A stretch of 64,000 nt of DNA, from NCBI RefSeq assembly GCF_002843385.1, contig NZ_MVDE01000003.1:1-64000 (forward strand), written 5' to 3'. Positions 1 through 64,000 of the stretch are shown here, one piece after another. Both the position numbers and the translations under genes were made by a program. Each line of letters opens with the position of its first letter. Within the stretch, counting starts at the first letter, position 1. This DNA is from Labilibaculum manganireducens (lineage in GTDB: Bacteria > Bacteroidota > Bacteroidia > Bacteroidales > Marinifilaceae). The notes below the pieces were generated by a model that saw only the letters and a list, made by a program, of their open reading frames with translations, had not been told where the DNA came from and did no database searches.

Positions 1-43
1 TTTTGCAAACTATTAAAGACAATAAGCTGAGAAATACACAAAT

Positions 44-72
44 AAAAAAAGGGTCGAATATTTATTCGACCC
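44..72 (-). terminator. Rho-independent terminator of the curli operon
   Basis: GGGTCGAATA and TATTCGACCC form a 10-bp hairpin with a two-base loop. On the minus strand it is followed by a run of seven T. It lies directly after the csgG stop codon, so the curli transcription unit ends here and no csgA/csgB follows in the same operon. Confidence 0.85.
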
Positions 73-93
73 TGTTAATAACTTGTTACTATT

Positions 94-1557
94 TTATTCA
101 GCAGAAACAGACTGACTCACTGCTTTTTTTTGTACTTTTTCTTTTCTGTTTTTCTTCTTCTTATTTCTATCCCAAATCTTATCAAAATAGAAGTTTAAGC
201 CGATTTTCCCTTCCCAAAAATAATCATTAAAATTTCCTTGTTTTAATCCATCTATATTATCATTAAATATGTAATGATTCAACACAGAGAAATTCAAACC
301 TATATGATCATTAAATAAAAATTCTACACCTGCTCCATATATTGCCTGAGTATATATCGAATTTGAAAGATCAATAGTATATATGGACTTTTCATGTTCT
401 GAAAAAACACCTAAGCCACCTTCAATATAAGGAGTCCAATCTTTATAAGGCAGTAAACGATATTTAGCTGTTAAATCAAGAGAATTATAAGTTTTTTGAA
501 AATAATTTGTAGTTGCAAGATCTCCCCGGCTAAAATTAAGTCCAAACTGCAATGCTGTTTGAGTATCGTACAATAAAGATACTCCAGCCATAGCTTTCAT
601 CTCCGTATGCTTATAATCTCCCATATACAACCATGATCCGCCATTAAAGCCTAAACCAAATTTACGGCGGCGCGGAGTAATTAACTGATCAAAGAAATCT
701 GCCCCCTGATTATCCTCTTTTCCTTCAACATATTTTGTTATTACATCTGAATTAACATCTTCCGGATTCTTCAAATCCCAGAGTCCTTCAATAACACCTT
801 CTATAATCAATGACTCAACGGCTTTCTCTATTGCTTCTTTCACAGCCATTTCAGACGGTTCATTATAGGTGAAACCAACCTCAGCCTCAAGCAGACGTTT
901 AAACTTAACATATCGGAAGATACTGGCGTCCAATTTTTGAGAAAGAATCATTTTTGAAGTGTACACAGTCTTTAGAATTCGACCATTACTTGTAGAAATA
1001 GCACGAAGATAAACAGTTACCCTGTCTTGCCGGTACTGACCAGAAGCCCCAGCACCAAAATACTTTAATCCAGCACCGCCAGTCAAAACATTGGCATCGT
1101 AACTAATAACGCCGCCTTCCAATACCAAACCGGCAAACAAAAGAGGAGGCAATAATTGAGAACTTTCATTTTGACCTGCGTAATTTGCACGGCTTGATCG
1201 TATAATTTTTCGCTCATTCAGTAAATTAGATAAGCCTTCTCTTTCAATAGGAATAAACCAACCCGATTCTTCAATTGCTTTTAAGAGTATTGATGTGGTT
1301 CCCTGAGTAACCGCTGTCGACCAATTGGCTCCATTATCAGAAGGCTTATATTGTCCGGTCTGATCACGGAATTTATACACTGCCGCAACTATCTTTTCTT
1401 TTGGCTCAGGCAAACCAACCAAACTTTTCCTTGCAGGTGTTTCAGCTCCAATTTCGGCTCTTTGCTCACTTAAAGGTTGATTAAAATATGGAACACATCC
1501 ATTTAAGAGAGGTAGTAAAATTAAAACACTATAGTAGTGGCGTATACATTTAAACAT
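94..1557 (-). CDS. csgG: Curli secretion channel CsgG with a C-terminal beta-barrel extension
   Basis: This is the outer-membrane lipoprotein that forms the oligomeric export pore for curli-type amyloid subunits. A lipoprotein signal ends in LLNGC (Cys at residue 21). The CsgG core follows at about residues 21-285, including the family stretch around KSLVGLPEPKEKIVAAVYKF and the region with IPIEREGLSNLLNERK. From about residue 295 to the end there is an extra segment with alternating beta strands and aromatic residues that resembles a small OmpA/OmpW-like barrel; Escherichia coli CsgG (about 277 residues) has nothing comparable. The tail is very Lys-rich. It is the last gene of a csgE-csgF-csgG run, 28 bases after csgF. 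The CsgG assignment is firm; the barrel reading is inference from the strand pattern. Confidence 0.93.
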   Translation of the reverse strand: MFKCIRHYYSVLILLPLLNGCVPYFNQPLSEQRAEIGAETPARKSLVGLPEPKEKIVAAVYKFRDQTGQYKPSDNGANWSTAVTQGTTSILLKAIEESGWFIPIEREGLSNLLNERKIIRSSRANYAGQNESSQLLPPLLFAGLVLEGGVISYDANVLTGGAGLKYFGAGASGQYRQDRVTVYLRAISTSNGRILKTVYTSKMILSQKLDASIFRYVKFKRLLEAEVGFTYNEPSEMAVKEAIEKAVESLIIEGVIEGLWDLKNPEDVNSDVITKYVEGKEDNQGADFFDQLITPRRRKFGLGFNGGSWLYMGDYKHTEMKAMAGVSLLYDTQTALQFGLNFSRGDLATTNYFQKTYNSLDLTAKYRLLPYKDWTPYIEGGLGVFSEHEKSIYTIDLSNSIYTQAIYGAGVEFLFNDHIGLNFSVLNHYIFNDNIDGLKQGNFNDYFWEGKIGLNFYFDKIWDRNKKKKNRKEKVQKKAVSQSVSAE

Positions 1558-1585
1558 ATATAGGGAATTAGCGAATAACTATTTA

Positions 1586-2008
1586 TTAATAACTGGGAAT
1601 AACAATATTTGTAAAATTTCCATTTGTAATATCACTGACATTCACAGTAACACCACTTGCATCTTCAGAAATATCTACCTTGTAATTCCCTAGATTATAC
1701 GAACCGGTTTCAAGCTGATTATTGTCTCCAAAAATAGAATTAACCAATTTACTTGATAGTTGATTCAATATTTGTCGGTTCAGGTTATCCTGAAAATCAT
1801 CCAACGGATCTTTATTTAATGCACTATCAGCATTTGGATCTTCAATTCTATTTTGCTGTGTTGCGGAATTCAATAACCAATTGTAATTGTACTGATCACC
1901 CCCAAAAGATGAATTTATTGGTTTATACACAAAATCCTGAGCCATAGATTCGGTTGGCAATAACAAACTCAGAAAAAACAAGACAAATACTATTTTTATA
2001 ATATTCAT
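1586..2008 (-). CDS. csgF: Curli assembly protein CsgF
   Basis: CsgF is a small exported protein that binds the extracellular face of CsgG and couples secretion to nucleation of the fibre. The 140-residue product has a signal peptide (about residues 1-23, ending SMAQ) and then the family signature FVYKPINSSFGG followed by NYNWLLNSATQQN, the segment that inserts into the CsgG pore in characterised homologues. The rest is polar and Asn-rich and ends in a short beta-rich segment. Size is close to that of E. coli CsgF (138 residues). It lies between csgE (17 bases) and csgG (28 bases) on the same strand, so co-transcription is expected. Confidence 0.93.
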   Translation of the reverse strand: MNIIKIVFVLFFLSLLLPTESMAQDFVYKPINSSFGGDQYNYNWLLNSATQQNRIEDPNADSALNKDPLDDFQDNLNRQILNQLSSKLVNSIFGDNNQLETGSYNLGNYKVDISEDASGVTVNVSDITNGNFTNIVIPSY

Positions 2009-2025
2009 GGTTCACAGTTTAAAGT

Positions 2026-2538
2026 TCAAAACATTCCCGTTCCCTGTTGATCTTCATCTTCAAGTTGGGCATTCATTTTTTCATAATTATTTAAAAATTG
2101 CATCGCCATTTGGTTTGCGTATTGGGACATTTGTTCCAATACTTCATAGCGTGGCTGCACTCTTTGTTTAAATACTTCATTATCATTTACCAAAACAATA
2201 ATCTGAGTTGCTAAGCCCGGTAAAACCATTTCTTTAATAGTAATGGTGAAATTTTTTGCTTTTTGAGGCGCAACCCAGACGGAAAAAAACATATCATAGA
2301 AATCACGTCCTACTTTGGTCATTGTTTCATCCATAACCAAACCATCAACTTCCATCTCGGAACCTACATTTTCATAGGCTGTATTTTTTTCAACAATATC
2401 ATCAAGTGTTTGTTGAAGAATCTTTAATGTTTTTATTGAGTCACTCACATCTTCAGTTTCCTGTCCCTTCATTTCCGGAAGTGAAACAAAAAACATAAAA
2501 AAAAAGATTAATAGTAAAACTCTATAAAAAATTTTCAT
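2026..2538 (-). CDS. csgE: Curli assembly chaperone CsgE
   Basis: CsgE is the periplasmic adaptor that caps CsgG and delivers curli subunits. The chosen start at 2538 gives a 170-residue protein beginning MKIFYRVLLL with a normal signal peptide; an in-frame ATG ten codons upstream would put charged residues ahead of the signal. The mature part shows the family core EVDGLVMDETMTKVGRDFYD near residues 65-85, then a Trp-Val beta strand, an ITIKEMVLPG strand and the VNDNEVFKQRVQPR segment before a helical C-terminus. It is first in the csgE-csgF-csgG run; the 175-base gap upstream suggests that a promoter could lie there. Confidence 0.92.
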   Translation of the reverse strand: MKIFYRVLLLIFFFMFFVSLPEMKGQETEDVSDSIKTLKILQQTLDDIVEKNTAYENVGSEMEVDGLVMDETMTKVGRDFYDMFFSVWVAPQKAKNFTITIKEMVLPGLATQIIVLVNDNEVFKQRVQPRYEVLEQMSQYANQMAMQFLNNYEKMNAQLEDEDQQGTGMF

Positions 2539-2649
2539 TTGAATTTCAATAAAATCAATGATTATCACAACATAAATATATCATTTCTAAATTTAATATC
2601 ATAGCAATACCAAATTCAATAGACTTCTCTTAAGGAATCTTAACTTTTG

Positions 2650-2661
2650 TTAACCGGTTAA
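2650..2661. promoter_or_regulatory. 12-bp perfect palindrome upstream of csgE
   Basis: TTAACCGGTTAA is a perfect palindrome in the 175-base gap between the PorP/SprF gene and csgE, about 110 bases before the csgE start. It is embedded in an AT-rich stretch. It could be an operator for the csgEFG unit, but there is only one copy and no regulator is linked to it by the sequence. Confidence 0.25.
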
Positions 2662-2713
2662 TAATAATTAAACTTCAACACTCTATAATTCAATAACATT
2701 CAACCTGTTTATT

Positions 2714-3733
2714 TTAAAATTTCGGACATCGAATTGCACGTATCCTTCTTTTTTTTCTTAAAAAATAAGTTCCGGAACAAGAAGATTTTGCCTTTCCCAA
2801 TAAATAGCTAAGCGATATCTCGTGAGCTCCTGAATTTGTTTTCACCAAATTAGACACCACATAATCATAGGAATAGCCAATTCTAATTTTATCAGTTTGG
2901 TAACCAATCAAAATAATGAATGCATCAAAATCGAAGGAAAGATTATGACGAAACCAAGCACCAACCACCCAGTTATTTCTGGATAAATACATTCCATAAT
3001 TTATTTGCTCAAAATCCAATTGTCGTTGATACAATATATTTGGGGAAATGGTAAAATTGCTCTTCATTAATCCACGGGAATATCCCATTGGAATATTTGC
3101 ACCTGCATGCACTGTATATTTACGAGGTAAAACCGCTATATTCTGTTCTGAATTGAATGCCTCATTGGGTTCTGAGAGATGATCAATTACACCTCCAAAA
3201 TAAAGACTTTTATAATTTACGATGATCCCCATGGAAAAGTCCCAGTACGATTTACTCAAATTATTTGGCTGAACTTCTCTGGAAGGATAAATCACTCCAT
3301 ACAATGGATCTATCATATCTGAAAACACAAATGAACTCCAATCCAATTTTCTTTGAATATAACCAGCCTTGAATCCAACATTCATTGATAAATTTCGATT
3401 AATATCCAAGGAGTACGAGTACATTCCCGAGGCAGTTGTTGTTTTAATTGCTCCTTGTCCCTGATTATCCTGAAGAATTAATATTCCCAGTCCGCCATTC
3501 ATCAAATCAACGAATTGATCGTAAGAAGCACTATAGGTGACAAAAGGACGATTATTCTGAGGCCACTGATTTCGATAAGACATTCCTAAAGTTGGAACGT
3601 ACTCTGATCCGGCAAACGCAGGATTAAGATAAAGCCGGTTTGCGTAAAACTGAGAGAACTCAACGTCCTGAGCCTTGACCAATGAAGTCCAAAGCAAACA
3701 ACAGACAATACAAATAAATCTCCATTTTACCAT
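2714..3733 (-). CDS. PorP/SprF family type IX secretion-associated outer-membrane protein
   Basis: Members of this family are outer-membrane barrels with about 14 strands; SprF is needed for secretion of the adhesin SprB and PorP for gingipain secretion, and paralogues usually sit next to large CHU_C-domain substrates. The 339-residue product has a signal peptide ending LVKAQ and the typical family opening QDVEFSQFYANRLYLNPAFAG (residues about 22-42), followed by TLGMSYRNQWP and repeated amphipathic strands. The last 30 residues are unusually basic. It starts one base after the stop codon of the large CHU_C protein gene, so the two are a secretion partner and substrate in one operon. Which T9SS substrate it serves is inferred from position. 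Confidence 0.9.
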   Translation of the reverse strand: MVKWRFICIVCCLLWTSLVKAQDVEFSQFYANRLYLNPAFAGSEYVPTLGMSYRNQWPQNNRPFVTYSASYDQFVDLMNGGLGILILQDNQGQGAIKTTTASGMYSYSLDINRNLSMNVGFKAGYIQRKLDWSSFVFSDMIDPLYGVIYPSREVQPNNLSKSYWDFSMGIIVNYKSLYFGGVIDHLSEPNEAFNSEQNIAVLPRKYTVHAGANIPMGYSRGLMKSNFTISPNILYQRQLDFEQINYGMYLSRNNWVVGAWFRHNLSFDFDAFIILIGYQTDKIRIGYSYDYVVSNLVKTNSGAHEISLSYLLGKAKSSCSGTYFLRKKRRIRAIRCPKF

Positions 3734-3734
3734 T

Positions 3735-6700
3735 TTATCGAATTAAAGAAACATTGCCATCCTGACGGGCTTTCCCATTAACAATCAGGATCCAAACATA
3801 TACTCCCACATTTGCGTTTTTCCCTTTATAGGTGCCATCCCATCCCTGCCCCAAATCAGTATATGTATAGATTAGTTCACCCCAACGATTGTATATATAC
3901 ATCTCAATATCTTCACCTGCAATATCACCTGTGATTGATGGTCCAAAAGTATCATTAACACCATTTCCGTCAGGGGTAAAAGCATTTGGAACAAATATCC
4001 GATACCTATCGACATAAACCATGATGGAATCCATCCCAACACAACCGTTCATATCTGTATATTCCAAAAAGTACTTTCCTTCTTCGGTAACCGTATAGGT
4101 TGAAGCCGTTGTACCGTCCTGCCATAGATAATTGCCTGGTAAAAACCGAATATCTATTGAAGGAGATAATATTTTTGATTCGGTGTAAAATATTGTTGTA
4201 TCCATTCCTAAATCAAAAAAAGGCCTGTCATGAACGGTAAAATCAATCACCGAGGAATTAACACATCCATTTTCTATTTTAGCGAAATAACTTTCACCGG
4301 AACGAAGTGAAATTTTAAGCGGATTTAAGACAGGAATGAGTAAATCAACATCTTCATACCAACTCACTGTAACAGAGGCATCAGGTGTTATCTGATTATT
4401 AAGCGCAGTCAGGTTATAATTCACAACCTCTCCTGTTCCCAAAACATCCTCACATAATTCTATACTTAGATTATTTGCTTCCGGCAGTGGATCGACTAAG
4501 AAATTTAATCGTCCGGTATTTTCACAAGAACTCGCATTAGTGGCAAGGGCATAATATGAGCTTTGATTAAAGACAGTTACACCCGAAGGATTCGCTACAG
4601 GAATATTCAATTGGTCATCTTCGAACCATTGCACATTTGCAGCAGGATGGTTACTCACCTGCAGATTATAATCGGTAAGGTTTATTCCAGACAATGAGGA
4701 CGATCCAAAACTCTCTTCACAAACTACCTCGTTTACTGTTGAGGTTTGAGGTAATGATAAAATATCAAATGACAGCTCTGCAAAATTCTCGCAGACACCA
4801 TTCCAAACTCTGGCGTAATATACATCTCCGTCCGAAACAAGAACATTTCGAGTATTTAAAACAGCATTGGAATAAGTTGCTTCATAATACCAAATAATAG
4901 TACTGCTTACTGATGTTGTAATGTCAGAATAGTAATTATTCAAATTCTCTCCTCTCACCTGCCCGGAATTGAAACTATCTTCGCATAACAAGACCTGATG
5001 GTTTTGAGCATCAGGCAACGAATTGATTGTAAAATCAATTCTTCCAACATTACTCTCCGCGCCAAAACTTACGCGAACAAAAAAACTATCTCCGTTAGAA
5101 ATGGCTGCGTTCATAGGATTTGGAACCGGCAAACTCAAGGCCATATCAAAAAACCATTCTTTAACTGTTCCCGGATCATTGTTTACTGCCGGCTCTAATT
5201 TTGAAAGATCGTAGGATGTCAATGAACCACTTCCCGATACATATTCACATAACTCAACCTGCAAATCATTTGCTTCGGGCAGATTTCGAACAGTAAATGT
5301 TAAAACTGCAGAGTTTTGACAACTGCCATCATCTACCAAGGCATAATAACTGTCTCCTGTTGTTACATTTACATTATCAGGAGTTAATACAGAAATTGTA
5401 TGCAAAGCATCTTCATACCACGATATTGAATTGCTTGAAATAATTGAATTATAAGCCAATAAATTTATCCCTGTTGCCAGACCTGTTCCAAAAGTATCTT
5501 CCCAAACCTCAACAGTTTGATTAACAGCACCGGGTAATGAATTAACGGTATAAGTAAGGGCGGCAACATTCGTATTAAAGGCATCGCTTACTGATGCAAA
5601 AAAACGATCGCCATTTGCAGCAATTACATTTGCAGGGTCAGGAATTGCATTCGTTGGTAATCCATTGGGTTCTGTTGGCCAATCACTATACCATGCAAAA
5701 GCATCTCCATTCCCTTCATTAATCTGATTTTCAAACAAACTTAAATCAACCAAAGCATTGCCTGTTCCCGCAACATCTTCACAAACAACGGGAAATACAT
5801 TTCTGGCAATTGGTGTGTTAACCACTGAAAAATCAACAGTTGCAACATTCGAACAAACTCCGTTTGATACAAGGACATAAAAAACATCACCATCCGCAAC
5901 ATCTTGATTTGTTGGATCAGGAACCAAATTTGTAAGACCAGCATCTAAGTACCAATCAATTGAGTTTGATTGCCCGCCAAGTATCATATTATTGTAAAAA
6001 CTTAAATCTACGCCAAGAGAAATCATAGATCCGGGCACATCTTCAAATTCAACAACACTTTGGTTATTCGCAATTGGTGAGGAAAGAACCGTATAGATAA
6101 CTGTGGCCGTATTCGACTCACCGGCACTTTGAACCAAAACATAAAACACTTGCCCGTTGGTTACACTTACATTTGAAGGGGTTGCCACAGGAGTTAACAA
6201 TGCTGCATCGGTAAACCAACTGACACTACTGGTTGTTCCCCCGTTAATGGCACCATTAAGCAACAATAAATCAATATTAGATGCAATTCCACCTCCAAAC
6301 ACATCCTCGCACACATCTATATTTAAATCATTTGCAATTGGCGATGATCGTACTGTGAACTTGATACTTCCACGATTTAAACATGATCCATTGTCAATAT
6401 ATGCGTAAAAAACATCCTGATCATTCACAACAAGGTTAGTTGTATTTACAATTGGATTTGTTAATGCTGCATCAAAATACCATACGATATTATTTGATCC
6501 CGCAACCTGTATATTATAGGATGTTAAATCAACACCTGAAGCTGTTCCTGAACCAAAACTATCTTCCCAAATTTGAACTGAAACATCATTCCCCACAGGA
6601 AGTGTTTCGATGGTGTAAGTAACAGTGGCAACACTTGTCTCGGTACCTGTTGATACCTGAGCATAAAACACTTCTCCATTGGAAACTATCCTATTGTTAG

Positions 6701-8498
6701 GATTTATTACCGGCTGTGTTAAAGCAAGATCGTGGAACCATGTTACTGTGAAACCATTATTATTTGTGATTGCTGCTTCGAGCAATGTTAAGTCGATATT
6801 GGAAACAATACCCGTATTATAATTGTCCTCACATAGAGTAATATTTTGATCCAAAGCTTTCGGCAAAGTGTTCACCGTATAAGTTACCACAGCAACATTA
6901 CTGCAAAAACCATCATTCACCTCAACCCAGAATTGTTGTCCGTTGGTAACGGTTACATTGGTGGCATCAGGCACAACCGATGTTAGGGTGACATCAGAAT
7001 ACCATGTAAAAGTTGATCCTGCCACACTATTTACAGCAGTTTCCAAAATAGTCAAATCTACACCTGTTGCTATTCCCGTGCCTTGAACATCTTCCCAAAC
7101 AGATTGCGATTGATTATTAACTATTGGCAAAGAACGTATTGCTACAGCTTGAGTAACATTATCTGTTCCTCCTGAAATCAGACTAACTTCTAAATTAACA
7201 TTGTAAGTGTTTGCTGTTCCGTAAATATGATTTACTGTGAAAGGACTGATATTAGAAGTTAATACAGTTCCATCGCCAAAATTCCAGGTTGCACTTGAAA
7301 TATTTGTCAGATCGGAACTGATTGTAAACTCAGTATTGTCTCCCCTACAGTCAAACTGATAGGCAAACTCAAGAGTGAAAATACTAGTCACAAAATTTGG
7401 CAAACCTAACCGACATCTTCTTCCAGATAAATTTTTCGAATCAGCAACAAAATTTGCTCCAGCCCCAGCTACATCCGGATTATTAATCACATCCAGATTA
7501 AGACTTCCGGTTGTTCCGTCCGTATTGGTTTTGGCCATGTAAATTCTATTATCCGGAGCTAATTGCAATGCACCATACAACCACGATCCGTTTCCGATAA
7601 TTTGAGCAGATCCGTTTATAGTGGCCTGATTATTAGATGAAATATTAAACTGATACAAATTGCCACCTAAGAATGAACTTAGATATAAAAATTCCCCCGA
7701 AGGAGAAAACTCAATACCATAAGGAGTGCTGTAATTATTCAGCTGAATTGGATTTGAAACAACTCCTGAGGCAGTATTAAAATCGAACAACTCAGCCCGA
7801 TCCTGAGTATAAATTGCAACAGCCAATTTCGATCCGCCAGGAGAAGTTTTCATATATCCAATAGCAGATTTCCGATCACTATTATGCCGTACTCCAACCG
7901 TACTGATTACAGGAGTTGAAATACCTGTGGCTGTAAATTGATAAGCATAAAAATCACGACTGTCCCATGGATGCATAAGAACCCAAAAATCAGTACCATT
8001 AGCATGTTTCACCGCGGTTACTTTTTCGCAAACCTCACTGCCATACAATACCGTATTTTTAACTGTTACAACTCCAAGTCCACCATTTTGCGACAAATCA
8101 ACAATCGAATAATTTAAACCATTTCGAAGAGCATTTTGATGAGCATCAACAGTAAATATATAATAGAGTATCGCACTTCCCGGCTGCTGCACAATTATTG
8201 AAGATTGGGTTGCTGAAGAATTGCCATCCAAGCCTGTTCCATTAGCCATTACTGCATGGGTTTTATTATACACAGTAACTCCATCTGTATAAAATAACAG
8301 GTCTCCTTGCGCAGTACAAACAGTTGAACAACCTTCCTCTGTATTTAAACTACCATCAGTTAACGCAACGGAAGGGGTTACATTGAAATCCAAACCTGCA
8401 TTTTCACCAAAATACCATATCCCAGCCTGTCCCTGACCAAATGCTAAATTTGAAGACAAAAAGAGATAAAAAAGCACTATTCGAAATACAGATTTCAT
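3735..8498 (-). CDS. Large type IX-secreted surface protein: propeller-like domain, PKD, 11 tandem repeats, CHU_C domain
   Basis: The 1587-residue protein begins with a signal peptide (ending LAFGQ). Residues about 25-375 look like a beta-propeller with recurring strands (AGIWYFGENAGLDF, YGIEFSPSGEFLYLSS). A PKD-like domain follows at about 380-450 (WNFGDGT). Residues about 455-1423 are eleven tandem units of about 88 residues, each starting near a P-x-A-x-N segment, with a C/W-E-D motif, W-Y/F-x-D in the middle and an A-x-V-x-Y/F-T-V ending. The C-terminus, from about residue 1503, is a gliding-motility-associated CHU_C domain (VPNAFTPDGNGVND, YNRWGELIY, WDGTYKG), the type B sorting signal for the type IX system. 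It is probably an adhesin or matrix protein on the cell surface; its ligand is unknown. It is first in the operon, ahead of the PorP/SprF gene. Confidence 0.9.
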   Translation of the reverse strand: MKSVFRIVLFYLFLSSNLAFGQGQAGIWYFGENAGLDFNVTPSVALTDGSLNTEEGCSTVCTAQGDLLFYTDGVTVYNKTHAVMANGTGLDGNSSATQSSIIVQQPGSAILYYIFTVDAHQNALRNGLNYSIVDLSQNGGLGVVTVKNTVLYGSEVCEKVTAVKHANGTDFWVLMHPWDSRDFYAYQFTATGISTPVISTVGVRHNSDRKSAIGYMKTSPGGSKLAVAIYTQDRAELFDFNTASGVVSNPIQLNNYSTPYGIEFSPSGEFLYLSSFLGGNLYQFNISSNNQATINGSAQIIGNGSWLYGALQLAPDNRIYMAKTNTDGTTGSLNLDVINNPDVAGAGANFVADSKNLSGRRCRLGLPNFVTSIFTLEFAYQFDCRGDNTEFTISSDLTNISSATWNFGDGTVLTSNISPFTVNHIYGTANTYNVNLEVSLISGGTDNVTQAVAIRSLPIVNNQSQSVWEDVQGTGIATGVDLTILETAVNSVAGSTFTWYSDVTLTSVVPDATNVTVTNGQQFWVEVNDGFCSNVAVVTYTVNTLPKALDQNITLCEDNYNTGIVSNIDLTLLEAAITNNNGFTVTWFHDLALTQPVINPNNRIVSNGEVFYAQVSTGTETSVATVTYTIETLPVGNDVSVQIWEDSFGSGTASGVDLTSYNIQVAGSNNIVWYFDAALTNPIVNTTNLVVNDQDVFYAYIDNGSCLNRGSIKFTVRSSPIANDLNIDVCEDVFGGGIASNIDLLLLNGAINGGTTSSVSWFTDAALLTPVATPSNVSVTNGQVFYVLVQSAGESNTATVIYTVLSSPIANNQSVVEFEDVPGSMISLGVDLSFYNNMILGGQSNSIDWYLDAGLTNLVPDPTNQDVADGDVFYVLVSNGVCSNVATVDFSVVNTPIARNVFPVVCEDVAGTGNALVDLSLFENQINEGNGDAFAWYSDWPTEPNGLPTNAIPDPANVIAANGDRFFASVSDAFNTNVAALTYTVNSLPGAVNQTVEVWEDTFGTGLATGINLLAYNSIISSNSISWYEDALHTISVLTPDNVNVTTGDSYYALVDDGSCQNSAVLTFTVRNLPEANDLQVELCEYVSGSGSLTSYDLSKLEPAVNNDPGTVKEWFFDMALSLPVPNPMNAAISNGDSFFVRVSFGAESNVGRIDFTINSLPDAQNHQVLLCEDSFNSGQVRGENLNNYYSDITTSVSSTIIWYYEATYSNAVLNTRNVLVSDGDVYYARVWNGVCENFAELSFDILSLPQTSTVNEVVCEESFGSSSLSGINLTDYNLQVSNHPAANVQWFEDDQLNIPVANPSGVTVFNQSSYYALATNASSCENTGRLNFLVDPLPEANNLSIELCEDVLGTGEVVNYNLTALNNQITPDASVTVSWYEDVDLLIPVLNPLKISLRSGESYFAKIENGCVNSSVIDFTVHDRPFFDLGMDTTIFYTESKILSPSIDIRFLPGNYLWQDGTTASTYTVTEEGKYFLEYTDMNGCVGMDSIMVYVDRYRIFVPNAFTPDGNGVNDTFGPSITGDIAGEDIEMYIYNRWGELIYTYTDLGQGWDGTYKGKNANVGVYVWILIVNGKARQDGNVSLIR
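4230..7135 (-). repeat. Coding tandem repeat, 11 units of about 88 codons
   Basis: This is the repeat block of the CHU_C surface protein. Units are diverged at the nucleotide level and recognisable only as protein: each has a Glu-Asp motif near its start (WEDVQGTG, CEDNYNTG, WEDSFGSG, CEDVFGGG and so on) and a WYxD or WFxD motif about 35 residues later. Units with a Trp-Glu-Asp or Cys-Glu-Asp start tend to alternate, which hints that the array grew by duplication of pairs. Confidence 0.8.
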
Positions 8499-8631
8499 AC
8501 TTGACTGATATTAAAAAATGGAAAGCAAATAAACTGTTTAAAATTGCTTAAACCCTGATGTTCTATCACTTACATACAATTTACAAAATATATCCAATCA
8601 ATTAATCAGATGCTGATTGTAATTAAATAAA

Positions 8632-8673
8632 AATCAGGTAATCCTTCCATGAGTCATGAATAATTACCTGATT
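8632..8673 (-). terminator. Hairpin terminator after the small HTH gene
   Basis: AATCAGGTAAT (8632-8642) and ATTACCTGATT (8663-8673) form an 11-bp perfect stem with a 20-base loop. On the minus strand it is followed by a T-rich stretch. It lies about 35 bases after the stop of the HTH gene. Confidence 0.55.
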
Positions 8674-8707
8674 ATTAATATTAGTTAAACGGCATTGGTC
8701 AAAAAAA

Positions 8708-8920
8708 TTAACTAAGGCCTAAGTAATCAAAGAGTTTTGACTTAACTGTTGTAGTCAATGGTCGTTTTCCATTAAGAATATAAGACAAATACACATCTGT
8801 TACACCAATAATCTTGGCAACTTTCTTCTTCTTGTCATCAAGAATTCTGAGTCTGTCTTTAATTCTAACTAAATCATCCTGAACTTCCTGCTTCATAACT
8901 TCAGTTTTATAATTTAACAA
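8708..8920 (-). CDS. Small helix-turn-helix protein
   Basis: A 70-residue basic protein whose second half reads as an XRE/Cro-like helix-turn-helix: VAKIIGVTDVYLSYILNGKR, with the recognition helix at about residues 44-55, then a closing helix ending in DYLGLS. The N-terminal third is a charged helix (VRIKDRLRILDDKKKK). Translation could also begin at the Met nine codons in (8896). It stands alone between its own terminator and a receiver-like gene. A role as DNA-binding regulator is inferred from the fold; the target is unknown. Confidence 0.7.
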   Translation of the reverse strand: MLNYKTEVMKQEVQDDLVRIKDRLRILDDKKKKVAKIIGVTDVYLSYILNGKRPLTTTVKSKLFDYLGLS

Positions 8921-9056
8921 TTGAGATTAAGGTTTCTTTTTTAAAATTTGAACCGGAAGCAAATGAAACTTTCATTTGCTTCCGAGATTCAAATTCAATT
9001 TTTGTAAATTTTTAATCAATCTACATGGTTGGTTGAAAAGTGAATAGAGCAAAATA

Positions 9057-9482
9057 TCAGTTCGGACTATAATCAAGACCGGAACCAATAGCTTTTTTTA
9101 AGTCGAATAAACGAAGTTGCTTCTGCAGCAGTTCGTAATTCATATAGAGTGCTTTTCGGTTTTCCAATTTGGAATTCTGTTCCTCACGGTCAACCGTAAT
9201 CACAACTTTGGTTTCCTTAAAATTATCATTAATGTATTTTAGCATATCCGAATTGGATAAAGCCTTCAACGGCAAAATTACCAAATCAATTGTCGTCTGA
9301 TTTAAAATAATTTCCATCTCGACCGGATCATCAGCAAAATACGCTCTGGCATCTAAGCTCTGAATGTATTCTTTCAGCTCATCAATAAGTGATCTATTTT
9401 CTTTGACAAAAAGGATATTCATAGGTTCATCTGATGAAGGAATAATTTTCAATAAGTTGCCTTCCAATATTAACAAATCCAT
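9057..9482 (-). CDS. Receiver-like protein lacking the phospho-acceptor aspartate
   Basis: A 141-residue cytoplasmic protein. Residues about 21-105 follow the alternating strand/helix plan of a response-regulator receiver (MNILFVKENRSLIDEL, then DLVILPLKALSNSDMLKYI, then TKVVITVDRE). The positions that normally hold the acidic pair carry Lys-Glu, and the position of the phosphorylated Asp is Pro71 in DLVILP. No output domain follows, only a short helical tail. It could be a phosphorylation-independent adaptor. It precedes a sigma-54 activator and an unusual sensor kinase on the same strand but is separated from them by 350 bases. The receiver relationship is inferred by pattern, not by a profile search. 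Confidence 0.6.
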   Translation of the reverse strand: MDLLILEGNLLKIIPSSDEPMNILFVKENRSLIDELKEYIQSLDARAYFADDPVEMEIILNQTTIDLVILPLKALSNSDMLKYINDNFKETKVVITVDREEQNSKLENRKALYMNYELLQKQLRLFDLKKAIGSGLDYSPN

Positions 9483-9810
9483 ACACTAATAATTGATAAT
9501 AACATACTTCCTTTATCAATCGACATACCACAAAACATATATATCTAAAATACAGATAGTTATATTAATAACAATTATTAATCTGTATTGAAAAAATTAT
9601 CCGTTTACGGATATATATGTTTAAGAAAAGTAAAACCATCACCTTAACTGCCTGATCTACTTGCAAACAAGTCATTTTTCAATATTTTATCCATTATCGG
9701 ATACAATAAAAATCGGATACAATAGAAAACCTGAAAAATCTTGATTCTATATGCCTTTACTAAAAAATAGAGCTAATCGTGAATGCAACTCACCAATTTT
9801 GGAGGAAAAA
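9483..9810. other. AT-rich intergenic region with short repeats
   Basis: No gene is visible. The region holds a small hairpin ATCCG-TTTA-CGGAT near 9599-9612 and a closely spaced direct repeat ATCGGATACAATA (about 9695-9725). It probably carries the promoter of the receiver-like gene; no match to TTTG/TAnnTTTG stood out. Confidence 0.4.
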
Positions 9811-9835
9811 AAATATCTGATCGGAATCAGATATT
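9811..9835 (-). terminator. Rho-independent terminator of the sigma-54 activator gene
   Basis: AATATCTGAT and ATCAGATATT pair across a four-base loop, and on the minus strand a run of eight T follows. The first arm overlaps the stop codon of the response-regulator gene. Confidence 0.75.
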
Positions 9836-11219
9836 AAACTTCAATTTTATATTTTTTTATTCGCCTATCGAGAGATTGCCAGGTAATATTTAGGAGGTCG
9901 GCAGCTTTAGATTTATTATTATTGGATCTTTCCAGTGCTTTACGGATACAATCCATTTCAACCAATTCCAGATCCAGATTTTCATCAGTAGAAAAATCGA
10001 TTCTTCGTTTTTCTTCTTTCGGGTGGGTAAGTTGGAAATGCGATAAGCTTAATCGATTTGCATCACAAATAATAACAGCTCGTTCCACCATGTTTTTTAG
10101 TTCCCGCACGTTGCCAGGAAATTCATAAGCAAGTAATCGCCTAATAACGGCACCATCAATCTCGCTAATGCTTTTCCCCATTACACGGTTAAAGTATTTC
10201 ACAAAATAATCCAGAAGTAAGGGAATATCTTCTTTTCTGTTTCGCAAAGGCTCTAAATGGATAATAAAAGAACTGATTCGGTGATACAGATCCAAACGAA
10301 ATCCTTTTTCGGAATGAAGTCCTTCAATGTTTTGATTCGTGGCTGCAATAATTCTTGTGTCAAATGGAATTTCGATATTAGAACCAACTTTCATGATTTT
10401 CCGATCTTCTAAAACCCTTAAAAATTTGGTTTGAAGATTAAGTTGCATGTCACCAATTTCATCCAAAAAAAGAGTTCCTTTATTAGCAGCTTCAAACCAT
10501 CCTACTTTAGATGCGGAAGCTCCGGTAAACGCTCCTTTAGTGTGTCCGAAAAATTCACTTTCAAAAAGTGACTCCGGAATAGCACTGCAGTTTACGGCAT
10601 AAAAATAATTTTCCTTTCTACTGCTCAGATAATGAATAGCTCTGGCAACTAACTCTTTACCCGTTCCACTTTCACCTGTTATGAGCACCGAAGTATTCTC
10701 AGTTTTAGCAACTTTCCCAATAAGATTAATTAAATTCTTCATCTGAGGACTATCTCCGATAATTTCGTATCCCATAGCCTTGTAAAACTCTTCTGAAATT
10801 ATAGAGTAGTTTCGTTTAACCTCTACTAAACTTTTCTTTAGGTGAACAAACTTTTTGGTTCGTTCGATTGCACTTTCGACATCACGCAGACGAAAAGGTT
10901 TTGTGAAAAAATCTGAGGCTCCCAAACGCATCGAATGAATAACAGAATCCATCTCACTGTATCCGCTAATCATAATCACTTCAATTTCAGGAAAATCGTG
11001 CTTCACTTTTTCCAGAACATCCAAGCCATTCATCTCAGGTAAATTAATATCAATAATGGCTATATGGATCTCGTTCTTATCCATAATATTGAACGCTTCT
11101 GACGGGCTTCCTGCTTTAAATATTCTAAAATTAGGATCATTTAAAAATTCCTCCAATTCATCCCGAACCAGCTTCTCATCATCTAAAATCAATATTCTTA
11201 AATTACTTATAGACACCAT
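9834..11219 (-). CDS. Sigma-54-dependent response regulator (NtrC/AtoC class)
   Basis: A 461-residue enhancer-binding protein that activates sigma-54 RNA polymerase when phosphorylated. The receiver domain covers residues 5-120, with the acidic pair Asp13-Asp14, phospho-acceptor Asp57 (IIDINLPEMNG) and Lys in TKPFR. The AAA+ domain follows at about 150-385: Walker A GESGTGKE at 182-189, the sigma-54 contact loop GAFTGA at 229-234 and Walker B GTLFLDEI at 248-255. A Fis-type helix-turn-helix ends the protein (NNNKSKAADLLNITWQSLDR). It lies 22 bases after the gene for a receiver-PAS-kinase protein, so the two form an operon. All key residues are present, which contrasts with the altered kinase. 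No sigma-54 promoter was found in the window, so its targets are elsewhere. Confidence 0.95.
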   Translation of the reverse strand: MVSISNLRILILDDEKLVRDELEEFLNDPNFRIFKAGSPSEAFNIMDKNEIHIAIIDINLPEMNGLDVLEKVKHDFPEIEVIMISGYSEMDSVIHSMRLGASDFFTKPFRLRDVESAIERTKKFVHLKKSLVEVKRNYSIISEEFYKAMGYEIIGDSPQMKNLINLIGKVAKTENTSVLITGESGTGKELVARAIHYLSSRKENYFYAVNCSAIPESLFESEFFGHTKGAFTGASASKVGWFEAANKGTLFLDEIGDMQLNLQTKFLRVLEDRKIMKVGSNIEIPFDTRIIAATNQNIEGLHSEKGFRLDLYHRISSFIIHLEPLRNRKEDIPLLLDYFVKYFNRVMGKSISEIDGAVIRRLLAYEFPGNVRELKNMVERAVIICDANRLSLSHFQLTHPKEEKRRIDFSTDENLDLELVEMDCIRKALERSNNNKSKAADLLNITWQSLDRRIKKYKIEV

Positions 11220-11241
11220 ACTAAGCAGACTTTACTGATGA

Positions 11242-13710
11242 TTAATTATTTTCAAATTTGATTGCTTTTTTTGAATTCTCGAATTCAAAAGGCAATATCA
11301 ATTTCATTTCCGTGAATTCGTTCTTTTTACTGCTAACTGAAATTTGCCCATTCATCTTCTGCACAATTCCTTTGCTAATATACAACCCGAGTCCTGAGCC
11401 AATACCTGATTGTTTGGTCGTAAAAAATGGTTCGAAAATATAATTGAGGTTATCCGGATCGATTCCACAGCCATTATCTTTAATTGCTATTACTACAGTT
11501 TTATCCACTAATTCAGCAGTAATTTTTATCCATTCAACTTTTTTCTTTGCATCTGAAGATTGTTGTTTGTACTCAATAGATTCGTAAGCATTGTTTAATA
11601 TATCAACAATAACCTTCTGAAACTTATACTTATTACCTGTTACGTATAAATCATCAGAACATGCATCAAACGAAACCTCAACAGTTCGTGTCTTATATTG
11701 TTTCTTAATCAGGTTTAAAGAATCATGAACAAGACTTTTCACATCAATTAGCTCCTGCGTATTTTCCTTTTGAGAAGAGTTATAAATGCCAATTTGAGAC
11801 AAATACTTCTTGATGCGGTCGATGTCTGCAAATACCTGCGAACATTTTTCCCGGATGTACCCCTCATCAATATTATTCGTCGACAAACGCAAAAGAATAT
11901 TATCCATAATCATCGAAATTCCAGTTAAGGGCTGATTGATCTCATTCACCATTGAGCCTGCCATTTTTCCAAGGGATTCAAGCTCCGATTTCTTCAATAA
12001 TAACTGACGATGAAAATCATTGATTCTAAGCTCTTGTTCAACTTTCTCTTTTAGCTTATTGGTTTTATCTTCAAATTCCTGCTCCTGCCGTTTCAAACCG
12101 GTTATAATATCCTTATAATCAAAAGAATTATTTTCAACTTCACCATTTGTAACTATTTCCATCATTATGCCACGCACACCTTTTTCATTATTTACCAAGG
12201 TTGAATGAGCTGCTAAAACAATTCGTTTCAGTGAATGTTTTTTGGTAACAATTGACAATAATTCAAACACAAAGCCTTTTTTAGAACTCGACAGATTCAA
12301 TATCTTCTTAATTCTCTTAGTGTCCTCCCCCTTAAAAAACTGTGTAAATTCCATTCCCTTAGAGTCTTTTAGCGCTTTACACTCCAGGAATTTACATGCG
12401 TAATCATTCAAATAGCTGATTTGATTTTTTGCATTCAACTCAAAAATGGCCTTGTCACTGTACGCATCATTTTCAAGACTTAAACTCTCTTTAAATGTCA
12501 ACTCCAAAGCTTTCTTCTGAGAAATATCCGAAACAAGACCATACAGATGAAATATGTCCTCTGCTTCACGGTATTCACTGTACATCTCAATTTTGAAATG
12601 TTTAACCTCTCCGCTGTTATATATATATCGATGTTCAAATTCAATTTTTTGATTTTTTTCAGGAAGATTTAAAAGCATGCGTTCAATTGCCTCCTTATCA
12701 TCAATATGGGTTTTCAACTTAATTTCCTCAAAAATATTTTCTTTATCAATTGAAGAAATATCATAGAGTCGTAAAAATTCATCTGAACCACGAATAATTT
12801 TAGAATAGGAATCCCATTCAAAACTTCCTATTTTGGCTTTCTTTTGAATCTTTCTTAAAACACTTTCTTTCTTAACTAATGTATCTTTTAATTGTTTCCG
12901 TTCCGAAACATCACGGCCAATTGCCAAATAGTGCGTATCATCAAATTCTATCTCCTTAAAAACAGTCCATTCCAGGCAAACATTATTTCCAGCAGAATTG
13001 ACGATATGACCTTCAAAAGTTGTGAATTTATTCTTGCCATTCAGCTTCTTAATTCCTTGAATCAATTGCTCCTGCAAAACTAAATTAACAGAAGCCAAAG
13101 AATCTCTGGAAATTCCATCCAAGATATAATTGAAAAAATCTGTAAATGCCTTGTTCGCAAATTCCACCCTATGGAGACTATCCATTTTCAAAATGAGTTC
13201 CGATTGTCCTTCCAAAATAGATCGGTAATTGGATGCAAGGTTTCGTAAACGTCCCTCCAACAAATCCTTCTCGTTAAGAGCGACAGTCAACTTCTTATTC
13301 TGAGATTCAATCAATCTCCGGTTTTTATATAGTTCCAAAAAGATATTGATCTTATTAATTAAGATCGTATTATCAAATGGTTTCATAATAAAATCAACAC
13401 CACCGCATTCATACGCCTTTGATTCACTTTGTTTATCCAAAAATATTGCTGTTAAAAAAATAATCGGAGTTGATTTATTCACATAACCACTTCTAATTTT
13501 TTGAGCAAGTAAAAACCCATCCATCTGTGGCATTTGAACGTCGAGAATGATAAGAGCATACTCCTTATTCTCGATATCCTGTAAAGCTTTTATTGGTGAT
13601 TGAATTAACTCTAAACCAACATGTAACTTCCCTAACAAGGCTTTTAGTAATTCCAAGTTTTCAGCACGGTCATCAACAATCAATAATTGGGGAGTAAAAT
13701 CCAATTCCAT
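11242..13710 (-). CDS. Receiver-PAS-histidine-kinase-like protein with Asn at the phospho-His position
   Basis: An 822-residue soluble signalling protein without membrane segments. The N-terminal receiver (about 7-125) has Asp57 in ILDVQMPQMDG. Three PAS-like sensor regions follow (about 170-285, 290-410 and 415-540), then a coiled coil. The dimerisation helix reads KMAGSMVNEINQPLTGIS, where the family motif is HE-INxPL: the phospho-acceptor His is Asn589 (codon AAT). The ATP-binding domain is complete, with the N-box near NNAYESI, the G1 box KDNGCGI and the G2 box GSGLGLYI. It is the first gene of a two-gene operon with the sigma-54 activator. As read it could bind ATP but should not autophosphorylate on the usual residue; it may act as a phosphatase, a scaffold or a partner in a heterodimer. 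Confidence 0.85.
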   Translation of the reverse strand: MELDFTPQLLIVDDRAENLELLKALLGKLHVGLELIQSPIKALQDIENKEYALIILDVQMPQMDGFLLAQKIRSGYVNKSTPIIFLTAIFLDKQSESKAYECGGVDFIMKPFDNTILINKINIFLELYKNRRLIESQNKKLTVALNEKDLLEGRLRNLASNYRSILEGQSELILKMDSLHRVEFANKAFTDFFNYILDGISRDSLASVNLVLQEQLIQGIKKLNGKNKFTTFEGHIVNSAGNNVCLEWTVFKEIEFDDTHYLAIGRDVSERKQLKDTLVKKESVLRKIQKKAKIGSFEWDSYSKIIRGSDEFLRLYDISSIDKENIFEEIKLKTHIDDKEAIERMLLNLPEKNQKIEFEHRYIYNSGEVKHFKIEMYSEYREAEDIFHLYGLVSDISQKKALELTFKESLSLENDAYSDKAIFELNAKNQISYLNDYACKFLECKALKDSKGMEFTQFFKGEDTKRIKKILNLSSSKKGFVFELLSIVTKKHSLKRIVLAAHSTLVNNEKGVRGIMMEIVTNGEVENNSFDYKDIITGLKRQEQEFEDKTNKLKEKVEQELRINDFHRQLLLKKSELESLGKMAGSMVNEINQPLTGISMIMDNILLRLSTNNIDEGYIREKCSQVFADIDRIKKYLSQIGIYNSSQKENTQELIDVKSLVHDSLNLIKKQYKTRTVEVSFDACSDDLYVTGNKYKFQKVIVDILNNAYESIEYKQQSSDAKKKVEWIKITAELVDKTVVIAIKDNGCGIDPDNLNYIFEPFFTTKQSGIGSGLGLYISKGIVQKMNGQISVSSKKNEFTEMKLILPFEFENSKKAIKFENN

Positions 13711-13902
13711 AGGTTTCGAGTTAGTGGTTTACACACTTTAAAAAGAAAAAAAATACCCTTACAGGGCACTATTTATTTCATACTAAGGTTGTTTAATCAA
13801 AATTAAAACTAATGCATCACAAAATCAACCCCTTTATGATAAAAGGTAACTTAATTTCCTTAGGAATACATATAACAGCGACTAACTATCCGAAAACGGC
13901 TA

Positions 13903-14781
13903 TTAAGAATTTGATGATTTATGACTTGAAAATGAATTAAGAGTCGCATGCAAAGTTTGAAAAACAAACTGAAACCCAGCACTTAAAAGACGTTCAGGCA
14001 CAACTCGCTGGCCTGAAAGAAGAACATTTGCACCTTCCCCAAAAAGGACTCTGAGAATTAATACAGGAACATGGAAAAATGCAGGTCTATTTAAAAAAGC
14101 ACTAAGTGCTTTGGTATAGTCCCGATTCGTAATTAATTCAGGTGCAATTAAATTGTAAGCCCCTTCCATTTCCTTATTTAAAATAACATAAGAATAAGCA
14201 TTCATAAGATCTTTTATATGAATAAACGGAAATGCCTGACTTCCATTTCCCAATTTACCGCCTAAGGCATAGCGAAAAATAGGCAGAACTTTTGCGAAAG
14301 CTCCTCCTTTGTCGCTCAAAACAACACCTAATCTAAAAATAACAGTTCGAACACCTTGCCTTTTTATCTCATTAGCAGCATTTTCCCAATCAATACAAAG
14401 TTCACCCAAGAAATCATCCGAAAAATTTTTACTATACTCGTTGTGTGTATGTTTGTTGTCGTAAATACCAACTGCTGAAGTTGAAATGAATAGCTTTGGT
14501 TTAATTTCCATCAAAGCAATAGCACAATTAAGATTTCTAGTTGTAGTAATCCGGCTATTGCGCAGAACCTGTTTATTTTTGGAATTCCACCTGCATAGTA
14601 CAGGGGCGCCGGAAAGGTGAATTATGACTTCACAATACTTAATAAATTCGGAAAGATCCTGAACATTACCATAAAGAAGTTTTCTTGGAATCAAAAGAAT
14701 ATCAGCATTTAAATCTCCTGCCAATTTTTCTGTTAGATGAGTACCAATCAAACCAGATCCTCCGGTAATTCCAATTTTCAT
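13903..14781 (-). CDS. TIGR01777-type NAD-dependent epimerase-like protein
   Basis: A 292-residue member of the extended short-chain dehydrogenase family (YfcH-like). The N-terminal Rossmann motif is MKIGITGGSGLIGTHL. SAPVLCRW-type and STSAVGIY segments are typical of this subgroup, and the C-terminal part (about 240-285, PERLLSAGFQFVFQTL) is the DUF1731 tail. The substrate of the family is not established. It starts 10 bases after cdaA and closes a folP-cdaA operon. The last residues are Ser-rich. Confidence 0.9.
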   Translation of the reverse strand: MKIGITGGSGLIGTHLTEKLAGDLNADILLIPRKLLYGNVQDLSEFIKYCEVIIHLSGAPVLCRWNSKNKQVLRNSRITTTRNLNCAIALMEIKPKLFISTSAVGIYDNKHTHNEYSKNFSDDFLGELCIDWENAANEIKRQGVRTVIFRLGVVLSDKGGAFAKVLPIFRYALGGKLGNGSQAFPFIHIKDLMNAYSYVILNKEMEGAYNLIAPELITNRDYTKALSAFLNRPAFFHVPVLILRVLFGEGANVLLSGQRVVPERLLSAGFQFVFQTLHATLNSFSSHKSSNS

Positions 14782-14791
14782 TTCTTTGGTT

Positions 14792-15583
14792 TTAAATGAT
14801 AAAACTTGAAAAATCGCCTTCCAAAAATGTTCGTAATTCGTTTGTCGTAATCCTTACCTTAATATTTCCTCCCATAATATAGGAGATATTTCCAGTTTCC
14901 TCGGAAACCGTAATTACATGAGAGTCGGTCGCCTGAGTCATTCCAATCGCCGCCCGATGTCTTAATCCGAGGCTGCCCGGAATATTCGTATCGTCCGTAA
15001 CAGGCAATATGCAGCGTGCAGCAAGTATTCTACTATTTGACCAAATCACAGCACCATCATGAAGAGGTGAATTCTTAAAAAATATGGTTTCCAAGAGGTT
15101 TTTAGATACTCTTGCTTTTAAAATTTGTCCTGTATCTGCATAACTTTGCAAATCCATGTTTTTTGCGATTACAATGAGAGCACCCGTTTTCGTTTTTGAC
15201 ATGTGTTCACATGCGCTAACAACTGATCTGATTTCAATATCCGGAATTCCTCTTTCATCAAGAGCGAACCAATTATTCAATGTAAATTTTTGACTTAAGT
15301 TGTATTTAGTTCCAAGTAATAGAAAAAATCTCCTGATTTCTGGTTGAAATACAACAATTAATGCAATTACACCAACCCCCATAAACTGACCAAGAATACC
15401 ACTTAACAATTCCATGTTAAGTGCCCGAACCAACAACCACATTAGGTAAAAAAGAGACAACCCAACAAATATGTTGATGGCAACAGTCCCCTTAATTAAC
15501 ATGTAAATCTGGTAAAGCAGGAAGGCTACAAGTAATATATCAAGAATATCAAAAAGTCCAAGTGTAATAAATGCTGTGGTCAT
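14792..15583 (-). CDS. cdaA: Membrane diadenylate cyclase CdaA
   Basis: The enzyme makes cyclic di-AMP from two ATP, a second messenger for potassium, osmotic and cell-wall balance. The 263-residue protein has three membrane helices in the first 80 residues, then the DAC (DisA_N) domain at about 85-250 with both catalytic motifs: DGAVIW and GLRHRAAIGM. The size matches CdaA/DacA (about 270 residues). It lies 52 bases after folP and 10 bases before the TIGR01777 gene. Coupling of folP and cdaA is common in Bacteroidota. No CdaR regulator gene is adjacent. Confidence 0.95.
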   Translation of the reverse strand: MTTAFITLGLFDILDILLVAFLLYQIYMLIKGTVAINIFVGLSLFYLMWLLVRALNMELLSGILGQFMGVGVIALIVVFQPEIRRFFLLLGTKYNLSQKFTLNNWFALDERGIPDIEIRSVVSACEHMSKTKTGALIVIAKNMDLQSYADTGQILKARVSKNLLETIFFKNSPLHDGAVIWSNSRILAARCILPVTDDTNIPGSLGLRHRAAIGMTQATDSHVITVSEETGNISYIMGGNIKVRITTNELRTFLEGDFSSFII

Positions 15584-15635
15584 TCTTTTCTATTAAATTC
15601 AGTATGTTAACAAAATTACAATTTTATTGGACATA

Positions 15636-16511
15636 TTACTGCAATGAGGATTTGATCTTTGAATACAGCTTTACGCATTCAACAGCTTCTTTCACATCGT
15701 GTACTCTTAGAATATTTGCTCCCTGATCCAATGCCATCATATTCAACGCAGTAGTGCCATTTAAACTCATAGATGGATCCCCACCTAAAAATTTATAAAT
15801 CATCGACTTACGAGACACTCCAATCAATATTGGCAAGTCAAGCTGATTAAATTCCTGTAAATTAGCTATAATTTCATAATTGTGATCCAATGTTTTCCCA
15901 AATCCAAATCCGGGATCAATAATAATATCTTTGGCTCCAAATTCATTCAGTCTTTTAATCTGCAATCGAAAAAAAGCAAGCATGTCATTCATTAAATGAT
16001 GATAAACCGGATTTTGCTGCATTGTTTGGGGCGTTCCCTTGATATGCATCATGATATATGGAACTTTTAATTCGCCAATAACCGAGAACATTTTATCATC
16101 CATGGTTCCTCCTGAGATATCATTAATAATGCAGGCTCCAAAATCGGCGACAATTCTTTTAGCTACTTCGGCTCTAAATGTATCGATAGATAATATCGCA
16201 TCGGGGAATTCCTTTCGAATACATTCTACTGCCGGAATCAATCTGAGAATTTCCTGCTCAGCTGAAACATCTGCAGCACCAGGACGAGTAGAGTAAGCTC
16301 CAAGATCAATAATTTCAGCTCCTTCGGACAGAATTTGCTCGCTTCGTTTCAAAATGGCTGCTTTATTAAGATAAGAACCTCCATCATAAAATGAGTCGGG
16401 AGTCAGATTCAGAATCCCCATAACCAAAGGCTTTTCAAAATTTATTGACCGATCCCCGCACTTAATAGAAAGATTATCGCTGTTAAAACAATTTGTTTTG
16501 TAATTTTGCAT
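15636..16511 (-). CDS. folP: Dihydropteroate synthase
   Basis: The enzyme joins p-aminobenzoate to hydroxymethyl-dihydropterin diphosphate in folate synthesis. The 291-residue product shows the two family signatures MGILNLTPDSFYDGG (about residues 31-45) and DLGAYSTRPGA (about 70-80), plus the phosphate-binding IDPGFGFGKT and a C-terminal LRVHDVKEAVE. I take the ATG at 16511 as the start; the codon before it is an in-frame GTG that could also be used. It is first in the folP-cdaA-TIGR01777 operon and divergent from the DUF1599 gene, with about 100 bases between them for both promoters. Confidence 0.96.
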   Translation of the reverse strand: MQNYKTNCFNSDNLSIKCGDRSINFEKPLVMGILNLTPDSFYDGGSYLNKAAILKRSEQILSEGAEIIDLGAYSTRPGAADVSAEQEILRLIPAVECIRKEFPDAILSIDTFRAEVAKRIVADFGACIINDISGGTMDDKMFSVIGELKVPYIMMHIKGTPQTMQQNPVYHHLMNDMLAFFRLQIKRLNEFGAKDIIIDPGFGFGKTLDHNYEIIANLQEFNQLDLPILIGVSRKSMIYKFLGGDPSMSLNGTTALNMMALDQGANILRVHDVKEAVECVKLYSKIKSSLQ

Positions 16512-16610
16512 CACCGTTTTTTTTGAACAAATTTCGAAGCAAAAGTAAAATAAAATACCATGTCTTAAGCTATTTTCTTACTTTTACAAAGGAAATTTCT
16601 AACACTAATT

Positions 16611-17153
16611 ATGAATAAAACAGACCAACAGTACAATTCGATTATTAAAATCTGTACGGATATCTTCACAAAAAAAATGCACGATTACGGAACCGCCTGG
16701 AGAATTCTTCGCCCAAGTTCCATAACCGATCAAATATACATTAAAGCACAGCGAATAAGAAGTCTTGAGACCAAAGGAGTAAGCAAGATCGAGGATAATA
16801 TTCGGGATGAGTTTATCGGAATTGTAAACTATGCCGTCATGGGTATTATACAACTGAAACTTGGCCCCTCAGAAAATGAACTCCCTAATGAAAAAGCTCT
16901 TGAGTTGTATTCAAAATATTTTGCTGAGGCTAAAGAATTAATGGAAGCCAAAAATCACGATTATGATGAAGCATGGCGAAGTATGAGGGTAAGCTCTTAT
17001 ACCGACTTGATCCTGATGAAAATTAACAGAACCAAACAAATTGAAGATCTTCGGGGAAAAACATTAATATCGGAAGGTATTGATGCCAACTATTTCGATA
17101 TGATTAACTATGCAGTTTTTGGTTTAATTAAAATTGAGTTCGAAAACGCCTGA
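16611..17153 (+). CDS. DUF1599 protein with two tandem copies of the domain
   Basis: A 180-residue soluble protein made of two related halves. The first (about 15-85) has MHDYGTAWRILRPSSITDQI and the second (about 105-175) NHDYDEAWRSMRVSSYTDLI; both end in a N-Y-A-V-x-G-x-I-x segment. DUF1599 has also been named nucleotide-modification-associated domain 1, a name taken from phage and DNA-modification contexts, but the family is a standard housekeeping neighbour of tpiA in Bacteroidota and its function is unknown. It starts a run with the DoxX gene (15 bases downstream) and tpiA. Confidence 0.88.
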   Translation: MNKTDQQYNSIIKICTDIFTKKMHDYGTAWRILRPSSITDQIYIKAQRIRSLETKGVSKIEDNIRDEFIGIVNYAVMGIIQLKLGPSENELPNEKALELYSKYFAEAKELMEAKNHDYDEAWRSMRVSSYTDLILMKINRTKQIEDLRGKTLISEGIDANYFDMINYAVFGLIKIEFENA

Positions 17154-17168
17154 TAAGATTGCTGAATT

Positions 17169-18422
17169 ATGAGAATATTACAATTTGTTAGTCGTCTTTT
17201 TGTTGGTCTAATTTTTATCTTCTCCGGATTTGTAAAAGCTGTTGACCCAATGGGATCAACCTTCAAATTCACAGATTATTTTTTGGCCTTTGGCATGGAT
17301 GCTTTAAAGGAGACTGCATTTCCTCTTGCAATTCTTTTATCTGCTCTCGAATTTACTGTTGGAATGGCCTTGATTTTCAACAGTAGAAAAAATATTACTG
17401 CATGGTTGGCACTCCTGTTTATGCTTTTTTTCACACCTCTTACATTTGTTTTAGCAATTAGTAATCCGGTAACCGACTGCGGATGTTTTGGAGATGCGTT
17501 GGTTCTTAGCAATTGGGAAACTTTCTGGAAAAACATTGTAATTCTTGCTTTCACTTTAGTGATCTTTTTGAGGAGGAAAAAAGATGAAAATCAGCATCCG
17601 GTTTGGGAACAAAATTTACTGGTTGGATTCGCCCTTGCTGTTTCCATATGGATCTCAACCTACTCATATCGTCATTTGCCTCTTATCGATTTTAGACCGT
17701 ATCATATTGGCGCCAATATTTCTGATGGAATGAAAATTCCGGAAGGAGCTCCTGCTGACGAATACCGAAGTCTTTTTAAATATGAAAAAAATGGCGTAGT
17801 AAAGGAGTTTGACGAAACCAATTATCCCTGGCAGGATACAACCTGGAAATATGTAGATTCTGAACAAATAAAAATAAAAGAAGGATACACTCCTCCGATT
17901 CATGATTTTTCAATCTCGAATGAGACAGAAGGAGACATTACCAATATGGTTTTATCCGACAATGGATATACATTCCTTTTGGTTTCGAAAAATCTTAGTG
18001 AAATCAACGAAAGTGCTTTACTAAAAATTAAAGAACTTGCATTTTACGCTCTTGAAAACAACATACAGTTTATTGGCCTGACTGCTTCGGGTGAAGATGC
18101 TATGCAAAGTTTTAAAACTACTAATGAATTGCCTTTTGAATTTTACAATACCGATGAAATTCAATTAAAAACAATCATTCGTTCGAATCCAGGTTTGCTT
18201 TTACTTAAAAAAGGAACTATCCTTGACAAATGGCATTTTAAAGATTTTCCTGAAGCAAAGCAACTTCAAGGCGATCTTGCAGCTTACTCTATTACAAAAC
18301 ATCAAACACTAAATATCAATCTATTAATTATTAGTATTACATCAACTTTGCTATTGCTTCTTGTTCTTTTCTGTTTGATAAGAATTCGATTTGCAGAAGC
18401 AAAAAACAGATTACGATTATGA
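17169..18422 (+). CDS. DoxX-like membrane protein, BT_3928 type
   Basis: A 417-residue inner-membrane protein. The N-terminal 135 residues form four helices with DoxX-like features ([20 protein letters not shown]; a Cys pair in VTDCGCFGD). A further helix lies near 155-170, then a long segment at about 175-385 that contains a thioredoxin-like fold without a CxxC (about 260-365), and a last helix at 385-408. The architecture is characteristic of Bacteroidota. Possible roles are in quinone or redox chemistry at the membrane, but no function is proven. It lies between the DUF1599 gene and tpiA and overlaps tpiA by four bases (ATGA), which indicates translational coupling. Confidence 0.85.
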
Positions 18423-19174
18423 GAAAGAAAATTGTTGCAGGAAACTGGAAAATGAACAATACACTTGAAGAAGGTATTGTATTGGCGGGACAAATCAATG
18501 ATTTAGTTGAAAAGACTGAGCTTAATGGTGTAGATGTTGTTATTGGTACTCCTTTTATTCACCTAACTGAAGTAAATAAACTTGTTAGTGGTAAAATTGG
18601 TGTTGCTGCTCAAAACTGTGCAGATGAAGTTAGCGGAGCTTATACCGGAGAGATTTCGGCTTCGATGATTAAATCAACCGGCAGTAAATACGTAATTCTA
18701 GGTCATTCGGAACGCAGAGAATACTATGGCGAAACCAGTGAGAAGTTAGTTAAAAAGGTAGCTCTAAGTCTTGCTAACGGTTTAACTCCAATTTTCTGTT
18801 TTGGTGAGGTTTTGGAAGAACGTCAGTCAGAAAAGCATTTTGATGTTGTAAAAAGCCAGATTGCAGAAGGATTATTCCATTTATCAGCAGAAGAATTTGG
18901 AAAAATTGTTTTGGCTTACGAACCAGTTTGGGCTATTGGAACAGGTGTAACTGCTTCTTCAGCTCAGGCACAGGAAATGCACGCATTTATCCGTCAGACT
19001 TTGGTTGCTCAATACGGACAAGAAGTTGCAGACAATACATCTATCCTTTACGGAGGAAGTTGTAAACCTTCCAATGCTAAAGAATTATTCGAAAACCCTG
19101 ATGTAGACGGAGGTTTAATTGGCGGAGCTTCTCTTAATGCAGAAGATTTCATGGGAATTATTACCGCTTTTTAA
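18419..19174 (+). CDS. tpiA: Triosephosphate isomerase
   Basis: The enzyme interconverts dihydroxyacetone phosphate and glyceraldehyde 3-phosphate in glycolysis. The 251-residue product has every hallmark: the [10 protein letters not shown] start with the substrate Asn/Lys, the electrophile His in [11 protein letters not shown] (about residue 96), the catalytic Glu in [11 protein letters not shown] (about 167-168) and the phosphate loop [10 protein letters not shown] plus GGLIGGASL. It starts inside the end of the DoxX gene and ends shortly before a Rho-independent terminator. Confidence 0.98.
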
Positions 19175-19194
19175 TAGCGTAAACACATATAATT

Positions 19195-19228
19195 AAAGCC
19201 GATACACTTGTGTCGGCTTTTGTTTTTT
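19195..19228 (+). terminator. Rho-independent terminator after tpiA
   Basis: AAAGCCGA and TCGGCTTT form an 8-bp stem, extended by inner pairs, followed by TTGTTTTTT. It separates the DUF1599-DoxX-tpiA unit from prmA. Confidence 0.85.
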
Positions 19229-19275
19229 GATCAGGATTAAATTAACTTGTTGCCTTATATTATTAGACAAATAAA

Positions 19276-20118
19276 ATGGATTATATCGAACTGAAATGTC
19301 AGATCCAACCTTTCTCGGAAGAAATTGCAGAAATATTAATTGCAGAACTTGGCGAATTGGATTACGAGAGTTTTACACAAAGTGAAGATGCTGTTGAGGC
19401 ATACATACAGGCGCCTCTGTTTGATATGAAAGAGGTAGAGCAACTTAGCATTAATCAGTTGCCGAATGCTCCTTTTAAATTGAGCTACTCGAACAAAACA
19501 ATTGAATCTCAGGATTGGAATGCGCTTTGGGAATCCAATTTCAGTCCGGTTATCATCTCAGATCAGGTTGTGATCAGAGCCTCTTTCCATACCGACACTC
19601 CAAAAGTTCCTTACGATATTGTAATTGATCCAAAAATGTCGTTTGGAACAGGACACCACTCTACCACTTCGTTAATGGTTCAGAGTATTCTTGAATTGGA
19701 TCTGGACGGAAAATCAGTCTTGGATATGGGCTGTGGTACCAGTCTGCTTGCAATTTTGGCATCGAAACGAAACGCTGAAAAAGTAGATGCAATTGACATC
19801 GACGAATGGCCTTATACCAACTCACTGGAAAATATCAAAAACAATAAGGCTGATAATGTATCCGTTTTTTTGGGTGATGCCACTTTATTGGAAGGAAAAC
19901 AATATGATGTTGTTTTGGCCAACATTAACAGAAATATCTTGCTTAATGACATGAAACATTACGTTGCCTGTCTTCCGAAAAACGGAGAATTGGTGATGAG
20001 TGGATTCTATACCGAAGATTTAAAATACATTAAAGAGGAAGCTGAAAAAAACAACATGGAATACATCAGCCACAAAGTGGATCTGAATTGGGTTGCTGTT
20101 CGTTTCATAAAAAAGTAA
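19276..20118 (+). CDS. prmA: Ribosomal protein L11 methyltransferase
   Basis: PrmA trimethylates ribosomal protein L11 with S-adenosylmethionine. The 280-residue protein has the substrate-recognition part at about 1-110 and the methyltransferase fold after it: DPKMSFGTGHHSTT (about 124-137), the SAM motif VLDMGCGTSLLAI, the acidic DIDEWP and the catalytic-loop VLANINRNILL. The length is slightly below that of E. coli PrmA (293), as usual in this phylum. It has its own short upstream region after the tpiA terminator. Confidence 0.96.
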   Translation: MDYIELKCQIQPFSEEIAEILIAELGELDYESFTQSEDAVEAYIQAPLFDMKEVEQLSINQLPNAPFKLSYSNKTIESQDWNALWESNFSPVIISDQVVIRASFHTDTPKVPYDIVIDPKMSFGTGHHSTTSLMVQSILELDLDGKSVLDMGCGTSLLAILASKRNAEKVDAIDIDEWPYTNSLENIKNNKADNVSVFLGDATLLEGKQYDVVLANINRNILLNDMKHYVACLPKNGELVMSGFYTEDLKYIKEEAEKNNMEYISHKVDLNWVAVRFIKK

Positions 20119-20247
20119 AACACACTATTTTTGCTGGTATCTGTTATTCTATACAGAAGACAGAGAACCGGCGTTTTACTTTCCAGATCCCATCAAATTT
20201 GTTAAATTGCCTTTGCAAATATACCCATATCCGAAACTTCATTTACA

Positions 20248-23200
20248 ATGAATAAGCTTCTCTTCCCCGTTATTCTTTTTTTTGGAATAGTAATTTCAAC
20301 CCAATCCATTTTAGCACAAAGTATCAAGTCATTTTCCCACGACTCGATCATTTTTCAAGATGAATTTTTGAAGTTCATGGATCATCCAACCAAAAAAAAA
20401 GAAAGCAAAGAGTTTAAAGAGCAATTCCCGGCTTTCTGGTTTTCGCCGGAAATGACAAAAGACAGACGACAGAACATCTACCGGATATGTGATATTTTCC
20501 TTGCCAAAAAGGCCAGATCTTTTCCGGATTTTTATAACTATTTCGAAACACTAATGTTGTTTCAGCAACAAAATCGTGACGAAAAAGATTACTCCAATTG
20601 GGAGAAGGGGTTAATCCATCAGATCAGTGATAAAAAGAATAAGTTAAGTGCAACACAAGACTTTCTAATTCAAACACAAAACCTTTTAAAGGATACAATA
20701 ATAAATGAATCGTACGCTACCAAATGGAAATGTGAGAATGCAAAATTCAAGTTTCTATTCGATAAAGTACTATGCATCCAGTTCGATCAGGCAGACCTAT
20801 ATTGCATCGCACAACGAGACAGTTCATGCATTTACAGCACAAGTGGAATTTATCATCCTTTTGAAAAGATTTGGATAGGAAAAAAAGGAAAAGTAACATG
20901 GACCAGAGCCGGGAAAAGCGATACTGAAGAATACGCCGTATTTGATTCTTACACTGTTGACACCCAAAAATCATCTTTCCAGGTTGACACCGTCAGCTAT
21001 TACAACAAGGAACTGTTTGATCATAAAATTGAGGGCAGTCTTTCTGAAAAGATGAACTCGGTGAAAGATCCATCTTTGGCAATTTATCCTCGTTTTGAAT
21101 CCTTCGAGAAAGAAATCGAGATTAAAAATCTATTCGAAAATCTTAATTACAAAGGAGGTGTTGCCATTCACGGGGCAAAATTTTTGGGAAAAGGAAGTCC
21201 CGAAATCCCATCTGTAATAGAGTTATCCAGACATGACACTTTATTTTTAAGGGCACGATCGGAACATTTCTCATTTAACAACAATCGTGTTGTTGGAAAA
21301 GATACCGAAATTGAAATCCTGATCGATACCTGCCAAATTTATCACCCCGGATTGTTGTTTCAATACTACCCAGACAAAAAAGAAGTCAATTTAATCCGAG
21401 AAGGAGAAGGAATTGCCTTGAGTCCCTACTTCAACACCTATCACAATCTGATTATGGATTTTGGAATGTTGATATGGAATATGGATGAAAATTTAATGCA
21501 CTTTGGAAGTATGAAAGGCGCTACCAGTCGTCAGGCACACTTTGAGTCCATGAATTATTTTAGTCTCAACCGATTCATGAAAATTCAGGGCATGGATCAG
21601 GAGAATCCGCTGGTTTTACTGCGTAAATATGCCGATTATTCTTACGTAGAAACATTTACCGCAATGGAATATGCCAACTTCATTAAAAAACCGGTTAACC
21701 ATGTGCGCCAGCAAATTATTGGCTTATCGTTTCAAGGCTTTGTAATCTACAATAGAAACACCGATGAAGTTACATTACAGCAACGACTTACCGATTACAT
21801 TAAATCGGGAATGGGACGACAGGATTACGATGTAATTCGTTTCACTACGCAAACAGAAAATAATGAAGATGATGCTACTCTTCGAATGGGAAGTTACAAT
21901 TTGGATATTAACGGTGTAAAACACATTGCTGTAAGTGATTCGCAGAATGTGGTGATCTTTCCGAAGCATCAGAAAATAACCCTTAAAAAGAATCGTGACT
22001 TCCAGTTCGACGGAAAAATAATGGCCGGATTACTGGATATGTACGGGAAAGATTTTAATTTCTCTTACGAAAAGTTCAAAATTGACCTCGATCTGATTGA
22101 TTCTCTGCAAATAAACATTGTAACTGACTCACTTTCTAACTATGGCAGAAGATACACAACACAATTGGGAAGTGTATTGGAAAAAATAACAGGAAATCTA
22201 TTAATTGATGATCCCAACAACAAGTCGGGATTGAAAAACTACGCGGAATATCCGATTTTTAATAGTTCTGATTCTTGTTTTGTGTACTACGACAGCAAAA
22301 AAATACAGGATGGAGCTTATAAAAAGGAAGAATTCTATTTCAAGGTTGATCCATACACAATCAACAATATAAACGACTTTAAAAAGGAAGACATTTCGTT
22401 AAAAGGAACTTTTGTTTCCGACAGCATATTCCCAACATTTAGAGAAACTCTAAGTATTAATGATGATAATTCGCTGGGATTCTACCACATAACACCTAAA
22501 GAAGGATTGCCAGTTTATGGGAAAGGAACTTTTACTGATACCATACACCTTTCTAACGAAGGATTAATTGGTGATGGAACACTGAACTACCTTACCTCTA
22601 TTACAAAATCTGAAAAATTAGTATTCAGACCGGAAATTATGACCACTCAGGCCGAAAGTTTCGAATTAAAGGAACTTGCTTCGCATATGAACAATCCTGA
22701 GGTAAACGGCGAGAAAATTTTTGCAACATGGTATCCGTACAAAGAAGAACTTTACGTGAAGAGTACGGCCTTACCTATCGACATGTATAAAAAGCTGGCA
22801 ACCCTTGCCGGAACGCTGAAAATTACTCCAACAGAAATTACAGGAGTTGGCGACATGGAATTGGTTAATGCGGAACTTCAATCGGATTATTTTACCTACA
22901 CGCCTAAAACCATTGTTGCTGATACAGCTGTTTTTAAGCTGAAGAATACAGATTCGGAAAGTTATGCCTTCGAAAGTAAAGATGTTAGAGCACATATCGA
23001 CTTTATCAACAGAACCGGACAATTTACAAGCACAACAGGAGGAAGCAACAGTGAGTTTCCATCGAACAAATACATGGCCTACATCAATAGTTTTGGTTGG
23101 GAAATGGATCAACAGGAGCTTTTATTCGGAAACGAGGATGAAAATACACTTGCCTCTTTGTGGGACCAGAATAAAATGGAAAGCTTACCTAAAACAGCCT

Positions 23201-24720
23201 ATAACAAATTTATTTCGACAAGTTTAAAACAGGATTCCCTTAGCTTTTTCACCCCATTGGCCAAATACAGTTCCATTGATCATACGATTAAAGCACAATT
23301 TGTAAAAGATCTGGCCGTTGCTGATGCAAAAATTTATCCTGATAAGGGTGATGTGAACATTGAAGAGGAAGGGCAGATGCAAACGCTTCGTAACTCGACA
23401 GTACTTGCCGACACTCTTAATTCATTTCACAACATTTTTAATGCTGCCATAAATGTTCACAGCAAAATCTCCTATTCCGGATCGGGTAGTTACACTTATT
23501 TAGATGCCGAAGAAAATGAGCAGGAACTGTTTTTTGATGTAATAGATGTGGACAGCCTCGGACAAACCATTGCCATGGGAAATTTACCGGAAGAAAAATC
23601 GTTTAGCTTAAGTCCCGATTTTGATTACAAAGGAAAAGTTAGGTTAGAAGCACGCGAGAAATCACTTTTCTTTCATGGTCAGACCAAAATTCATAACAAA
23701 TGCGAAAGTATTGGCGACAAATGGCTTGATTTCAATTCACAGATTGATCCGAAAGAAATTTACATCCCTGTTGATTTGCACGTAACCGATGATGAAAGCC
23801 TGATGCTTTACAATAGTTTTTTCTTAACGAATGATTCCATTCATATCTATTCATCGTTTTTATCTCGTAGAATATTTTACACGGACAACGTGCTATTGGA
23901 AGCCAGAGGATTTCTTACCTACAAGCCAAATTTGCAGGCCTATCAAATTGCACCGAAAGACAAATTACAAGATATGGACGCAACCGGAAATATCCTTTCT
24001 TTCTATCCTGGCAATTGTAATATGAGAGGAGAAGGTTTAATTAATTTAGGTGCCGAATTAGGACAAATAAAACAGATTTCAGCCGGAGCTATCGAACACG
24101 ATTTGTCGAGTGATCTTGTGACCCTTGACTTAATTTTTGGTGTTGATTTCTTTATGAACGATCAGGCCATGAAGATTATGGAAACAGCATTTACGCAGGC
24201 AAATTTAAAACACACGAACATCAACAAACAGAACTACACCAGAAAACTGGCTGAAATAATGGGGCGCAAAAAAGCCGAATTAGCCGTGCGGGAAATGGAC
24301 GACAACGGCACTTTTAAAACCCTGCCCAATGAACTTTTGCATACCCTGTATTTCAATAATCTAGATTTTATCTGGGACAAAGAAGCTAAGGCATATCAAT
24401 CAATTGGAGAGATTGGGATTGGAAATATTAACGACAAACAAATCAATAAAAGCATAAAAGGTAAAATTGAACTGGACAAAAAACGAAGTGGTAACCGTCT
24501 TACTATGTATCTTGAAATTGATAAATCTACATGGTTCTTTTTCGAATATCACCATGGAGTGATGTTTGTAAGATCATCGAACGAGGAATTTAATACCATA
24601 TTGCACGAAACCAAAGAAGACAAACGTGAATTTAAAGATCCGTTAAAGAAAAATCCTTATTCATATATTATCTGTCCGAGATCTCAGAAAACGAAGTTCC
24701 TGAAACGATTTAATTTGTAG
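20248..24720 (+). CDS. Very large exported protein of unknown function
   Basis: A 1490-residue protein with a signal peptide (about 1-24, ending SILAQ). I do not recognise a named domain. Residues about 25-270 look helical and then mixed; from about 300 to 1290 the sequence is mostly beta, with recurring short units of the type x-G-x-G-x-x-x and polar/hydrophobic alternation (GKGTFTDTIHLSNEGLIGDG, TGVGDMELVNAELQSDYFTY, DATGNILSFYPGNCNMRGEG). That looks like a stacked-strand or LptD/AsmA-like surface and could suit an envelope protein spanning or lining the periplasm. The last 200 residues are helical and basic. Gene order after prmA gives no strong hint. Conservation in other Bacteroidota is expected from its style but not tested. 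Confidence 0.8.
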   Translation: MNKLLFPVILFFGIVISTQSILAQSIKSFSHDSIIFQDEFLKFMDHPTKKKESKEFKEQFPAFWFSPEMTKDRRQNIYRICDIFLAKKARSFPDFYNYFETLMLFQQQNRDEKDYSNWEKGLIHQISDKKNKLSATQDFLIQTQNLLKDTIINESYATKWKCENAKFKFLFDKVLCIQFDQADLYCIAQRDSSCIYSTSGIYHPFEKIWIGKKGKVTWTRAGKSDTEEYAVFDSYTVDTQKSSFQVDTVSYYNKELFDHKIEGSLSEKMNSVKDPSLAIYPRFESFEKEIEIKNLFENLNYKGGVAIHGAKFLGKGSPEIPSVIELSRHDTLFLRARSEHFSFNNNRVVGKDTEIEILIDTCQIYHPGLLFQYYPDKKEVNLIREGEGIALSPYFNTYHNLIMDFGMLIWNMDENLMHFGSMKGATSRQAHFESMNYFSLNRFMKIQGMDQENPLVLLRKYADYSYVETFTAMEYANFIKKPVNHVRQQIIGLSFQGFVIYNRNTDEVTLQQRLTDYIKSGMGRQDYDVIRFTTQTENNEDDATLRMGSYNLDINGVKHIAVSDSQNVVIFPKHQKITLKKNRDFQFDGKIMAGLLDMYGKDFNFSYEKFKIDLDLIDSLQINIVTDSLSNYGRRYTTQLGSVLEKITGNLLIDDPNNKSGLKNYAEYPIFNSSDSCFVYYDSKKIQDGAYKKEEFYFKVDPYTINNINDFKKEDISLKGTFVSDSIFPTFRETLSINDDNSLGFYHITPKEGLPVYGKGTFTDTIHLSNEGLIGDGTLNYLTSITKSEKLVFRPEIMTTQAESFELKELASHMNNPEVNGEKIFATWYPYKEELYVKSTALPIDMYKKLATLAGTLKITPTEITGVGDMELVNAELQSDYFTYTPKTIVADTAVFKLKNTDSESYAFESKDVRAHIDFINRTGQFTSTTGGSNSEFPSNKYMAYINSFGWEMDQQELLFGNEDENTLASLWDQNKMESLPKTAYNKFISTSLKQDSLSFFTPLAKYSSIDHTIKAQFVKDLAVADAKIYPDKGDVNIEEEGQMQTLRNSTVLADTLNSFHNIFNAAINVHSKISYSGSGSYTYLDAEENEQELFFDVIDVDSLGQTIAMGNLPEEKSFSLSPDFDYKGKVRLEAREKSLFFHGQTKIHNKCESIGDKWLDFNSQIDPKEIYIPVDLHVTDDESLMLYNSFFLTNDSIHIYSSFLSRRIFYTDNVLLEARGFLTYKPNLQAYQIAPKDKLQDMDATGNILSFYPGNCNMRGEGLINLGAELGQIKQISAGAIEHDLSSDLVTLDLIFGVDFFMNDQAMKIMETAFTQANLKHTNINKQNYTRKLAEIMGRKKAELAVREMDDNGTFKTLPNELLHTLYFNNLDFIWDKEAKAYQSIGEIGIGNINDKQINKSIKGKIELDKKRSGNRLTMYLEIDKSTWFFFEYHHGVMFVRSSNEEFNTILHETKEDKREFKDPLKKNPYSYIICPRSQKTKFLKRFNL

Positions 24721-24731
24721 AACTTAAATTC

Positions 24732-24761
24732 ATTAGAGGGGCAGCACGCTGCGCCTCTAAT
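24732..24761. terminator. Bidirectional hairpin between convergent genes
   Basis: ATTAGAGGGGCAGC and GCTGCGCCTCTAAT pair over 14 positions with one mismatch and a two-base gap. It sits midway between the ends of the large exported protein gene and the ywbE gene. There is no long T run, so termination strength is uncertain. Confidence 0.55.
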
Positions 24762-24773
24762 ATTATAATATTG

Positions 24774-24971
24774 CTATTCTATTATTTCCTTTACACGGCC
24801 AACCTGCCCGTCTTCAAGCATTACCTTTATGCCATGCGGATGTAAATGCGAATTGGTTAATAACTTTTTTACAGTCCCCTCTGTCAACTTTCCTGACCGC
24901 TGATCTGCTTTCAGCACAATTCGAACCTCAAGTCCTGGATGAATATCTGCCCTCTTTGTTCCGTCTTTCAT
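24774..24971 (-). CDS. YwbE family protein
   Basis: A 65-residue basic protein that matches the YwbE family along its length: RADIHPGLEVRIVLKADQRS, then GKLTEGTVKKLLTNSHLHPHGIKV and the closing GQVGRVKEI. The family has a small KOW/SH3-like beta fold with an unknown role; nucleic-acid binding is a reasonable guess. It is a single-gene unit convergent with the large exported protein gene. Confidence 0.85.
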   Translation of the reverse strand: MKDGTKRADIHPGLEVRIVLKADQRSGKLTEGTVKKLLTNSHLHPHGIKVMLEDGQVGRVKEIIE

Positions 24972-25345
24972 TTCATTTTTTTTTTATTTATCGTTACTAC
25001 AAATATACAGGCTTTTGGGGATTTTGTATTCTTATATTAAGTAAATCATTGGTTAAACAAACAAGACCAGTTTATTTAAGTATCTTTCCAATCAAAATTC
25101 AACACCATTGTTACAATCAACCTAAAAAGGATCCCTAACTCTTCTCCATAAAAATTTAGTTTGAGAAAACCCACAAAAAAAATGTATCTTCTAATAATCA
25201 GATAGTTTGCATGTAACATTAAAAAAAAACAAACAATCAGAAATAAATACAAAACACACTATAACTAATTCCATATTGTAAAATTTTTATATATTTACAT
25301 GAACATAACACAAAACCCAATTACGTTTCATAATCAGGCAGAAGA
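24972..25345. other. Intergenic region, no gene seen
   Basis: 374 AT-rich bases between divergent genes. I see no convincing coding stretch, hairpin or repeat. Just before the downstream gene there is TATATTTA (about 25289), one base away from the Bacteroidota -7 box TAnnTTTG, but there is no matching TTTG at the expected distance. Confidence 0.4.
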
Positions 25346-25813
25346 ATGAACACCACTAATCATCAGTCCGTAAAAGCAAAGTTCTCATTTAACGGTCATA
25401 TTTTTTTCTCTTACACCAAACTAAGTTTCCAAAAGAATCTTTTTAGTTTTGCTGTACCTGTTATTCTTATTCCAATATTAATCGTATCAAATTCGCTAAA
25501 TCTTTACAGTGCATACAAAGATGAGGCAAATTACGAAATGATTTTTTTCTTATCGATCCTAATAATCAGCCTAGGTCTTACGATTGTCACAATTTTCAAA
25601 TATAAAGAGGTTAAAGCAATGGATGGCAAGGAGTTCACATTCCGAGAGATAAAAATGGTCCGCATTAGAGAATCGAGAACGAATGCCAAATTAGCCTTTG
25701 AATTTACAAATGGTATAAAGCATAAAATGTCGATTAAAAAGGACGATGCCTATTCCAATTTCTTCAAGAACCTGAGCTATGCCAATGTAAAAATTTCAAC
25801 AACTAAAAGTTAG
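25346..25813 (+). CDS. Small membrane protein of unknown function
   Basis: A 155-residue protein with two predicted membrane helices (about 34-52 and 64-85) in the first half and a basic cytoplasmic second half (FREIKMVRIRESRTNAKLAF). The layout, a helix pair followed by a small beta-rich domain, resembles bacterial PH-like or YcxB-like membrane proteins, but no motif decides this. It has its own upstream region and is followed by ppk1 140 bases later. Confidence 0.65.
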   Translation: MNTTNHQSVKAKFSFNGHIFFSYTKLSFQKNLFSFAVPVILIPILIVSNSLNLYSAYKDEANYEMIFFLSILIISLGLTIVTIFKYKEVKAMDGKEFTFREIKMVRIRESRTNAKLAFEFTNGIKHKMSIKKDDAYSNFFKNLSYANVKISTTKS

Positions 25814-25952
25814 TAAACCCGAACTGCCTTTAGCATACAAAAAGCACCCAATTCTTCAAAATCTCCTTGTATTAGCTGAGATTGATTGCTGTGGAAACAA
25901 AAAATTGATTAATTTTATCTTACTAGTTAAACAGTCCATAGTCAATCATCAT

Positions 25953-28064
25953 ATGCAAAAATATCAGTTCTTAAATAGAGATTTAAGTTGGTTATCCTTC
26001 AATAAAAGAGTACTACAAGAGGCTTCGAATACAAGATTGCCATTATACGAGAGAATTAAATTTTTAGCTATATATTCTTCAAACCTCGATGAATTTTATA
26101 GGGTACGCTTGGGCACCTACAAACGGTTTACCGAATTGCCTGCCGAAGACAAAGATATTTTGAGAGAGAATCCTGATGCAATATTAAAAAATATCAATGC
26201 TGAAGTTGATCGTCAGCAGAATGAATTTGGGAACATTTTTACGCAGGAAATTATTCCGGCATTGGAAGAGGAAGATATTATTCTGATTCGGGACCAATCC
26301 CTATGCGAAGAACATCATCAGTTCGTAAAAGATTTTTTTCTTGATAATTTGTTGCCTCATGTTCAACCCATACTATTATTAAAAAAGCAGATTCAGCCTT
26401 TTCTTCAAAATAACGTGATTTATATTGCGGTTAAATTGTTTAAAAAAAGAAAAAAAGAAGAGGAAGAAGGTACTCCCAAATCCCGTCGTTCCAGATATGC
26501 GATTATAAAAGTTCCGAGTCATCGTTTTCCACGCTTTATTGAATTGCCTGATAGGGATGGCAAGCACTTCATCATGTTTTTAGACGACATCATTAAATTG
26601 AGGATGAAACTCTTGTTTCCCGGTTACAAGATCGATTCCAGCTACAGTTTTAAGCTTAGCCGCGATGCGGATTTACTGATTGAAGATGAGTATTCGGGCG
26701 ATTTAATTAAAATGATCGAGAACAGTTTAAAAAAACGGGAAACAGGTTCTCCTTCGCGTTTTTTATATGATGCATCGATCCCTAAGGATTTTCTGAAATT
26801 TTTAAAAGACTCTTTTAACCTGCAAAACAATGACATGGTGAAAGGAGCCCGATATCATAATTTTCAGGATTTTTTCGGTTTTCCAAATCCAAAATATCCT
26901 GAACTGGAACCCGAATCGTTTCACCCCTTAAAGGTGGATGATTTGCAGGGCAATAAATCTGTTTTTAAAACCATTCGGCTAAAAGATCAGATTCTTCATT
27001 TTCCTTATCAGTCGTACGAATATGTAATTCGCTTTTTAAACGAAGCGGCAGTTGACCCGAAAGTTGTAGAAATTAAAGCGACCCAATATCGGGTTGCTGA
27101 TAATTCGGCCGTTGTAAATGCATTAATTAACGCAGCATTAAACGGTAAAAAAGTGACTGTCTTTGTTGAAGTAAAAGCGCGCTTTGATGAAGAAGCCAAT
27201 CTTAGATCGGCAAATGAGATGCGAAAAGCCGGCGTAAAGATTATTGACAGTATTCCCGGCCTGAAAGTTCATGCAAAACTAGCTTTGGTATTGCGTAAAG
27301 GAGATAAAAAAGATTATGCCTTTTTAAGTACCGGAAATTTCAACGAAAAAACAGCCAAAATTTATTCCGACCATGGTTTACTAACTTCAAATGAAGTAAT
27401 TATTACTGAGTTGAAACAGCTCTTCGATTATCTTGAAAATCAAACCGAGGGATATGAGTTCCGAAAACTTTTGGTTGGCCGATTTAATTTGAGAAGAAGC
27501 TTAATTGAATTAATTGATCAGGAAATTCAAAATGTAAAAAAAGGACACAAAGGCTATATTATTCTGAAAATGAATGGCCTTCAGGAACGCGACATGATCA
27601 CTAAATTATATGAAGCCAGTGAAAACGGGGTGAAAATTGACCTTATTATTCGCGGAATTTGTTGTTTGAAACCGAATAAAACATACGCAAAAAACATTCG
27701 GATTATTCGTATTGTCGATCAATTTCTGGAGCACGGAAGAATCTTTTATTTTCACAATTTAGGAGAAGAACTTCTGTACCTGTCTTCGGCCGATTGGATG
27801 AATCGGAATTTGCACCGACGAATTGAATGTGCCTTCCCGATTCAGGATAAGAAAATAAAAAAAGAATTGATTGATATCTTAAACATACAGCTTAATGATA
27901 ATGTTAGTGCCCGAATATTAGACGGAAAGTTGAATAACCTGCCTATTCCAATCAATGGAAAAGTAAAGAAAATTCAATCGCAGAAGGAAATTTTCGCATA
28001 CTTAAACAAAAAAGAAACAGCGAGCAAATCGAGAAAAAACCGGGCCGCAAAAGATTCCGTGTAA
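25953..28064 (+). CDS. ppk1: Polyphosphate kinase 1
   Basis: PPK1 reversibly polymerises the gamma-phosphate of ATP into inorganic polyphosphate. The start at 25953 gives a 703-residue protein opening MQKYQFLNRDLSWLSFNKRV, the conserved N-domain beginning; an in-frame ATG 16 codons upstream adds residues the family lacks. The head domain has the Arg-rich segment near SPSRFLYD. The catalytic domain shows LKVHAKLALVLRKGD with the autophosphorylated His and STGNFNEKTAKIYSDHGLLT, and later HGRIFYFHN and SSADWMNRNLHRRIE. The C-terminus is basic. It is followed at 32 bases by sixA. Confidence 0.96.
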   Translation: MQKYQFLNRDLSWLSFNKRVLQEASNTRLPLYERIKFLAIYSSNLDEFYRVRLGTYKRFTELPAEDKDILRENPDAILKNINAEVDRQQNEFGNIFTQEIIPALEEEDIILIRDQSLCEEHHQFVKDFFLDNLLPHVQPILLLKKQIQPFLQNNVIYIAVKLFKKRKKEEEEGTPKSRRSRYAIIKVPSHRFPRFIELPDRDGKHFIMFLDDIIKLRMKLLFPGYKIDSSYSFKLSRDADLLIEDEYSGDLIKMIENSLKKRETGSPSRFLYDASIPKDFLKFLKDSFNLQNNDMVKGARYHNFQDFFGFPNPKYPELEPESFHPLKVDDLQGNKSVFKTIRLKDQILHFPYQSYEYVIRFLNEAAVDPKVVEIKATQYRVADNSAVVNALINAALNGKKVTVFVEVKARFDEEANLRSANEMRKAGVKIIDSIPGLKVHAKLALVLRKGDKKDYAFLSTGNFNEKTAKIYSDHGLLTSNEVIITELKQLFDYLENQTEGYEFRKLLVGRFNLRRSLIELIDQEIQNVKKGHKGYIILKMNGLQERDMITKLYEASENGVKIDLIIRGICCLKPNKTYAKNIRIIRIVDQFLEHGRIFYFHNLGEELLYLSSADWMNRNLHRRIECAFPIQDKKIKKELIDILNIQLNDNVSARILDGKLNNLPIPINGKVKKIQSQKEIFAYLNKKETASKSRKNRAAKDSV

Positions 28065-28096
28065 ATTTGTATTGTTCTAACCCAAACTAAAGCCCA

Positions 28097-28603
28097 ATGA
28101 AACGACTTATTCTTGTAAGACATGCTAAAACAGAAGTTATTCGATACGACATTTCAGACTATCAGCGCAGCTTGGTTAACAGAGGAATAAATGATTCCAA
28201 ATTGATTGCCAACAAGCTGTTTTTAAAGAATATCATTCCTGATTTGATGATTTCGAGTCCGGCTAACAGGGCTATTCAGACTGCTTTGCTTTTTGCAGAT
28301 GTGTTGCAATACCCAATTGATAAAATTGAACAGAATGACGATTTATACGATGGTTTCACCACTCACGAATTTCTAGGCTTACTCGATAAACTGGGAAAAG
28401 AAAATGAAACAGTTATGGTGGTTGGGCACAACCCCAGCATTGAATATTTAGCCTTTAACCTAACCGAAGAGTTCTATCACAATGTTCCAACCTGCACAGT
28501 AATTGGTATCGATTTCCAAATAGACAAATGGTCTGATATTGAAGCTAGAACAGGCAAGTTGGCTTTTTACGAGTATCCAAAGAAATATAAGGAGGTAAAG
28601 TAG
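28097..28603 (+). CDS. sixA: SixA-like histidine phosphatase
   Basis: A 168-residue branch-2-like histidine phosphatase. The catalytic motif is LVRHAKTE at residues 6-13, where the usual RHG is RHA as in SixA, and the second His is in VVGHNPSIE (about 112-120). SixA dephosphorylates phosphohistidine on signalling or phosphotransferase proteins in E. coli. It follows ppk1 by 32 bases, so the two are likely co-transcribed. A Shine-Dalgarno-like GGAGG near its 3' end (28590) lies in the coding region and starts nothing obvious. Confidence 0.9.
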   Translation: MKRLILVRHAKTEVIRYDISDYQRSLVNRGINDSKLIANKLFLKNIIPDLMISSPANRAIQTALLFADVLQYPIDKIEQNDDLYDGFTTHEFLGLLDKLGKENETVMVVGHNPSIEYLAFNLTEEFYHNVPTCTVIGIDFQIDKWSDIEARTGKLAFYEYPKKYKEVK

Positions 28604-28639
28604 GTGTAATATTTTCAAACTGATTATTACAAGAACACT

Positions 28640-29104
28640 ATGATTCAACATTTCAAAATACTTACATCAATTTTAATAATTCAATTATTACTTGCATGTT
28701 CATATTCTTCAAATAAGGAAAATAATAAAATCAAGGATTCATCTAATATTTCTTTTGCGGATAGTTTATGGATGAAATTTGCCGCTGCTATTGAAGAAGG
28801 CAATTTAGAATTTTTAGTGAATAATTCATTTGATACAATTCAGTGTGTCGATTGTATTTCTGAGAATAATGATGAAAAAGAATTCTATCAATCAAAAATT
28901 ATTTTTCAAAATTATCTTGATAAATTAATGCATCTGGACAACCTAACGAACAAGGAATTTTCAACATTTATGAATGATAGTATTATTCGAGTCAGCTATA
29001 ATATTAAATGGAAAACAGCACCTGAAGGAGCTTACGGACTTGTATTCTCTTTTGCCAAGAAAAATGAAAAATTCTATTTTGATGGAATGTTTACAATACC
29101 ATAA
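28640..29104 (+). CDS. Predicted lipoprotein of unknown function
   Basis: A 154-residue protein with a lipoprotein signal (QLLLAC, Cys at residue 20) and a polar linker. The mature domain is acidic, with a Cys pair in IQCVDCISEN (about 75-84), and a beta-rich C-terminus (YGLVFSFAKKNEKFYFDGMF). The size and strand pattern recall the SnoaL/NTF2-like lipoproteins common in this phylum, but I do not recognise it. It follows sixA by 36 bases. Confidence 0.6.
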   Translation: MIQHFKILTSILIIQLLLACSYSSNKENNKIKDSSNISFADSLWMKFAAAIEEGNLEFLVNNSFDTIQCVDCISENNDEKEFYQSKIIFQNYLDKLMHLDNLTNKEFSTFMNDSIIRVSYNIKWKTAPEGAYGLVFSFAKKNEKFYFDGMFTIP

Positions 29105-29158
29105 ATACTCTTAAATTGCACCTTTAGAATTTTCAGCTAAAATAAAAATACGTGTTAA

Positions 29159-31522
29159 TTACTGCTTCCCAAAAATAATCTGTCCCTGATTATCCAAGAT
29201 TAATTTGCCATCAACAGTTTCCTGCGATTGTGGATCTTTAAAACCTTTAATCAGAGGTGTTTTTCCTTTAGTTGCCAACGATTTTATTTGAGCTTCGCTC
29301 AATTTTTTCTCCATAAAAACAAAAGGAACAATAAACTTGCAGCCATTTCGGTAATTGGAGCAACCATAAGCAGCATTCCCCTTTAAGAGTGTGCCTGTTT
29401 TGCAAACCGGACAAGTCCATGATTCTGCTTCCCCGGCTATAAACTCGATACTGAAATCGGGTGTTAAGCCTAATTGTCCATTTTGCTTTTTCCCATCAAT
29501 TTCGAATCCCTTAATTTTGGGCGTTATTTTTTTCAGCACCAATGCCTCAACCTGTTTATCGGTTAATTTCTTTCCTTCAAATTCAAAAGGAATAAGAATT
29601 TTACATCCATTTCCCCAATTGGAGCATCCCCAGGCATTATTGCCTTTTAAAATCTTCCCTTCTCCGCATTTAGGACAAGTTAATTCTTTCTTGATTGCTG
29701 GTTTTACCTTCGCTTTTTGCTTTTCCTTTTCTTTTTCCTTCTCCTCATCAATCACTTCTATTTGATTGATGTTTTTCCGCGATTTTACATCCCAAACAAT
29801 TCCTACAACCATATTTTTCAATTCGGCCATAAACTGATTTACTTCGTAGTTGCCCAGCTCAATTTCCCGAAGTTTCTTTTCCCATTGTCCGGTTAGTTCT
29901 GCCGATTTTAGCAGCTCATTCTGAATCGTATCAATTAGCTGAACACCTGTAACCGTAGCCTCAAGTCGCTTTTTATCTCTTCTGATGTATTTTCTTTTAA
30001 ACAGAGTCTCAATAATATTCGCCCGGGTGGAAGGACGGCCAATTCCGTTCTCTTTCATTAAATCCCTTAACTCATCATCATCGACCTGTTTGCCGGCGGT
30101 TTCCATGGCACGAAGCAAAGTTGCTTCTGAATAATATTTAGGAGCCTGCGTCTGTTTCTCGGCCAAATCGGGCGTATGTTCTCCACTCTCCCCTTTCACA
30201 AAATCAGGAAGAATAACTCCATCGCCAATATTACCGTCTTTAGCATATAAAACACGCCATCCTGGTTCCAAAATCTGTTTTCCCGTTGCCTTAAAATCTA
30301 TAGTAGTCACCTTTCCTAAAACGGTGGTGTTACTCACTTTACAATCCGGATAAAATACCGAAATAAACCGTCGTGTAACAATATCGTAAACCTGCTTCTC
30401 ATCATACGACAAAGTACCCGGCACAACACCTGTAGGAATAATGGCGTGGTGATCGGTCACCTTCTTATCATCAAAAACCTTTTTCGATTTTTTAATTTTT
30501 GCTTTTAAAAGCGGCTCTGTAAACTCGCTGAATGCTGTTAGCTTTTGAAGAATTCCCGGTATTTTTTTATACAAATCATCCGTAAGATAAGTCGTATCAA
30601 CTCTTGGGTAAGTGGTTAATTTCTTCTCGTACAAACTTTGAATCATTCGCAGTGTATCTTCTGCCGAAAAACCCAGTTTCCGGTTACAATCTACCTGCAA
30701 CGAGGTTAAATCATATAATCTGGGAGGTAGTTCTGTTCCACTCTTTTTCTCAACAGAAACAATTTCGAATGGCTCCGAATTAATTTTATCAAGGAACTCA
30801 ATTCCTTGCTCTTTTTGTTCAAACCGCCCATGAGTTGCAGCAAAACTCACATCACGATAAGTGGTTTTTAGCTCCCAATAAGTTTGAGGAATAAAATTAT
30901 CAATCTCTTTTTGACGATTTACAATTAAAGCCAAAGTAGGCGTTTGCACACGGCCAATGGAAAGTACCGACTTACCGTTTGCGTATTTTAGTGTGTAAAG
31001 TCGTGTTGCATTAATTCCCAACAGCCAGTCGCCAATCGATCTTGATGATCCTGCAGCATATAATTTATCAAACTCCTTACTATCACGTAAATTATTAAAG
31101 CCGTCACGAATAGCCTCTTCGGTTAGAGATGAAATCCAAAGTCTTTTAACGGGAACCTTACACTTAGCTTTGTGCAAAACCCATCGTTGAATTACTTCCC
31201 CTTCTATTCCGGCATCACCACAGTTTATCACTTCGGTGGCATTGGCAATTAGCTTTTTAAGAGTATCGAATTGTTTCTGAACGCCTTTATCGGGAATTAC
31301 CCGAATTCCAAAACGCGGAGGAATAATTGGCAAATCATTTAAATGCCAGTATTTCCAATTAAGATTGTATTCATGAGGTTCTTTCAAGCCGCACAGATGA
31401 CCAAAAGTCCATGATATTTGATATCCGTTTCCTTCGTAATATCCATCTTTTTTATTTTTGGCACCCAATATTAGGGCAATTTCACGTGCTACACTTGGTT
31501 TCTCAGCTATACAAACTATCAT
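29159..31522 (-). CDS. topB: DNA topoisomerase III with two zinc-ribbon repeats
   Basis: A 787-residue type IA topoisomerase, which passes single strands through a transient break and decatenates recombination or replication intermediates. The Toprim domain is at about 1-135 (CIAEKPSVAREIA; INCGDAGIEGE). The body has the IGRVQTPTLALIVNRQ motif, and the active-site Tyr is in TTYPRVDTTYL. After a Lys/Glu-rich linker (about 590-610) come two copies of the topoisomerase C-terminal repeat, each with four Cys (CPKCGEG...GCSNWGNGC and CPVCKTG...GCSNYRNGC). This repeat-bearing form is usual in Bacteroidota, where several TopB paralogues can occur. It is a single-gene unit downstream of a receiver gene. 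Confidence 0.95.
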   Translation of the reverse strand: MIVCIAEKPSVAREIALILGAKNKKDGYYEGNGYQISWTFGHLCGLKEPHEYNLNWKYWHLNDLPIIPPRFGIRVIPDKGVQKQFDTLKKLIANATEVINCGDAGIEGEVIQRWVLHKAKCKVPVKRLWISSLTEEAIRDGFNNLRDSKEFDKLYAAGSSRSIGDWLLGINATRLYTLKYANGKSVLSIGRVQTPTLALIVNRQKEIDNFIPQTYWELKTTYRDVSFAATHGRFEQKEQGIEFLDKINSEPFEIVSVEKKSGTELPPRLYDLTSLQVDCNRKLGFSAEDTLRMIQSLYEKKLTTYPRVDTTYLTDDLYKKIPGILQKLTAFSEFTEPLLKAKIKKSKKVFDDKKVTDHHAIIPTGVVPGTLSYDEKQVYDIVTRRFISVFYPDCKVSNTTVLGKVTTIDFKATGKQILEPGWRVLYAKDGNIGDGVILPDFVKGESGEHTPDLAEKQTQAPKYYSEATLLRAMETAGKQVDDDELRDLMKENGIGRPSTRANIIETLFKRKYIRRDKKRLEATVTGVQLIDTIQNELLKSAELTGQWEKKLREIELGNYEVNQFMAELKNMVVGIVWDVKSRKNINQIEVIDEEKEKEKEKQKAKVKPAIKKELTCPKCGEGKILKGNNAWGCSNWGNGCKILIPFEFEGKKLTDKQVEALVLKKITPKIKGFEIDGKKQNGQLGLTPDFSIEFIAGEAESWTCPVCKTGTLLKGNAAYGCSNYRNGCKFIVPFVFMEKKLSEAQIKSLATKGKTPLIKGFKDPQSQETVDGKLILDNQGQIIFGKQ

Positions 31523-31624
31523 GCTTTACTCCTCTTGTTTTAAGGCAATATATTCTTAAACATTTCACAAAAAATCAGATTCCTGATTCTAAGGAACCAA
31601 ACAATTTATTCTGTAATATAATTT

Positions 31625-32029
31625 TTATTTCTTTCTTTCCCGCTTCATCCACTTTTCAACCATCATGAACAACTCCATTTTTGAAACTGGTTTCATAATA
31701 AAATCGTCCATACCTGCTTCAGCAGATTTCACATGGTCATCCGAAAAAGCATTTGCTGTCATAGCAATAATCGGCCTGTTGAACCCATTCTTACGCAATG
31801 CAACGGTTGCCTGATAACCGTCTATTATTGGCATTTGCAAATCCATAAACACCATCAAAACACATTCTTTATTTTCCTGACAAAAATCGAGAGCTTCCCG
31901 GCCATTTTTCACCCAATGGGTAGGAATATTATCCATTTCCAACAGACGGGATATGATTTTACCATTCACAAAATCGTCCTCTACCAACAGTACTCTCCCA
32001 TTACTAAACTCAGGCTTTTCTTCCTCCAT
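31625..32029 (-). CDS. Stand-alone receiver-domain response regulator
   Basis: A 134-residue protein that is a receiver domain only: acidic pair in LVEDDFVNGK, phospho-acceptor Asp in VFMDLQMPIIDGY (about residue 64), Thr/Ala switch in IIAMTANA and Lys in IMKPVSK. A domain of this type (CheY-like, with VNxxIxxRLLE) commonly comes from the C-terminal receiver of hybrid kinases. It has no output domain, so it probably passes phosphate to a separate partner. The neighbours, topB and a phosphoesterase, do not identify the kinase. Confidence 0.92.
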   Translation of the reverse strand: MEEEKPEFSNGRVLLVEDDFVNGKIISRLLEMDNIPTHWVKNGREALDFCQENKECVLMVFMDLQMPIIDGYQATVALRKNGFNRPIIAMTANAFSDDHVKSAEAGMDDFIMKPVSKMELFMMVEKWMKRERKK

Positions 32030-32092
32030 TATTCTGATTTATTATTTTCAATGTAAATATGTATTGTTTTATCCAATTATCATATTAAATCA

Positions 32093-35000
32093 CTAAAACA
32101 AGTATTTAAATTCGATAGAAAGAATATCATCTTCAATTGAATGGCTAAAATTAGCAGTAATTACCATTAATTTATAAGGTGCGAGCCAAATTCCTCCTCC
32201 ATATCCATGGTGCCATTTGTTAGAGCTCTCATTATCAACCCAGACCTTGCCAAAATCATTAAAACCTAAAATACCCACTTCACCTCCCAAAAAATAAGAT
32301 TTAAAACGAGCAATCCTAAGTCTCAAATCAGTATTTTGAAATACAATATCATCCCCTGCGAATCGATCCTGACGATATCCTCTTAGATTTGATTTTAAAC
32401 CTAATTTATTCGCCTGAAAAAATGAATATCCACTGCTGTTATGACTGGCACCGGCACGCAATGCCAATATTGTTCTTTGAGGTCTGCCAAAACTAACATA
32501 CATTCGCATATCAGTCTCCATTTTATGAAAATTATTATCATTCCTCTCCAATCCCTTATAGTATTTCCAACTGGATGACCAATAAATTCCTCTTGAAGGA
32601 AGTACCTTATTATCCCGTGAATCCCACAAATAATTAGCACTAAGGCCTAAATATCTTCTGGTATTAAAATCGGTTAAAGGATTCAAATCATTGTCAGGAT
32701 TGGTAAAATCGGTTACAAAACGATCCGGTGTAGCTTTCAACTCCAGCTGCTGATAAAATGAACCAATTGAAATAAAATGTTTCTCCCCAACTTGTTGTCT
32801 TAATTGCGGATGAATAAAAAACTGAGCCATTCGAATCCTGTTGTAAGCATCATCATCGATTTTAGAATTTTCTGTTTCATTTCCCAATCCGTAAAAGTAG
32901 CCCTGAAAATTAGGTGTATTGTAATGAATATCTGTTAGAAAATCAGTTTTTCGAAACACCTGCTTGAACTCACCGGAATATTTTAACTCTACCGATGGAT
33001 ATGCAAATGCATAATTAACAATGAATTTATGAGATGATCCGTATGGTTCTTTCCTAAATCCTTGGGTTTTAACATTTACACCTGCACCTAAAACCAAACC
33101 ATCATCACTAACAAAATTAAGGTTCGCACCAGGGCTTACAACATTATACTTAAATGCTTTTCTATCGTATGAATTTACTTCAGAACTTTTCCCAAATCTC
33201 TTTTTGTAAGCTCCATCGCCCTTAATTCTGGTTTTTGATTTATCGTAAATAAGCAGATTTTGTTTCCCTGTATCTGCCAGTTTAAACTTATCTTTTCCTT
33301 TTCCTCCAATAATCCGAAGCTTTATTCCATTTTTGTTATTTCCATTTACCTCAAACTTATCTTTTCCATCCAGTCCAAAAATTCTCACCTCATTGGTTTC
33401 ATCCTTACTAAAAGTTCTGCGATACAACAGTTCCTTTTTATTCCCTTTACTGCTTAACCGATGGCTTTCAACAATTAATTTTCCATTTCCAATCCAGTTG
33501 ATATCGAAACTCTCGTTATCATTTGTACCTACAACATCAACTTCTTTCGCCAAAAATTCATAAAACTCCTCTGCCAATGTTGGTAGCTGATCTCTTCGAG
33601 CCTTTAGCTTTTGTGTAATTTCGTCACCCGAAATTGCATAGACTTCCCTTGGCAAAGCTTTCACTGATTCTTGAATAATACTATCGCTTAACTTGCTTTG
33701 AAGTTCCTTTGCCATTTCAATCCAATCATTTCTATCCTTGGATTGTAAAAAGTTTCGATCAAAATAACGGGCATTAAAACCAAGTCCTACCACATTTTCG
33801 ACAATTGAATCGAATGATTGAAATTTAGGCATAGCCCATTTTCTTCGAATCAACCAGGGGATTGCTCCATCGCTAAAGAAAAAAGCCTGATCGCGGTCTC
33901 TTGGAATCGGCCTCGCAATAGTTTTGCCATCTTTTTTGAAGGTTGCCCACCTCCACTGATCATCGTGCCGATCCCAGTCATTTAAGAAAATATCGAATAA
34001 ACGGGCACGCAGCACAGCAGTTTCATCAATCTGAAGGTCTGAATTTTTGAATCTCTTTTTAAGCAACTTATCTGTTCCTAAAATATCATGGGAGTTCCCA
34101 AAATTATCCATATCAGATACATCGCCGTTGGGGCGCTCTTCGAAAAGAAACAATTCATTCTTAAAACCATCCTGATAAATTCCAAAGCGAGGATCATTGG
34201 GAACGTAAACAATTTTTGGATTGGTATGATAGACACCCACTGCTTTTGCCATTTTGGGAACGGCTAAAGCCGCATACGGGTAGGATTCTGAAATTCCATC
34301 CTGTACAATTTTGGCCGCAAAGCTTCCTTCCAACCCTGGAGGAATTGCTTTTTCGGTATACTTTTCTACCGACCGCAACACAAATTGCTTTCCATCTTTG
34401 GCCTCTAGCCGCAATGATCTGGTTTGCTGTCCTCCTCCTCTTTTCAGAATTTTTAATCCGCCTTTTTCTGTTGCAATATCAAAAACCGGGACTATGATAG
34501 GAGTAGCCCAATCTTTTCGATAGTTCTGCCCTAAAATTTTTGTTTTTAATTTTCCATCTGTTTCATAAAATGTGCTTGCAGCAACTGAAATAGTACTATC
34601 CGAATAATTGATCTCTTTGTATTTGCTAATTAAATCTTCCTTAGAAGGAACTTGCTTAGTATAAAGTTTTTCCCGAAATGCCAAATGAGGCTCTTCCACT
34701 CCTTCAGCTCCCACCGACCAAAATTCCAGCCAAACCTCATCATTCGAGTAAAAGTTGATTCTCGAGAAACCAACCTCACGCATAGCAATATCCATTTTAT
34801 TTTTTGACACATAGTCGCTCTTGCTCCCCGATCCTGAAACAACAAAAAATGAATTGTCCTTTTTAGTAAACTGCAAGCTATTATCGTGAGCCGCAACAAC
34901 AATAATGTTATCGTATCCCACTCCTACTTTTCGGGACATATACCTCATTTGCTTGTAAAAAGGATAAGCGAAATCCTGCGGTGTGCCAAAAAGTTTCCGA

Positions 35001-35707
35001 TACAACTCTACAGGACCCGGAAAAGCAAAATTTCCGCCATGCTTTCCTGCACTGTAAATAGGATGATGTGTGGCAAAAACAATTTTCTTATTCTTATTCC
35101 TCTTTATGGCATCATTTAATAGAATTAAAAAATCATCATTGCTTTCCAGATCACATTCCGTTTCCGGTTTATCTCCCAAATGAAGCCACCATTGTGAATC
35201 TACAATCAGTAAAACCACTTCATCCGTTAAATCTATCTCAACTGGGCCGGGACAACCTCCCGAAGGAAGAAAAACATCTCCCCGATCCAAATAATCCTCT
35301 ATAAATGTCTCAGTATTCAGTAAAGCTTCCCATCCATGACGTCGTCCCTCGTTCCATTCTTTTTCGCCCGGAATAAAAATAAGTTCACCCTTAAAATCCT
35401 TTATCGAATGCAAAAGTTTCATTAAATCAGGATTCTCTGCGTCTATGTCCTCCATTTCATCCTCTAAATATCCTTTCGGGAAAGTGTTGCCTAAAAATAC
35501 GAGTGTCCCTTTCTTCCCAACTTCATTCATTTGACCTTTTAGCATGTCGATATTTGAATCAACAATAGCCGATTCACCAACATCACCAATAAAAAAAATG
35601 GAATGATCGAGCAATATTGATGCAGGAGCTTCCGGCAACTTGGTGTTTTGTGCAAATACAGTATTTATTGAAATAAAAACACCGATATAAAGTAAAATCC
35701 TCTTCAT
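32093..35707 (-). CDS. Calcineurin-like phosphoesterase fused to an outer-membrane barrel
   Basis: A 1204-residue protein, counted from the ATG at 35707 that begins the signal peptide MKRILLYIGVFISINTVFAQ; an ATG eight codons earlier is less suitable. Residues about 30-330 form a metallophosphoesterase-type domain (FFIGDVGES, LVFLGNTFP, ATHHPIYSAG, AAHDNS) with diverged metal sites. A middle region (about 380-830) includes a segment with NDWDRHDDQWRW and RPIPRDRDQAFF, which resembles kinase-like folds of some surface proteins. The C-terminus (about 870-1204) is a BamA/surface-antigen-like barrel ending in Phe (SIEFKYLF). It is probably a surface enzyme that carries its own outer-membrane anchor. 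It lies 44 bases after an SdiA-regulated-type lipoprotein gene. Confidence 0.8.
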   Translation of the reverse strand: MKRILLYIGVFISINTVFAQNTKLPEAPASILLDHSIFFIGDVGESAIVDSNIDMLKGQMNEVGKKGTLVFLGNTFPKGYLEDEMEDIDAENPDLMKLLHSIKDFKGELIFIPGEKEWNEGRRHGWEALLNTETFIEDYLDRGDVFLPSGGCPGPVEIDLTDEVVLLIVDSQWWLHLGDKPETECDLESNDDFLILLNDAIKRNKNKKIVFATHHPIYSAGKHGGNFAFPGPVELYRKLFGTPQDFAYPFYKQMRYMSRKVGVGYDNIIVVAAHDNSLQFTKKDNSFFVVSGSGSKSDYVSKNKMDIAMREVGFSRINFYSNDEVWLEFWSVGAEGVEEPHLAFREKLYTKQVPSKEDLISKYKEINYSDSTISVAASTFYETDGKLKTKILGQNYRKDWATPIIVPVFDIATEKGGLKILKRGGGQQTRSLRLEAKDGKQFVLRSVEKYTEKAIPPGLEGSFAAKIVQDGISESYPYAALAVPKMAKAVGVYHTNPKIVYVPNDPRFGIYQDGFKNELFLFEERPNGDVSDMDNFGNSHDILGTDKLLKKRFKNSDLQIDETAVLRARLFDIFLNDWDRHDDQWRWATFKKDGKTIARPIPRDRDQAFFFSDGAIPWLIRRKWAMPKFQSFDSIVENVVGLGFNARYFDRNFLQSKDRNDWIEMAKELQSKLSDSIIQESVKALPREVYAISGDEITQKLKARRDQLPTLAEEFYEFLAKEVDVVGTNDNESFDINWIGNGKLIVESHRLSSKGNKKELLYRRTFSKDETNEVRIFGLDGKDKFEVNGNNKNGIKLRIIGGKGKDKFKLADTGKQNLLIYDKSKTRIKGDGAYKKRFGKSSEVNSYDRKAFKYNVVSPGANLNFVSDDGLVLGAGVNVKTQGFRKEPYGSSHKFIVNYAFAYPSVELKYSGEFKQVFRKTDFLTDIHYNTPNFQGYFYGLGNETENSKIDDDAYNRIRMAQFFIHPQLRQQVGEKHFISIGSFYQQLELKATPDRFVTDFTNPDNDLNPLTDFNTRRYLGLSANYLWDSRDNKVLPSRGIYWSSSWKYYKGLERNDNNFHKMETDMRMYVSFGRPQRTILALRAGASHNSSGYSFFQANKLGLKSNLRGYRQDRFAGDDIVFQNTDLRLRIARFKSYFLGGEVGILGFNDFGKVWVDNESSNKWHHGYGGGIWLAPYKLMVITANFSHSIEDDILSIEFKYLF

Positions 35708-35751
35708 CGTATTATCAAAATTAAGATACAATCACATTCGTCAACTGCAGT

Positions 35752-36684
35752 TTATTTGTGGTAGCTGAACCTGTAAATATTAGCAGTTCTTCCTTTTCCT
35801 TCATTAGAAATATACATAGTCCCGTCAGGAGAAAAACAGATTCCCTCCGGCTGTCTGAACATCTTTCGTTTCAATTTCACAATAGCCAAAACATCGCCTT
35901 CCGGATTAAGCACCAGTAATAATTTACCAACGGATCCTAATACATATAAGTTATTGGTAATAGGATGCGTTGCCACCGCCGATGGTTGAAATGTAAAATC
36001 TCCTTGTGATGGATTAATACTTTCCACCAAGGTCACAGAAAAACTTGTATATCCGTCAAAATCAAGAATTCTCCTTATTTGTTCCTGATCAATTAAAAAA
36101 GCAGGAGAATCAGACAATTTATTCGTTGTGAGAGAATACTTATAAATTGCTCTTTTCCCTTTAAAATCATTATTAATGCCCGGATTTCCTTTGCATGCAA
36201 CAAGAAGACTATTGCTTTGGAAATCATAACCTAAACCTTCCGTATTGTTTCCTGCATTCAATTGTGTTTTGGTTTTCACAGATAAAATATCCTCATTCTT
36301 CATATGATCAACTGCAAAAATATTTCCATCAGACCGCAGTACAAAAACCTGATCACCTACAACTTCAATACCTTCATAATCTCCTGGTTTATCAAACACA
36401 TATTTTTTTGTAATCTCTTTCTTCTTTAAACTGAATTTGTAAATAATTCCTTTCTCATCGTTCACACAAAGCAAACTGTGATCATTATAATAAGATAATC
36501 CGGAAATCTCTCTTAACTCATCTTTCAAATCATATTTTTCATCAGCCTCCAATATAGAGTAAGGAAATTGATAGGTAGAATCCAATTCATATACCAACTT
36601 AGTATCAGCTGATTTCTGCTTACACGATTCAAAAAAAACTAGAAAACTTAAAAGAACAATATAGGAAATTAAAAATCTGTTCAT
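35752..36684 (-). CDS. SdiA-regulated-type beta-propeller lipoprotein
   Basis: A 310-residue predicted lipoprotein (signal ending FFESC, Cys at residue 21). The mature part is made of repeated short strands of an NHL/YncE-like propeller typical of the SdiA-regulated family: LREISGLSYYNDHSLLCVND, GDYEGIEVVGDQVFVL, NTEGLGYDFQSNSLLVACKG and FRQPEGICFSPDGTMYISNE. The role is unknown; the family often accompanies phosphoesterases or phytase-like proteins. It precedes the phosphoesterase-barrel gene on the same strand by 44 bases, so the two products may act together at the surface. Confidence 0.85.
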   Translation of the reverse strand: MNRFLISYIVLLSFLVFFESCKQKSADTKLVYELDSTYQFPYSILEADEKYDLKDELREISGLSYYNDHSLLCVNDEKGIIYKFSLKKKEITKKYVFDKPGDYEGIEVVGDQVFVLRSDGNIFAVDHMKNEDILSVKTKTQLNAGNNTEGLGYDFQSNSLLVACKGNPGINNDFKGKRAIYKYSLTTNKLSDSPAFLIDQEQIRRILDFDGYTSFSVTLVESINPSQGDFTFQPSAVATHPITNNLYVLGSVGKLLLVLNPEGDVLAIVKLKRKMFRQPEGICFSPDGTMYISNEGKGRTANIYRFSYHK

Positions 36685-36865
36685 TATATGAGTGTATCTT
36701 TTTCGGATTTAATTAGGAACTTAAAATTACATAAATAAGGCTCAATTCCCAACAAAAAAGAGGAACCCAAGGCATTATTATAGAATTTTCAAATCGTTTT
36801 CCACTATAATGACTATATTTATTCATTACAATTTTATTTAGCCAACATTAGAAAAAAGAAGAGAA

Positions 36866-38059
36866 ATGAATATCATCCATGAAGCGGAAACATTTGTTAC
36901 TAATTTAATCGAAAGTACCCACCAGCCAATCTTTACCTATCACAATTTGGAACACACTCAAAATGTGGTTAAACAAGCAAAAAAAATTGGTTTGGAAACA
37001 GGATTGTCTCCCGACGAAATGGAAAATCTTATTCTGGCAGCCTGGTTTCATGACACCGGTTACTATGAAAACTTTGCTAAACATGAAGAAATAAGTGCTG
37101 CGCATGCCAGAAAATTTCTCGAAGAAAAAAATTACCCTGAGGAAAAAATACAACAAATAACTGAAGCTATTTTACACACAAAGATGCCGCATCTTCCTTG
37201 TGATGAAAAAATATGTAATGTGCTGTGCGATGCAGATCTGCACCACTTATCAACAAAGGATTACATAAAAATATCCGAAAAGCTGAGAGAAGAAAGAAGT
37301 GGAATTCTTCATCATGACATTCACCCCAAATTGTATTGGGAAGAAACCTTGCGTTTTTTAAAAGATCATCATTATCATACCAATTACGGTAAAAAAACTT
37401 TGGCTAAAAAGAAAGAGGTGAATTATCAAAAAGTAGTTGATAAAGTGGCTGGTTTTCAGACTAAAGAAATAAAGAAGCTTACCGAAATGGTAAGTAAACT
37501 GGAGCAACAGAACACAAAGCTAAAAACTCCGCAGCGTGGCATTGAAACCATGTTTAAAGTAACTTCAAGGAATCAGATTAATTTAAGTTCCATTGCCGAT
37601 AAAAAAGCCAACTTAATGATCTCTGTCAATTCAATCATCATCTCGGCCATCTTCTTTATTTTCAAAAATATAATGGATGTTCCTCATTTCATTATCCCTT
37701 GTGTTATTCTTTTGATAGTATGTTTGTTCACCATTACTTATTCTGTATTGGCAACCCGGCCTATTGTTACGTCAGGAACATTCTCGCAGGAAGACATCAA
37801 AAAGAAGAGAGTAAATTTAATGTTTTTCGGAAATTTTCATAAAATGGCTCTTGCCGATTATTCAGACGCATTAAAAGGAATGATGTCGGACTACGATGAA
37901 TTGTATGACAGTTTAATTAGAGATCAGTATTTTCTTGGAAAAGTTCTGGGTAGAAAATATCGTTTTTTACGAATTTCTTATACCATATTTATGTTTGGCC
38001 TCATCTTTTCTGTTCTAACATTTATTCTGGCTGCAATTTACCAGCCTATGGTTTGGTAA
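36866..38059 (+). CDS. HD phosphohydrolase domain fused to a PycTM-like membrane domain
   Basis: A 397-residue protein. Residues about 5-155 are an HD hydrolase with the full metal set: YHNLEHTQNV, AAWFHDTGYYEN and LCDADLHHL. A basic coiled linker follows (about 185-225). From about 240 comes the signature of the PycTM/DUF5706 domain, DKKANLMISVNSIIISAIFF, with membrane helices at about 249-268, 274-296 and 371-393 and a soluble loop between the second and third. In Pycsar antiphage systems PycTM is the membrane effector opened by cCMP or cUMP. There is no nucleotide cyclase gene next to this one (neighbours are a lipoprotein gene and rsmE), so a defence role is not shown; the HD domain could degrade a nucleotide that the membrane part senses. 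Confidence 0.82.
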   Translation: MNIIHEAETFVTNLIESTHQPIFTYHNLEHTQNVVKQAKKIGLETGLSPDEMENLILAAWFHDTGYYENFAKHEEISAAHARKFLEEKNYPEEKIQQITEAILHTKMPHLPCDEKICNVLCDADLHHLSTKDYIKISEKLREERSGILHHDIHPKLYWEETLRFLKDHHYHTNYGKKTLAKKKEVNYQKVVDKVAGFQTKEIKKLTEMVSKLEQQNTKLKTPQRGIETMFKVTSRNQINLSSIADKKANLMISVNSIIISAIFFIFKNIMDVPHFIIPCVILLIVCLFTITYSVLATRPIVTSGTFSQEDIKKKRVNLMFFGNFHKMALADYSDALKGMMSDYDELYDSLIRDQYFLGKVLGRKYRFLRISYTIFMFGLIFSVLTFILAAIYQPMVW

Positions 38060-38141
38060 ATTTTTATTTCAAATTAATCCCTGAAAAGAAATACATAAGC
38101 TAACTTTGCAACATCATGTTTTTTTTTACTTGTGAAAGCTT

Positions 38142-38843
38142 ATGAACTTATTTTATACACCAGATATCCAGAATCGATTTTATCAATTGGATGAAATTGA
38201 ATCAAAACATTGCATTAGAGTACTTCGGTTAAAAGAGGAAGATATTATTCATCTGATTGATGGCAAAGGCTCTCTTTACAAAGCAAAAATAATTGACGCT
38301 CATCCTAAAAGATGCACTGTTGAATGTATCGAGACTCAAACGGAATTTGGGAAACTGAATTACCAATTACACATTGCTCTGGCACCAACAAAAAATATGG
38401 ATAGAACAGAATGGTTCATGGAAAAATGTACCGAAATTGGTATTCATGAATTCACTCCTCTTCTATGTCAGCACTCCGAGAGGAAAGTAGTGAAACATGA
38501 GCGTTTGTTTAAAGTAATTACCTCAGCAGTTAAACAATCGCTTAAAGCTTACCATCCAATTTTAAATGAACAAACCAAATTTTCCGATTTGGTAACGTCC
38601 CCATTCGATGGAGAAAAATACATAGCTCATTGCAACGAAGGTGATAAAACGCATCTAAAAAACCTTTACCGGGCAAAACAAAATGCACTAATCTTGATTG
38701 GTCCTGAAGGAGATTTTAGTATTGAAGAAGTAAATCTGGCTAAAGAAAATGGCTTTAAAGAAATTAGTCTGGGAGAAAGCCGTTTGAGAACAGAAACAGC
38801 AGGAGTTGTTGCATGTAATATCATTAGTTTAGAAAACCAATAA
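38142..38843 (+). CDS. rsmE: 16S rRNA (uracil-1498-N3)-methyltransferase
   Basis: RsmE methylates U1498 of 16S rRNA. The 233-residue protein has the PUA-like N-domain (SKHCIRVLRLKEEDIIHLID) and a SPOUT knot with the usual motifs ALAPTKNMDRTEWFMEKCTEIG, LIGPEGDFS and ISLGESRLRTETA. A possible -7 box TAACTTTG lies at 38101-38108, but without a clear TTTG upstream. A DUF4159 gene follows seven bases after its stop. Confidence 0.96.
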   Translation: MNLFYTPDIQNRFYQLDEIESKHCIRVLRLKEEDIIHLIDGKGSLYKAKIIDAHPKRCTVECIETQTEFGKLNYQLHIALAPTKNMDRTEWFMEKCTEIGIHEFTPLLCQHSERKVVKHERLFKVITSAVKQSLKAYHPILNEQTKFSDLVTSPFDGEKYIAHCNEGDKTHLKNLYRAKQNALILIGPEGDFSIEEVNLAKENGFKEISLGESRLRTETAGVVACNIISLENQ

Positions 38844-38850
38844 TCATTTG

Positions 38851-39507
38851 ATGAGTAAAATAATTCATACTGCGCTTTTTTTGCTCATTAGTTTGTGCTC
38901 CTTTTCACAAAACACAACGGTTCGAATCGGTTTACTAAAATACAATGGCGGTGGTGACTGGTATGCAAATCCAGGATCACTTCCCAATCTCATCGAATTT
39001 TGCAATCGCAACAATATTGCAAGCATCTATAAAGATGCCAATATTGTTGAAGTGGGAAGTCCTGAGCTATTCTCCTATCCATTTGTTCACCTAACCGGGC
39101 ACGGAAATATTGTTTTGAACAATCAGGAAGTTACAAATTTAAGGAAGTACCTTGAAGGTGGAGGCTTTCTTCATGTTGATGACAATTATGGTTTAAATGC
39201 CTATTTCAGACGCGAGATAAAAAAAGTGTTTCCGAACGAAAAAATGATTGAATTACCCTTTTCTCATCCAATTTATCATCAAGTGTACGAATTCCCAAAC
39301 GGACTACCGAAAATACATGAACACGATGGAAAACCGCCTCAGGGCTTTGGTATTTTTCACAAAGGCAGATTGGTTTGTTTTTACACTTACGAAACAGATT
39401 TGGGCGATGGCTGGGAAGATACTTCTGTTCACAACGATACAGAAATTAATCATCAAAAAGCACTAAAGATGGGTGCAAATATTATTTCTTACTCGTTTAG
39501 TAATTAG
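38851..39507 (+). CDS. Exported DUF4159 protein
   Basis: A 218-residue protein starting at the ATG at 38851, seven bases after rsmE (an in-frame TTG just upstream is unlikely to be the start). A signal peptide ends near LCSFSQ. The mature part is a DUF4159 domain, a class-I glutamine-amidotransferase-like fold: VRIGLLKYNGGGDWYANP, FVHLTGHGNI, GGGFLHVDDNYG and LPFSHPIYHQVYEFPNGLPK. Family function is unknown; the nucleophile typical of amidotransferases is not evident. It closes a two-gene unit with rsmE. Confidence 0.88.
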   Translation: MSKIIHTALFLLISLCSFSQNTTVRIGLLKYNGGGDWYANPGSLPNLIEFCNRNNIASIYKDANIVEVGSPELFSYPFVHLTGHGNIVLNNQEVTNLRKYLEGGGFLHVDDNYGLNAYFRREIKKVFPNEKMIELPFSHPIYHQVYEFPNGLPKIHEHDGKPPQGFGIFHKGRLVCFYTYETDLGDGWEDTSVHNDTEINHQKALKMGANIISYSFSN

Positions 39508-39635
39508 AATTATTCTTAATTACCTTATTCTCTTCCCATAAACGAATCTTCATCTTATTTTGGCTTGAATTTCCCTTAACAAAATGATATCTTATACTGA
39601 TATTACATTGTTTTCAGTTACTTAAGATATTTACT

Positions 39636-40832
39636 ATGGCAAAATCAACGAAAGGAATTATTGGAATTCTAACTGGTGGTGGTGATGTTCCCGGTTTAAA
39701 TCCCGCTATTCGTGCTGTCACAATTAGAGCAATAAGGGAAGGTTATCAGGTAATCGGCATTCGCAAAGGCTGGAGAGGTTTAATTGATATTATCCGTGAT
39801 AAAAAAGCAGATAACAGCGAGAACTATATTTCATTAAGTGAAGAACTGGTAAACAAAGTTGGTAGGACCGGCGGTACATTTCTTCACACTTCCAGAGTAA
39901 ATCCTTCAAAAACATCAAGAGATAGAATTCCAACTCATCTAAAAGAAAAATACAATGAAGAGGTTAATGATTTAACGGAAGAGGTTCTTGCCAATCTGGC
40001 TTTTCTGAACATTGACTATTTAATTCCAATAGGAGGTGACGACACTCTTAGCTATGGTGTGCGATTGTACAAAGAAGGATTTAAAGTTATTGCCATACCT
40101 AAAACCATGGATAACGATGTTCCCGGAACTGACTACTGTATCGGATTTAGTACATGTATCACACGTACCATTTCATTAACACACAGCCTAAGAACATCAG
40201 CTGGTTCGCATGAAAGATTACTGGTATTGGAAGTTTTCGGTCGTTATGCGGGATTTACAGCAATTTTACCAACGCTGGCCGGTGCCGCAAATAGATGTGT
40301 AATTCCAGAATACAATTTTGACATAGAACGCTTAACCGAGTTAATGATACAGGATCGATTCTCAAATCCAAGTCATTATTCCGTTGTGTTAATTTCTGAA
40401 GGAGCTAGTTTCTCAGGCGGGGATATGATTTTCCAGGATGATGTCAGAGACGATTACGGACATAGAAAATTAGGTGGCATTGGTGACCGTGTATCCGAAC
40501 ATCTGAAACAATTATCTCCAAAATACAACAATTCAAAACCGATTAATGTTATCAATCAAAAGTTAGGTTATCTGGTTCGTTGCGGTGATCCGGATGCTAT
40601 TGATTCCATAGTTCCTATGGCATTTGGAAATCTGGCTTTGGATTTAATCATTAAAGGAGTTCATGGCAGATTAATAACACTCCGAAATGGAAGATATGAT
40701 AATGCTCCGATAGATATTGTTACAAGCTCTAAAAAATTGGTGGATGTTGACCGATATTATAATACCGATCGGTTAAGACCAAAATACAACAGCTTCGAAA
40801 TGCAGCCATTATTTTTAATGACCGGATTGTAA
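39636..40832 (+). CDS. 6-phosphofructokinase, predicted pyrophosphate-dependent
   Basis: The enzyme phosphorylates fructose 6-phosphate. The 398-residue protein has the glycine loop GILTGGGDVPGLNPAIRAV, the phosphoryl-donor loop PIGGDDTLSYG and the catalytic PKTMDNDVPGTDYCIGFST. In this family ATP enzymes carry Gly in the GGDG motif and usually PGTxDND, while PPi-dependent enzymes carry GGDD plus PKTxDND. This protein has the second pair, so pyrophosphate use and reversibility are predicted from known family rules. The length (about 400) also suits the PPi-type group rather than the 320-residue PfkA of E. coli. It is a single gene with its own terminator. Confidence 0.93.
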   Translation: MAKSTKGIIGILTGGGDVPGLNPAIRAVTIRAIREGYQVIGIRKGWRGLIDIIRDKKADNSENYISLSEELVNKVGRTGGTFLHTSRVNPSKTSRDRIPTHLKEKYNEEVNDLTEEVLANLAFLNIDYLIPIGGDDTLSYGVRLYKEGFKVIAIPKTMDNDVPGTDYCIGFSTCITRTISLTHSLRTSAGSHERLLVLEVFGRYAGFTAILPTLAGAANRCVIPEYNFDIERLTELMIQDRFSNPSHYSVVLISEGASFSGGDMIFQDDVRDDYGHRKLGGIGDRVSEHLKQLSPKYNNSKPINVINQKLGYLVRCGDPDAIDSIVPMAFGNLALDLIIKGVHGRLITLRNGRYDNAPIDIVTSSKKLVDVDRYYNTDRLRPKYNSFEMQPLFLMTGL

Positions 40833-40856
40833 GAAAAAAATGTTTAGTATATTTGA

Positions 40857-40890
40857 GAAACCTTTCGTTACCGAAAGGTTTCTGCTTTTA
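40857..40890 (+). terminator. Rho-independent terminator after the phosphofructokinase gene
   Basis: GAAACCTTTCG and CGAAAGGTTTC form an 11-bp perfect stem with the loop TTAC, followed by TGCTTTTAT. Confidence 0.8.
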
Positions 40891-40953
40891 TCAGAATATC
40901 CAAACCATTTTTGAACCCTCTTCAGAATTTATTTTTTCACTATTAAATTTATT

Positions 40954-41598
40954 ATGCTGGAATATAACATCTTAGGCATTCAATTACTTGAATGGATTGG
41001 CTATGCTGCCTCGGTATTGGTTTTGATTTCTTTAACAATGACTTCGATTGTAAAATTAAGATGGTACAATTTGACTGGAGCTATTCTTTTTTCTGCTTAC
41101 GGATTTTTAATTGGCTCCTTACCTGTTGGAATCATGAATTTTCTTATTGTTTGCGCAAACCTATACAATCTGCAGAAAATGTATAAGCGAAAAGAAGACT
41201 TTAAAATCATTGAGATAAAAGAAAATGACGAGCTGTTAACGCATTTTCTTGACTTTTATAAAAAGGACATTAAGAGTTTCTTTCCGGATTATAAGATGGA
41301 AAAAGGACAATTGGGAATGTTTGTACTAAGAGATATGGCAGTTGCAGGAATTTTTATCGGATCTAAAGATCAAACAGAACTAAGAATTGAAATGGATTAT
41401 GCATTACCTCAGTACCGCGACTTTAAAGTTGGTGCTTATTTGTACAATCAATTAAGTGATATTTTACAGAAACACGATATCAATTCCGTTTATTTCGACA
41501 CGGGAATAAATCTAAAATATATGGAGAAAATGGGATTTGAAGCATCCAATAAAGATGGCAATTCCATCATGCAAAAATCACTAAAAAAATCCTCTTAA
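40954..41598 (+). CDS. Membrane protein with a GNAT-like cytoplasmic domain
   Basis: A 214-residue protein. Residues about 10-75 form three membrane helices (LLEWIGYAASVLVLISLTMT, WYNLTGAILFSAYGFLIGSL, VGIMNFLIVCANLYNL), an arrangement like YgjV or PnuC-like small membrane proteins. Residues about 85-210 resemble a GCN5-type acetyltransferase by secondary-structure order, with QLGMFVLRDMAVAGIFIGS as central strands, YRDFKVGAYLYNQLSDIL as the acetyl-CoA helix region and YFDTGINLKYMEKMGFE at the end. The glycine-rich acetyl-CoA loop is weak, so activity is uncertain. Its 3' end abuts a nested inverted-repeat element that may end transcription. Confidence 0.7.
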   Translation: MLEYNILGIQLLEWIGYAASVLVLISLTMTSIVKLRWYNLTGAILFSAYGFLIGSLPVGIMNFLIVCANLYNLQKMYKRKEDFKIIEIKENDELLTHFLDFYKKDIKSFFPDYKMEKGQLGMFVLRDMAVAGIFIGSKDQTELRIEMDYALPQYRDFKVGAYLYNQLSDILQKHDINSVYFDTGINLKYMEKMGFEASNKDGNSIMQKSLKKSS

Positions 41599-41604
41599 TA
41601 ACTT

Positions 41605-41739
41605 AAGAGGATGTCCAAAAAGTTCAATCTTATTGTCATTCTGAGCTTGTCGAAGAATCTTTATCTTTGAAAAACAGATGTTTCGACTTCGCTCAACATG
41701 ACATTTTCGAGTGAAACTTTACTTTTTGGACACCCTCTT
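41605..41739. repeat. Nested inverted-repeat element (MITE/REP-like)
   Basis: A 135-base element between convergent genes. The outer arms AAGAGGATGTCCAAAAAGT (41605-41623) and ACTTTTTGGACACCCTCTT (41721-41739) match at 18 of 19 positions as inverted repeats. Inside them a second pair faces each other: TGTCATTCTGAGCTTGTCGA (from 41634) and a partner ending CGCTCAACATGACA (41682-41703). The whole unit can fold as one long hairpin with an internal loop. Sequences of the TGTCATTCTGAGC type recur between genes in many Bacteroidota genomes. The right arm followed by a T run can also end transcription of the membrane-protein gene. There is no open reading frame inside. Confidence 0.75.
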
Positions 41740-41742
41740 TTT

Positions 41743-41928
41743 TTATTCTTCTAATTTGTTGGCATCTTCGGAGCCATTATCTTTTTTTCGTCCTGCTTCA
41801 TTCAAGGCTTTATTCAAAATCCATTCAATTTGTCCATTCGTACTACGAAATTCATCAACAGCCCACCTTTCCAACTTTTTGTACATCTCAGGATCAAGAC
41901 GCAGAACAAATGATTTCTTTTTTGCCAT
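41743..41928 (-). CDS. Arc-type ribbon-helix-helix DNA-binding protein
   Basis: A 61-residue protein. Residues 3-45 fit the ribbon-helix-helix fold: KSFVLRLDPEMYKKLERWA (beta strand then helix A) and EFRSTNGQIEWILNKALNEA (the Ser/Thr-Asn turn and helix B), followed by an acidic tail. Proteins of this size bind DNA as dimers at short palindromes or tandem half-sites. It starts 10 bases after the SPFH gene on the same strand, and this pairing is frequent in Bacteroidota. It may repress its own operon through the palindrome at 42804-42826. Confidence 0.85.
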   Translation of the reverse strand: MAKKKSFVLRLDPEMYKKLERWAVDEFRSTNGQIEWILNKALNEAGRKKDNGSEDANKLEE

Positions 41929-41938
41929 AGTTAATTAA

Positions 41939-42793
41939 TTATTGATACAAAGTTCCGGTATTTACAACAGGAGTTACATCTTTATCGGAACAAAGCACAA
42001 CCATCAAATTACTAACCATTGTTGCTTTTTTATCCTCATCAAGATCAACAATGTTTTTTTGTGCCAATTGCTCCAATGCCATATCAACCATACTAACAGC
42101 ACCTTCAACAATTTTAAAACGCGCAGCAACCACCGCCGTTGCCTGCTGACGACGCAACATTGCACCCGCAATTTCAGAGGCGTACGCAAGATAGTTAATT
42201 CTTGCTTCCATCACTTCAATTCCGGCAATTTCCAATCGTTCAGTCAACTCTCTTTCCAATAATTCACTTACATTATTTCCTCCCGAACGCAAGGTAATCT
42301 CAGCCTGTTCATCCTCAAAATTATCATACGGATACGAACCAGCCATATGTCGAATAGCAGCCTCAGACTGAATATTCACAAAATGTTCGAAGTTATCTAC
42401 ATCAAAAGCAGCTTTGTAGGTATCTCTTACCCTCCATACCAAAACAACCCCAATCATAATCGGATTTCCAATTTTGTCATTCACCTTTATAGGATCACTA
42501 TCCAGATTCCGGGCTCTCAAACTCACTTTCTTTTTTACCATAAATGGATTTACCCAAAAGAATCCATTAGTCATTATGGTTCCTTTATATGCTCCAAACA
42601 GCACCAAAACTGAGGTTTCATTTGGATTAACGATTGTAAACCCCGGAATAAAAGCTATTACCAAAGGTATAAAAATAACGAAAAACGGATTCCTTACCAT
42701 TACCAATCCTACTATGCCAATTACCAGCATAGCCAGAACAATGAAAACCATTAAAAATCCTGACTTTCCAGAATAACTTTTTTCTTCTCTCAT
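41939..42793 (-). CDS. SPFH (stomatin/prohibitin) domain membrane protein
   Basis: A 284-residue protein with a membrane hairpin (about 11-56) and a cytoplasmic or periplasmic SPFH domain (about 58-230): PNETSVLVLFGAYKGTI, RARNLDSDPIKVNDKIGNP and MIGVVLVWRVRDTYKAAFDV, then an Ala/Glu-rich helix (LERELTERLEIAGIEVMEARI; RRQQATAVVAARFKIVEGAV). SPFH proteins form large membrane rings that organise proteases or lipids. It is followed at 10 bases by a ribbon-helix-helix gene, and its promoter carries a palindrome. The C-terminal 50 residues hold a conserved DLDEDKKATMVSNLMVVL segment typical of this sub-group. Confidence 0.92.
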   Translation of the reverse strand: MREEKSYSGKSGFLMVFIVLAMLVIGIVGLVMVRNPFFVIFIPLVIAFIPGFTIVNPNETSVLVLFGAYKGTIMTNGFFWVNPFMVKKKVSLRARNLDSDPIKVNDKIGNPIMIGVVLVWRVRDTYKAAFDVDNFEHFVNIQSEAAIRHMAGSYPYDNFEDEQAEITLRSGGNNVSELLERELTERLEIAGIEVMEARINYLAYASEIAGAMLRRQQATAVVAARFKIVEGAVSMVDMALEQLAQKNIVDLDEDKKATMVSNLMVVLCSDKDVTPVVNTGTLYQ

Positions 42794-42803
42794 AATAATT
42801 TAG

Positions 42804-42826
42804 TTTGATATCATTTTGATATCAAA
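42804..42826. promoter_or_regulatory. Palindromic operator candidate of the SPFH/RHH operon
   Basis: TTTGATATC and GATATCAAA form a perfect 9-bp inverted repeat around ATTTT; the core TTGATATCA occurs twice at an 11-base step. It lies 10 bases upstream of the SPFH start codon and overlaps the proposed -7 box, an ideal place for repression. Ribbon-helix-helix proteins bind such repeated half-sites, so the regulator encoded in the same operon is the natural candidate. The pairing is inferred. Confidence 0.55.
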
Positions 42827-42853
42827 TATACATCTTTATTTTAAAATTGGAAA
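42823..42853 (-). promoter_or_regulatory. Promoter candidate of the SPFH/RHH operon
   Basis: On the minus strand TATATTTG (42830-42823) matches the Bacteroidota -7 consensus TAnnTTTG, and 19 bases upstream is TTTC (42853-42850), one base from the -33 box TTTG. Confidence 0.5.
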
Positions 42854-42870
42854 TTTTAGAACAAAAAAAA

Positions 42871-42890
42871 CCGGAGTACAAATACTCCGG
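42871..42890 (-). terminator. Rho-independent terminator of the small hypothetical gene
   Basis: CCGGAGTA and TACTCCGG form an 8-bp stem around a CAAA loop. On the minus strand it is followed by eight T. It is just after the stop of the 79-residue gene. Confidence 0.88.
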
Positions 42891-42897
42891 CTATTTC

Positions 42898-43137
42898 TTA
42901 GTTTAATGCTATTTCTGCAATATCTGGCAATTTCAGATTCACATTTTTTGTGGACTGACGAAATCCTAAAACACGATGAAGAAGATTTGATTGAGACTTC
43001 ACTTTGAATCTGTCCAGATATTCAACGAGTTCAACAGATTCGAAAACATCAGAATTTGCAATCCGATCCATAAGTGAAATCATTTCTTGTCCTGTATTTT
43101 TACGGGCAAAATTTAAAAGAGTATAAACATCATTCAT
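42898..43137 (-). CDS. Small conserved-looking protein of unknown function
   Basis: A 79-residue soluble protein, counted from the ATG at 43137. It is largely helical (MNDVYTLLNFARKN, ISLMDRIANSDVF, ELVEYLDRFKVKS) with no recognisable motif. Its reality is supported by a good terminator directly after the stop codon and by its place 120 bases downstream of an ECF sigma factor gene that has its own terminator. It is thus a separate unit rather than a cotranscribed anti-sigma factor. Confidence 0.65.
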   Translation of the reverse strand: MNDVYTLLNFARKNTGQEMISLMDRIANSDVFESVELVEYLDRFKVKSQSNLLHRVLGFRQSTKNVNLKLPDIAEIALN

Positions 43138-43205
43138 AGGCAAATAATTATTTCTATTTTCCTATTAACGATTAAAATTTCCTTTTAGTATCCGGAATCA
43201 AAAAA

Positions 43206-43231
43206 GACTGGAAAACGTACATCTTCCAGTC
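43206..43231 (-). terminator. Rho-independent terminator of the sigma factor gene
   Basis: GACTGGAA (43206-43213) and TTCCAGTC (43224-43231) form an 8-bp stem with a 10-base loop, followed on the minus strand by a run of T. Confidence 0.8.
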
Positions 43232-43258
43232 AATTTATTTTTAGATAAAATATTCCTG

Positions 43259-43852
43259 CTAAAGAGTAAGACTCATATTTTTTTCTTCAATTGTTTTCCG
43301 CATATTGATTAAGGCATATCTCATACGCCCCAGAGCAGTATTGATACTAACATCAGTATGTTCGGCAATCTCTTTAAAACTTAAACCTTTATAATGCCGC
43401 AAAATAACAACTTCCCTCTGATCCTCAGGAAGTTCATCAACCAATTTACGAACATCATCATGAATCTGATTTTGAATAAGTTCATCTTCATAGTTTCCTT
43501 CACAATATTTGGAAGAATTGAAAATATCCAATTCATAATCATCTTTCGAGAACGTGTTATTCTGTTTCTCTTTTCTAAAATGATCTATAATTAAATTATG
43601 AGCTATTCTCAGCACCCAAGCCAAAAATTTCCCATTGTCTTGATATTTCCCCATACGGAGCGATCGGATTACCTTAATAAAGGTATCCTGAAATAAGTCC
43701 TCGGAAAGCTGATGATTTTTTACAATTAGATAGATATACGTATATACTCTGTCCCTATGTCGGGTTACAAGAGTGTCAATACTATCATGATTACCATCAA
43801 TGAATTGCTTAACGAGATCATAATCGGTAGGATTAATTTTTCTCAATTTCAC
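43259..43852 (-). CDS. ECF-type RNA polymerase sigma factor
   Basis: A 197-residue sigma-70-family factor of the RpoE class. Region 2 is at about 20-90 (LVTRHRDRVYTYIYLIVKN, DLFQDTFIKVIRSL, FLAWVLRIAHNLIIDHFRK) and region 4 at about 130-190 (LPEDQREVVILRHYKGLSFKE and a helix-turn-helix VSINTALGRMRYALINMRK). The start codon as read is GTG (43852); no good ATG exists before region 2. No anti-sigma membrane protein is adjacent on either side, so activity may be set by its own expression, as in some constitutively used Bacteroidota ECF factors. It is divergent from uvrA. Confidence 0.92.
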   Translation of the reverse strand: MKLRKINPTDYDLVKQFIDGNHDSIDTLVTRHRDRVYTYIYLIVKNHQLSEDLFQDTFIKVIRSLRMGKYQDNGKFLAWVLRIAHNLIIDHFRKEKQNNTFSKDDYELDIFNSSKYCEGNYEDELIQNQIHDDVRKLVDELPEDQREVVILRHYKGLSFKEIAEHTDVSINTALGRMRYALINMRKTIEEKNMSLTL

Positions 43853-43961
43853 AGCTATTTAATAAAACAGTGTAAAAATTATTCTATAAGCAATGTCTCC
43901 TTTTTTATTGATGGTTAATAAATATCCCTAACAAGATGCAATAAACTAATTTTTAATGAGA

Positions 43962-43992
43962 TTTGAAAATGTTTAGAAGTTAAATATCTTTG
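43962..43992 (+). promoter_or_regulatory. Promoter of uvrA
   Basis: TTTG at 43962-43965 and TATCTTTG at 43985-43992 are separated by 19 bases. Both match the Bacteroidota consensus TTTG / TAnnTTTG without a mismatch. Transcription should begin near 43999, about 50 bases before the uvrA start. Confidence 0.7.
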
Positions 43993-44047
43993 TAGATTAG
44001 ATTTTAGTAAACTTATAAGAAACCTAATTCAGGGTCGAATAATAAAT

Positions 44048-46852
44048 ATGGCGGACAAGAATTCAGAAAAGTACATTTATATAAAAGGGGCAAAAGTTCA
44101 TAATCTAAAGAACATCGACCTTAAGATTCCCAGAAATAAGTTTATTGTAATCACAGGACTTTCAGGATCAGGGAAATCATCATTGGCATTTGACACCCTT
44201 TACGCTGAAGGACAACGAAGGTATGTGGAAAGTTTATCTTCCTATGCAAGACAATTTTTAGGACGAATTGACAAACCTGAGGTTGATTTTATTAAAGGGA
44301 TACCTCCTGCCATCGCAATTGAACAGAAGGTAAATACCCGGAATCCACGCTCAACAGTTGGCACATCAACAGAGATTTACGATTATCTTAAACTTCTTTT
44401 TGCAAGAATAGGGAAAACGTACTCGCCCATTTCAAATACCCTGGTTAAGAGGCACTCCATTACTGACGTTGTGAAGTATATCCTTAGTCAGGAAGAAGGT
44501 GTTCCGGTAATGATTTTAGCAGAAATGCTTAATGGCGACCGAAGTAAAAAAGAGCAACTGGAAGTTTTATCTCAACAAGGATTTTCAAGAGTAGAAAATA
44601 AAGGAGAAATCCATAAGATTTTTGACGCAATTGAGAATCCGGGTCTTCTTCAGGATGATGAGCCAATTCATATCGTAATTGATCGAATAAGAGTTTCTTC
44701 AGATGAAGATACTCAAAACAGAATAGCTGATTCCCTGCAAACTGCATTTTACGAAGGAAAAGGTGAATGCCTGCTTTCTATTAATGGAAGTGCAGATTAC
44801 CAAGCTTTCTCGAATCGTTTCGAGGCCGATGGAATTGTATTTGAAGATCCAAATGTTCACACATTCAGCTTTAACAATCCACTTGGAGCATGTCCAACCT
44901 GCGAAGGCTTTGGAAAGGTAATTGGTATTGATGAAGATCTGGTTATCCCAAACAAAACACTAAGCATCTACGACGATGCTGTTGTTTGCTGGAAAGGTGA
45001 GAAAATGCAGGAATGGAAAAATAAATTAATCTATTCTGCCGATAAGTTTGATTTTCCTATACATCGCTCCTATTTTGAATTGAGCAAAGAAGAAAAACTT
45101 TTACTATGGACTGGAAATAAACACTTTAAGGGTTTAAATGATTTTTTTAAATATCTGGAAGCAAAACAATATAAGATTCAATACCGGGTCATGCTATCCC
45201 GATACAGAGGAAAAACAGTTTGTCCGGACTGTAGAGGAACCCGGTTGAAAAAAGAGGCCGGCTATGTAAAAGTAAATGATAAAAACATTCAGGACTTGGT
45301 GTTAATGCCATTGAATGAGCTCAACGTTTTTTTTCAGAATTTAAATTTGGATAAAACCGATGAGAAAATTGCCAGTCGCTTACTTGTAGATATTAGAAAC
45401 CGCATTAATTTCCTATCTGATGTCGGATTGGGTTACCTAACCCTTAATCGATTATCCAGCAGTCTGTCCGGTGGAGAATCGCAGCGAATCAATTTAGCAA
45501 CCTCATTAGGAAGCAGTCTTGTTGGTTCGCTTTACATTCTGGATGAACCAAGTATCGGACTTCATTCGCGGGACACCGAATTGCTCATAAAAGTTTTGAG
45601 GGAATTGCGCGATTTGGGAAATACGGTTATTGTTGTTGAGCACGATGAAGATATAATTTTGGCCGCTGATGAACTTATCGATATCGGGCCATACGCCGGC
45701 CGGCTTGGCGGTGAAGTCGTATTCCAAGGAAATATTGATCAGTTAAAAAAGTCATCGGAAAGTTTAACTTCTCAATACATTTCCGGAAAAATGATGATCC
45801 CTGTGCCCACCACACGAAAAAAATGGAACAATTTCATTGAAATAATTGGTGCAAGGGAGAATAATCTAAAAGGCTTAAACATTAAATTCCCATTAAATAT
45901 CATGTCAGTTATCACTGGTGTGAGTGGATCCGGAAAATCTTCTCTTGTGAAAACGATCCTGTATCCGGCCTTAAAGAAACATTACGGCGGGTACTCCGAT
46001 AAAAGTGGTCATTTCGATGCTCTTAAAGGAGATCTTCATCTTATTAAAGACATCGAATTTGTCGATCAGAATCCAATTGGGAAATCATCCCGGTCGAATC
46101 CTGTTACCTACTTAAAAGCATATGACGAAATCCGAAAACTATTTGCCGATCAAAAAGCATCTAAATATAGTGGTTTTAAGCCTTCACATTTTTCCTTTAA
46201 TATTGACGGAGGCAGATGCGATGAATGTCAGGGGGAAGGAATAATTAAGGTTGAAATGCAGTTTATGGCTGATATTTACCTGCAATGCGAAAGTTGTAAG
46301 GGAAAAAGATTCAAAGATGATATTCTGCAAATTAGATACAATCAGAAAAACATTCATGACGTATTGGAAATGACTGTAAACGAATCGGTTGAATTCTTTT
46401 CTCAGGGTAAAAGCACAACAGAAAAGAAAATTGTTCAACGATTACAACCACTGGTTGATGTAGGATTAGGTTACGTGAAATTAGGTCAATCATCAAGCAC
46501 CTTAAGTGGTGGTGAAAGCCAAAGAGTAAAACTAGCTTCCTTTTTGGCGAAAGAAAAAGCAGAACCTTGCCTGTTTGTTTTTGATGAACCAACAACTGGC
46601 TTGCATTTTCACGATATCAATAAATTAATGGATGCATTTAATGCCCTAATATCAAGAGGACATACGCTAATTATTATTGAACACAATATGGAAATAATTA
46701 AATGTGCCGATTGGTTAATTGATTTAGGTCCTGAAGGTGGAATTAATGGAGGGCAGATTGTTTTTGAGGGAGTTCCCGAAGATGCTGTTCATTGTTCAGC
46801 TTCCTATACAGGACGATATTTAAATGAAAAAATAGATAAAAAAGGTTCTTAA
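44048..46852 (+). CDS. uvrA: Excinuclease ABC subunit A
   Basis: UvrA is the damage-sensing ATPase of nucleotide excision repair. The 934-residue protein has two ABC modules: Walker [13 protein letters not shown] near residue 37 with ABC signature [12 protein letters not shown] near 475, and Walker [13 protein letters not shown] near 622 with [12 protein letters not shown] near 820. Zinc sites are visible at [17 protein letters not shown] and CDECQGEG...CESCKGKRF. The region [14 protein letters not shown] is the usual one after the first Walker motif. Length is normal (E. coli 940). It has its own promoter and terminator and is a single-gene unit. Confidence 0.98.
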
Positions 46853-46867
46853 AGGAACCTTTTTTTA
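46841..46867. terminator. Bidirectional terminator between uvrA and an exported protein gene
   Basis: AAAGGTTC and GAACCTTT form an 8-bp stem that contains the uvrA stop codon in its loop. There is a T run on both strands, so it can serve uvrA and the converging gene at 46869. Confidence 0.8.
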
Positions 46868-46868
46868 C

Positions 46869-47300
46869 TTATAATTTCAAACCAAACAAAATAGAGACAC
46901 AACCGCTTTTCTCTTCGGATTCAATATCTTCATTTTTGACAAAATCCAAAGATATGATTAGTGTTTTAGCCTCATCCAATTCAAAATCAAAGAAATCAGT
47001 GTAATTACTATCCTCGTTATCAAAAATCACATTCAGATCCGAATCGGTAATTTTAAAATGTATTGTTGGCATGTTATCTTCACAACCAACTACTACACGA
47101 TATTTTTGTCCGCTAAAAAAGGCTTTATGCAATTCAACTTCCTCGTCTTGATTTAGTACTGCTCCGTTGTAATTACCATCATGAATATAATTTTCAAGTT
47201 TAGGTTTACAATGTTCTTTTGCAAAATCCCGGCATTGAGAAAATACAAGATTAACAGAAAAAAAGAATGCAAGTAAGGCTGACAATAAATAATACTTCAT
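46869..47300 (-). CDS. Small exported protein of unknown function
   Basis: A 143-residue protein with a signal peptide (about 1-21, ending LVFSQ). The mature part starts CRDFAKEHCKPKLENYIHDG and is beta-rich and acidic (HKAFFSGQKYRVVVGCEDNM, TDFFDFELDEAKTLIISLDF), with four Cys that could form two disulphides. It resembles small secreted single-domain proteins seen in marine Bacteroidota, but I do not recognise a family. It lies 41 bases after another lipoprotein gene on the same strand, so the two may be co-expressed. Confidence 0.7.
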   Translation of the reverse strand: MKYYLLSALLAFFFSVNLVFSQCRDFAKEHCKPKLENYIHDGNYNGAVLNQDEEVELHKAFFSGQKYRVVVGCEDNMPTIHFKITDSDLNVIFDNEDSNYTDFFDFELDEAKTLIISLDFVKNEDIESEEKSGCVSILFGLKL

Positions 47301-47341
47301 ATTAAAAATGCTGTATGTGTAATTCTTAAATTATTTTCACA

Positions 47342-48202
47342 CTAATGAACTAAATAATCCCTCATATCACCTATTTTCGCAACTAATTGTACAAATACCA
47401 ATTCATCAACAGAATCAATAAAATCAGCCCCCTCTTTCATATCTGAAGTTTTAATACTCATTTCAAATAATTTCTCAAGCTGTAATACGTTCTGGTAAAT
47501 GGGTTTAATAATTGGATCAGCCTGATTGTCCTGCAACACCGTTTTTATACTTTCAAGAGACAATTTCTGATCTAAAATTTGTTTGATTAACTCCTCATGT
47601 GATTTCTCATTGGGGTTAACACTTTGAGTTGCTATATACATGCACTCCACCCATCCTCCAATTAACATCAAAGCAGACAGTGAATACCTGTCCTGCTCTC
47701 GTAATTGTTGATTCGATTCCATATAAATCTCCGATACAATATCAACAATCAATTCCTTATTTGTCACATTGCTTTCAAGCAAACGAACCTTGTCCTGTCC
47801 AACTGTTCTAAGAATCCCTAACGATTCTGCGAGACTTCTGGACACATTCATATACTCAATTGAGATCTGATATTGTTCATTCAAGCTTGCATAGCTTAAA
47901 TCTGCACAATAAACCCCCAGCGCTATCGCCCTTGACGAGCTTGTTGAATATCCCGGTAAATTCTCCATGCTGTTCAGCAAATCTTCCCTAAAATGAACTC
48001 CTGATTTTTTAATTAATAATGAAATTTCAATTGGGCTGGGAAGTACAAAAAAAATTCTCTTCATCTTATCCGCATTTTCCTTCATCAACTGATACTCCAG
48101 CAATTCTCCCTCAGAAACCTGCTCTTTATTTTTTTTTGATGAAAACAAATTGCATGAATTGAACAGTAGTATAATTTCTAAACTCCAAATAATTTTTCTC
48201 AT
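47342..48202 (-). CDS. Predicted helical lipoprotein
   Basis: A 286-residue protein, taken from the ATG at 48202 so that the lipoprotein signal begins MRKIIWSLEIILLFNSC (Cys at 17). The mature protein is almost entirely alpha-helical and polar, with segments such as REDLLNSMENLPGYSTSSS, AIALGVYCADLSYASLNEQY and RYSLSALMLIGGWVECMYIA. The repeated amphipathic helices suggest a TPR-like or bundled fold. The function is unknown. It precedes the small exported protein gene by 41 bases. Confidence 0.7.
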   Translation of the reverse strand: MRKIIWSLEIILLFNSCNLFSSKKNKEQVSEGELLEYQLMKENADKMKRIFFVLPSPIEISLLIKKSGVHFREDLLNSMENLPGYSTSSSRAIALGVYCADLSYASLNEQYQISIEYMNVSRSLAESLGILRTVGQDKVRLLESNVTNKELIVDIVSEIYMESNQQLREQDRYSLSALMLIGGWVECMYIATQSVNPNEKSHEELIKQILDQKLSLESIKTVLQDNQADPIIKPIYQNVLQLEKLFEMSIKTSDMKEGADFIDSVDELVFVQLVAKIGDMRDYLVH

Positions 48203-48603
48203 TGAACTCATTCTGAAGATTAACATCTATCTTTCAACGAACTTAAATTACAATTTTTCAAGAAAATAACATCTTTTTTTCAAGAATATTTCACAATCCA
48301 AAATGAAATGGAAAAAGATCATTTTGCTGTTAAAATGAATGTTCTCCGCACAAAACTATCCATTCCTAATCATTAAACATAAAATTGCCACTTAACTTCT
48401 TGCAATTAAAATAAGCATATGCAGATATACAACTTTTGAGTTTTTGTAAAAAAAAAAGCAACTCAAGACTATCCTTTCAATTATTAAGTTCCAATCAATT
48501 AGCCATAAATTAATGAAAATGCAATTAGTAAACAGATGATATTGAGAGGGGCTAAAAACAAATAAAAATTACTAGTTTTGCATCGAATAAAAAGAACAAT
48601 TTA
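48203..48603. other. Divergent intergenic region
   Basis: About 400 AT-rich bases between two divergent genes. TAGTTTTG at 48573-48580 fits the -7 consensus TAnnTTTG for the plus-strand gene, without a TTTG at -33. TTGAGTT and AACTCAA (about 48436-48466) form a loose inverted repeat around a poly-A stretch. No small gene is visible. Confidence 0.4.
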
Positions 48604-49125
48604 ATGAGCAATATTAGTAAAAAGGATTTACACAACTCCATAATCTTAGGACTTAGTTCTTTGGATAATAAAGTGGTACTTGATTCAATCAATCAATTAC
48701 GTGAAGAAGGAAAACCAGAAGATATTACACCTCTGTTAGAACTGATGATTTCTAATTCCAGTAAGGAAATACAATCAGCAATCCATAGTTTTCTTGCTGA
48801 TCTAAAAAATCAGGATTCGGATAAAATTATTATAGAGGCAATCGCTGATGAAAAGTATCTGACAATTAGAAAAATTTTAATTTCAATTTGCTGGGAAACC
48901 AGTATTGATTTTTCAAAATACATATCAACTTTTGTTGATTTGTTAATTGTGTCGGATTTTGAAACTTCCTTTGAAGCATTTACAGTAATAGAAAATCTTA
49001 CCGAAAAAATATCAGAAGAAAGTAAGCCTGTGGAGATGGCGAAACTTAAAGATGCCATTTCAGGAGCATCTCCCGAAAAAAAGGGAATTCTTCACGAAGC
49101 CATTCATATAATAGATCAACTATAA
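48604..49125 (+). CDS. HEAT-repeat-like protein
   Basis: A 173-residue soluble acidic protein of paired helices: KKDLHNSIILGLSSLDNKVV, LDSINQLREEGKPEDITPLL, ELMISNSSKEIQSAIHSFLA and then LTIRKILISICWETSIDFSK and similar. This alternation with Asp/Pro turns fits a short HEAT/ARM-type solenoid, a protein-binding scaffold. There is no catalytic motif. It is a single gene with a strong terminator. Confidence 0.72.
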   Translation: MSNISKKDLHNSIILGLSSLDNKVVLDSINQLREEGKPEDITPLLELMISNSSKEIQSAIHSFLADLKNQDSDKIIIEAIADEKYLTIRKILISICWETSIDFSKYISTFVDLLIVSDFETSFEAFTVIENLTEKISEESKPVEMAKLKDAISGASPEKKGILHEAIHIIDQL

Positions 49126-49133
49126 GAAAAAAG

Positions 49134-49160
49134 AAAGCCGCTTAAAAGCGGCTTTTGTTT
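49134..49160. terminator. Rho-independent terminator
   Basis: AAAGCCGCTT and AAGCGGCTTT form a 10-bp stem followed by TTGTTTTTT; the minus strand also carries a T run, so it can serve both the HEAT-like gene and the converging gene ending at 49162. Confidence 0.88.
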
Positions 49161-49161
49161 T

Positions 49162-50166
49162 TTATATTAAAACGTCCTTTTCATTATTTGAAAAGTATTT
49201 CATAAACTGCGCTCTTTCATACAAACCAGGATCTTGAATACTGCCATAATTAAGACTGCCGCGAAATTCATCAACAGTTTTAAATCCTTTTTTGGTCATC
49301 CAACTGGTTAAGTCTCCCAATATATTGGTAATTTGATCGAAACCATGCTCATATACAGTAGAACAAATCTGTACTGTTTTAGCACCTGCCAACAATTGCT
49401 TGATTGCAGCCTCGCCATTATGAATACCTGTTGAAGCTGCAATATCAATTCCTTTAATTTTATCAGACAACATACCAACCCAACGAAGAGATTTACGAAT
49501 ATCACTTGCTGAACTCAACACTTCGGCACTGGTAATTTTCATTTTCTCAATATCGATATCCGGCTCATAAAAACGATTAAACAGCACCAATGCATCTGCT
49601 CCGTCAGCATTTAAACGATTAGCAACTGAAAATAAATTGGTAAAGTATATTCCAATTTTCATTGATATTGGAATATTTACTTCCTTTTTAACGGCATTAA
49701 ATATGTCGAAGTATAAATTTTCGTATTGCGCAGAACTCATGTTTCTGTCGTTTGGAACGATAAACACATTTAACTCAATAGCATCGGCTCCGGCTTTTTC
49801 AATTTCTTTAGCAAAAGAAGTCCAATCCGATGAAGAAACACAATTAATACTTGCAATTACAGGAATAGAAACAGCCTTCTTAGCTTCCTTAATAAGTGTC
49901 AAATAATTCGAAACGGAATTTCCTTTGATGTAGGTCTGAATATAATCTTCAGCTTCAGGATAACTTGTATTTGAAGGATCTTTACCAATCAAATTTTTAG
50001 CTTCGTTGCGAATTTGTTCTTCGAATAAAGACTTTAAAACAACAGCTCCTGCCCCTTTTTCTTCAATAATTTTAATTTTTCTTACAGAATTTGTAAGCCC
50101 GGAACTGCTGACAATTAAAGGATTCTTTAACTGCAATCCCATATAGGTGGTTTCAAGATTAATCAT
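49162..50166 (-). CDS. Dihydroorotate dehydrogenase-like flavoprotein
   Basis: A 334-residue protein from the ATG at 50166 (an ATG nine codons earlier is less likely). It has the class 1 dihydroorotate dehydrogenase barrel: TYMGLQLKNPLIVSSSGLTN, IPVIASINCVSSSDW, GADAIELNVFIVPND, ISMKIGIYFTN and the FMN phosphate end AAIKQLLAGAKTVQICSTVY. Several residues typical of true PyrD are changed, notably around the catalytic Cys loop (NVFIVPNDRN), and proteins of this type in Bacteroidota exist in addition to PyrD. The physiological substrate is therefore open. Confidence 0.88.
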   Translation of the reverse strand: MINLETTYMGLQLKNPLIVSSSGLTNSVRKIKIIEEKGAGAVVLKSLFEEQIRNEAKNLIGKDPSNTSYPEAEDYIQTYIKGNSVSNYLTLIKEAKKAVSIPVIASINCVSSSDWTSFAKEIEKAGADAIELNVFIVPNDRNMSSAQYENLYFDIFNAVKKEVNIPISMKIGIYFTNLFSVANRLNADGADALVLFNRFYEPDIDIEKMKITSAEVLSSASDIRKSLRWVGMLSDKIKGIDIAASTGIHNGEAAIKQLLAGAKTVQICSTVYEHGFDQITNILGDLTSWMTKKGFKTVDEFRGSLNYGSIQDPGLYERAQFMKYFSNNEKDVLI

Positions 50167-50273
50167 GCTATTTGATTTTTTAATATTTTTCAATCGATAA
50201 CGAACAAATATAGTAAATTCAAAAGAGATATTTACATCCTTAGTACTGACTTAGCCTATAAAAAACCCAGAAT

Positions 50274-50939
50274 TTAATATCTCGATCCGAATATTGTGCT
50301 TCCTACTCTAATTATTGTACTGCCCTCACTTATTGCCAGCATATAATCACCCGACATTCCCATTGAAATTTCTTTAAATTCAGGACTGTCAATAAAAAAA
50401 TCTGATTTTAAACTTTCAAATATAGATTTAAGATTACCAAACTCATTTCTGATCCGGACTTCATTATTGGTGTATGTGGCCATTCCCATTACGCCGGCAA
50501 TTTGAATCGCTTTTAATGATTTAAAATCCTCCGAAGTAAGCAATTCTTTTGCCTCATCGATAGTAAGACCAAATTTAGTTTCCTCCGAAGCGATATGAAA
50601 TTGCAGCAAGCAACTGATAACTCTGTTATTCTTCTCTGCCTGCTTGTTAATTTCTTTCAGTAATTTAATACTGTCAACAGCATGAATAAGCTGCACGAAC
50701 GGCGCTATATACTTCACCTTATTGGTTTGAAGATGACCAATAAAATGCCATTCTATATCCTTGGGAAGATCGTTATATTTTTGTGCCAGCTCCTGTGGTT
50801 TATTTTCACCAAAAATCCGGTATCCTCCTTCGTAGGCTTCAATTATATCCTCTTTGGGTTTGGTTTTAGATACTGCTACCAATTTTACGTTAGCAGGAAT
50901 TTTCGCTAGAATAGTGTCAATTATTTGAGGTATGCTCAT
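50274..50939 (-). CDS. YggS-type PLP homeostasis protein
   Basis: A 221-residue member of the alanine-racemase-like fold-type III family that binds pyridoxal phosphate and buffers its level in the cell. The PLP Lys is in KLVAVSKTKP (about residue 25). Further family motifs are FGENKPQELAQKY, WHFIGHLQTNKVKYI and GMSGDYMLAISEGSTIIRVG near the end. The size is normal. It is located between the dihydroorotate dehydrogenase-like gene and a two-component pair, all on the minus strand but with gaps of about 70-110 bases. Confidence 0.95.
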   Translation of the reverse strand: MSIPQIIDTILAKIPANVKLVAVSKTKPKEDIIEAYEGGYRIFGENKPQELAQKYNDLPKDIEWHFIGHLQTNKVKYIAPFVQLIHAVDSIKLLKEINKQAEKNNRVISCLLQFHIASEETKFGLTIDEAKELLTSEDFKSLKAIQIAGVMGMATYTNNEVRIRNEFGNLKSIFESLKSDFFIDSPEFKEISMGMSGDYMLAISEGSTIIRVGSTIFGSRY

Positions 50940-51011
50940 GGCAAATTGCAGATTTTAAATTTCAGATTCAAAATTACAACTTTTATGGATTTTGATGTGT
51001 TGTTTGGGATT

Positions 51012-51704
51012 TTAATTATTTTCTGATAAAATAAAACCAACTCCATGCACATTTTCAATTTTTATGGTAGAATCCAATTTTAAGTGCTTCCTTAATTTAG
51101 TGATAAAGACATCCAGGCTGCGTCCCATAAAATAATCATTTTCGCCCCACACATTTACCAGTATATCTTCTCTTCGCAATACATTATTTTTATTCTGAAG
51201 CAAAAGATACAATACATCACCCTCTTTTTGAGTGATCCGAAAAATTTCTCCATTTAAAGTCAAAGTAAGATTTGCATGATCGTATACAAATTTACCCACA
51301 TTAAATATTTGTTCTTTTATTTCAGGTGCTGTATTTACACGCTTTAGCACGGCATTAATTCTTCGGACCAACTCATCCTCATCAAAAGGTTTCGTGATAT
51401 AATCATCTCCTCCCAAATCAAAACCTTTTAACTTATCCTCCTTTAGCGATTTTGCAGTTAAAAAGATAATGGGAATCTCTTGATTAATTTCACGAATCTT
51501 TTTCCCCAAAGTAAAACCATCCATTTTTGGCATCATGCAATCCAATAAACAAAGGTCAAACTTAGAATTAGAGAAAGACTCGAATCCTTTCTCCCCATCT
51601 CGGGCTAAACATACCGAAAAGCCCTCCATTTTTAGAAATTCATTTAAAACAAGACCTAAATTAGGATCATCCTCAACTAGCAATATATTTTTAGAATTGG
51701 TCAT
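51012..51704 (-). CDS. OmpR-family response regulator, RprY-like
   Basis: A 230-residue DNA-binding regulator. The receiver (about 5-120) has acidic residues in LLVEDDPNLG, phospho-acceptor Asp in LLDCMMPKMDGF (about residue 55), and Lys in ITKPFDEDEL. The winged-helix OmpR domain is at about 135-228 (RITQKEGDVLYLLLQNKNNV, RSLDVFITKLRKHLKLDSTI, NVHGVGFIL). It is 9 bases after the kinase gene, so the pair forms an operon, and its length and the partner's layout match RprX/RprY of Bacteroides. Confidence 0.94.
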   Translation of the reverse strand: MTNSKNILLVEDDPNLGLVLNEFLKMEGFSVCLARDGEKGFESFSNSKFDLCLLDCMMPKMDGFTLGKKIREINQEIPIIFLTAKSLKEDKLKGFDLGGDDYITKPFDEDELVRRINAVLKRVNTAPEIKEQIFNVGKFVYDHANLTLTLNGEIFRITQKEGDVLYLLLQNKNNVLRREDILVNVWGENDYFMGRSLDVFITKLRKHLKLDSTIKIENVHGVGFILSENN

Positions 51705-51713
51705 AAAATAATT

Positions 51714-52958
51714 TTAGATTGATGGCAAAACAATAGTAAAGGTACTGCCGGAGTTTCTTTTGCTCAAAACATTTATTGAACCTTTATGAGAATCAATAAT
51801 CATTTTTGAATAGGACAAGCCAATGCCAAAACCTTTCACATCATGCAGGTCGCCGGTTGGAGCTCTGTAATATCTATCGAATACATGCTTCTGTTCCTCT
51901 TTAGTCATTCCAATTCCTTTATCAGTTACCGCAATATAAAGATGTCCATTCGTATTTTTAGTCTCAACTTCTATTTCTGGTTTAGATTCGGAATACTTCA
52001 CTGCATTATCCAGAAGATTTAACAATACATTCTGCAGCAAATCTTTATCACCACAAACCATATCATTTTCCGCATTCAGCTTGTACGCTATGGTTCCTTC
52101 ACGCTCTGCCAATTGCACGGAAATAAAATCGGAACACTCTTTTAACAAGGAGTGCAAATTTATTTGATCTGAATTTAACTGCAATTCTCCGCGTTCCATA
52201 CAAGCCAGTTTTAACAACTGATCTACTTGACTTTTCAAGCGATTATTCTCTGAAAAAATCATGCTTGAATAATGAACTACTTGATTGGGATCGGCATAAA
52301 CCTTATTTCGTTTTAACATTCCACTGGCCAGCGAAATTGTTGCCATCGGTGTCTTAAACTCGTGTGCTATATTATTAATCAGATCAGTAGTTCTACCCAA
52401 AATCTTTTTATCATTTATCAATGAAAAAACGGTTATCCCGAAAAATGTACAAAGAATTAAAATAAGAATTAATGAGCAAATAAACATACTCCCCATACTA
52501 TCCATTAAATTTTTCTCTCTTTTTTGGAAATAGACATTTAATATTGCCTTATCGTGACTTAATGCTTTACGCAAACTATAGTAAAAACATTTACTTTTAG
52601 GCTGCTCGTCAGCAGTACTTAATACTTCAATGGTATATGGCGATTGAATCTGATAATTTTTAAATTGCTGATGAATAATTGAATCCAGGCGGCTCACCTC
52701 CATCTTTAAAAGCTCACTATCCGAAGCATTGTATTTCGATTTAGACATGCACTCCCGCATCTTCTCACAACTCTCCTGATCTTTTGTAAACTCATCGACA
52801 GACTCATGCAAAGCCAAGCCAACACGATGATTGAATTGCTCTTCGTTTAAGCTTCTGGCTCTGCTTATCCATCTAATTTGAATTAAAAGTAGAAGAAGCA
52901 GAACAATTATTGATATAACAATAAATATCTGGATTCTATAAACCTTAAATTTTCGCAT
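51714..52958 (-). CDS. Membrane sensor histidine kinase, RprX-like
   Basis: A 414-residue kinase from the ATG at 52958. Membrane helices are at about 9-29 and 150-173, with a periplasmic sensor of about 120 residues between them holding three Cys (about 63, 69 and 123). The dimerisation domain has the intact phospho-acceptor in NNIAHEFKTPMATIS (about residue 205), and the ATPase domain has LLNLLDNAVKYS, VTDKGIGMTKEEQKHVFDRY and GFGIGLSY. Its partner is the OmpR-type regulator 9 bases downstream. The operon is divergent from a Cys/Lys-rich exported protein, which is a likely regulatory target by position. Confidence 0.94.
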   Translation of the reverse strand: MRKFKVYRIQIFIVISIIVLLLLLLIQIRWISRARSLNEEQFNHRVGLALHESVDEFTKDQESCEKMRECMSKSKYNASDSELLKMEVSRLDSIIHQQFKNYQIQSPYTIEVLSTADEQPKSKCFYYSLRKALSHDKAILNVYFQKREKNLMDSMGSMFICSLILILILCTFFGITVFSLINDKKILGRTTDLINNIAHEFKTPMATISLASGMLKRNKVYADPNQVVHYSSMIFSENNRLKSQVDQLLKLACMERGELQLNSDQINLHSLLKECSDFISVQLAEREGTIAYKLNAENDMVCGDKDLLQNVLLNLLDNAVKYSESKPEIEVETKNTNGHLYIAVTDKGIGMTKEEQKHVFDRYYRAPTGDLHDVKGFGIGLSYSKMIIDSHKGSINVLSKRNSGSTFTIVLPSI

Positions 52959-53065
52959 TGTATTTTTAAACAACAAACTCATAGACTAATACTTCCTTAA
53001 CATCTAGATCTTATGATCTTTTTAACGACTCAAAATTAGTGTAAATTTTAAGAGTTTTTGATGCT

Positions 53066-53081
53066 TTAACAATTCATTAAC
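53066..53081. promoter_or_regulatory. Direct-repeat candidate site for an OmpR-family regulator
   Basis: TTAAC occurs at 53066 and again at 53077, an exact 11-base step (TTAACAATTCATTAAC), as expected for OmpR-type dimers binding side by side. It is in the 210-base region between the two-component operon and the Cys/Lys-rich protein gene. The match is short and the region AT-rich, so chance is possible. Confidence 0.25.
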
Positions 53082-53168
53082 AAGAGATAAAAAGATCTTT
53101 TACGTTCTTGTAGTATTCAATTCAAAATTAAACTAAAACGGATTAATTAACATTTTAATAAAAAAAAC

Positions 53169-53525
53169 ATGAAAAAGTTATTATTTGGACTCTTATTTGT
53201 ATTTGCGATAAATGTAGTAAGTTTTGCTGCTCAACCGGTAATTTCAATCTTTGATAATCAAATTTCTTTGTCTCAGGATCAAGATCAAAAACAGGATCAG
53301 GAGAAGAAAAAAGTTGAAAAGAAAAAATGTGAAAAAGACTGTAAAAAAGCCTGCTGCACCAAAGACGCTAAGGCTGAAAAATGTGATAAGGCAAAAAAAT
53401 GCACAAAGGAAGCTAAAGCAGAAAAATGTGAAAAAGACTGTAAAAAAGCTTGTTGTACTAAAGAAGCCAAGGCAGAAACTAAATGTCCTAAAGACTGCAA
53501 AAAAGAATGTTGTAAGAAATCATAA
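53169..53525 (+). CDS. Exported Cys/Lys-rich repeat protein, metallothionein-like
   Basis: A 118-residue protein with a signal peptide (about 1-20, MKKLLFGLLFVFAINVVSFA) and a short Gln/Asp linker. The remaining 66 residues contain 14 Cys and are mostly Lys, Glu and Ala. A unit KCEKDCKKACCTK followed by D/E-AKAE appears twice in full, with a variant (KCPKDCKKECCKK) at the end. Such Cys spacing (C-x3-C-x3-CC) could bind several metal ions or form many disulphides in the envelope. I know no named family. It is divergent from a RprXY-like pair and has its own terminator. Confidence 0.8.
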   Translation: MKKLLFGLLFVFAINVVSFAAQPVISIFDNQISLSQDQDQKQDQEKKKVEKKKCEKDCKKACCTKDAKAEKCDKAKKCTKEAKAEKCEKDCKKACCTKEAKAETKCPKDCKKECCKKS

Positions 53526-53544
53526 GGATATCTTCTATATCTGC

Positions 53545-53576
53545 AAACCCTTCAATAAAATTGGAGGGTTTTTTTA
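53545..53576 (+). terminator. Rho-independent terminator of the Cys/Lys-rich gene
   Basis: AAACCCTTCAAT and ATTGGAGGGTTT pair with one mismatch around AAA, followed by seven T. Confidence 0.85.
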
Positions 53577-53641
53577 TGCAGTTTGGTACAATTTATGTTC
53601 TTACTTAAGAGTTAATTCAATAGAACGTAAACTGTTTTACA

Positions 53642-54220
53642 ATGAAAAATCTGCTGTTTTTATTTATTGGTGTTTTCGGTTTTTCCGGAGTATTTTCACA
53701 GAATGTAGAAAGATACATGGAATATCATGACAATGGAAGAACTCTGATATTGCAGGGGGAATATGAAAAAGCCATCCTTTACTTAGACACTGCCATTACT
53801 ATTATGCCTTACTATTCCACCATTTTTCAAGATCGCGGATACGCAAAAATGCAGTTAAAAAAATACGACGAAGCAATTCTTGATTTTGACCATGTGCTGA
53901 GTAAAAAACCTTATCTATCGGAAGTACGACTACAAAGAGGCATGGCACTTTACCACCTGAATCGTTTAAACGAATCTGAATCTGACTTAATAGAAGTATT
54001 AAACAGTAATCCAAATAAAAGCCGTGAGGTAATTATTTATCTTGATAACATTCAAAGGGAAAGGGATATAACAGCACAACAAAATTATGATGCGATGTTG
54101 CAATCAATGCGGTTTCAAGTCGAAAATGAACGAATTTACCGGGCCCGCCATCGGGAAGAAGTTATCTGGAATACTGTCGTTCCTTTGGCATTCTGGACTA
54201 CCGTATTTTTAACCTGGTAA
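53642..54220 (+). CDS. Exported TPR protein
   Basis: A 192-residue protein with a signal peptide (ending GVFSQ, residue 20). Three tetratricopeptide repeats run from about 25 to 130: GRTLILQGEYEKAILYLDTA, DRGYAKMQLKKYDEAILDFD and RGMALYHLNRLNESESDLIE. A basic helix follows and then a hydrophobic C-terminus (VVPLAFWTTVFLTW) that could be a membrane tail. It is presumably a periplasmic scaffold; the partner is unknown. Its last 12 bases overlap the end of the converging antiporter gene. Confidence 0.85.
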   Translation: MKNLLFLFIGVFGFSGVFSQNVERYMEYHDNGRTLILQGEYEKAILYLDTAITIMPYYSTIFQDRGYAKMQLKKYDEAILDFDHVLSKKPYLSEVRLQRGMALYHLNRLNESESDLIEVLNSNPNKSREVIIYLDNIQRERDITAQQNYDAMLQSMRFQVENERIYRARHREEVIWNTVVPLAFWTTVFLTW

Positions 54221-56227
54221 ATCCGGATCTGTCTTGATTGACTTTCTTTTTAATGAAATTGATTTTCCCATAAAACGAGCTTTATTATAACCGGGCAAGT
54301 CTGTGTCTTCCATTTTTAAACGAACCTTTTCCAGACTTTCCACAGATCCAACAACAGTTAACACATCACCCAACCGAAGTCGTGTATATCCGGTAGAAAT
54401 TAAGGTGTTATTATTACGTTTGGTAGCCAAAATAATAACATCGGTAGGAATTTGTAAATCCCTTAAAGTGATGCCGTGCAATTCTTTATTTTGCATTTCA
54501 ATGTCCACAGTATCCTGATCTTTTTCCATACCAAGCAACAATGAAGTGGCAATTGGTGATCGCACCAGATGATCCATTAAGCTTACCATTACTGTGGAGG
54601 GTTCAACAATCAGAGCTCCCAACTCGTGAAATTTACTTACATAACTCCTCTCATTTACCCTAACAACAATATCCCTTGTACCAAATTTTTCATAAGCTAA
54701 TTCACAAAATTTAAGATTGTCTTCATCCTGATTCAAGAGCACTATCGCATCCGCATTATCCACTTCAAGTCTCTTTAATTCAACCATACTTAATTCTTTC
54801 ACATGAGTCACATTAACACCATGATACTCTAAATTTGCTCTCTCCTCACTACGGGTTACTAATTTAACCTCCCAGCCATGTTCCTTTAATTGCCGTGCTA
54901 AAGCAAGCGATTGTCCTTCCAGACCAAAAATAATAGCTTTCTGAATTTTGTTTTCATGCAATAGTTCTTTCTTTTTATGACTCTCCCCAACCATTAATAT
55001 AAACCATTTAAAAAGTGGCGGACCACATATCTCATTGAGTACAATAACTCCAATTAATATCGCTCCGAATTGAGGTCCCCAATCGGGATATTTCACTGCC
55101 ACCACAGATACCAATCCAATAGCAACTCCGGCCTGAGTAACATACGGCATCCAAGAAATTCTGTTTACCCTGAAAGGATCACCTCCTAAAGTTCCTCCAA
55201 TAAAAGCGCCAATAGCCATACTGATCAGCCTAATTGCAAAGAACAACAGTGCCACACCCCAGGTTTGAGCCAGGATATCCAAAGAAACTGATGCACCTGT
55301 AAGGGTATAAAAAATAATGTAAATAGTAGGAACAACCAATTCTATAATTTTAACAAACTCCCGGCGGTAACTTCCAAAATTAACAACAACAAAACTTCCA
55401 ATAATACAAATCAACAAAGGTTCAATATACACCCTAAATCCAAGCAAATTTTGACTTTGTTCACCTACCAAATGAGCAAAAAGATAGATACTATATCCTA
55501 TTGCTACCAAAAAAACCGCTTTTTGCATTGTAGTAATTCCGCGAGCCAAAATCCAATTAATAGTTTGCCCCAGCAAAAAACCAATTAAAATTGAAAAACA
55601 TAATTCTCCAATTAGAATAACAATTAACCAAATATCAAACGGAACTTTAGAAATTAAAGCACCTGCGATGGCAAAACATATCGTAAATAAAATGATTACC
55701 AAAACATCCTTTATCACCGTAACCCCAATAGCAGTTTGTGTGTAAGGTCCTTTCGCCCTCATCTCATTAATTACAGCAATTGCAGATGCTGGAGAGCGGG
55801 TAATAAAGATGGTTCCAACCAGCAAGGCAATGGCAAGCTTCACCTGCCAATCGAGTTGTGCCATAAATAACAATCTGGCAGATAAAAAGAATATCGCCAA
55901 CACACTCAAACCAAAGGTGAAAAAAAGTTGACTGAAAGTCATCCATTTGATACTTTTCATCCTGCCTTTTAATTCCTTCAGGTAAAGTTCTGCCCCTGCG
56001 GCAAAAGCGATAAAAGCCAAACATATTTCGTTTATAAAATGCAATTGGGTAATGGCCTTTCGTGGAACAAAATTTAAAATAAAAGGTCCGCAAAGAATTC
56101 CAATGAAAAGAAGACCTGTTATAATGGGTAATTTAACTTTAGGAAAATACCTTGAGATTCTATTTGCAGCAATTGCAACTATCAGAAATCCCACAACTAA
56201 AATAAATATTTCAAGGTAATTATTCAT
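54209..56227 (-). CDS. Kef-type cation:proton antiporter with TrkA domains
   Basis: A 672-residue CPA2-family transporter. About 12 membrane helices occupy residues 1-405, with the motif region RSPASAIAVINEMRAKGPYT in the middle. A Rossmann TrkA-N domain follows (AIIFGLEGQSLALARQLKEH, about 422-440; VDNADAIVLLNQDEDN), and a TrkA-C domain is at about 560-645 (ELHGITLRDLQIPTDVIILA). The nucleotide-binding domains normally gate K+ or Na+ for H+ exchange. It converges with the TPR gene, sharing 12 bases of 3' end. Confidence 0.92.
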   Translation of the reverse strand: MNNYLEIFILVVGFLIVAIAANRISRYFPKVKLPIITGLLFIGILCGPFILNFVPRKAITQLHFINEICLAFIAFAAGAELYLKELKGRMKSIKWMTFSQLFFTFGLSVLAIFFLSARLLFMAQLDWQVKLAIALLVGTIFITRSPASAIAVINEMRAKGPYTQTAIGVTVIKDVLVIILFTICFAIAGALISKVPFDIWLIVILIGELCFSILIGFLLGQTINWILARGITTMQKAVFLVAIGYSIYLFAHLVGEQSQNLLGFRVYIEPLLICIIGSFVVVNFGSYRREFVKIIELVVPTIYIIFYTLTGASVSLDILAQTWGVALLFFAIRLISMAIGAFIGGTLGGDPFRVNRISWMPYVTQAGVAIGLVSVVAVKYPDWGPQFGAILIGVIVLNEICGPPLFKWFILMVGESHKKKELLHENKIQKAIIFGLEGQSLALARQLKEHGWEVKLVTRSEERANLEYHGVNVTHVKELSMVELKRLEVDNADAIVLLNQDEDNLKFCELAYEKFGTRDIVVRVNERSYVSKFHELGALIVEPSTVMVSLMDHLVRSPIATSLLLGMEKDQDTVDIEMQNKELHGITLRDLQIPTDVIILATKRNNNTLISTGYTRLRLGDVLTVVGSVESLEKVRLKMEDTDLPGYNKARFMGKSISLKRKSIKTDPDLPG

Positions 56228-56626
56228 TTAATTCGATTAAGGTTACTTGTATTTATCTTACTTATTCCAATTTTAAGATACAGAATTATATCAATCAAAG
56301 CAACGCAATAAGTTGATTAGCCATTTCTTTGAAAAAATTTGGAATGCCAATTCATTCAAATAATTCTGATTAATGATAAAAACAGGTTCACTATTTTGGT
56401 TCTATTTCACAAACATTTAAATTGTTCATATCCGAACACCAACTGTACGATACCCAACACTATTAAGACTCTGTAAAAATAGCTTAAGCCAACATTACAC
56501 ACTGACATACATACAATTAGGGTTGATGGCACAAATACTGATGTATAAAAAGTGCAAAACCACTGTGATTCGATACGGGTCATAATTCTATTAATAATCA
56601 GACAATTAACTAATTAACCAACTCGA
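56228..56626. other. Divergent intergenic region, no gene seen
   Basis: About 400 bases between the antiporter gene and the metallopeptidase-like gene. I see no small open reading frame with support, no strong hairpin and no clear TTTG/TAnnTTTG pair. Both promoters are presumably here. Confidence 0.4.
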
Positions 56627-57592
56627 ATGAAAAAATATAGTTTTATATGGATTTTCCTGTTTCTAGGCATAGAATTAATGTCCTGTTCATTGAGTATGGC
56701 AGAATCATATGACATTAAAGATATTGAGACTATCCTAAGAGAAACCAAAGCGTTATGTCTTAAGGACAATGGCATGCTTTGGGGAAGAACTCTCGATGTT
56801 CCTATTCTTTTGGTTGATAAAGAAAATGGACGAATCTACTCAAATAACAATAGCAAAAAGTTAGGTTTAGACTCCTATAATGAAATTTACACCGGTATTC
56901 TCCCCAATTTTGTTGATGTGATAAAAGGACCAGCCAAAATCGGCAATCAAATTTGGGCCGTTATCCCACTGCCCTTGCCTGAAGATAAAATTGAAAGACA
57001 ATGTATTATTCTTCATGAAGCTTTTCATTGTGTTCAACCTGAAATGGATTTAAAACCCGAACCTTATAACAACAAACATATGGACGAAATGGAAGCTCGT
57101 TTTTGGTTGAAACTTGAATGGAAAGCTCTTGAGCTGGCTCTGCAAAGTGAAGGGGAAAATAAAAAACAGGCAATTACTGATGCACTCTGTTTTCGCCATT
57201 ACCGCAGAGCTTTGTATGGTAAATGTGACGGCTGTGAAAATCGATTTGAGATTCATGAAGGCATGGCCGAATATACAGCTCAAAAATTATGCAGAAACGA
57301 TAAAGATTTAAAGACATATTTGCAAAATAAGCTGCACTCAATGTGGAAATCTCCATCTTTTGTAAACTGTTTCGCTTATTTTTCCGGTCCCGTTTATGCA
57401 TACCTTCTTGACAAAACGGAAACTAACTGGAGAACACACTTAGGTGCCAAAGATGATATTGCAGCTATAGTTCAATCGGCCTATGAAATATCCTTACCGT
57501 TCGATATTTATATGGAAGCAGAAGAAAGATCAGTGCTTTACAGCGGCGCCCAGATAATGGGCGAAGAATTGGATCGTGAGCTCGCATTATAA
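56627..57592 (+). CDS. Predicted zinc-metallopeptidase-like lipoprotein
   Basis: A 321-residue protein with a lipoprotein-type signal (IELMSC, Cys at residue 20). The mature part has HEAFH at residues 130-134 within CIILHEAFHCVQ, which is an HExxH zinc motif, and a later HEGMAEYTA where Glu211 sits in the E-G-x-A-E-Y pattern that gives the third ligand in gluzincin-type peptidases. Acidic residues in HMDEMEARFWLKLEWKAL lie between them. There is also CDGCENRFEIHEG, with a Cys pair near 200. A secreted or surface protease is therefore a fair prediction, but no family name is recognised. The terminator follows. Confidence 0.75.
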   Translation: MKKYSFIWIFLFLGIELMSCSLSMAESYDIKDIETILRETKALCLKDNGMLWGRTLDVPILLVDKENGRIYSNNNSKKLGLDSYNEIYTGILPNFVDVIKGPAKIGNQIWAVIPLPLPEDKIERQCIILHEAFHCVQPEMDLKPEPYNNKHMDEMEARFWLKLEWKALELALQSEGENKKQAITDALCFRHYRRALYGKCDGCENRFEIHEGMAEYTAQKLCRNDKDLKTYLQNKLHSMWKSPSFVNCFAYFSGPVYAYLLDKTETNWRTHLGAKDDIAAIVQSAYEISLPFDIYMEAEERSVLYSGAQIMGEELDRELAL

Positions 57593-57629
57593 GAATACTT
57601 TATCAAACTTTCAATTAAGAAATCAGATA

Positions 57630-57661
57630 CGGGGCAACTTAATTAAGTTGTCCCGTTTTTT
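57630..57661 (+). terminator. Rho-independent terminator
   Basis: CGGGGCAACTT and AAGTTGTCCCG form a stem with one mismatch around AATT, followed by six T. Confidence 0.88.
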
Positions 57662-57714
57662 CTATTTACTTTGGTTTAGACTTTATGTATCTTTAACTAC
57701 TAAATGAAAATATC

Positions 57715-57975
57715 ATGGATATATTATTGGATCAAGGTTGGAGCGAAATAGACAGTAAATTGGTTAAAAATTATGAATTGCCGAACTTCATTGAAGCAAT
57801 CAATTTTATAAATTTAGTAGCTGCAGAAGCCGAAAATATGGATCATCATCCAGATATCAAACTGTACAATTATAAAAATGTACGCCTAATTTTAACCACC
57901 CACTCCAAAGGTAAAATCACAAAAAAAGACATTGTTCTTGCCAAAAGCATCGACAAAGTTTTTAACTCGATGTAA
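57715..57975 (+). CDS. Pterin-4-alpha-carbinolamine dehydratase
   Basis: An 86-residue PCD/PhhB/DCoH-type protein. The family motif is seen as AAEAENMDHHPDIKLYNYKN (about residues 36-55), with the His pair and Pro-Asp of the active site, followed by LTTHSKGKITKKDIVLAKSID. In organisms with phenylalanine hydroxylase it regenerates tetrahydrobiopterin; many bacteria have it without that enzyme, where it may serve molybdopterin or pterin repair. It ends five bases before the end of pheA on the other strand. Confidence 0.92.
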   Translation: MDILLDQGWSEIDSKLVKNYELPNFIEAINFINLVAAEAENMDHHPDIKLYNYKNVRLILTTHSKGKITKKDIVLAKSIDKVFNSM

Positions 57976-57980
57976 GTCTT

Positions 57981-58820
57981 TTAAGTGATCACAATACCTT
58001 TGTTGTAAGTACCCAATACTTTCATTCCTTTCGTATAAGCTGATATTTTATCCAACGCATCCCTAAACTGCCGGGGTCCCTGAAATTCCAAATCGACATG
58101 AAAAAAGTACTGCCAGTTGATACCGGGAATTGGCAGAGATTGAATCTTCGAAAGATTAATGTTCTCCTTGGCAAAACAATCCAAAATATAAGACAAGCTC
58201 CCCGCTTTATGACTGGTACTAAAATATAATGATGCTTTATTGTATCCTCCGTTTGGAACAACATCTTTCTGTCTCTTTAAAAGAAAAAACCGGGTTTGAT
58301 TGTCTTTTATGCTTTCAATTTCCTCAGCTATAATTTCCAAGCCATACAATTCTGCCGGATAATCACCGGCAATAGCTCCCACACCCATCAATTGATTGTC
58401 TCTTACATTCTTAGCACTTAAGGCCGTATCCTCCATTTCCACCAATTTAATATCTGGATAATCGTGAAAGAAAGCACGACACTGATGAATTGCCATTGGA
58501 TGGGAATGAACTTCTTTTAAATCTTCAATTTTCTGCCCGGGCAAAGCCATTAAATTTTGCTTGATTCTCAGAAATATCTCCCCTTCGATTACAAGACCGG
58601 AATCCTGAAGGAGCCCGTAATTCTGCAGAATACTTCCGGCAATAGAGTTTTCAATCGCCATAATTCCTCCATCGCATACTGATTCGTCTTGAATCAATTC
58701 AACAAGTGTGGCGAAATTACCGGCAGGAATAATTTCAACATCTTCTCCGTAATAAGCATTAGCTGCCAAATGGTGAAAACACCCCTCAACTCCTTGAATA
58801 ACAATTTTTCTTTTCTCCAT
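57981..58820 (-). CDS. pheA: Prephenate dehydratase with ACT domain
   Basis: The enzyme converts prephenate to phenylpyruvate, the committed step to phenylalanine. The 279-residue protein from the ATG at 58820 has the catalytic domain at about 1-180, beginning KIVIQGVEGCFHHLAANAYYG, with DGGIMAIENSIAGSI and the DNQTRFFLLKR motif that carries the catalytic Thr. The ACT regulatory domain (about 190-275) has NLSKIQSLPIPGINWQYFF, matching the ESRP-type Phe-binding site, so feedback inhibition is likely. There is no chorismate mutase domain. Upstream lie two candidate Phe leader/attenuator modules, which implies additional control at transcription. Confidence 0.96.
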   Translation of the reverse strand: MEKRKIVIQGVEGCFHHLAANAYYGEDVEIIPAGNFATLVELIQDESVCDGGIMAIENSIAGSILQNYGLLQDSGLVIEGEIFLRIKQNLMALPGQKIEDLKEVHSHPMAIHQCRAFFHDYPDIKLVEMEDTALSAKNVRDNQLMGVGAIAGDYPAELYGLEIIAEEIESIKDNQTRFFLLKRQKDVVPNGGYNKASLYFSTSHKAGSLSYILDCFAKENINLSKIQSLPIPGINWQYFFHVDLEFQGPRQFRDALDKISAYTKGMKVLGTYNKGIVIT

Positions 58821-58844
58821 GGTTATAGTTAGATTTTGTATCAC

Positions 58845-58875
58845 AAAAAAGAGTCCCAATTAATCAGGACTCTTT
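58845..58875 (-). terminator. pheA-proximal attenuator terminator
   Basis: On the minus strand AAAGAGTCC (58875-58867) and GGACTCTTT (58856-58848) form a 9-bp stem with a 10-base loop, followed by six T. It lies after the leader ORF at 58893-58973 and 25 bases before the pheA start, so it would stop transcription before pheA unless disrupted. Confidence 0.85.
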
Positions 58876-58892
58876 GTAAATAATATTATATT

Positions 58893-58973
58893 TTATTTCA
58901 TTAGAATCCTGTTCCTCTCTCCGTTAAAAAAGAAAAAAATAAAAAACCAATTATTAAAAAATACTGTTTTCAT
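58893..58973 (-). CDS. Phe leader peptide of pheA (proximal)
   Basis: A 26-codon reading frame starting ATG AAA ACA GTA, with eight Phe codons: pairs at codons 5-6 and 10-11, and four in a row at 13-16, plus one Trp at codon 9. It ends with TAA at 58893, 18 bases before the terminator stem. The length, Phe bias and position match amino-acid leader peptides such as E. coli pheL. No Shine-Dalgarno is visible, as usual in this phylum. Confidence 0.75.
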   Translation of the reverse strand: MKTVFFNNWFFIFFFFNGERNRILMK

Positions 58974-59007
58974 TCGTAATTATTTTAAGTTTTTGCCATA
59001 TAGCCTG

Positions 59008-59026
59008 TCCCGAACTTGTTTCGGGA
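59008..59026. repeat. Short palindrome of REP type
   Basis: TCCCGAACTTGTTTCGGGA is an inverted repeat (TCCCGAA / TTCGGGA, loop CTTGT). Palindromes of this type are scattered between genes in many Bacteroidota. It lies between the two pheA leader modules, in the transcribed region if transcription starts upstream. Confidence 0.5.
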
Positions 59027-59096
59027 GAACTTACCATGCTGGAATAATCTTTTCCTGTGTTTCAAAATCGCTTTGACATGGACGTTTCATATAGTC

Positions 59097-59123
59097 AAAA
59101 AAAAAGAGCCCTTACAGAGGCTC
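59097..59123 (-). terminator. pheA-distal attenuator terminator
   Basis: On the minus strand GAGCC (59123-59119) and GGCTC (59110-59106) form a GC-rich stem around an 8-base loop, followed by nine T (59105-59097). It comes 32 bases after the upstream leader ORF. Confidence 0.7.
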
Positions 59124-59154
59124 ATCATCAATTAAATAGTACGTGAATCCTCTT

Positions 59155-59208
59155 CTAACAACAGCTGCTAAAAAAGAAAAATCGCCCGATATGGATATTG
59201 TTATTCAT
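59155..59208 (-). CDS. Phe leader peptide of pheA (distal)
   Basis: A 17-codon reading frame: ATG at 59208, then codons for NNNIHIGR, four Phe in a row (codons 10-13, TTT TTC TTT TTT), Ser-Ser, Cys-Cys and a TAG stop. AGAGG (59153-59149), just after the stop, can pair with CCTCT in the terminator arm (59120-59116), a weaker antiterminator than in the proximal module. Position about 40 bases after a candidate promoter start fits a leader peptide. Confidence 0.6.
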   Translation of the reverse strand: MNNNIHIGRFFFFSSCC

Positions 59209-59252
59209 ATTTTCTGTACTAATTCCTTCCAAAGGTAAAAAAATATTTCATA

Positions 59253-59283
59253 CAACCTTACAATTATCATTCTCATGCACAAA
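59253..59283 (-). promoter_or_regulatory. Candidate pheA promoter
   Basis: On the minus strand TTTG (59283-59280) lies 19 bases before TAAGGTTG (59260-59253), which differs at one position from the Bacteroidota -7 box TAnnTTTG. Transcription from it would begin near 59247, upstream of both leader ORFs. Confidence 0.4.
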
Positions 59284-59450
59284 GTTGTGCTGTTAAACCA
59301 CTCAATTTTACCTTATGCTGTCTGGTAATTCTTCTCAACCCCTGCTATCCTCTTGCAAACCTAAATTTTAACAGATCAATAACAAGTAAGCCTGTACTTT
59401 TTCAACGAATAGTAGTATATTTAATACTTCGATGTCTTTATATATAGAAA

Positions 59451-59945
59451 ATGAAATTTAGATACCAGTTATTACTACTTAGCTCACTTATTATTTCAAT
59501 AAAATCAGTGAGCGCTCAGGAAATTAAATCCCATAATTTTAATGAATTAGAACCTATTCTCCATTATCAGAATGATACCACCTACGTGATTAACTTTTGG
59601 GCGATGTGGTGCAAACCATGCGTTGAAGAACTCCCCGAATTTGAAGATATCCGTAAAGACTATACAGATAAAAAGGTGAAAGTAATACTGGTCAGTCTCG
59701 ATTTTGGAAAAAATACAGAAGATCGCTTACTCGGCTTTTTAAAGAAAAAGAATATAAATGCTGAAGTTGTTTTGCTTGATGATCCGGATGCAAACAGCTG
59801 GATTGGAAAAGTGGATAAAAACTGGGATGGTGCTCTTCCTGCAACTCTTATTTATAGAAAAGATGAAAGAATAGTTTTCACCCGCCAGATTTCGTACGAC
59901 AAATTGGCGGACTCAATTGATAAATTAAATAATCAACCGAATTAA
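59451..59945 (+). CDS. TlpA-like exported thioredoxin
   Basis: A 164-residue periplasmic thioredoxin-fold protein with a signal peptide ending VSAQ (residue 23). The redox motif is WCKPC in NFWAMWCKPCVEELPEF (about residues 50-66), and the cis-Pro region is DGALPATLIYRK. It probably acts as a thiol oxidoreductase in the periplasm, as do TlpA/ResA proteins. It precedes another thioredoxin-fold gene by 11 bases, forming a two-gene unit. It is divergent from pheA. Confidence 0.92.
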   Translation: MKFRYQLLLLSSLIISIKSVSAQEIKSHNFNELEPILHYQNDTTYVINFWAMWCKPCVEELPEFEDIRKDYTDKKVKVILVSLDFGKNTEDRLLGFLKKKNINAEVVLLDDPDANSWIGKVDKNWDGALPATLIYRKDERIVFTRQISYDKLADSIDKLNNQPN

Positions 59946-59956
59946 AATTTATAATT

Positions 59957-60556
59957 ATGAAGAAAGTATTGATTCTTGGCCTTTTTATATTGGCCGCAAT
60001 GGGAATACAAGCTCAAGGCTACCAGATAGGTGACAAGGCGAAAGATTTTAAACTGAAAAATGTTGATGGAAAACAGATTTCGCTCGCCGATTACAAGGAT
60101 GCCAAAGGATTCATTGTGATTTTCACATGCAATCATTGTCCGTATGCTGTAGCTTATGAAGATCGAATTATCGAAATTGACAAAAAATACAAGGAAAAAG
60201 GATTCCCTGTAATTGCGATCAATCCAAACGATCCGGAATTGTATGAAAGCGATTCTTTTGACAATATGATTGTACGGGCTAAGGAAAAAAGATTTACATT
60301 CCCTTATTTGATGGATGAAACACAGGAAGTATTTAAGAGATTTGGAGCGACCAAAACTCCTCACGTTTTTATCTTAAGCAATAATAGCGAAGAATACACC
60401 GTGGAATATATTGGTGCGATCGATAACAATTACAAAGACGAAACTCAGGTTACAAGTACATATGTTGAAGATGCTTTAGATGCACTCTTACAAAATAAAA
60501 AGCCGGAAATTACTTCGACAAAAGCAATTGGTTGTGGAATTAAAACCAAAGGATAA
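59957..60556 (+). CDS. Exported AhpC/TSA-type thioredoxin-fold protein
   Basis: A 199-residue protein with a signal peptide ending GIQAQ (residue 20). The fold is peroxiredoxin-like (GDKAKDFKLKNVDGKQISLA), with a CNHC motif in IFTCNHCPYAVAYEDRI (about residues 56-72) and the ATKTPHVFILSNN cis-Pro strand. A CNHC-bearing subgroup is common in Bacteroidota and annotated only as a thioredoxin-family protein. It is the second gene of the unit after the TlpA-like protein. Confidence 0.9.
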   Translation: MKKVLILGLFILAAMGIQAQGYQIGDKAKDFKLKNVDGKQISLADYKDAKGFIVIFTCNHCPYAVAYEDRIIEIDKKYKEKGFPVIAINPNDPELYESDSFDNMIVRAKEKRFTFPYLMDETQEVFKRFGATKTPHVFILSNNSEEYTVEYIGAIDNNYKDETQVTSTYVEDALDALLQNKKPEITSTKAIGCGIKTKG

Positions 60557-60569
60557 GAATCATCAAGGA

Positions 60570-60603
60570 AAAGATCCGGGTATCAAATGATGCCCGGATC
60601 TTT
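60570..60603 (+). terminator. Hairpin terminator
   Basis: AAAGATCCGGG and CCCGGATCTTT form an 11-bp stem with a 12-base loop. The T run is short, so strength is moderate. Confidence 0.7.
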
Positions 60604-60646
60604 ACTAAAATTCAATTACATTCTAATCTGTGGATTTGAATCCTGT

Positions 60647-61594
60647 TTATTCGGCAATTTTTAAAGAGAGCTTTCCAACCACCCTACCCGTTTCACTGTA
60701 CTGATGAGCTTTGGCAACATCCATTAAATCGTAGGATTTATCGATGTAAGTTTTTAAAAGACCTGCATCAACAAAATCAGCCAATAATTCGAGATCTGCC
60801 TTATTTTCCTGTACAAAGATCTTCTTCATTTTTTTGGAACTAAGCAGGTTATGAACAGACCCGAGCAAAAGAATGTTGAAAGAAGGGAGAGTTGTCACAA
60901 AAATTCCTCCCCGCTGCAAAATGTGTTTTACTTTTGAATATTCCTGATTTCCTACCACATCGAAAAAAATGTCGTACTCTTCCTGAAGCGAAACAATATC
61001 CTGTTTGATATAGTCAACAACCCGGTCAGCACCTAAATCTTTTGCAAACTGCACATTTCTGCTGCTGCAAACTCCTGTAACTTCACAGCCATAAGCTTTT
61101 GCAATTTGAACTGCAAAAGACCCAACACCTCCCGAGCAACCATTCACCATTACATTCATTCCTTTCCGAATTCCACCCATATCCCGAAGTGCCTGCAAAG
61201 CTGTTAATCCTGCCAAAGGCAAAGTGGCAGCCTCTTCAAAATTCATATTTTGCGGTTTTAATGCCAGATGGCTTGCTGTGGTAGCAACATATTCAGCATA
61301 CGCACCATTCTTAGTAATATCAATTTTCCCAAACACCTCGTCGCCAACCCGAAAAAACTGTACTTTTTTGCCGATTTCGACCACCCGTCCGGCTATATCA
61401 CCTCCTAAAATACAGGGTAGTTTCTTTCTCATGAATAGTCTTAAGCTGCCTTTACGGATTTTCCAATCGACCGGATTTACTGATGAAGCATAAACCTCAA
61501 CCAAAACCTCTGTGTCATTTATCTGCGGACGGGAAAGATTGGCAATCTCCAAAACATCCGGCGTCCCGTATTTTTTCATTACTACCGCTTTCAT
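60647..61594 (-). CDS. Zinc-independent MDR oxidoreductase (quinone-reductase-like)
   Basis: A 315-residue medium-chain dehydrogenase/reductase, taken from the ATG at 61594 that gives the usual start MKAVVMKKYGTPDVLEI; a more distal ATG 17 codons upstream adds residues the family lacks. The catalytic-domain motif is VNPVDWKIRKGSL, and the NADPH-binding motif is NGCSGGVGSFAVQIAKAYG (about 135-153). There are no Cys/His zinc ligands, so the quinone oxidoreductase branch fits. The substrate is unknown. It is a single-gene unit. Confidence 0.9.
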   Translation of the reverse strand: MKAVVMKKYGTPDVLEIANLSRPQINDTEVLVEVYASSVNPVDWKIRKGSLRLFMRKKLPCILGGDIAGRVVEIGKKVQFFRVGDEVFGKIDITKNGAYAEYVATTASHLALKPQNMNFEEAATLPLAGLTALQALRDMGGIRKGMNVMVNGCSGGVGSFAVQIAKAYGCEVTGVCSSRNVQFAKDLGADRVVDYIKQDIVSLQEEYDIFFDVVGNQEYSKVKHILQRGGIFVTTLPSFNILLLGSVHNLLSSKKMKKIFVQENKADLELLADFVDAGLLKTYIDKSYDLMDVAKAHQYSETGRVVGKLSLKIAE

Positions 61595-61770
61595 CTGTCT
61601 AAATTTGTTTAAAGATGTCACATGGAACTCCCAAATTACACTCATTCTCCTGTGTGTAATACTTTTTACATGGTTGTTTCACATCCTAAAAGTTTAATGA
61701 TACAAAACTCTCATAATGAATTTCTTGTACATAAATCAAGTTACAACAAGTTTCCAATATTTTCAAAATA

Positions 61771-61796
61771 AAAAGGCTTACCCTTAAGGATAAGCC
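61771..61796 (-). terminator. Rho-independent terminator of the nitroreductase gene
   Basis: GGCTTACCC (61775-61783) and GGATAAGCC (61788-61796) form a stem with one mismatch around TTAA. On the minus strand it is followed by TTTTTATTTT. Confidence 0.8.
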
Positions 61797-61818
61797 CAGT
61801 CTGTATTCCAAATACATT

Positions 61819-62391
61819 TTATTTCATATCGTCCCAATCGCCATCAAACAGAATTTTATCCAAAGAGCGCCGCTCCCTTTTACTCGATTCCATTTCCCTG
61901 ATATTTTCGGGCAATTGCATTGGATCACCTATATAACCAACAGCAATCATTGTTACAATATCAAAATCGAAAGGAATTTCAAACATCTCCCGGGCCTTTT
62001 CAGCACTAAAACCAGCCATTTGATGCATATATAACCCCATACCCGTTGCTTGAACAGACATGTTTCCAATGGCCAAACCCAAATCATGACGTGCATGATG
62101 ATTCTCTTTTTGACTCTGAGCAAACTTTTTTGAAGCCAGTGTCAAAATAATCATAGGTGCAGTTTTTACCCACATCTGATTAAACTCTACCAAACAAGAC
62201 ATCAGTTGATCATACCGCTCCGGATAATCCTTTGTTGCATAAATAAACCGCCAAGGCTGTTCGTTAAAACAAGACGCGGCAAATGATGCTGCCTCGAATA
62301 ATTTTTCAATCTTGGTTGGTTCAATTTCCTGATCCGAAAAGGCTCTTGGACTCCATCGTTTATCAATCAATTCATGAATTTTCGCACTCAT
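61819..62391 (-). CDS. Nitroreductase family FMN protein
   Basis: A 190-residue nitroreductase-fold protein. The FMN-binding N-terminal segment is KRWSPRAFSDQEI, and AASFAASCFNEQPWRFIYA follows. The C-terminal part has LAIGNMSVQATGMGLYMHQM and FDIVTMIAVGYIGDP, typical of the family. Such proteins use NAD(P)H to reduce nitro compounds, quinones or flavins; the natural substrate is not clear. It is divergent from the membrane phosphoesterase gene. Confidence 0.93.
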   Translation of the reverse strand: MSAKIHELIDKRWSPRAFSDQEIEPTKIEKLFEAASFAASCFNEQPWRFIYATKDYPERYDQLMSCLVEFNQMWVKTAPMIILTLASKKFAQSQKENHHARHDLGLAIGNMSVQATGMGLYMHQMAGFSAEKAREMFEIPFDFDIVTMIAVGYIGDPMQLPENIREMESSKRERRSLDKILFDGDWDDMK

Positions 62392-62532
62392 TGCTCTATA
62401 GGTTTGTAGTGAATAAATGTCCTGACATCAGTAAAACCGGGATACTGAAGTAGGTTTTAGTGATGGGGTTATAATGCTTTGAAGATAAGCATATTTTAAC
62501 AAAAATTAAGGACTTGCTTGTATTTTATTGTC

Positions 62533-62540
62533 TATATTTG
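62533..62540 (+). promoter_or_regulatory. -7 box candidate for the phosphoesterase gene
   Basis: TATATTTG fits TAnnTTTG exactly, 40 bases before the start codon of the phosphoesterase gene. No TTTG lies at the matching -33 position, so only half the promoter is supported. Confidence 0.35.
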
Positions 62541-62580
62541 AGGCTATTTAATAATCAATGAACCACTTATAAAAACTTGG

Positions 62581-63846
62581 ATGAAAGCAAGTGTATATTT
62601 ATTGATTCCTCTGTTACTATTTATGCTGTTGGTAGATATTTATACCTACCGTGGCGTGAAACCTCTGATTGCCCGAATAAAATATTCGCTGGCAAGACAA
62701 TCATTAACCATGCTGTTTTGGGGTATTTCCGTTTTAATTTTTGCTGGTTTTGTCCTGTTTATATTCGGGATCAAGCATGTGCGGCAATCTGAAGCCTACA
62801 TCTATGTTGGATATCTGGTAGCTGGTTTTTCATTGTTTTACATTCCAAAGTTTGTATTTATACTTTTCGTTCTGTTAAAAGATATACTAGGGGCGATTGC
62901 AGGAATCATTAATTGGTTCGGGGAGAGAAAGAAAAAGAGTGTACCACAATTTAATTCGAAGAGAAAAATGGAGAGATCCGAGTTTTTATATCAAATGGGA
63001 TTGGTTTTAGCAGCCATCCCGTTTGCATCCATATTGTATGGAGTAACCAAAGGGAAATTTAACTACAGGGTAATGCGCGAAAAGATCGGTTTCGATCACC
63101 TTCCCAAATCATTTAAAGGACTGAAAATCGTTCAAATATCAGACATGCACCTGGGCAGTTTCAATAAGAATTTTGAGAAAATTGCCAAGGCTGTTGAACT
63201 GATCAACGAACAGGAACCGGACCTGATTCTATTCACAGGCGATTTGGTAAATAACTTTGCGGAAGAAACAGAAGGATGGGCTCCTATACTATCCAAAATG
63301 AATGCTAAAATTGGAAAATATTCCATCATGGGAAATCACGACTACGGTGATTATTCGTACTGGAAATCTTCTGGCGACAAAGCTGAAAATTTACAGGCAA
63401 TTAAGGATTTCCATAAAGATATGGGCTTTAAGCTGCTTTTAAATGAATCGGAAACCATATCAGTAAACGGGGAAGAAATTGCACTGCTTGGTGTCGAAAA
63501 TTGGGGCAAACCTCCTTTTCCGCAACACGGCGACTTACAAAAAGCAATCAACGGATCAGCCAATATCCCCTTTAAAATTCTGATGAGTCACGATCCTTCG
63601 CATTGGGATGCGCAGGTTTTGGATACGGATATCGCCCTTACCTTCTCGGGTCATACGCATGGCATGCAGTTTGGACTCGAACGGGCTGGCATAAAATGGA
63701 GTCCGGTGCAGTACAAATATCCTCGCTGGGGCGGATTGTATCAGCAAGGAGATCAATACCTTTATGTGAACCGCGGCTTTGGTTACATCGGATTCCCCGG
63801 CCGGATTGGTATGCCTCCGGAAATTACGTTGGTGGAACTGGCCTAA
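62581..63846 (+). CDS. Membrane-anchored metallophosphoesterase (YkuE-like)
   Basis: A 421-residue protein. The first 145 residues contain three or four membrane helices (YLLIPLLLFMLLVDIYTY; LTMLFWGISVLIFAGFVLF; FSLFYIPKFVFILFVLL). The calcineurin-like domain starts near 175 and shows all five metal motifs: QISDMHLGSF, FTGDLVNN, GNHDYGDY, LMSHDPSHW and SGHTHGMQF. It is most similar in layout to YkuE/YpbG-type phosphoesterases, which act on lipids or nucleotides at the membrane. It is a single-gene unit ending near a terminator. Confidence 0.93.
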   Translation: MKASVYLLIPLLLFMLLVDIYTYRGVKPLIARIKYSLARQSLTMLFWGISVLIFAGFVLFIFGIKHVRQSEAYIYVGYLVAGFSLFYIPKFVFILFVLLKDILGAIAGIINWFGERKKKSVPQFNSKRKMERSEFLYQMGLVLAAIPFASILYGVTKGKFNYRVMREKIGFDHLPKSFKGLKIVQISDMHLGSFNKNFEKIAKAVELINEQEPDLILFTGDLVNNFAEETEGWAPILSKMNAKIGKYSIMGNHDYGDYSYWKSSGDKAENLQAIKDFHKDMGFKLLLNESETISVNGEEIALLGVENWGKPPFPQHGDLQKAINGSANIPFKILMSHDPSHWDAQVLDTDIALTFSGHTHGMQFGLERAGIKWSPVQYKYPRWGGLYQQGDQYLYVNRGFGYIGFPGRIGMPPEITLVELA

Positions 63847-63904
63847 TTAAAAGCTGGCTGATGCTAACACATCTAATTTTAATGAGATTCTAAAATTATA
63901 CATG

Positions 63905-63935
63905 AGGATTCGCACTGTGCGTATCCTTTTTTTAT
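63905..63935 (+). terminator. Rho-independent terminator of the phosphoesterase gene
   Basis: AGGAT-T-CGCA and TGCG-T-ATCCT pair with one mismatch and a three-base loop, followed by seven T. Confidence 0.75.
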
Positions 63936-64000
63936 TCCACACCTCAACCTTGGCTGAAGAATACCACACAGGCATTCTGTTTTTGGGCAACTGTTAACTG

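Follow-up and report, generated by a model that had tools for sequence, protein, structure and literature searches.

Computational analysis indicates that the pheA gene of Labilibaculum manganireducens is very probably under the control of two ribosome-mediated transcription attenuators that lie in series on one leader RNA. The window, a stretch of 64,000 nucleotides from contig NZ_MVDE01000003.1, was earlier described as carrying a single attenuator at pheA. The reported features are confirmed, but they make up half of the predicted system, and the upstream attenuator, attenuator 1, was overlooked. Attenuator 1 spans 59208-59097 on the minus strand and is a second Phe attenuator, complete in its predicted parts. 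The features of both gates are collected in Table 1.

Table 1. Predicted features of the pheA leader, listed in the direction of transcription
Feature	Position	Strand	Details	Basis
Predicted -7 promoter box	59230..59237	minus	TACCTTTG, Bacteroidota type (TAnnTTTG)	consensus match
Leader peptide 1	59155..59208	minus	MNNNIHIGRFFFFSSCC, four Phe in a row	ORF reading, alignment
Segment 2 of attenuator 1 (antiterminator arm)	59145..59153	minus	just past the leader stop	alignment pairing
Terminator 1 (helix 3:4)	59097..59123 including T run	minus	59123-59106, nine T	terminator scan, z -3.3
Palindrome between the gates	59008..59026	minus	TCCCGAAACAAGTTCGGGA	CCCGAA-loop-TTCGGG in 3/15 loci
Leader peptide 2	58893..58973	minus	MKTVFFNNWFFIFFFFNGERNRILMK followed by the stop codon; 26 codons, 8 Phe	ORF reading
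Segment 2 of attenuator 2 (antiterminator arm)	58903..58911	minus	CAGGATTCT, inside the leader ORF	alignment pairing
Segment 3 of attenuator 2	58865..58873	minus	AGAGTCCTG, common to antiterminator and terminator	alignment pairing
Terminator 2 (helix 3:4)	58845..58875	minus	58875-58848, T run to 58845	terminator scan, folding energy
pheA, prephenate dehydratase	57984..58820	minus		Pfam PF00800 PDT 2.7e-50

The preliminary description named a short ORF of 26 codons, eight of them for Phe, a terminator that ends in a T run, a 9-bp antiterminator pairing between the leader end and the terminator, and pheA directly downstream; all four are present. The pairing of CAGGATTCT with AGAGTCCTG comprises nine pairs, one of which is U-G, and 24 nt separate the T run of terminator 2 from the pheA ATG at 58820. 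The product is a prephenate dehydratase by PF00800; the NCBIfam prephenate dehydratase models match it under their cut-offs, and no chorismate mutase domain is seen in it by Pfam and NCBIfam profile searches. By PheA, the nearest named relative is L. euxinus, at 99% identity. The genes aspC, tyrA, and aroF are absent behind pheA in the window. The next gene converges on pheA, and the gene on the other side of the leader (59451-59945) diverges from it; pheA therefore forms a unit of one gene behind a long leader. The convergent gene (57715-57975) encodes a pterin-4a-carbinolamine dehydratase (PF01329), a partner enzyme of phenylalanine hydroxylase. Elsewhere in the window, at 53169-53525, the C-terminal part of a 118-aa ORF is rich in Lys/Cys and repeated, with a 57-nt repeat at 53323/53422 in the DNA.

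The leader is 34% T, and its Phe codons could be an accident of T-rich DNA ahead of plain terminators or a metabolite riboswitch. This explanation is scarcely credible. The best ATG ORF of the 409-nt leader region has eight Phe in 12 codons, while among 5000 dinucleotide shuffles of that region none reaches eight and one reaches seven; the Phe run is therefore not a by-product of T-rich DNA. The upstream gene diverges, which leaves the two terminators without another evident transcript to end. Tyr codons join the leaders where tyr genes join the operon, and other operons of the genome have Trp, His, and Ile/Val leaders. Rfam at gathering score gives no match in 50000-64000, which leaves some room for an undescribed element. 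A permissive search of the leader gives seven weak matches, all under the cut-offs and including PyrR and Phe_leader; RF01859 Phe_leader scores 21.1 bits against a gathering score of 55 (E 0.44). A terminator scan of both strands finds two sites where 0.3 are expected, both on the pheA strand, and the folding energy of terminator 2 has a z of -4.3.

The arrangement recurs in the 15 loci of the Labilibaculum/Marinifilum type (L001-L007 and L009-L016; L008 is cut off and was left out). Alignment with these relatives, proposed earlier as a check, finds the Phe runs and hairpins conserved. Both terminators and a leader 1 with ATG are present in 15/15 loci, and a leader 2 with ATG in 14/15. The remaining locus, L006 (a match to L. 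filiforme), has ATA for ATG in leader 2 (2440-2500, minus) and keeps the Phe run. Among 14 aligned copies of leader 2, five of the eight majority-Phe columns are invariant and three change amino acid in some rows. The other 17 columns, without start and stop, comprise two that are invariant, two with synonymous changes only, and 13 with amino-acid changes.

The promoter box follows the Bacteroidota consensus TAnnTTTG (PMC9723704) and lies 28-32 nt ahead of leader 1 in 15/15 loci. Between leaders 1 and 2, no such box occurs in any of the 15. The same holds from leader 2 to pheA, so that a transcription start downstream of the terminator, which the earlier account held to be contrary to attenuation, is not predicted at any of these loci. 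Since the only promoter box stands upstream of gate 1, both gates lie in series on one predicted transcript in 15/15 loci. A sigma-70 scan yields two promoter-like sites where chance alone predicts 3.0, and the promoter was placed by the Bacteroidota box instead. The ORFs MIIVRLYEIFFYL and MKYFFTFGRN were rejected as leader 1, as they overlap or precede the promoter box. ORFs of this type are the detector's leader 1 in several Labilibaculum loci, and the aligned leader 1 was used in their place. In ten loci the two leaders are spaced 116-121 nt apart, and in the other five 206-329 nt. The spacer palindrome is seen in L001, L002, and L004 only, and with 3/15 spacers carrying it, it may be a small mobile repeat.

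Among the relatives, the run of gate 1 contains 4-5 Phe, and gate 2 contains 7-10 Phe in all. The short run of leader 1 would suit a reading in which only the pheA-proximal attenuator works and the upstream unit is a relic or part of a separate short RNA. The longer spacer in five loci and the automatic choice of another gate 1 ORF in several loci point the same way. Such a reading is improbable, however, because leader 1, antiterminator 1 (120/120 cells), and terminator 1 are conserved, the sole promoter box lies ahead of gate 1, and similar series stand before the tyr and ilv operons. The unequal Phe numbers also bear on a refinement of the two-gate reading, not a full rival to it, in which the gates differ in sensitivity and gate 1 opens on other conditions than gate 2. 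This is possible but rather unlikely, as both runs consist of Phe.

The RNA alignments comprise L001-L016 in part and the named Marinifilum loci L039 and L040, with n = 14 for attenuator 2 and n = 15 for attenuator 1. In attenuator 2 (n = 14), 97.6% of the antiterminator cells are paired, versus no more than 54% in slid controls, and 99.2% of the terminator cells, versus no more than 62%. Antiterminator 1 is paired in 120/120 cells (n = 15), against a slid maximum of 70.8%. At both gates, the antiterminator and the terminator have one arm in common and are mutually exclusive in sequence potential. The parts, their conservation, these exclusive pairings, and the single promoter box are read from the sequence itself. 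Covarying pairs, which the preliminary description proposed to look for in relatives, are sparse. Antiterminator 2 has one compensatory cell (reached by 80/500 shuffles), antiterminator 1 has three cells changed on both sides from G-C to A-U (41/500), and terminator 2 has two compensatory cells (2/500). The antiterminator stretches alone have z values of -0.3 and -0.7 versus shuffles; the first of them was truncated within the arm. When the fold begins past the Phe run and the 3' arm of the terminator is removed, the antiterminator forms in 30/30 attenuators of the 15 loci. With that arm included, the lower-energy fold is the antiterminator or the terminator, depending on the locus.

When the fold begins at the leader start, a 1:2 hairpin is predicted in 30/30 attenuators, with 3-8 of the eight antiterminator-arm bases paired upstream. 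As a fixed helix with the Phe-codon run, this protector is paired in 95.2% of cells for leader 1 (slid maximum 69.8%) and in 93.3% for leader 2 (slid maximum 79.0%). The shuffle z values of the protector folds are modest, at -1.1 and -1.4. The leader 1 protector has zero covariation, with shuffles equal to the observed value. The leader 2 protector has seven compensatory cells at one pair, splitting the sequences seven to seven, and these are probably one shared change. Given the modest z values and the scant covariation, the protector 1:2 is the least certain of the helices. In seven Marinifilum-type rows, the two ends of leader 2 also pair with each other in 35/35 cells, with two compensatory pairs (5/500 shuffles), in a helix picked after folding. 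The classical set of helices 1:2, 2:3, and 3:4 is thus predicted twice, with 1:2 the weakest.

The geometry of both gates suits a translating ribosome. At gate 2, the last Phe codon of the run lies 14 nt from the antiterminator arm, and the arm 7 nt from the stop codon; at gate 1, the last Phe codon lies 16 nt from the arm and the stop codon 1 nt. By these coordinates and the usual ribosome footprint, a ribosome at the stop codon covers segment 2 and a stalled one leaves it free. Transcription would start just downstream of 59230, and at each gate a ribosome would translate the short Phe-rich leader. With ample Phe-tRNA, the ribosome would reach the stop codon and cover segment 2, the terminator 3:4 would form, and RNA polymerase would leave. 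With charged Phe-tRNA in short supply, it would stall on the Phe codons, and segment 2 would be free to pair with segment 3, so that the polymerase continues. If no ribosome is present, the Phe-codon run may pair with segment 2 as the protector 1:2, and termination would again be favoured. Only polymerases past both gates would reach pheA, and since both must be passed, the fold-changes should multiply. The start site, leader translation, stalling, termination efficiency, and the multiplication are inferred. Sparse covariation, unexceptional helix energies, the ATA of L006, and the 13/120 loci without a unit (see below) are counted against the two-gate reading.

The survey of pheA loci drew on genomes matched by a PheA search at 1e-30, namely 35/56 genomes in the family and 182/392 in the order; of the further order matches, 67 were taken, about one per genus. 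From 151 loci with a PheA match, 120 were kept. Eighteen named duplicates or outsiders (L031-L048) and four loci with cut or unclear starts (L008, L054, L154, and L162) were dropped, and nine further loci were swapped for longer copies. An ATG ORF with at least six Phe/Tyr in 12 codons lies within 400 nt in 109/120 loci, whereas 2400 shuffles give 4.6 per 120. Of 190 amino-acid pairs, Phe/Tyr ranks first over the 120 loci, with a mean of 8.11, and the next pair has 6.32. A unit of leader and terminator is called in 107/120 loci, with a score of at least 6 in 104/120, and is absent in 13/120. The 379 control genes have a unit in two cases and a score of at least 6 in one; they are other ORFs of at least 200 codons from the window, L031-L047, and L118-L184, and many lie inside operons. 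The one control unit scoring at least 6, MRNFNLAYYFFFFFSSKHQHSDS, is possibly a genuine leader.

The 16 pheA loci that do not reach score 6 are of several kinds. L028, L138, L144, L155, and L173 have a good ATG leader without a terminator call, L118, L164, and L169 have a Phe/Tyr run without ATG, L147 and L181 score 5, and L006 has ATA in place of ATG. Nothing clear is seen in L128, L163, L175, L176, and L180. Two units are called in 37/120 loci, and both score at least 6 in 23/120. In several Labilibaculum loci the automatic call takes a wrong ORF for gate 1; it also overlooks gate 2 of L006, and its result for L139 is doubtful. On the PheA tree, one versus two units requires at least 12 changes, with L006 and L139 set by hand. 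Outside Bacteroidales, a Phe/Tyr leader and terminator precede pheA in L045 (a Calditrichota bin) and L046 (Zunongwangia).

The codons of the called leaders follow the operon content. They are Phe-only or nearly so where pheA stands alone, and Phe plus Tyr where it heads a Phe/Tyr operon. In 99 loci, pheA has aspC, tyrA, or aroF behind it (L175 via a weak aspC match only), and 89 of these have a unit. In all 89, the run of the pheA-proximal leader includes Tyr, with a single Tyr in two. In 21 loci, pheA is alone, and a unit is called in 18 and in none of L163, L176, and L180. No Tyr occurs in 15/18 of these leaders; L009 and L010 have one Tyr and seven Phe, and L006 is a wrong pick. On the PheA tree, Phe-only leaders require four changes of state, one each in the Labilibaculum/Marinifilum group, L147, L151, and L167, each with pheA alone; the coding was done by hand, and L006, L009, L010, and L015 were counted as Phe-only. 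A sign test on independent pairs gives 3/3 (p 0.25), which is too few pairs, so the match rests on the four state changes and on a Fisher test (p 1e-15) that ignores relatedness. A foreign origin of the Labilibaculum/Marinifilum pheA was considered, and the position of the group on the PheA tree stands on weak forks. At the level of sequence, the earlier claim of Phe attenuation before pheA is well borne out by the leader ORF, the terminator, the exclusive antiterminator, the ribosome geometry, the conservation, and the codon match over 120 loci.

Other amino-acid operons of the genome have related candidate leaders. In 15/15 genomes of the Labilibaculum/Marinifilum group, tyrA is present away from pheA, and in the 4/4 loci read (L185-L188), aspC-tyrA-aroF is preceded by two leaders with Phe and Tyr codons. 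The genome's own aspC-tyrA-aroF (L185:300-980) has two predicted serial attenuators with the leaders MKSFSTFFYYFWYFYYPQR and MNNSGLAFRYYYFYFWHNNNRAGCLIPNFK, and L186, L187, and L188 have such a series too. The first leader of this operon starts with MKSFS, MKTFS, or MKTVT. It resembles MKSFSFAYYFYYYFFSRR, the first leader of L190, a relative in which the operon is unsplit; this likeness suggests that the leader pair of the ancestor remained with the aspC-tyrA-aroF half. The genome's own ilvD (L200) has two serial candidate Ile/Val/Leu-rich leaders, each with a terminator. Among its ilvD locus and those of 18 relatives, both leaders and both terminators are present in 10/19; in L204, L206, and L215 both terminators are present but the second leader alone is called, and six other loci have one unit or unclear units. 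Candidate single attenuators with one terminator each precede trpE (L198; leader MIGMNSKYWWWHIYKLSKSEQR, WWW) and hisG (L117; leader MKFTAIHHHHHYTYQPVS, HHHHH). A Phe leader was looked for before the genome's own pheS and none was seen, and upstream of thrA an open frame runs to the locus edge. On balance, there is a modest preference for a broader reading, in which serial double leader-peptide attenuation is a standing architecture of the lineage for Phe, Tyr, and branched-chain operons and multiplies the response. The gate codons would then have been re-matched to the products of each half once the ancestral Phe/Tyr operon split.

Leader-peptide attenuation is textbook knowledge, pheA included, and the E. 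coli pheA leader is a classical ribosome-mediated attenuator. To our knowledge, the textbook attenuators of this kind come singly. The predicted gates share with the E. coli pheA leader and RF01859 a Phe-rich leader peptide, an arm common to antiterminator and terminator, a predicted protector, and a prephenate dehydratase gene behind. In contrast, there are two predicted serial gates here and the Phe codons themselves would be segment 1; the chorismate mutase domain, not seen in the Labilibaculum pheA, also differs from E. coli. Tandem riboswitches and tandem T-boxes likewise repeat the same sensor along a single leader, but their sensor binds a metabolite or a tRNA, whereas at the pheA gates it would be the translating ribosome.

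In Flavobacteriaceae, structured 5' elements precede pheA and hisG, and 'strong clues' point to attenuation by leader peptides at amino-acid operons (PMC9723704). The gene and the phylum are the same and attenuation is suspected for amino-acid operons in both cases, but the sequence, codons, and any tandem structure of that pheA element are not given in the available part of the source. The earlier remark that the attenuator was unannotated is fair for the pheA locus, but attenuation in Bacteroidota had already been suspected (PMC9723704). Short ORFs reminiscent of leader peptides occur in B. thetaiotaomicron (PMC7366714). In 2010, leader-peptide systems were stated, to the knowledge of the authors concerned, not to have been shown outside Proteobacteria and Actinobacteria (PMC2965389). 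Certain Mg2+ transporters have tandem attenuators, also two per 5' region, which answer diverse signals as that source describes them (PMC4974804), whereas both pheA gates carry the same amino acid. The ermB gene likewise has two leader peptides ahead of one gene, but its attenuation is translational and responds to an antibiotic (PMC8274638), not to amino-acid supply as proposed for the pheA gates. The rimP leader of several Gammaproteobacteria has two serial terminators in one 5' region, without amino-acid-specific leader peptides as described (PMC2965389).

Serial leader-peptide attenuators for amino-acid operons were not found in the open-licence literature searched, and an earlier description may exist. 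Lopatovskaya et al. 2010 may list attenuators of Bacteroidota. What appears to be new is the predicted pair of gates in series, the return of such series at other operons, and the match of codons to operon.

Among the loci sampled, Phe/Tyr leaders are usual before pheA in Bacteroidales. Because leader codons track the content of the operon, they offer a simple tool to predict the product of an uncharacterised operon. The conserved series of two at the phe, tyr, and ilv operons is a natural system for the question of why a single gate does not suffice. A larger fold-change, a lower leak, and a graded response are possible gains from the second gate.
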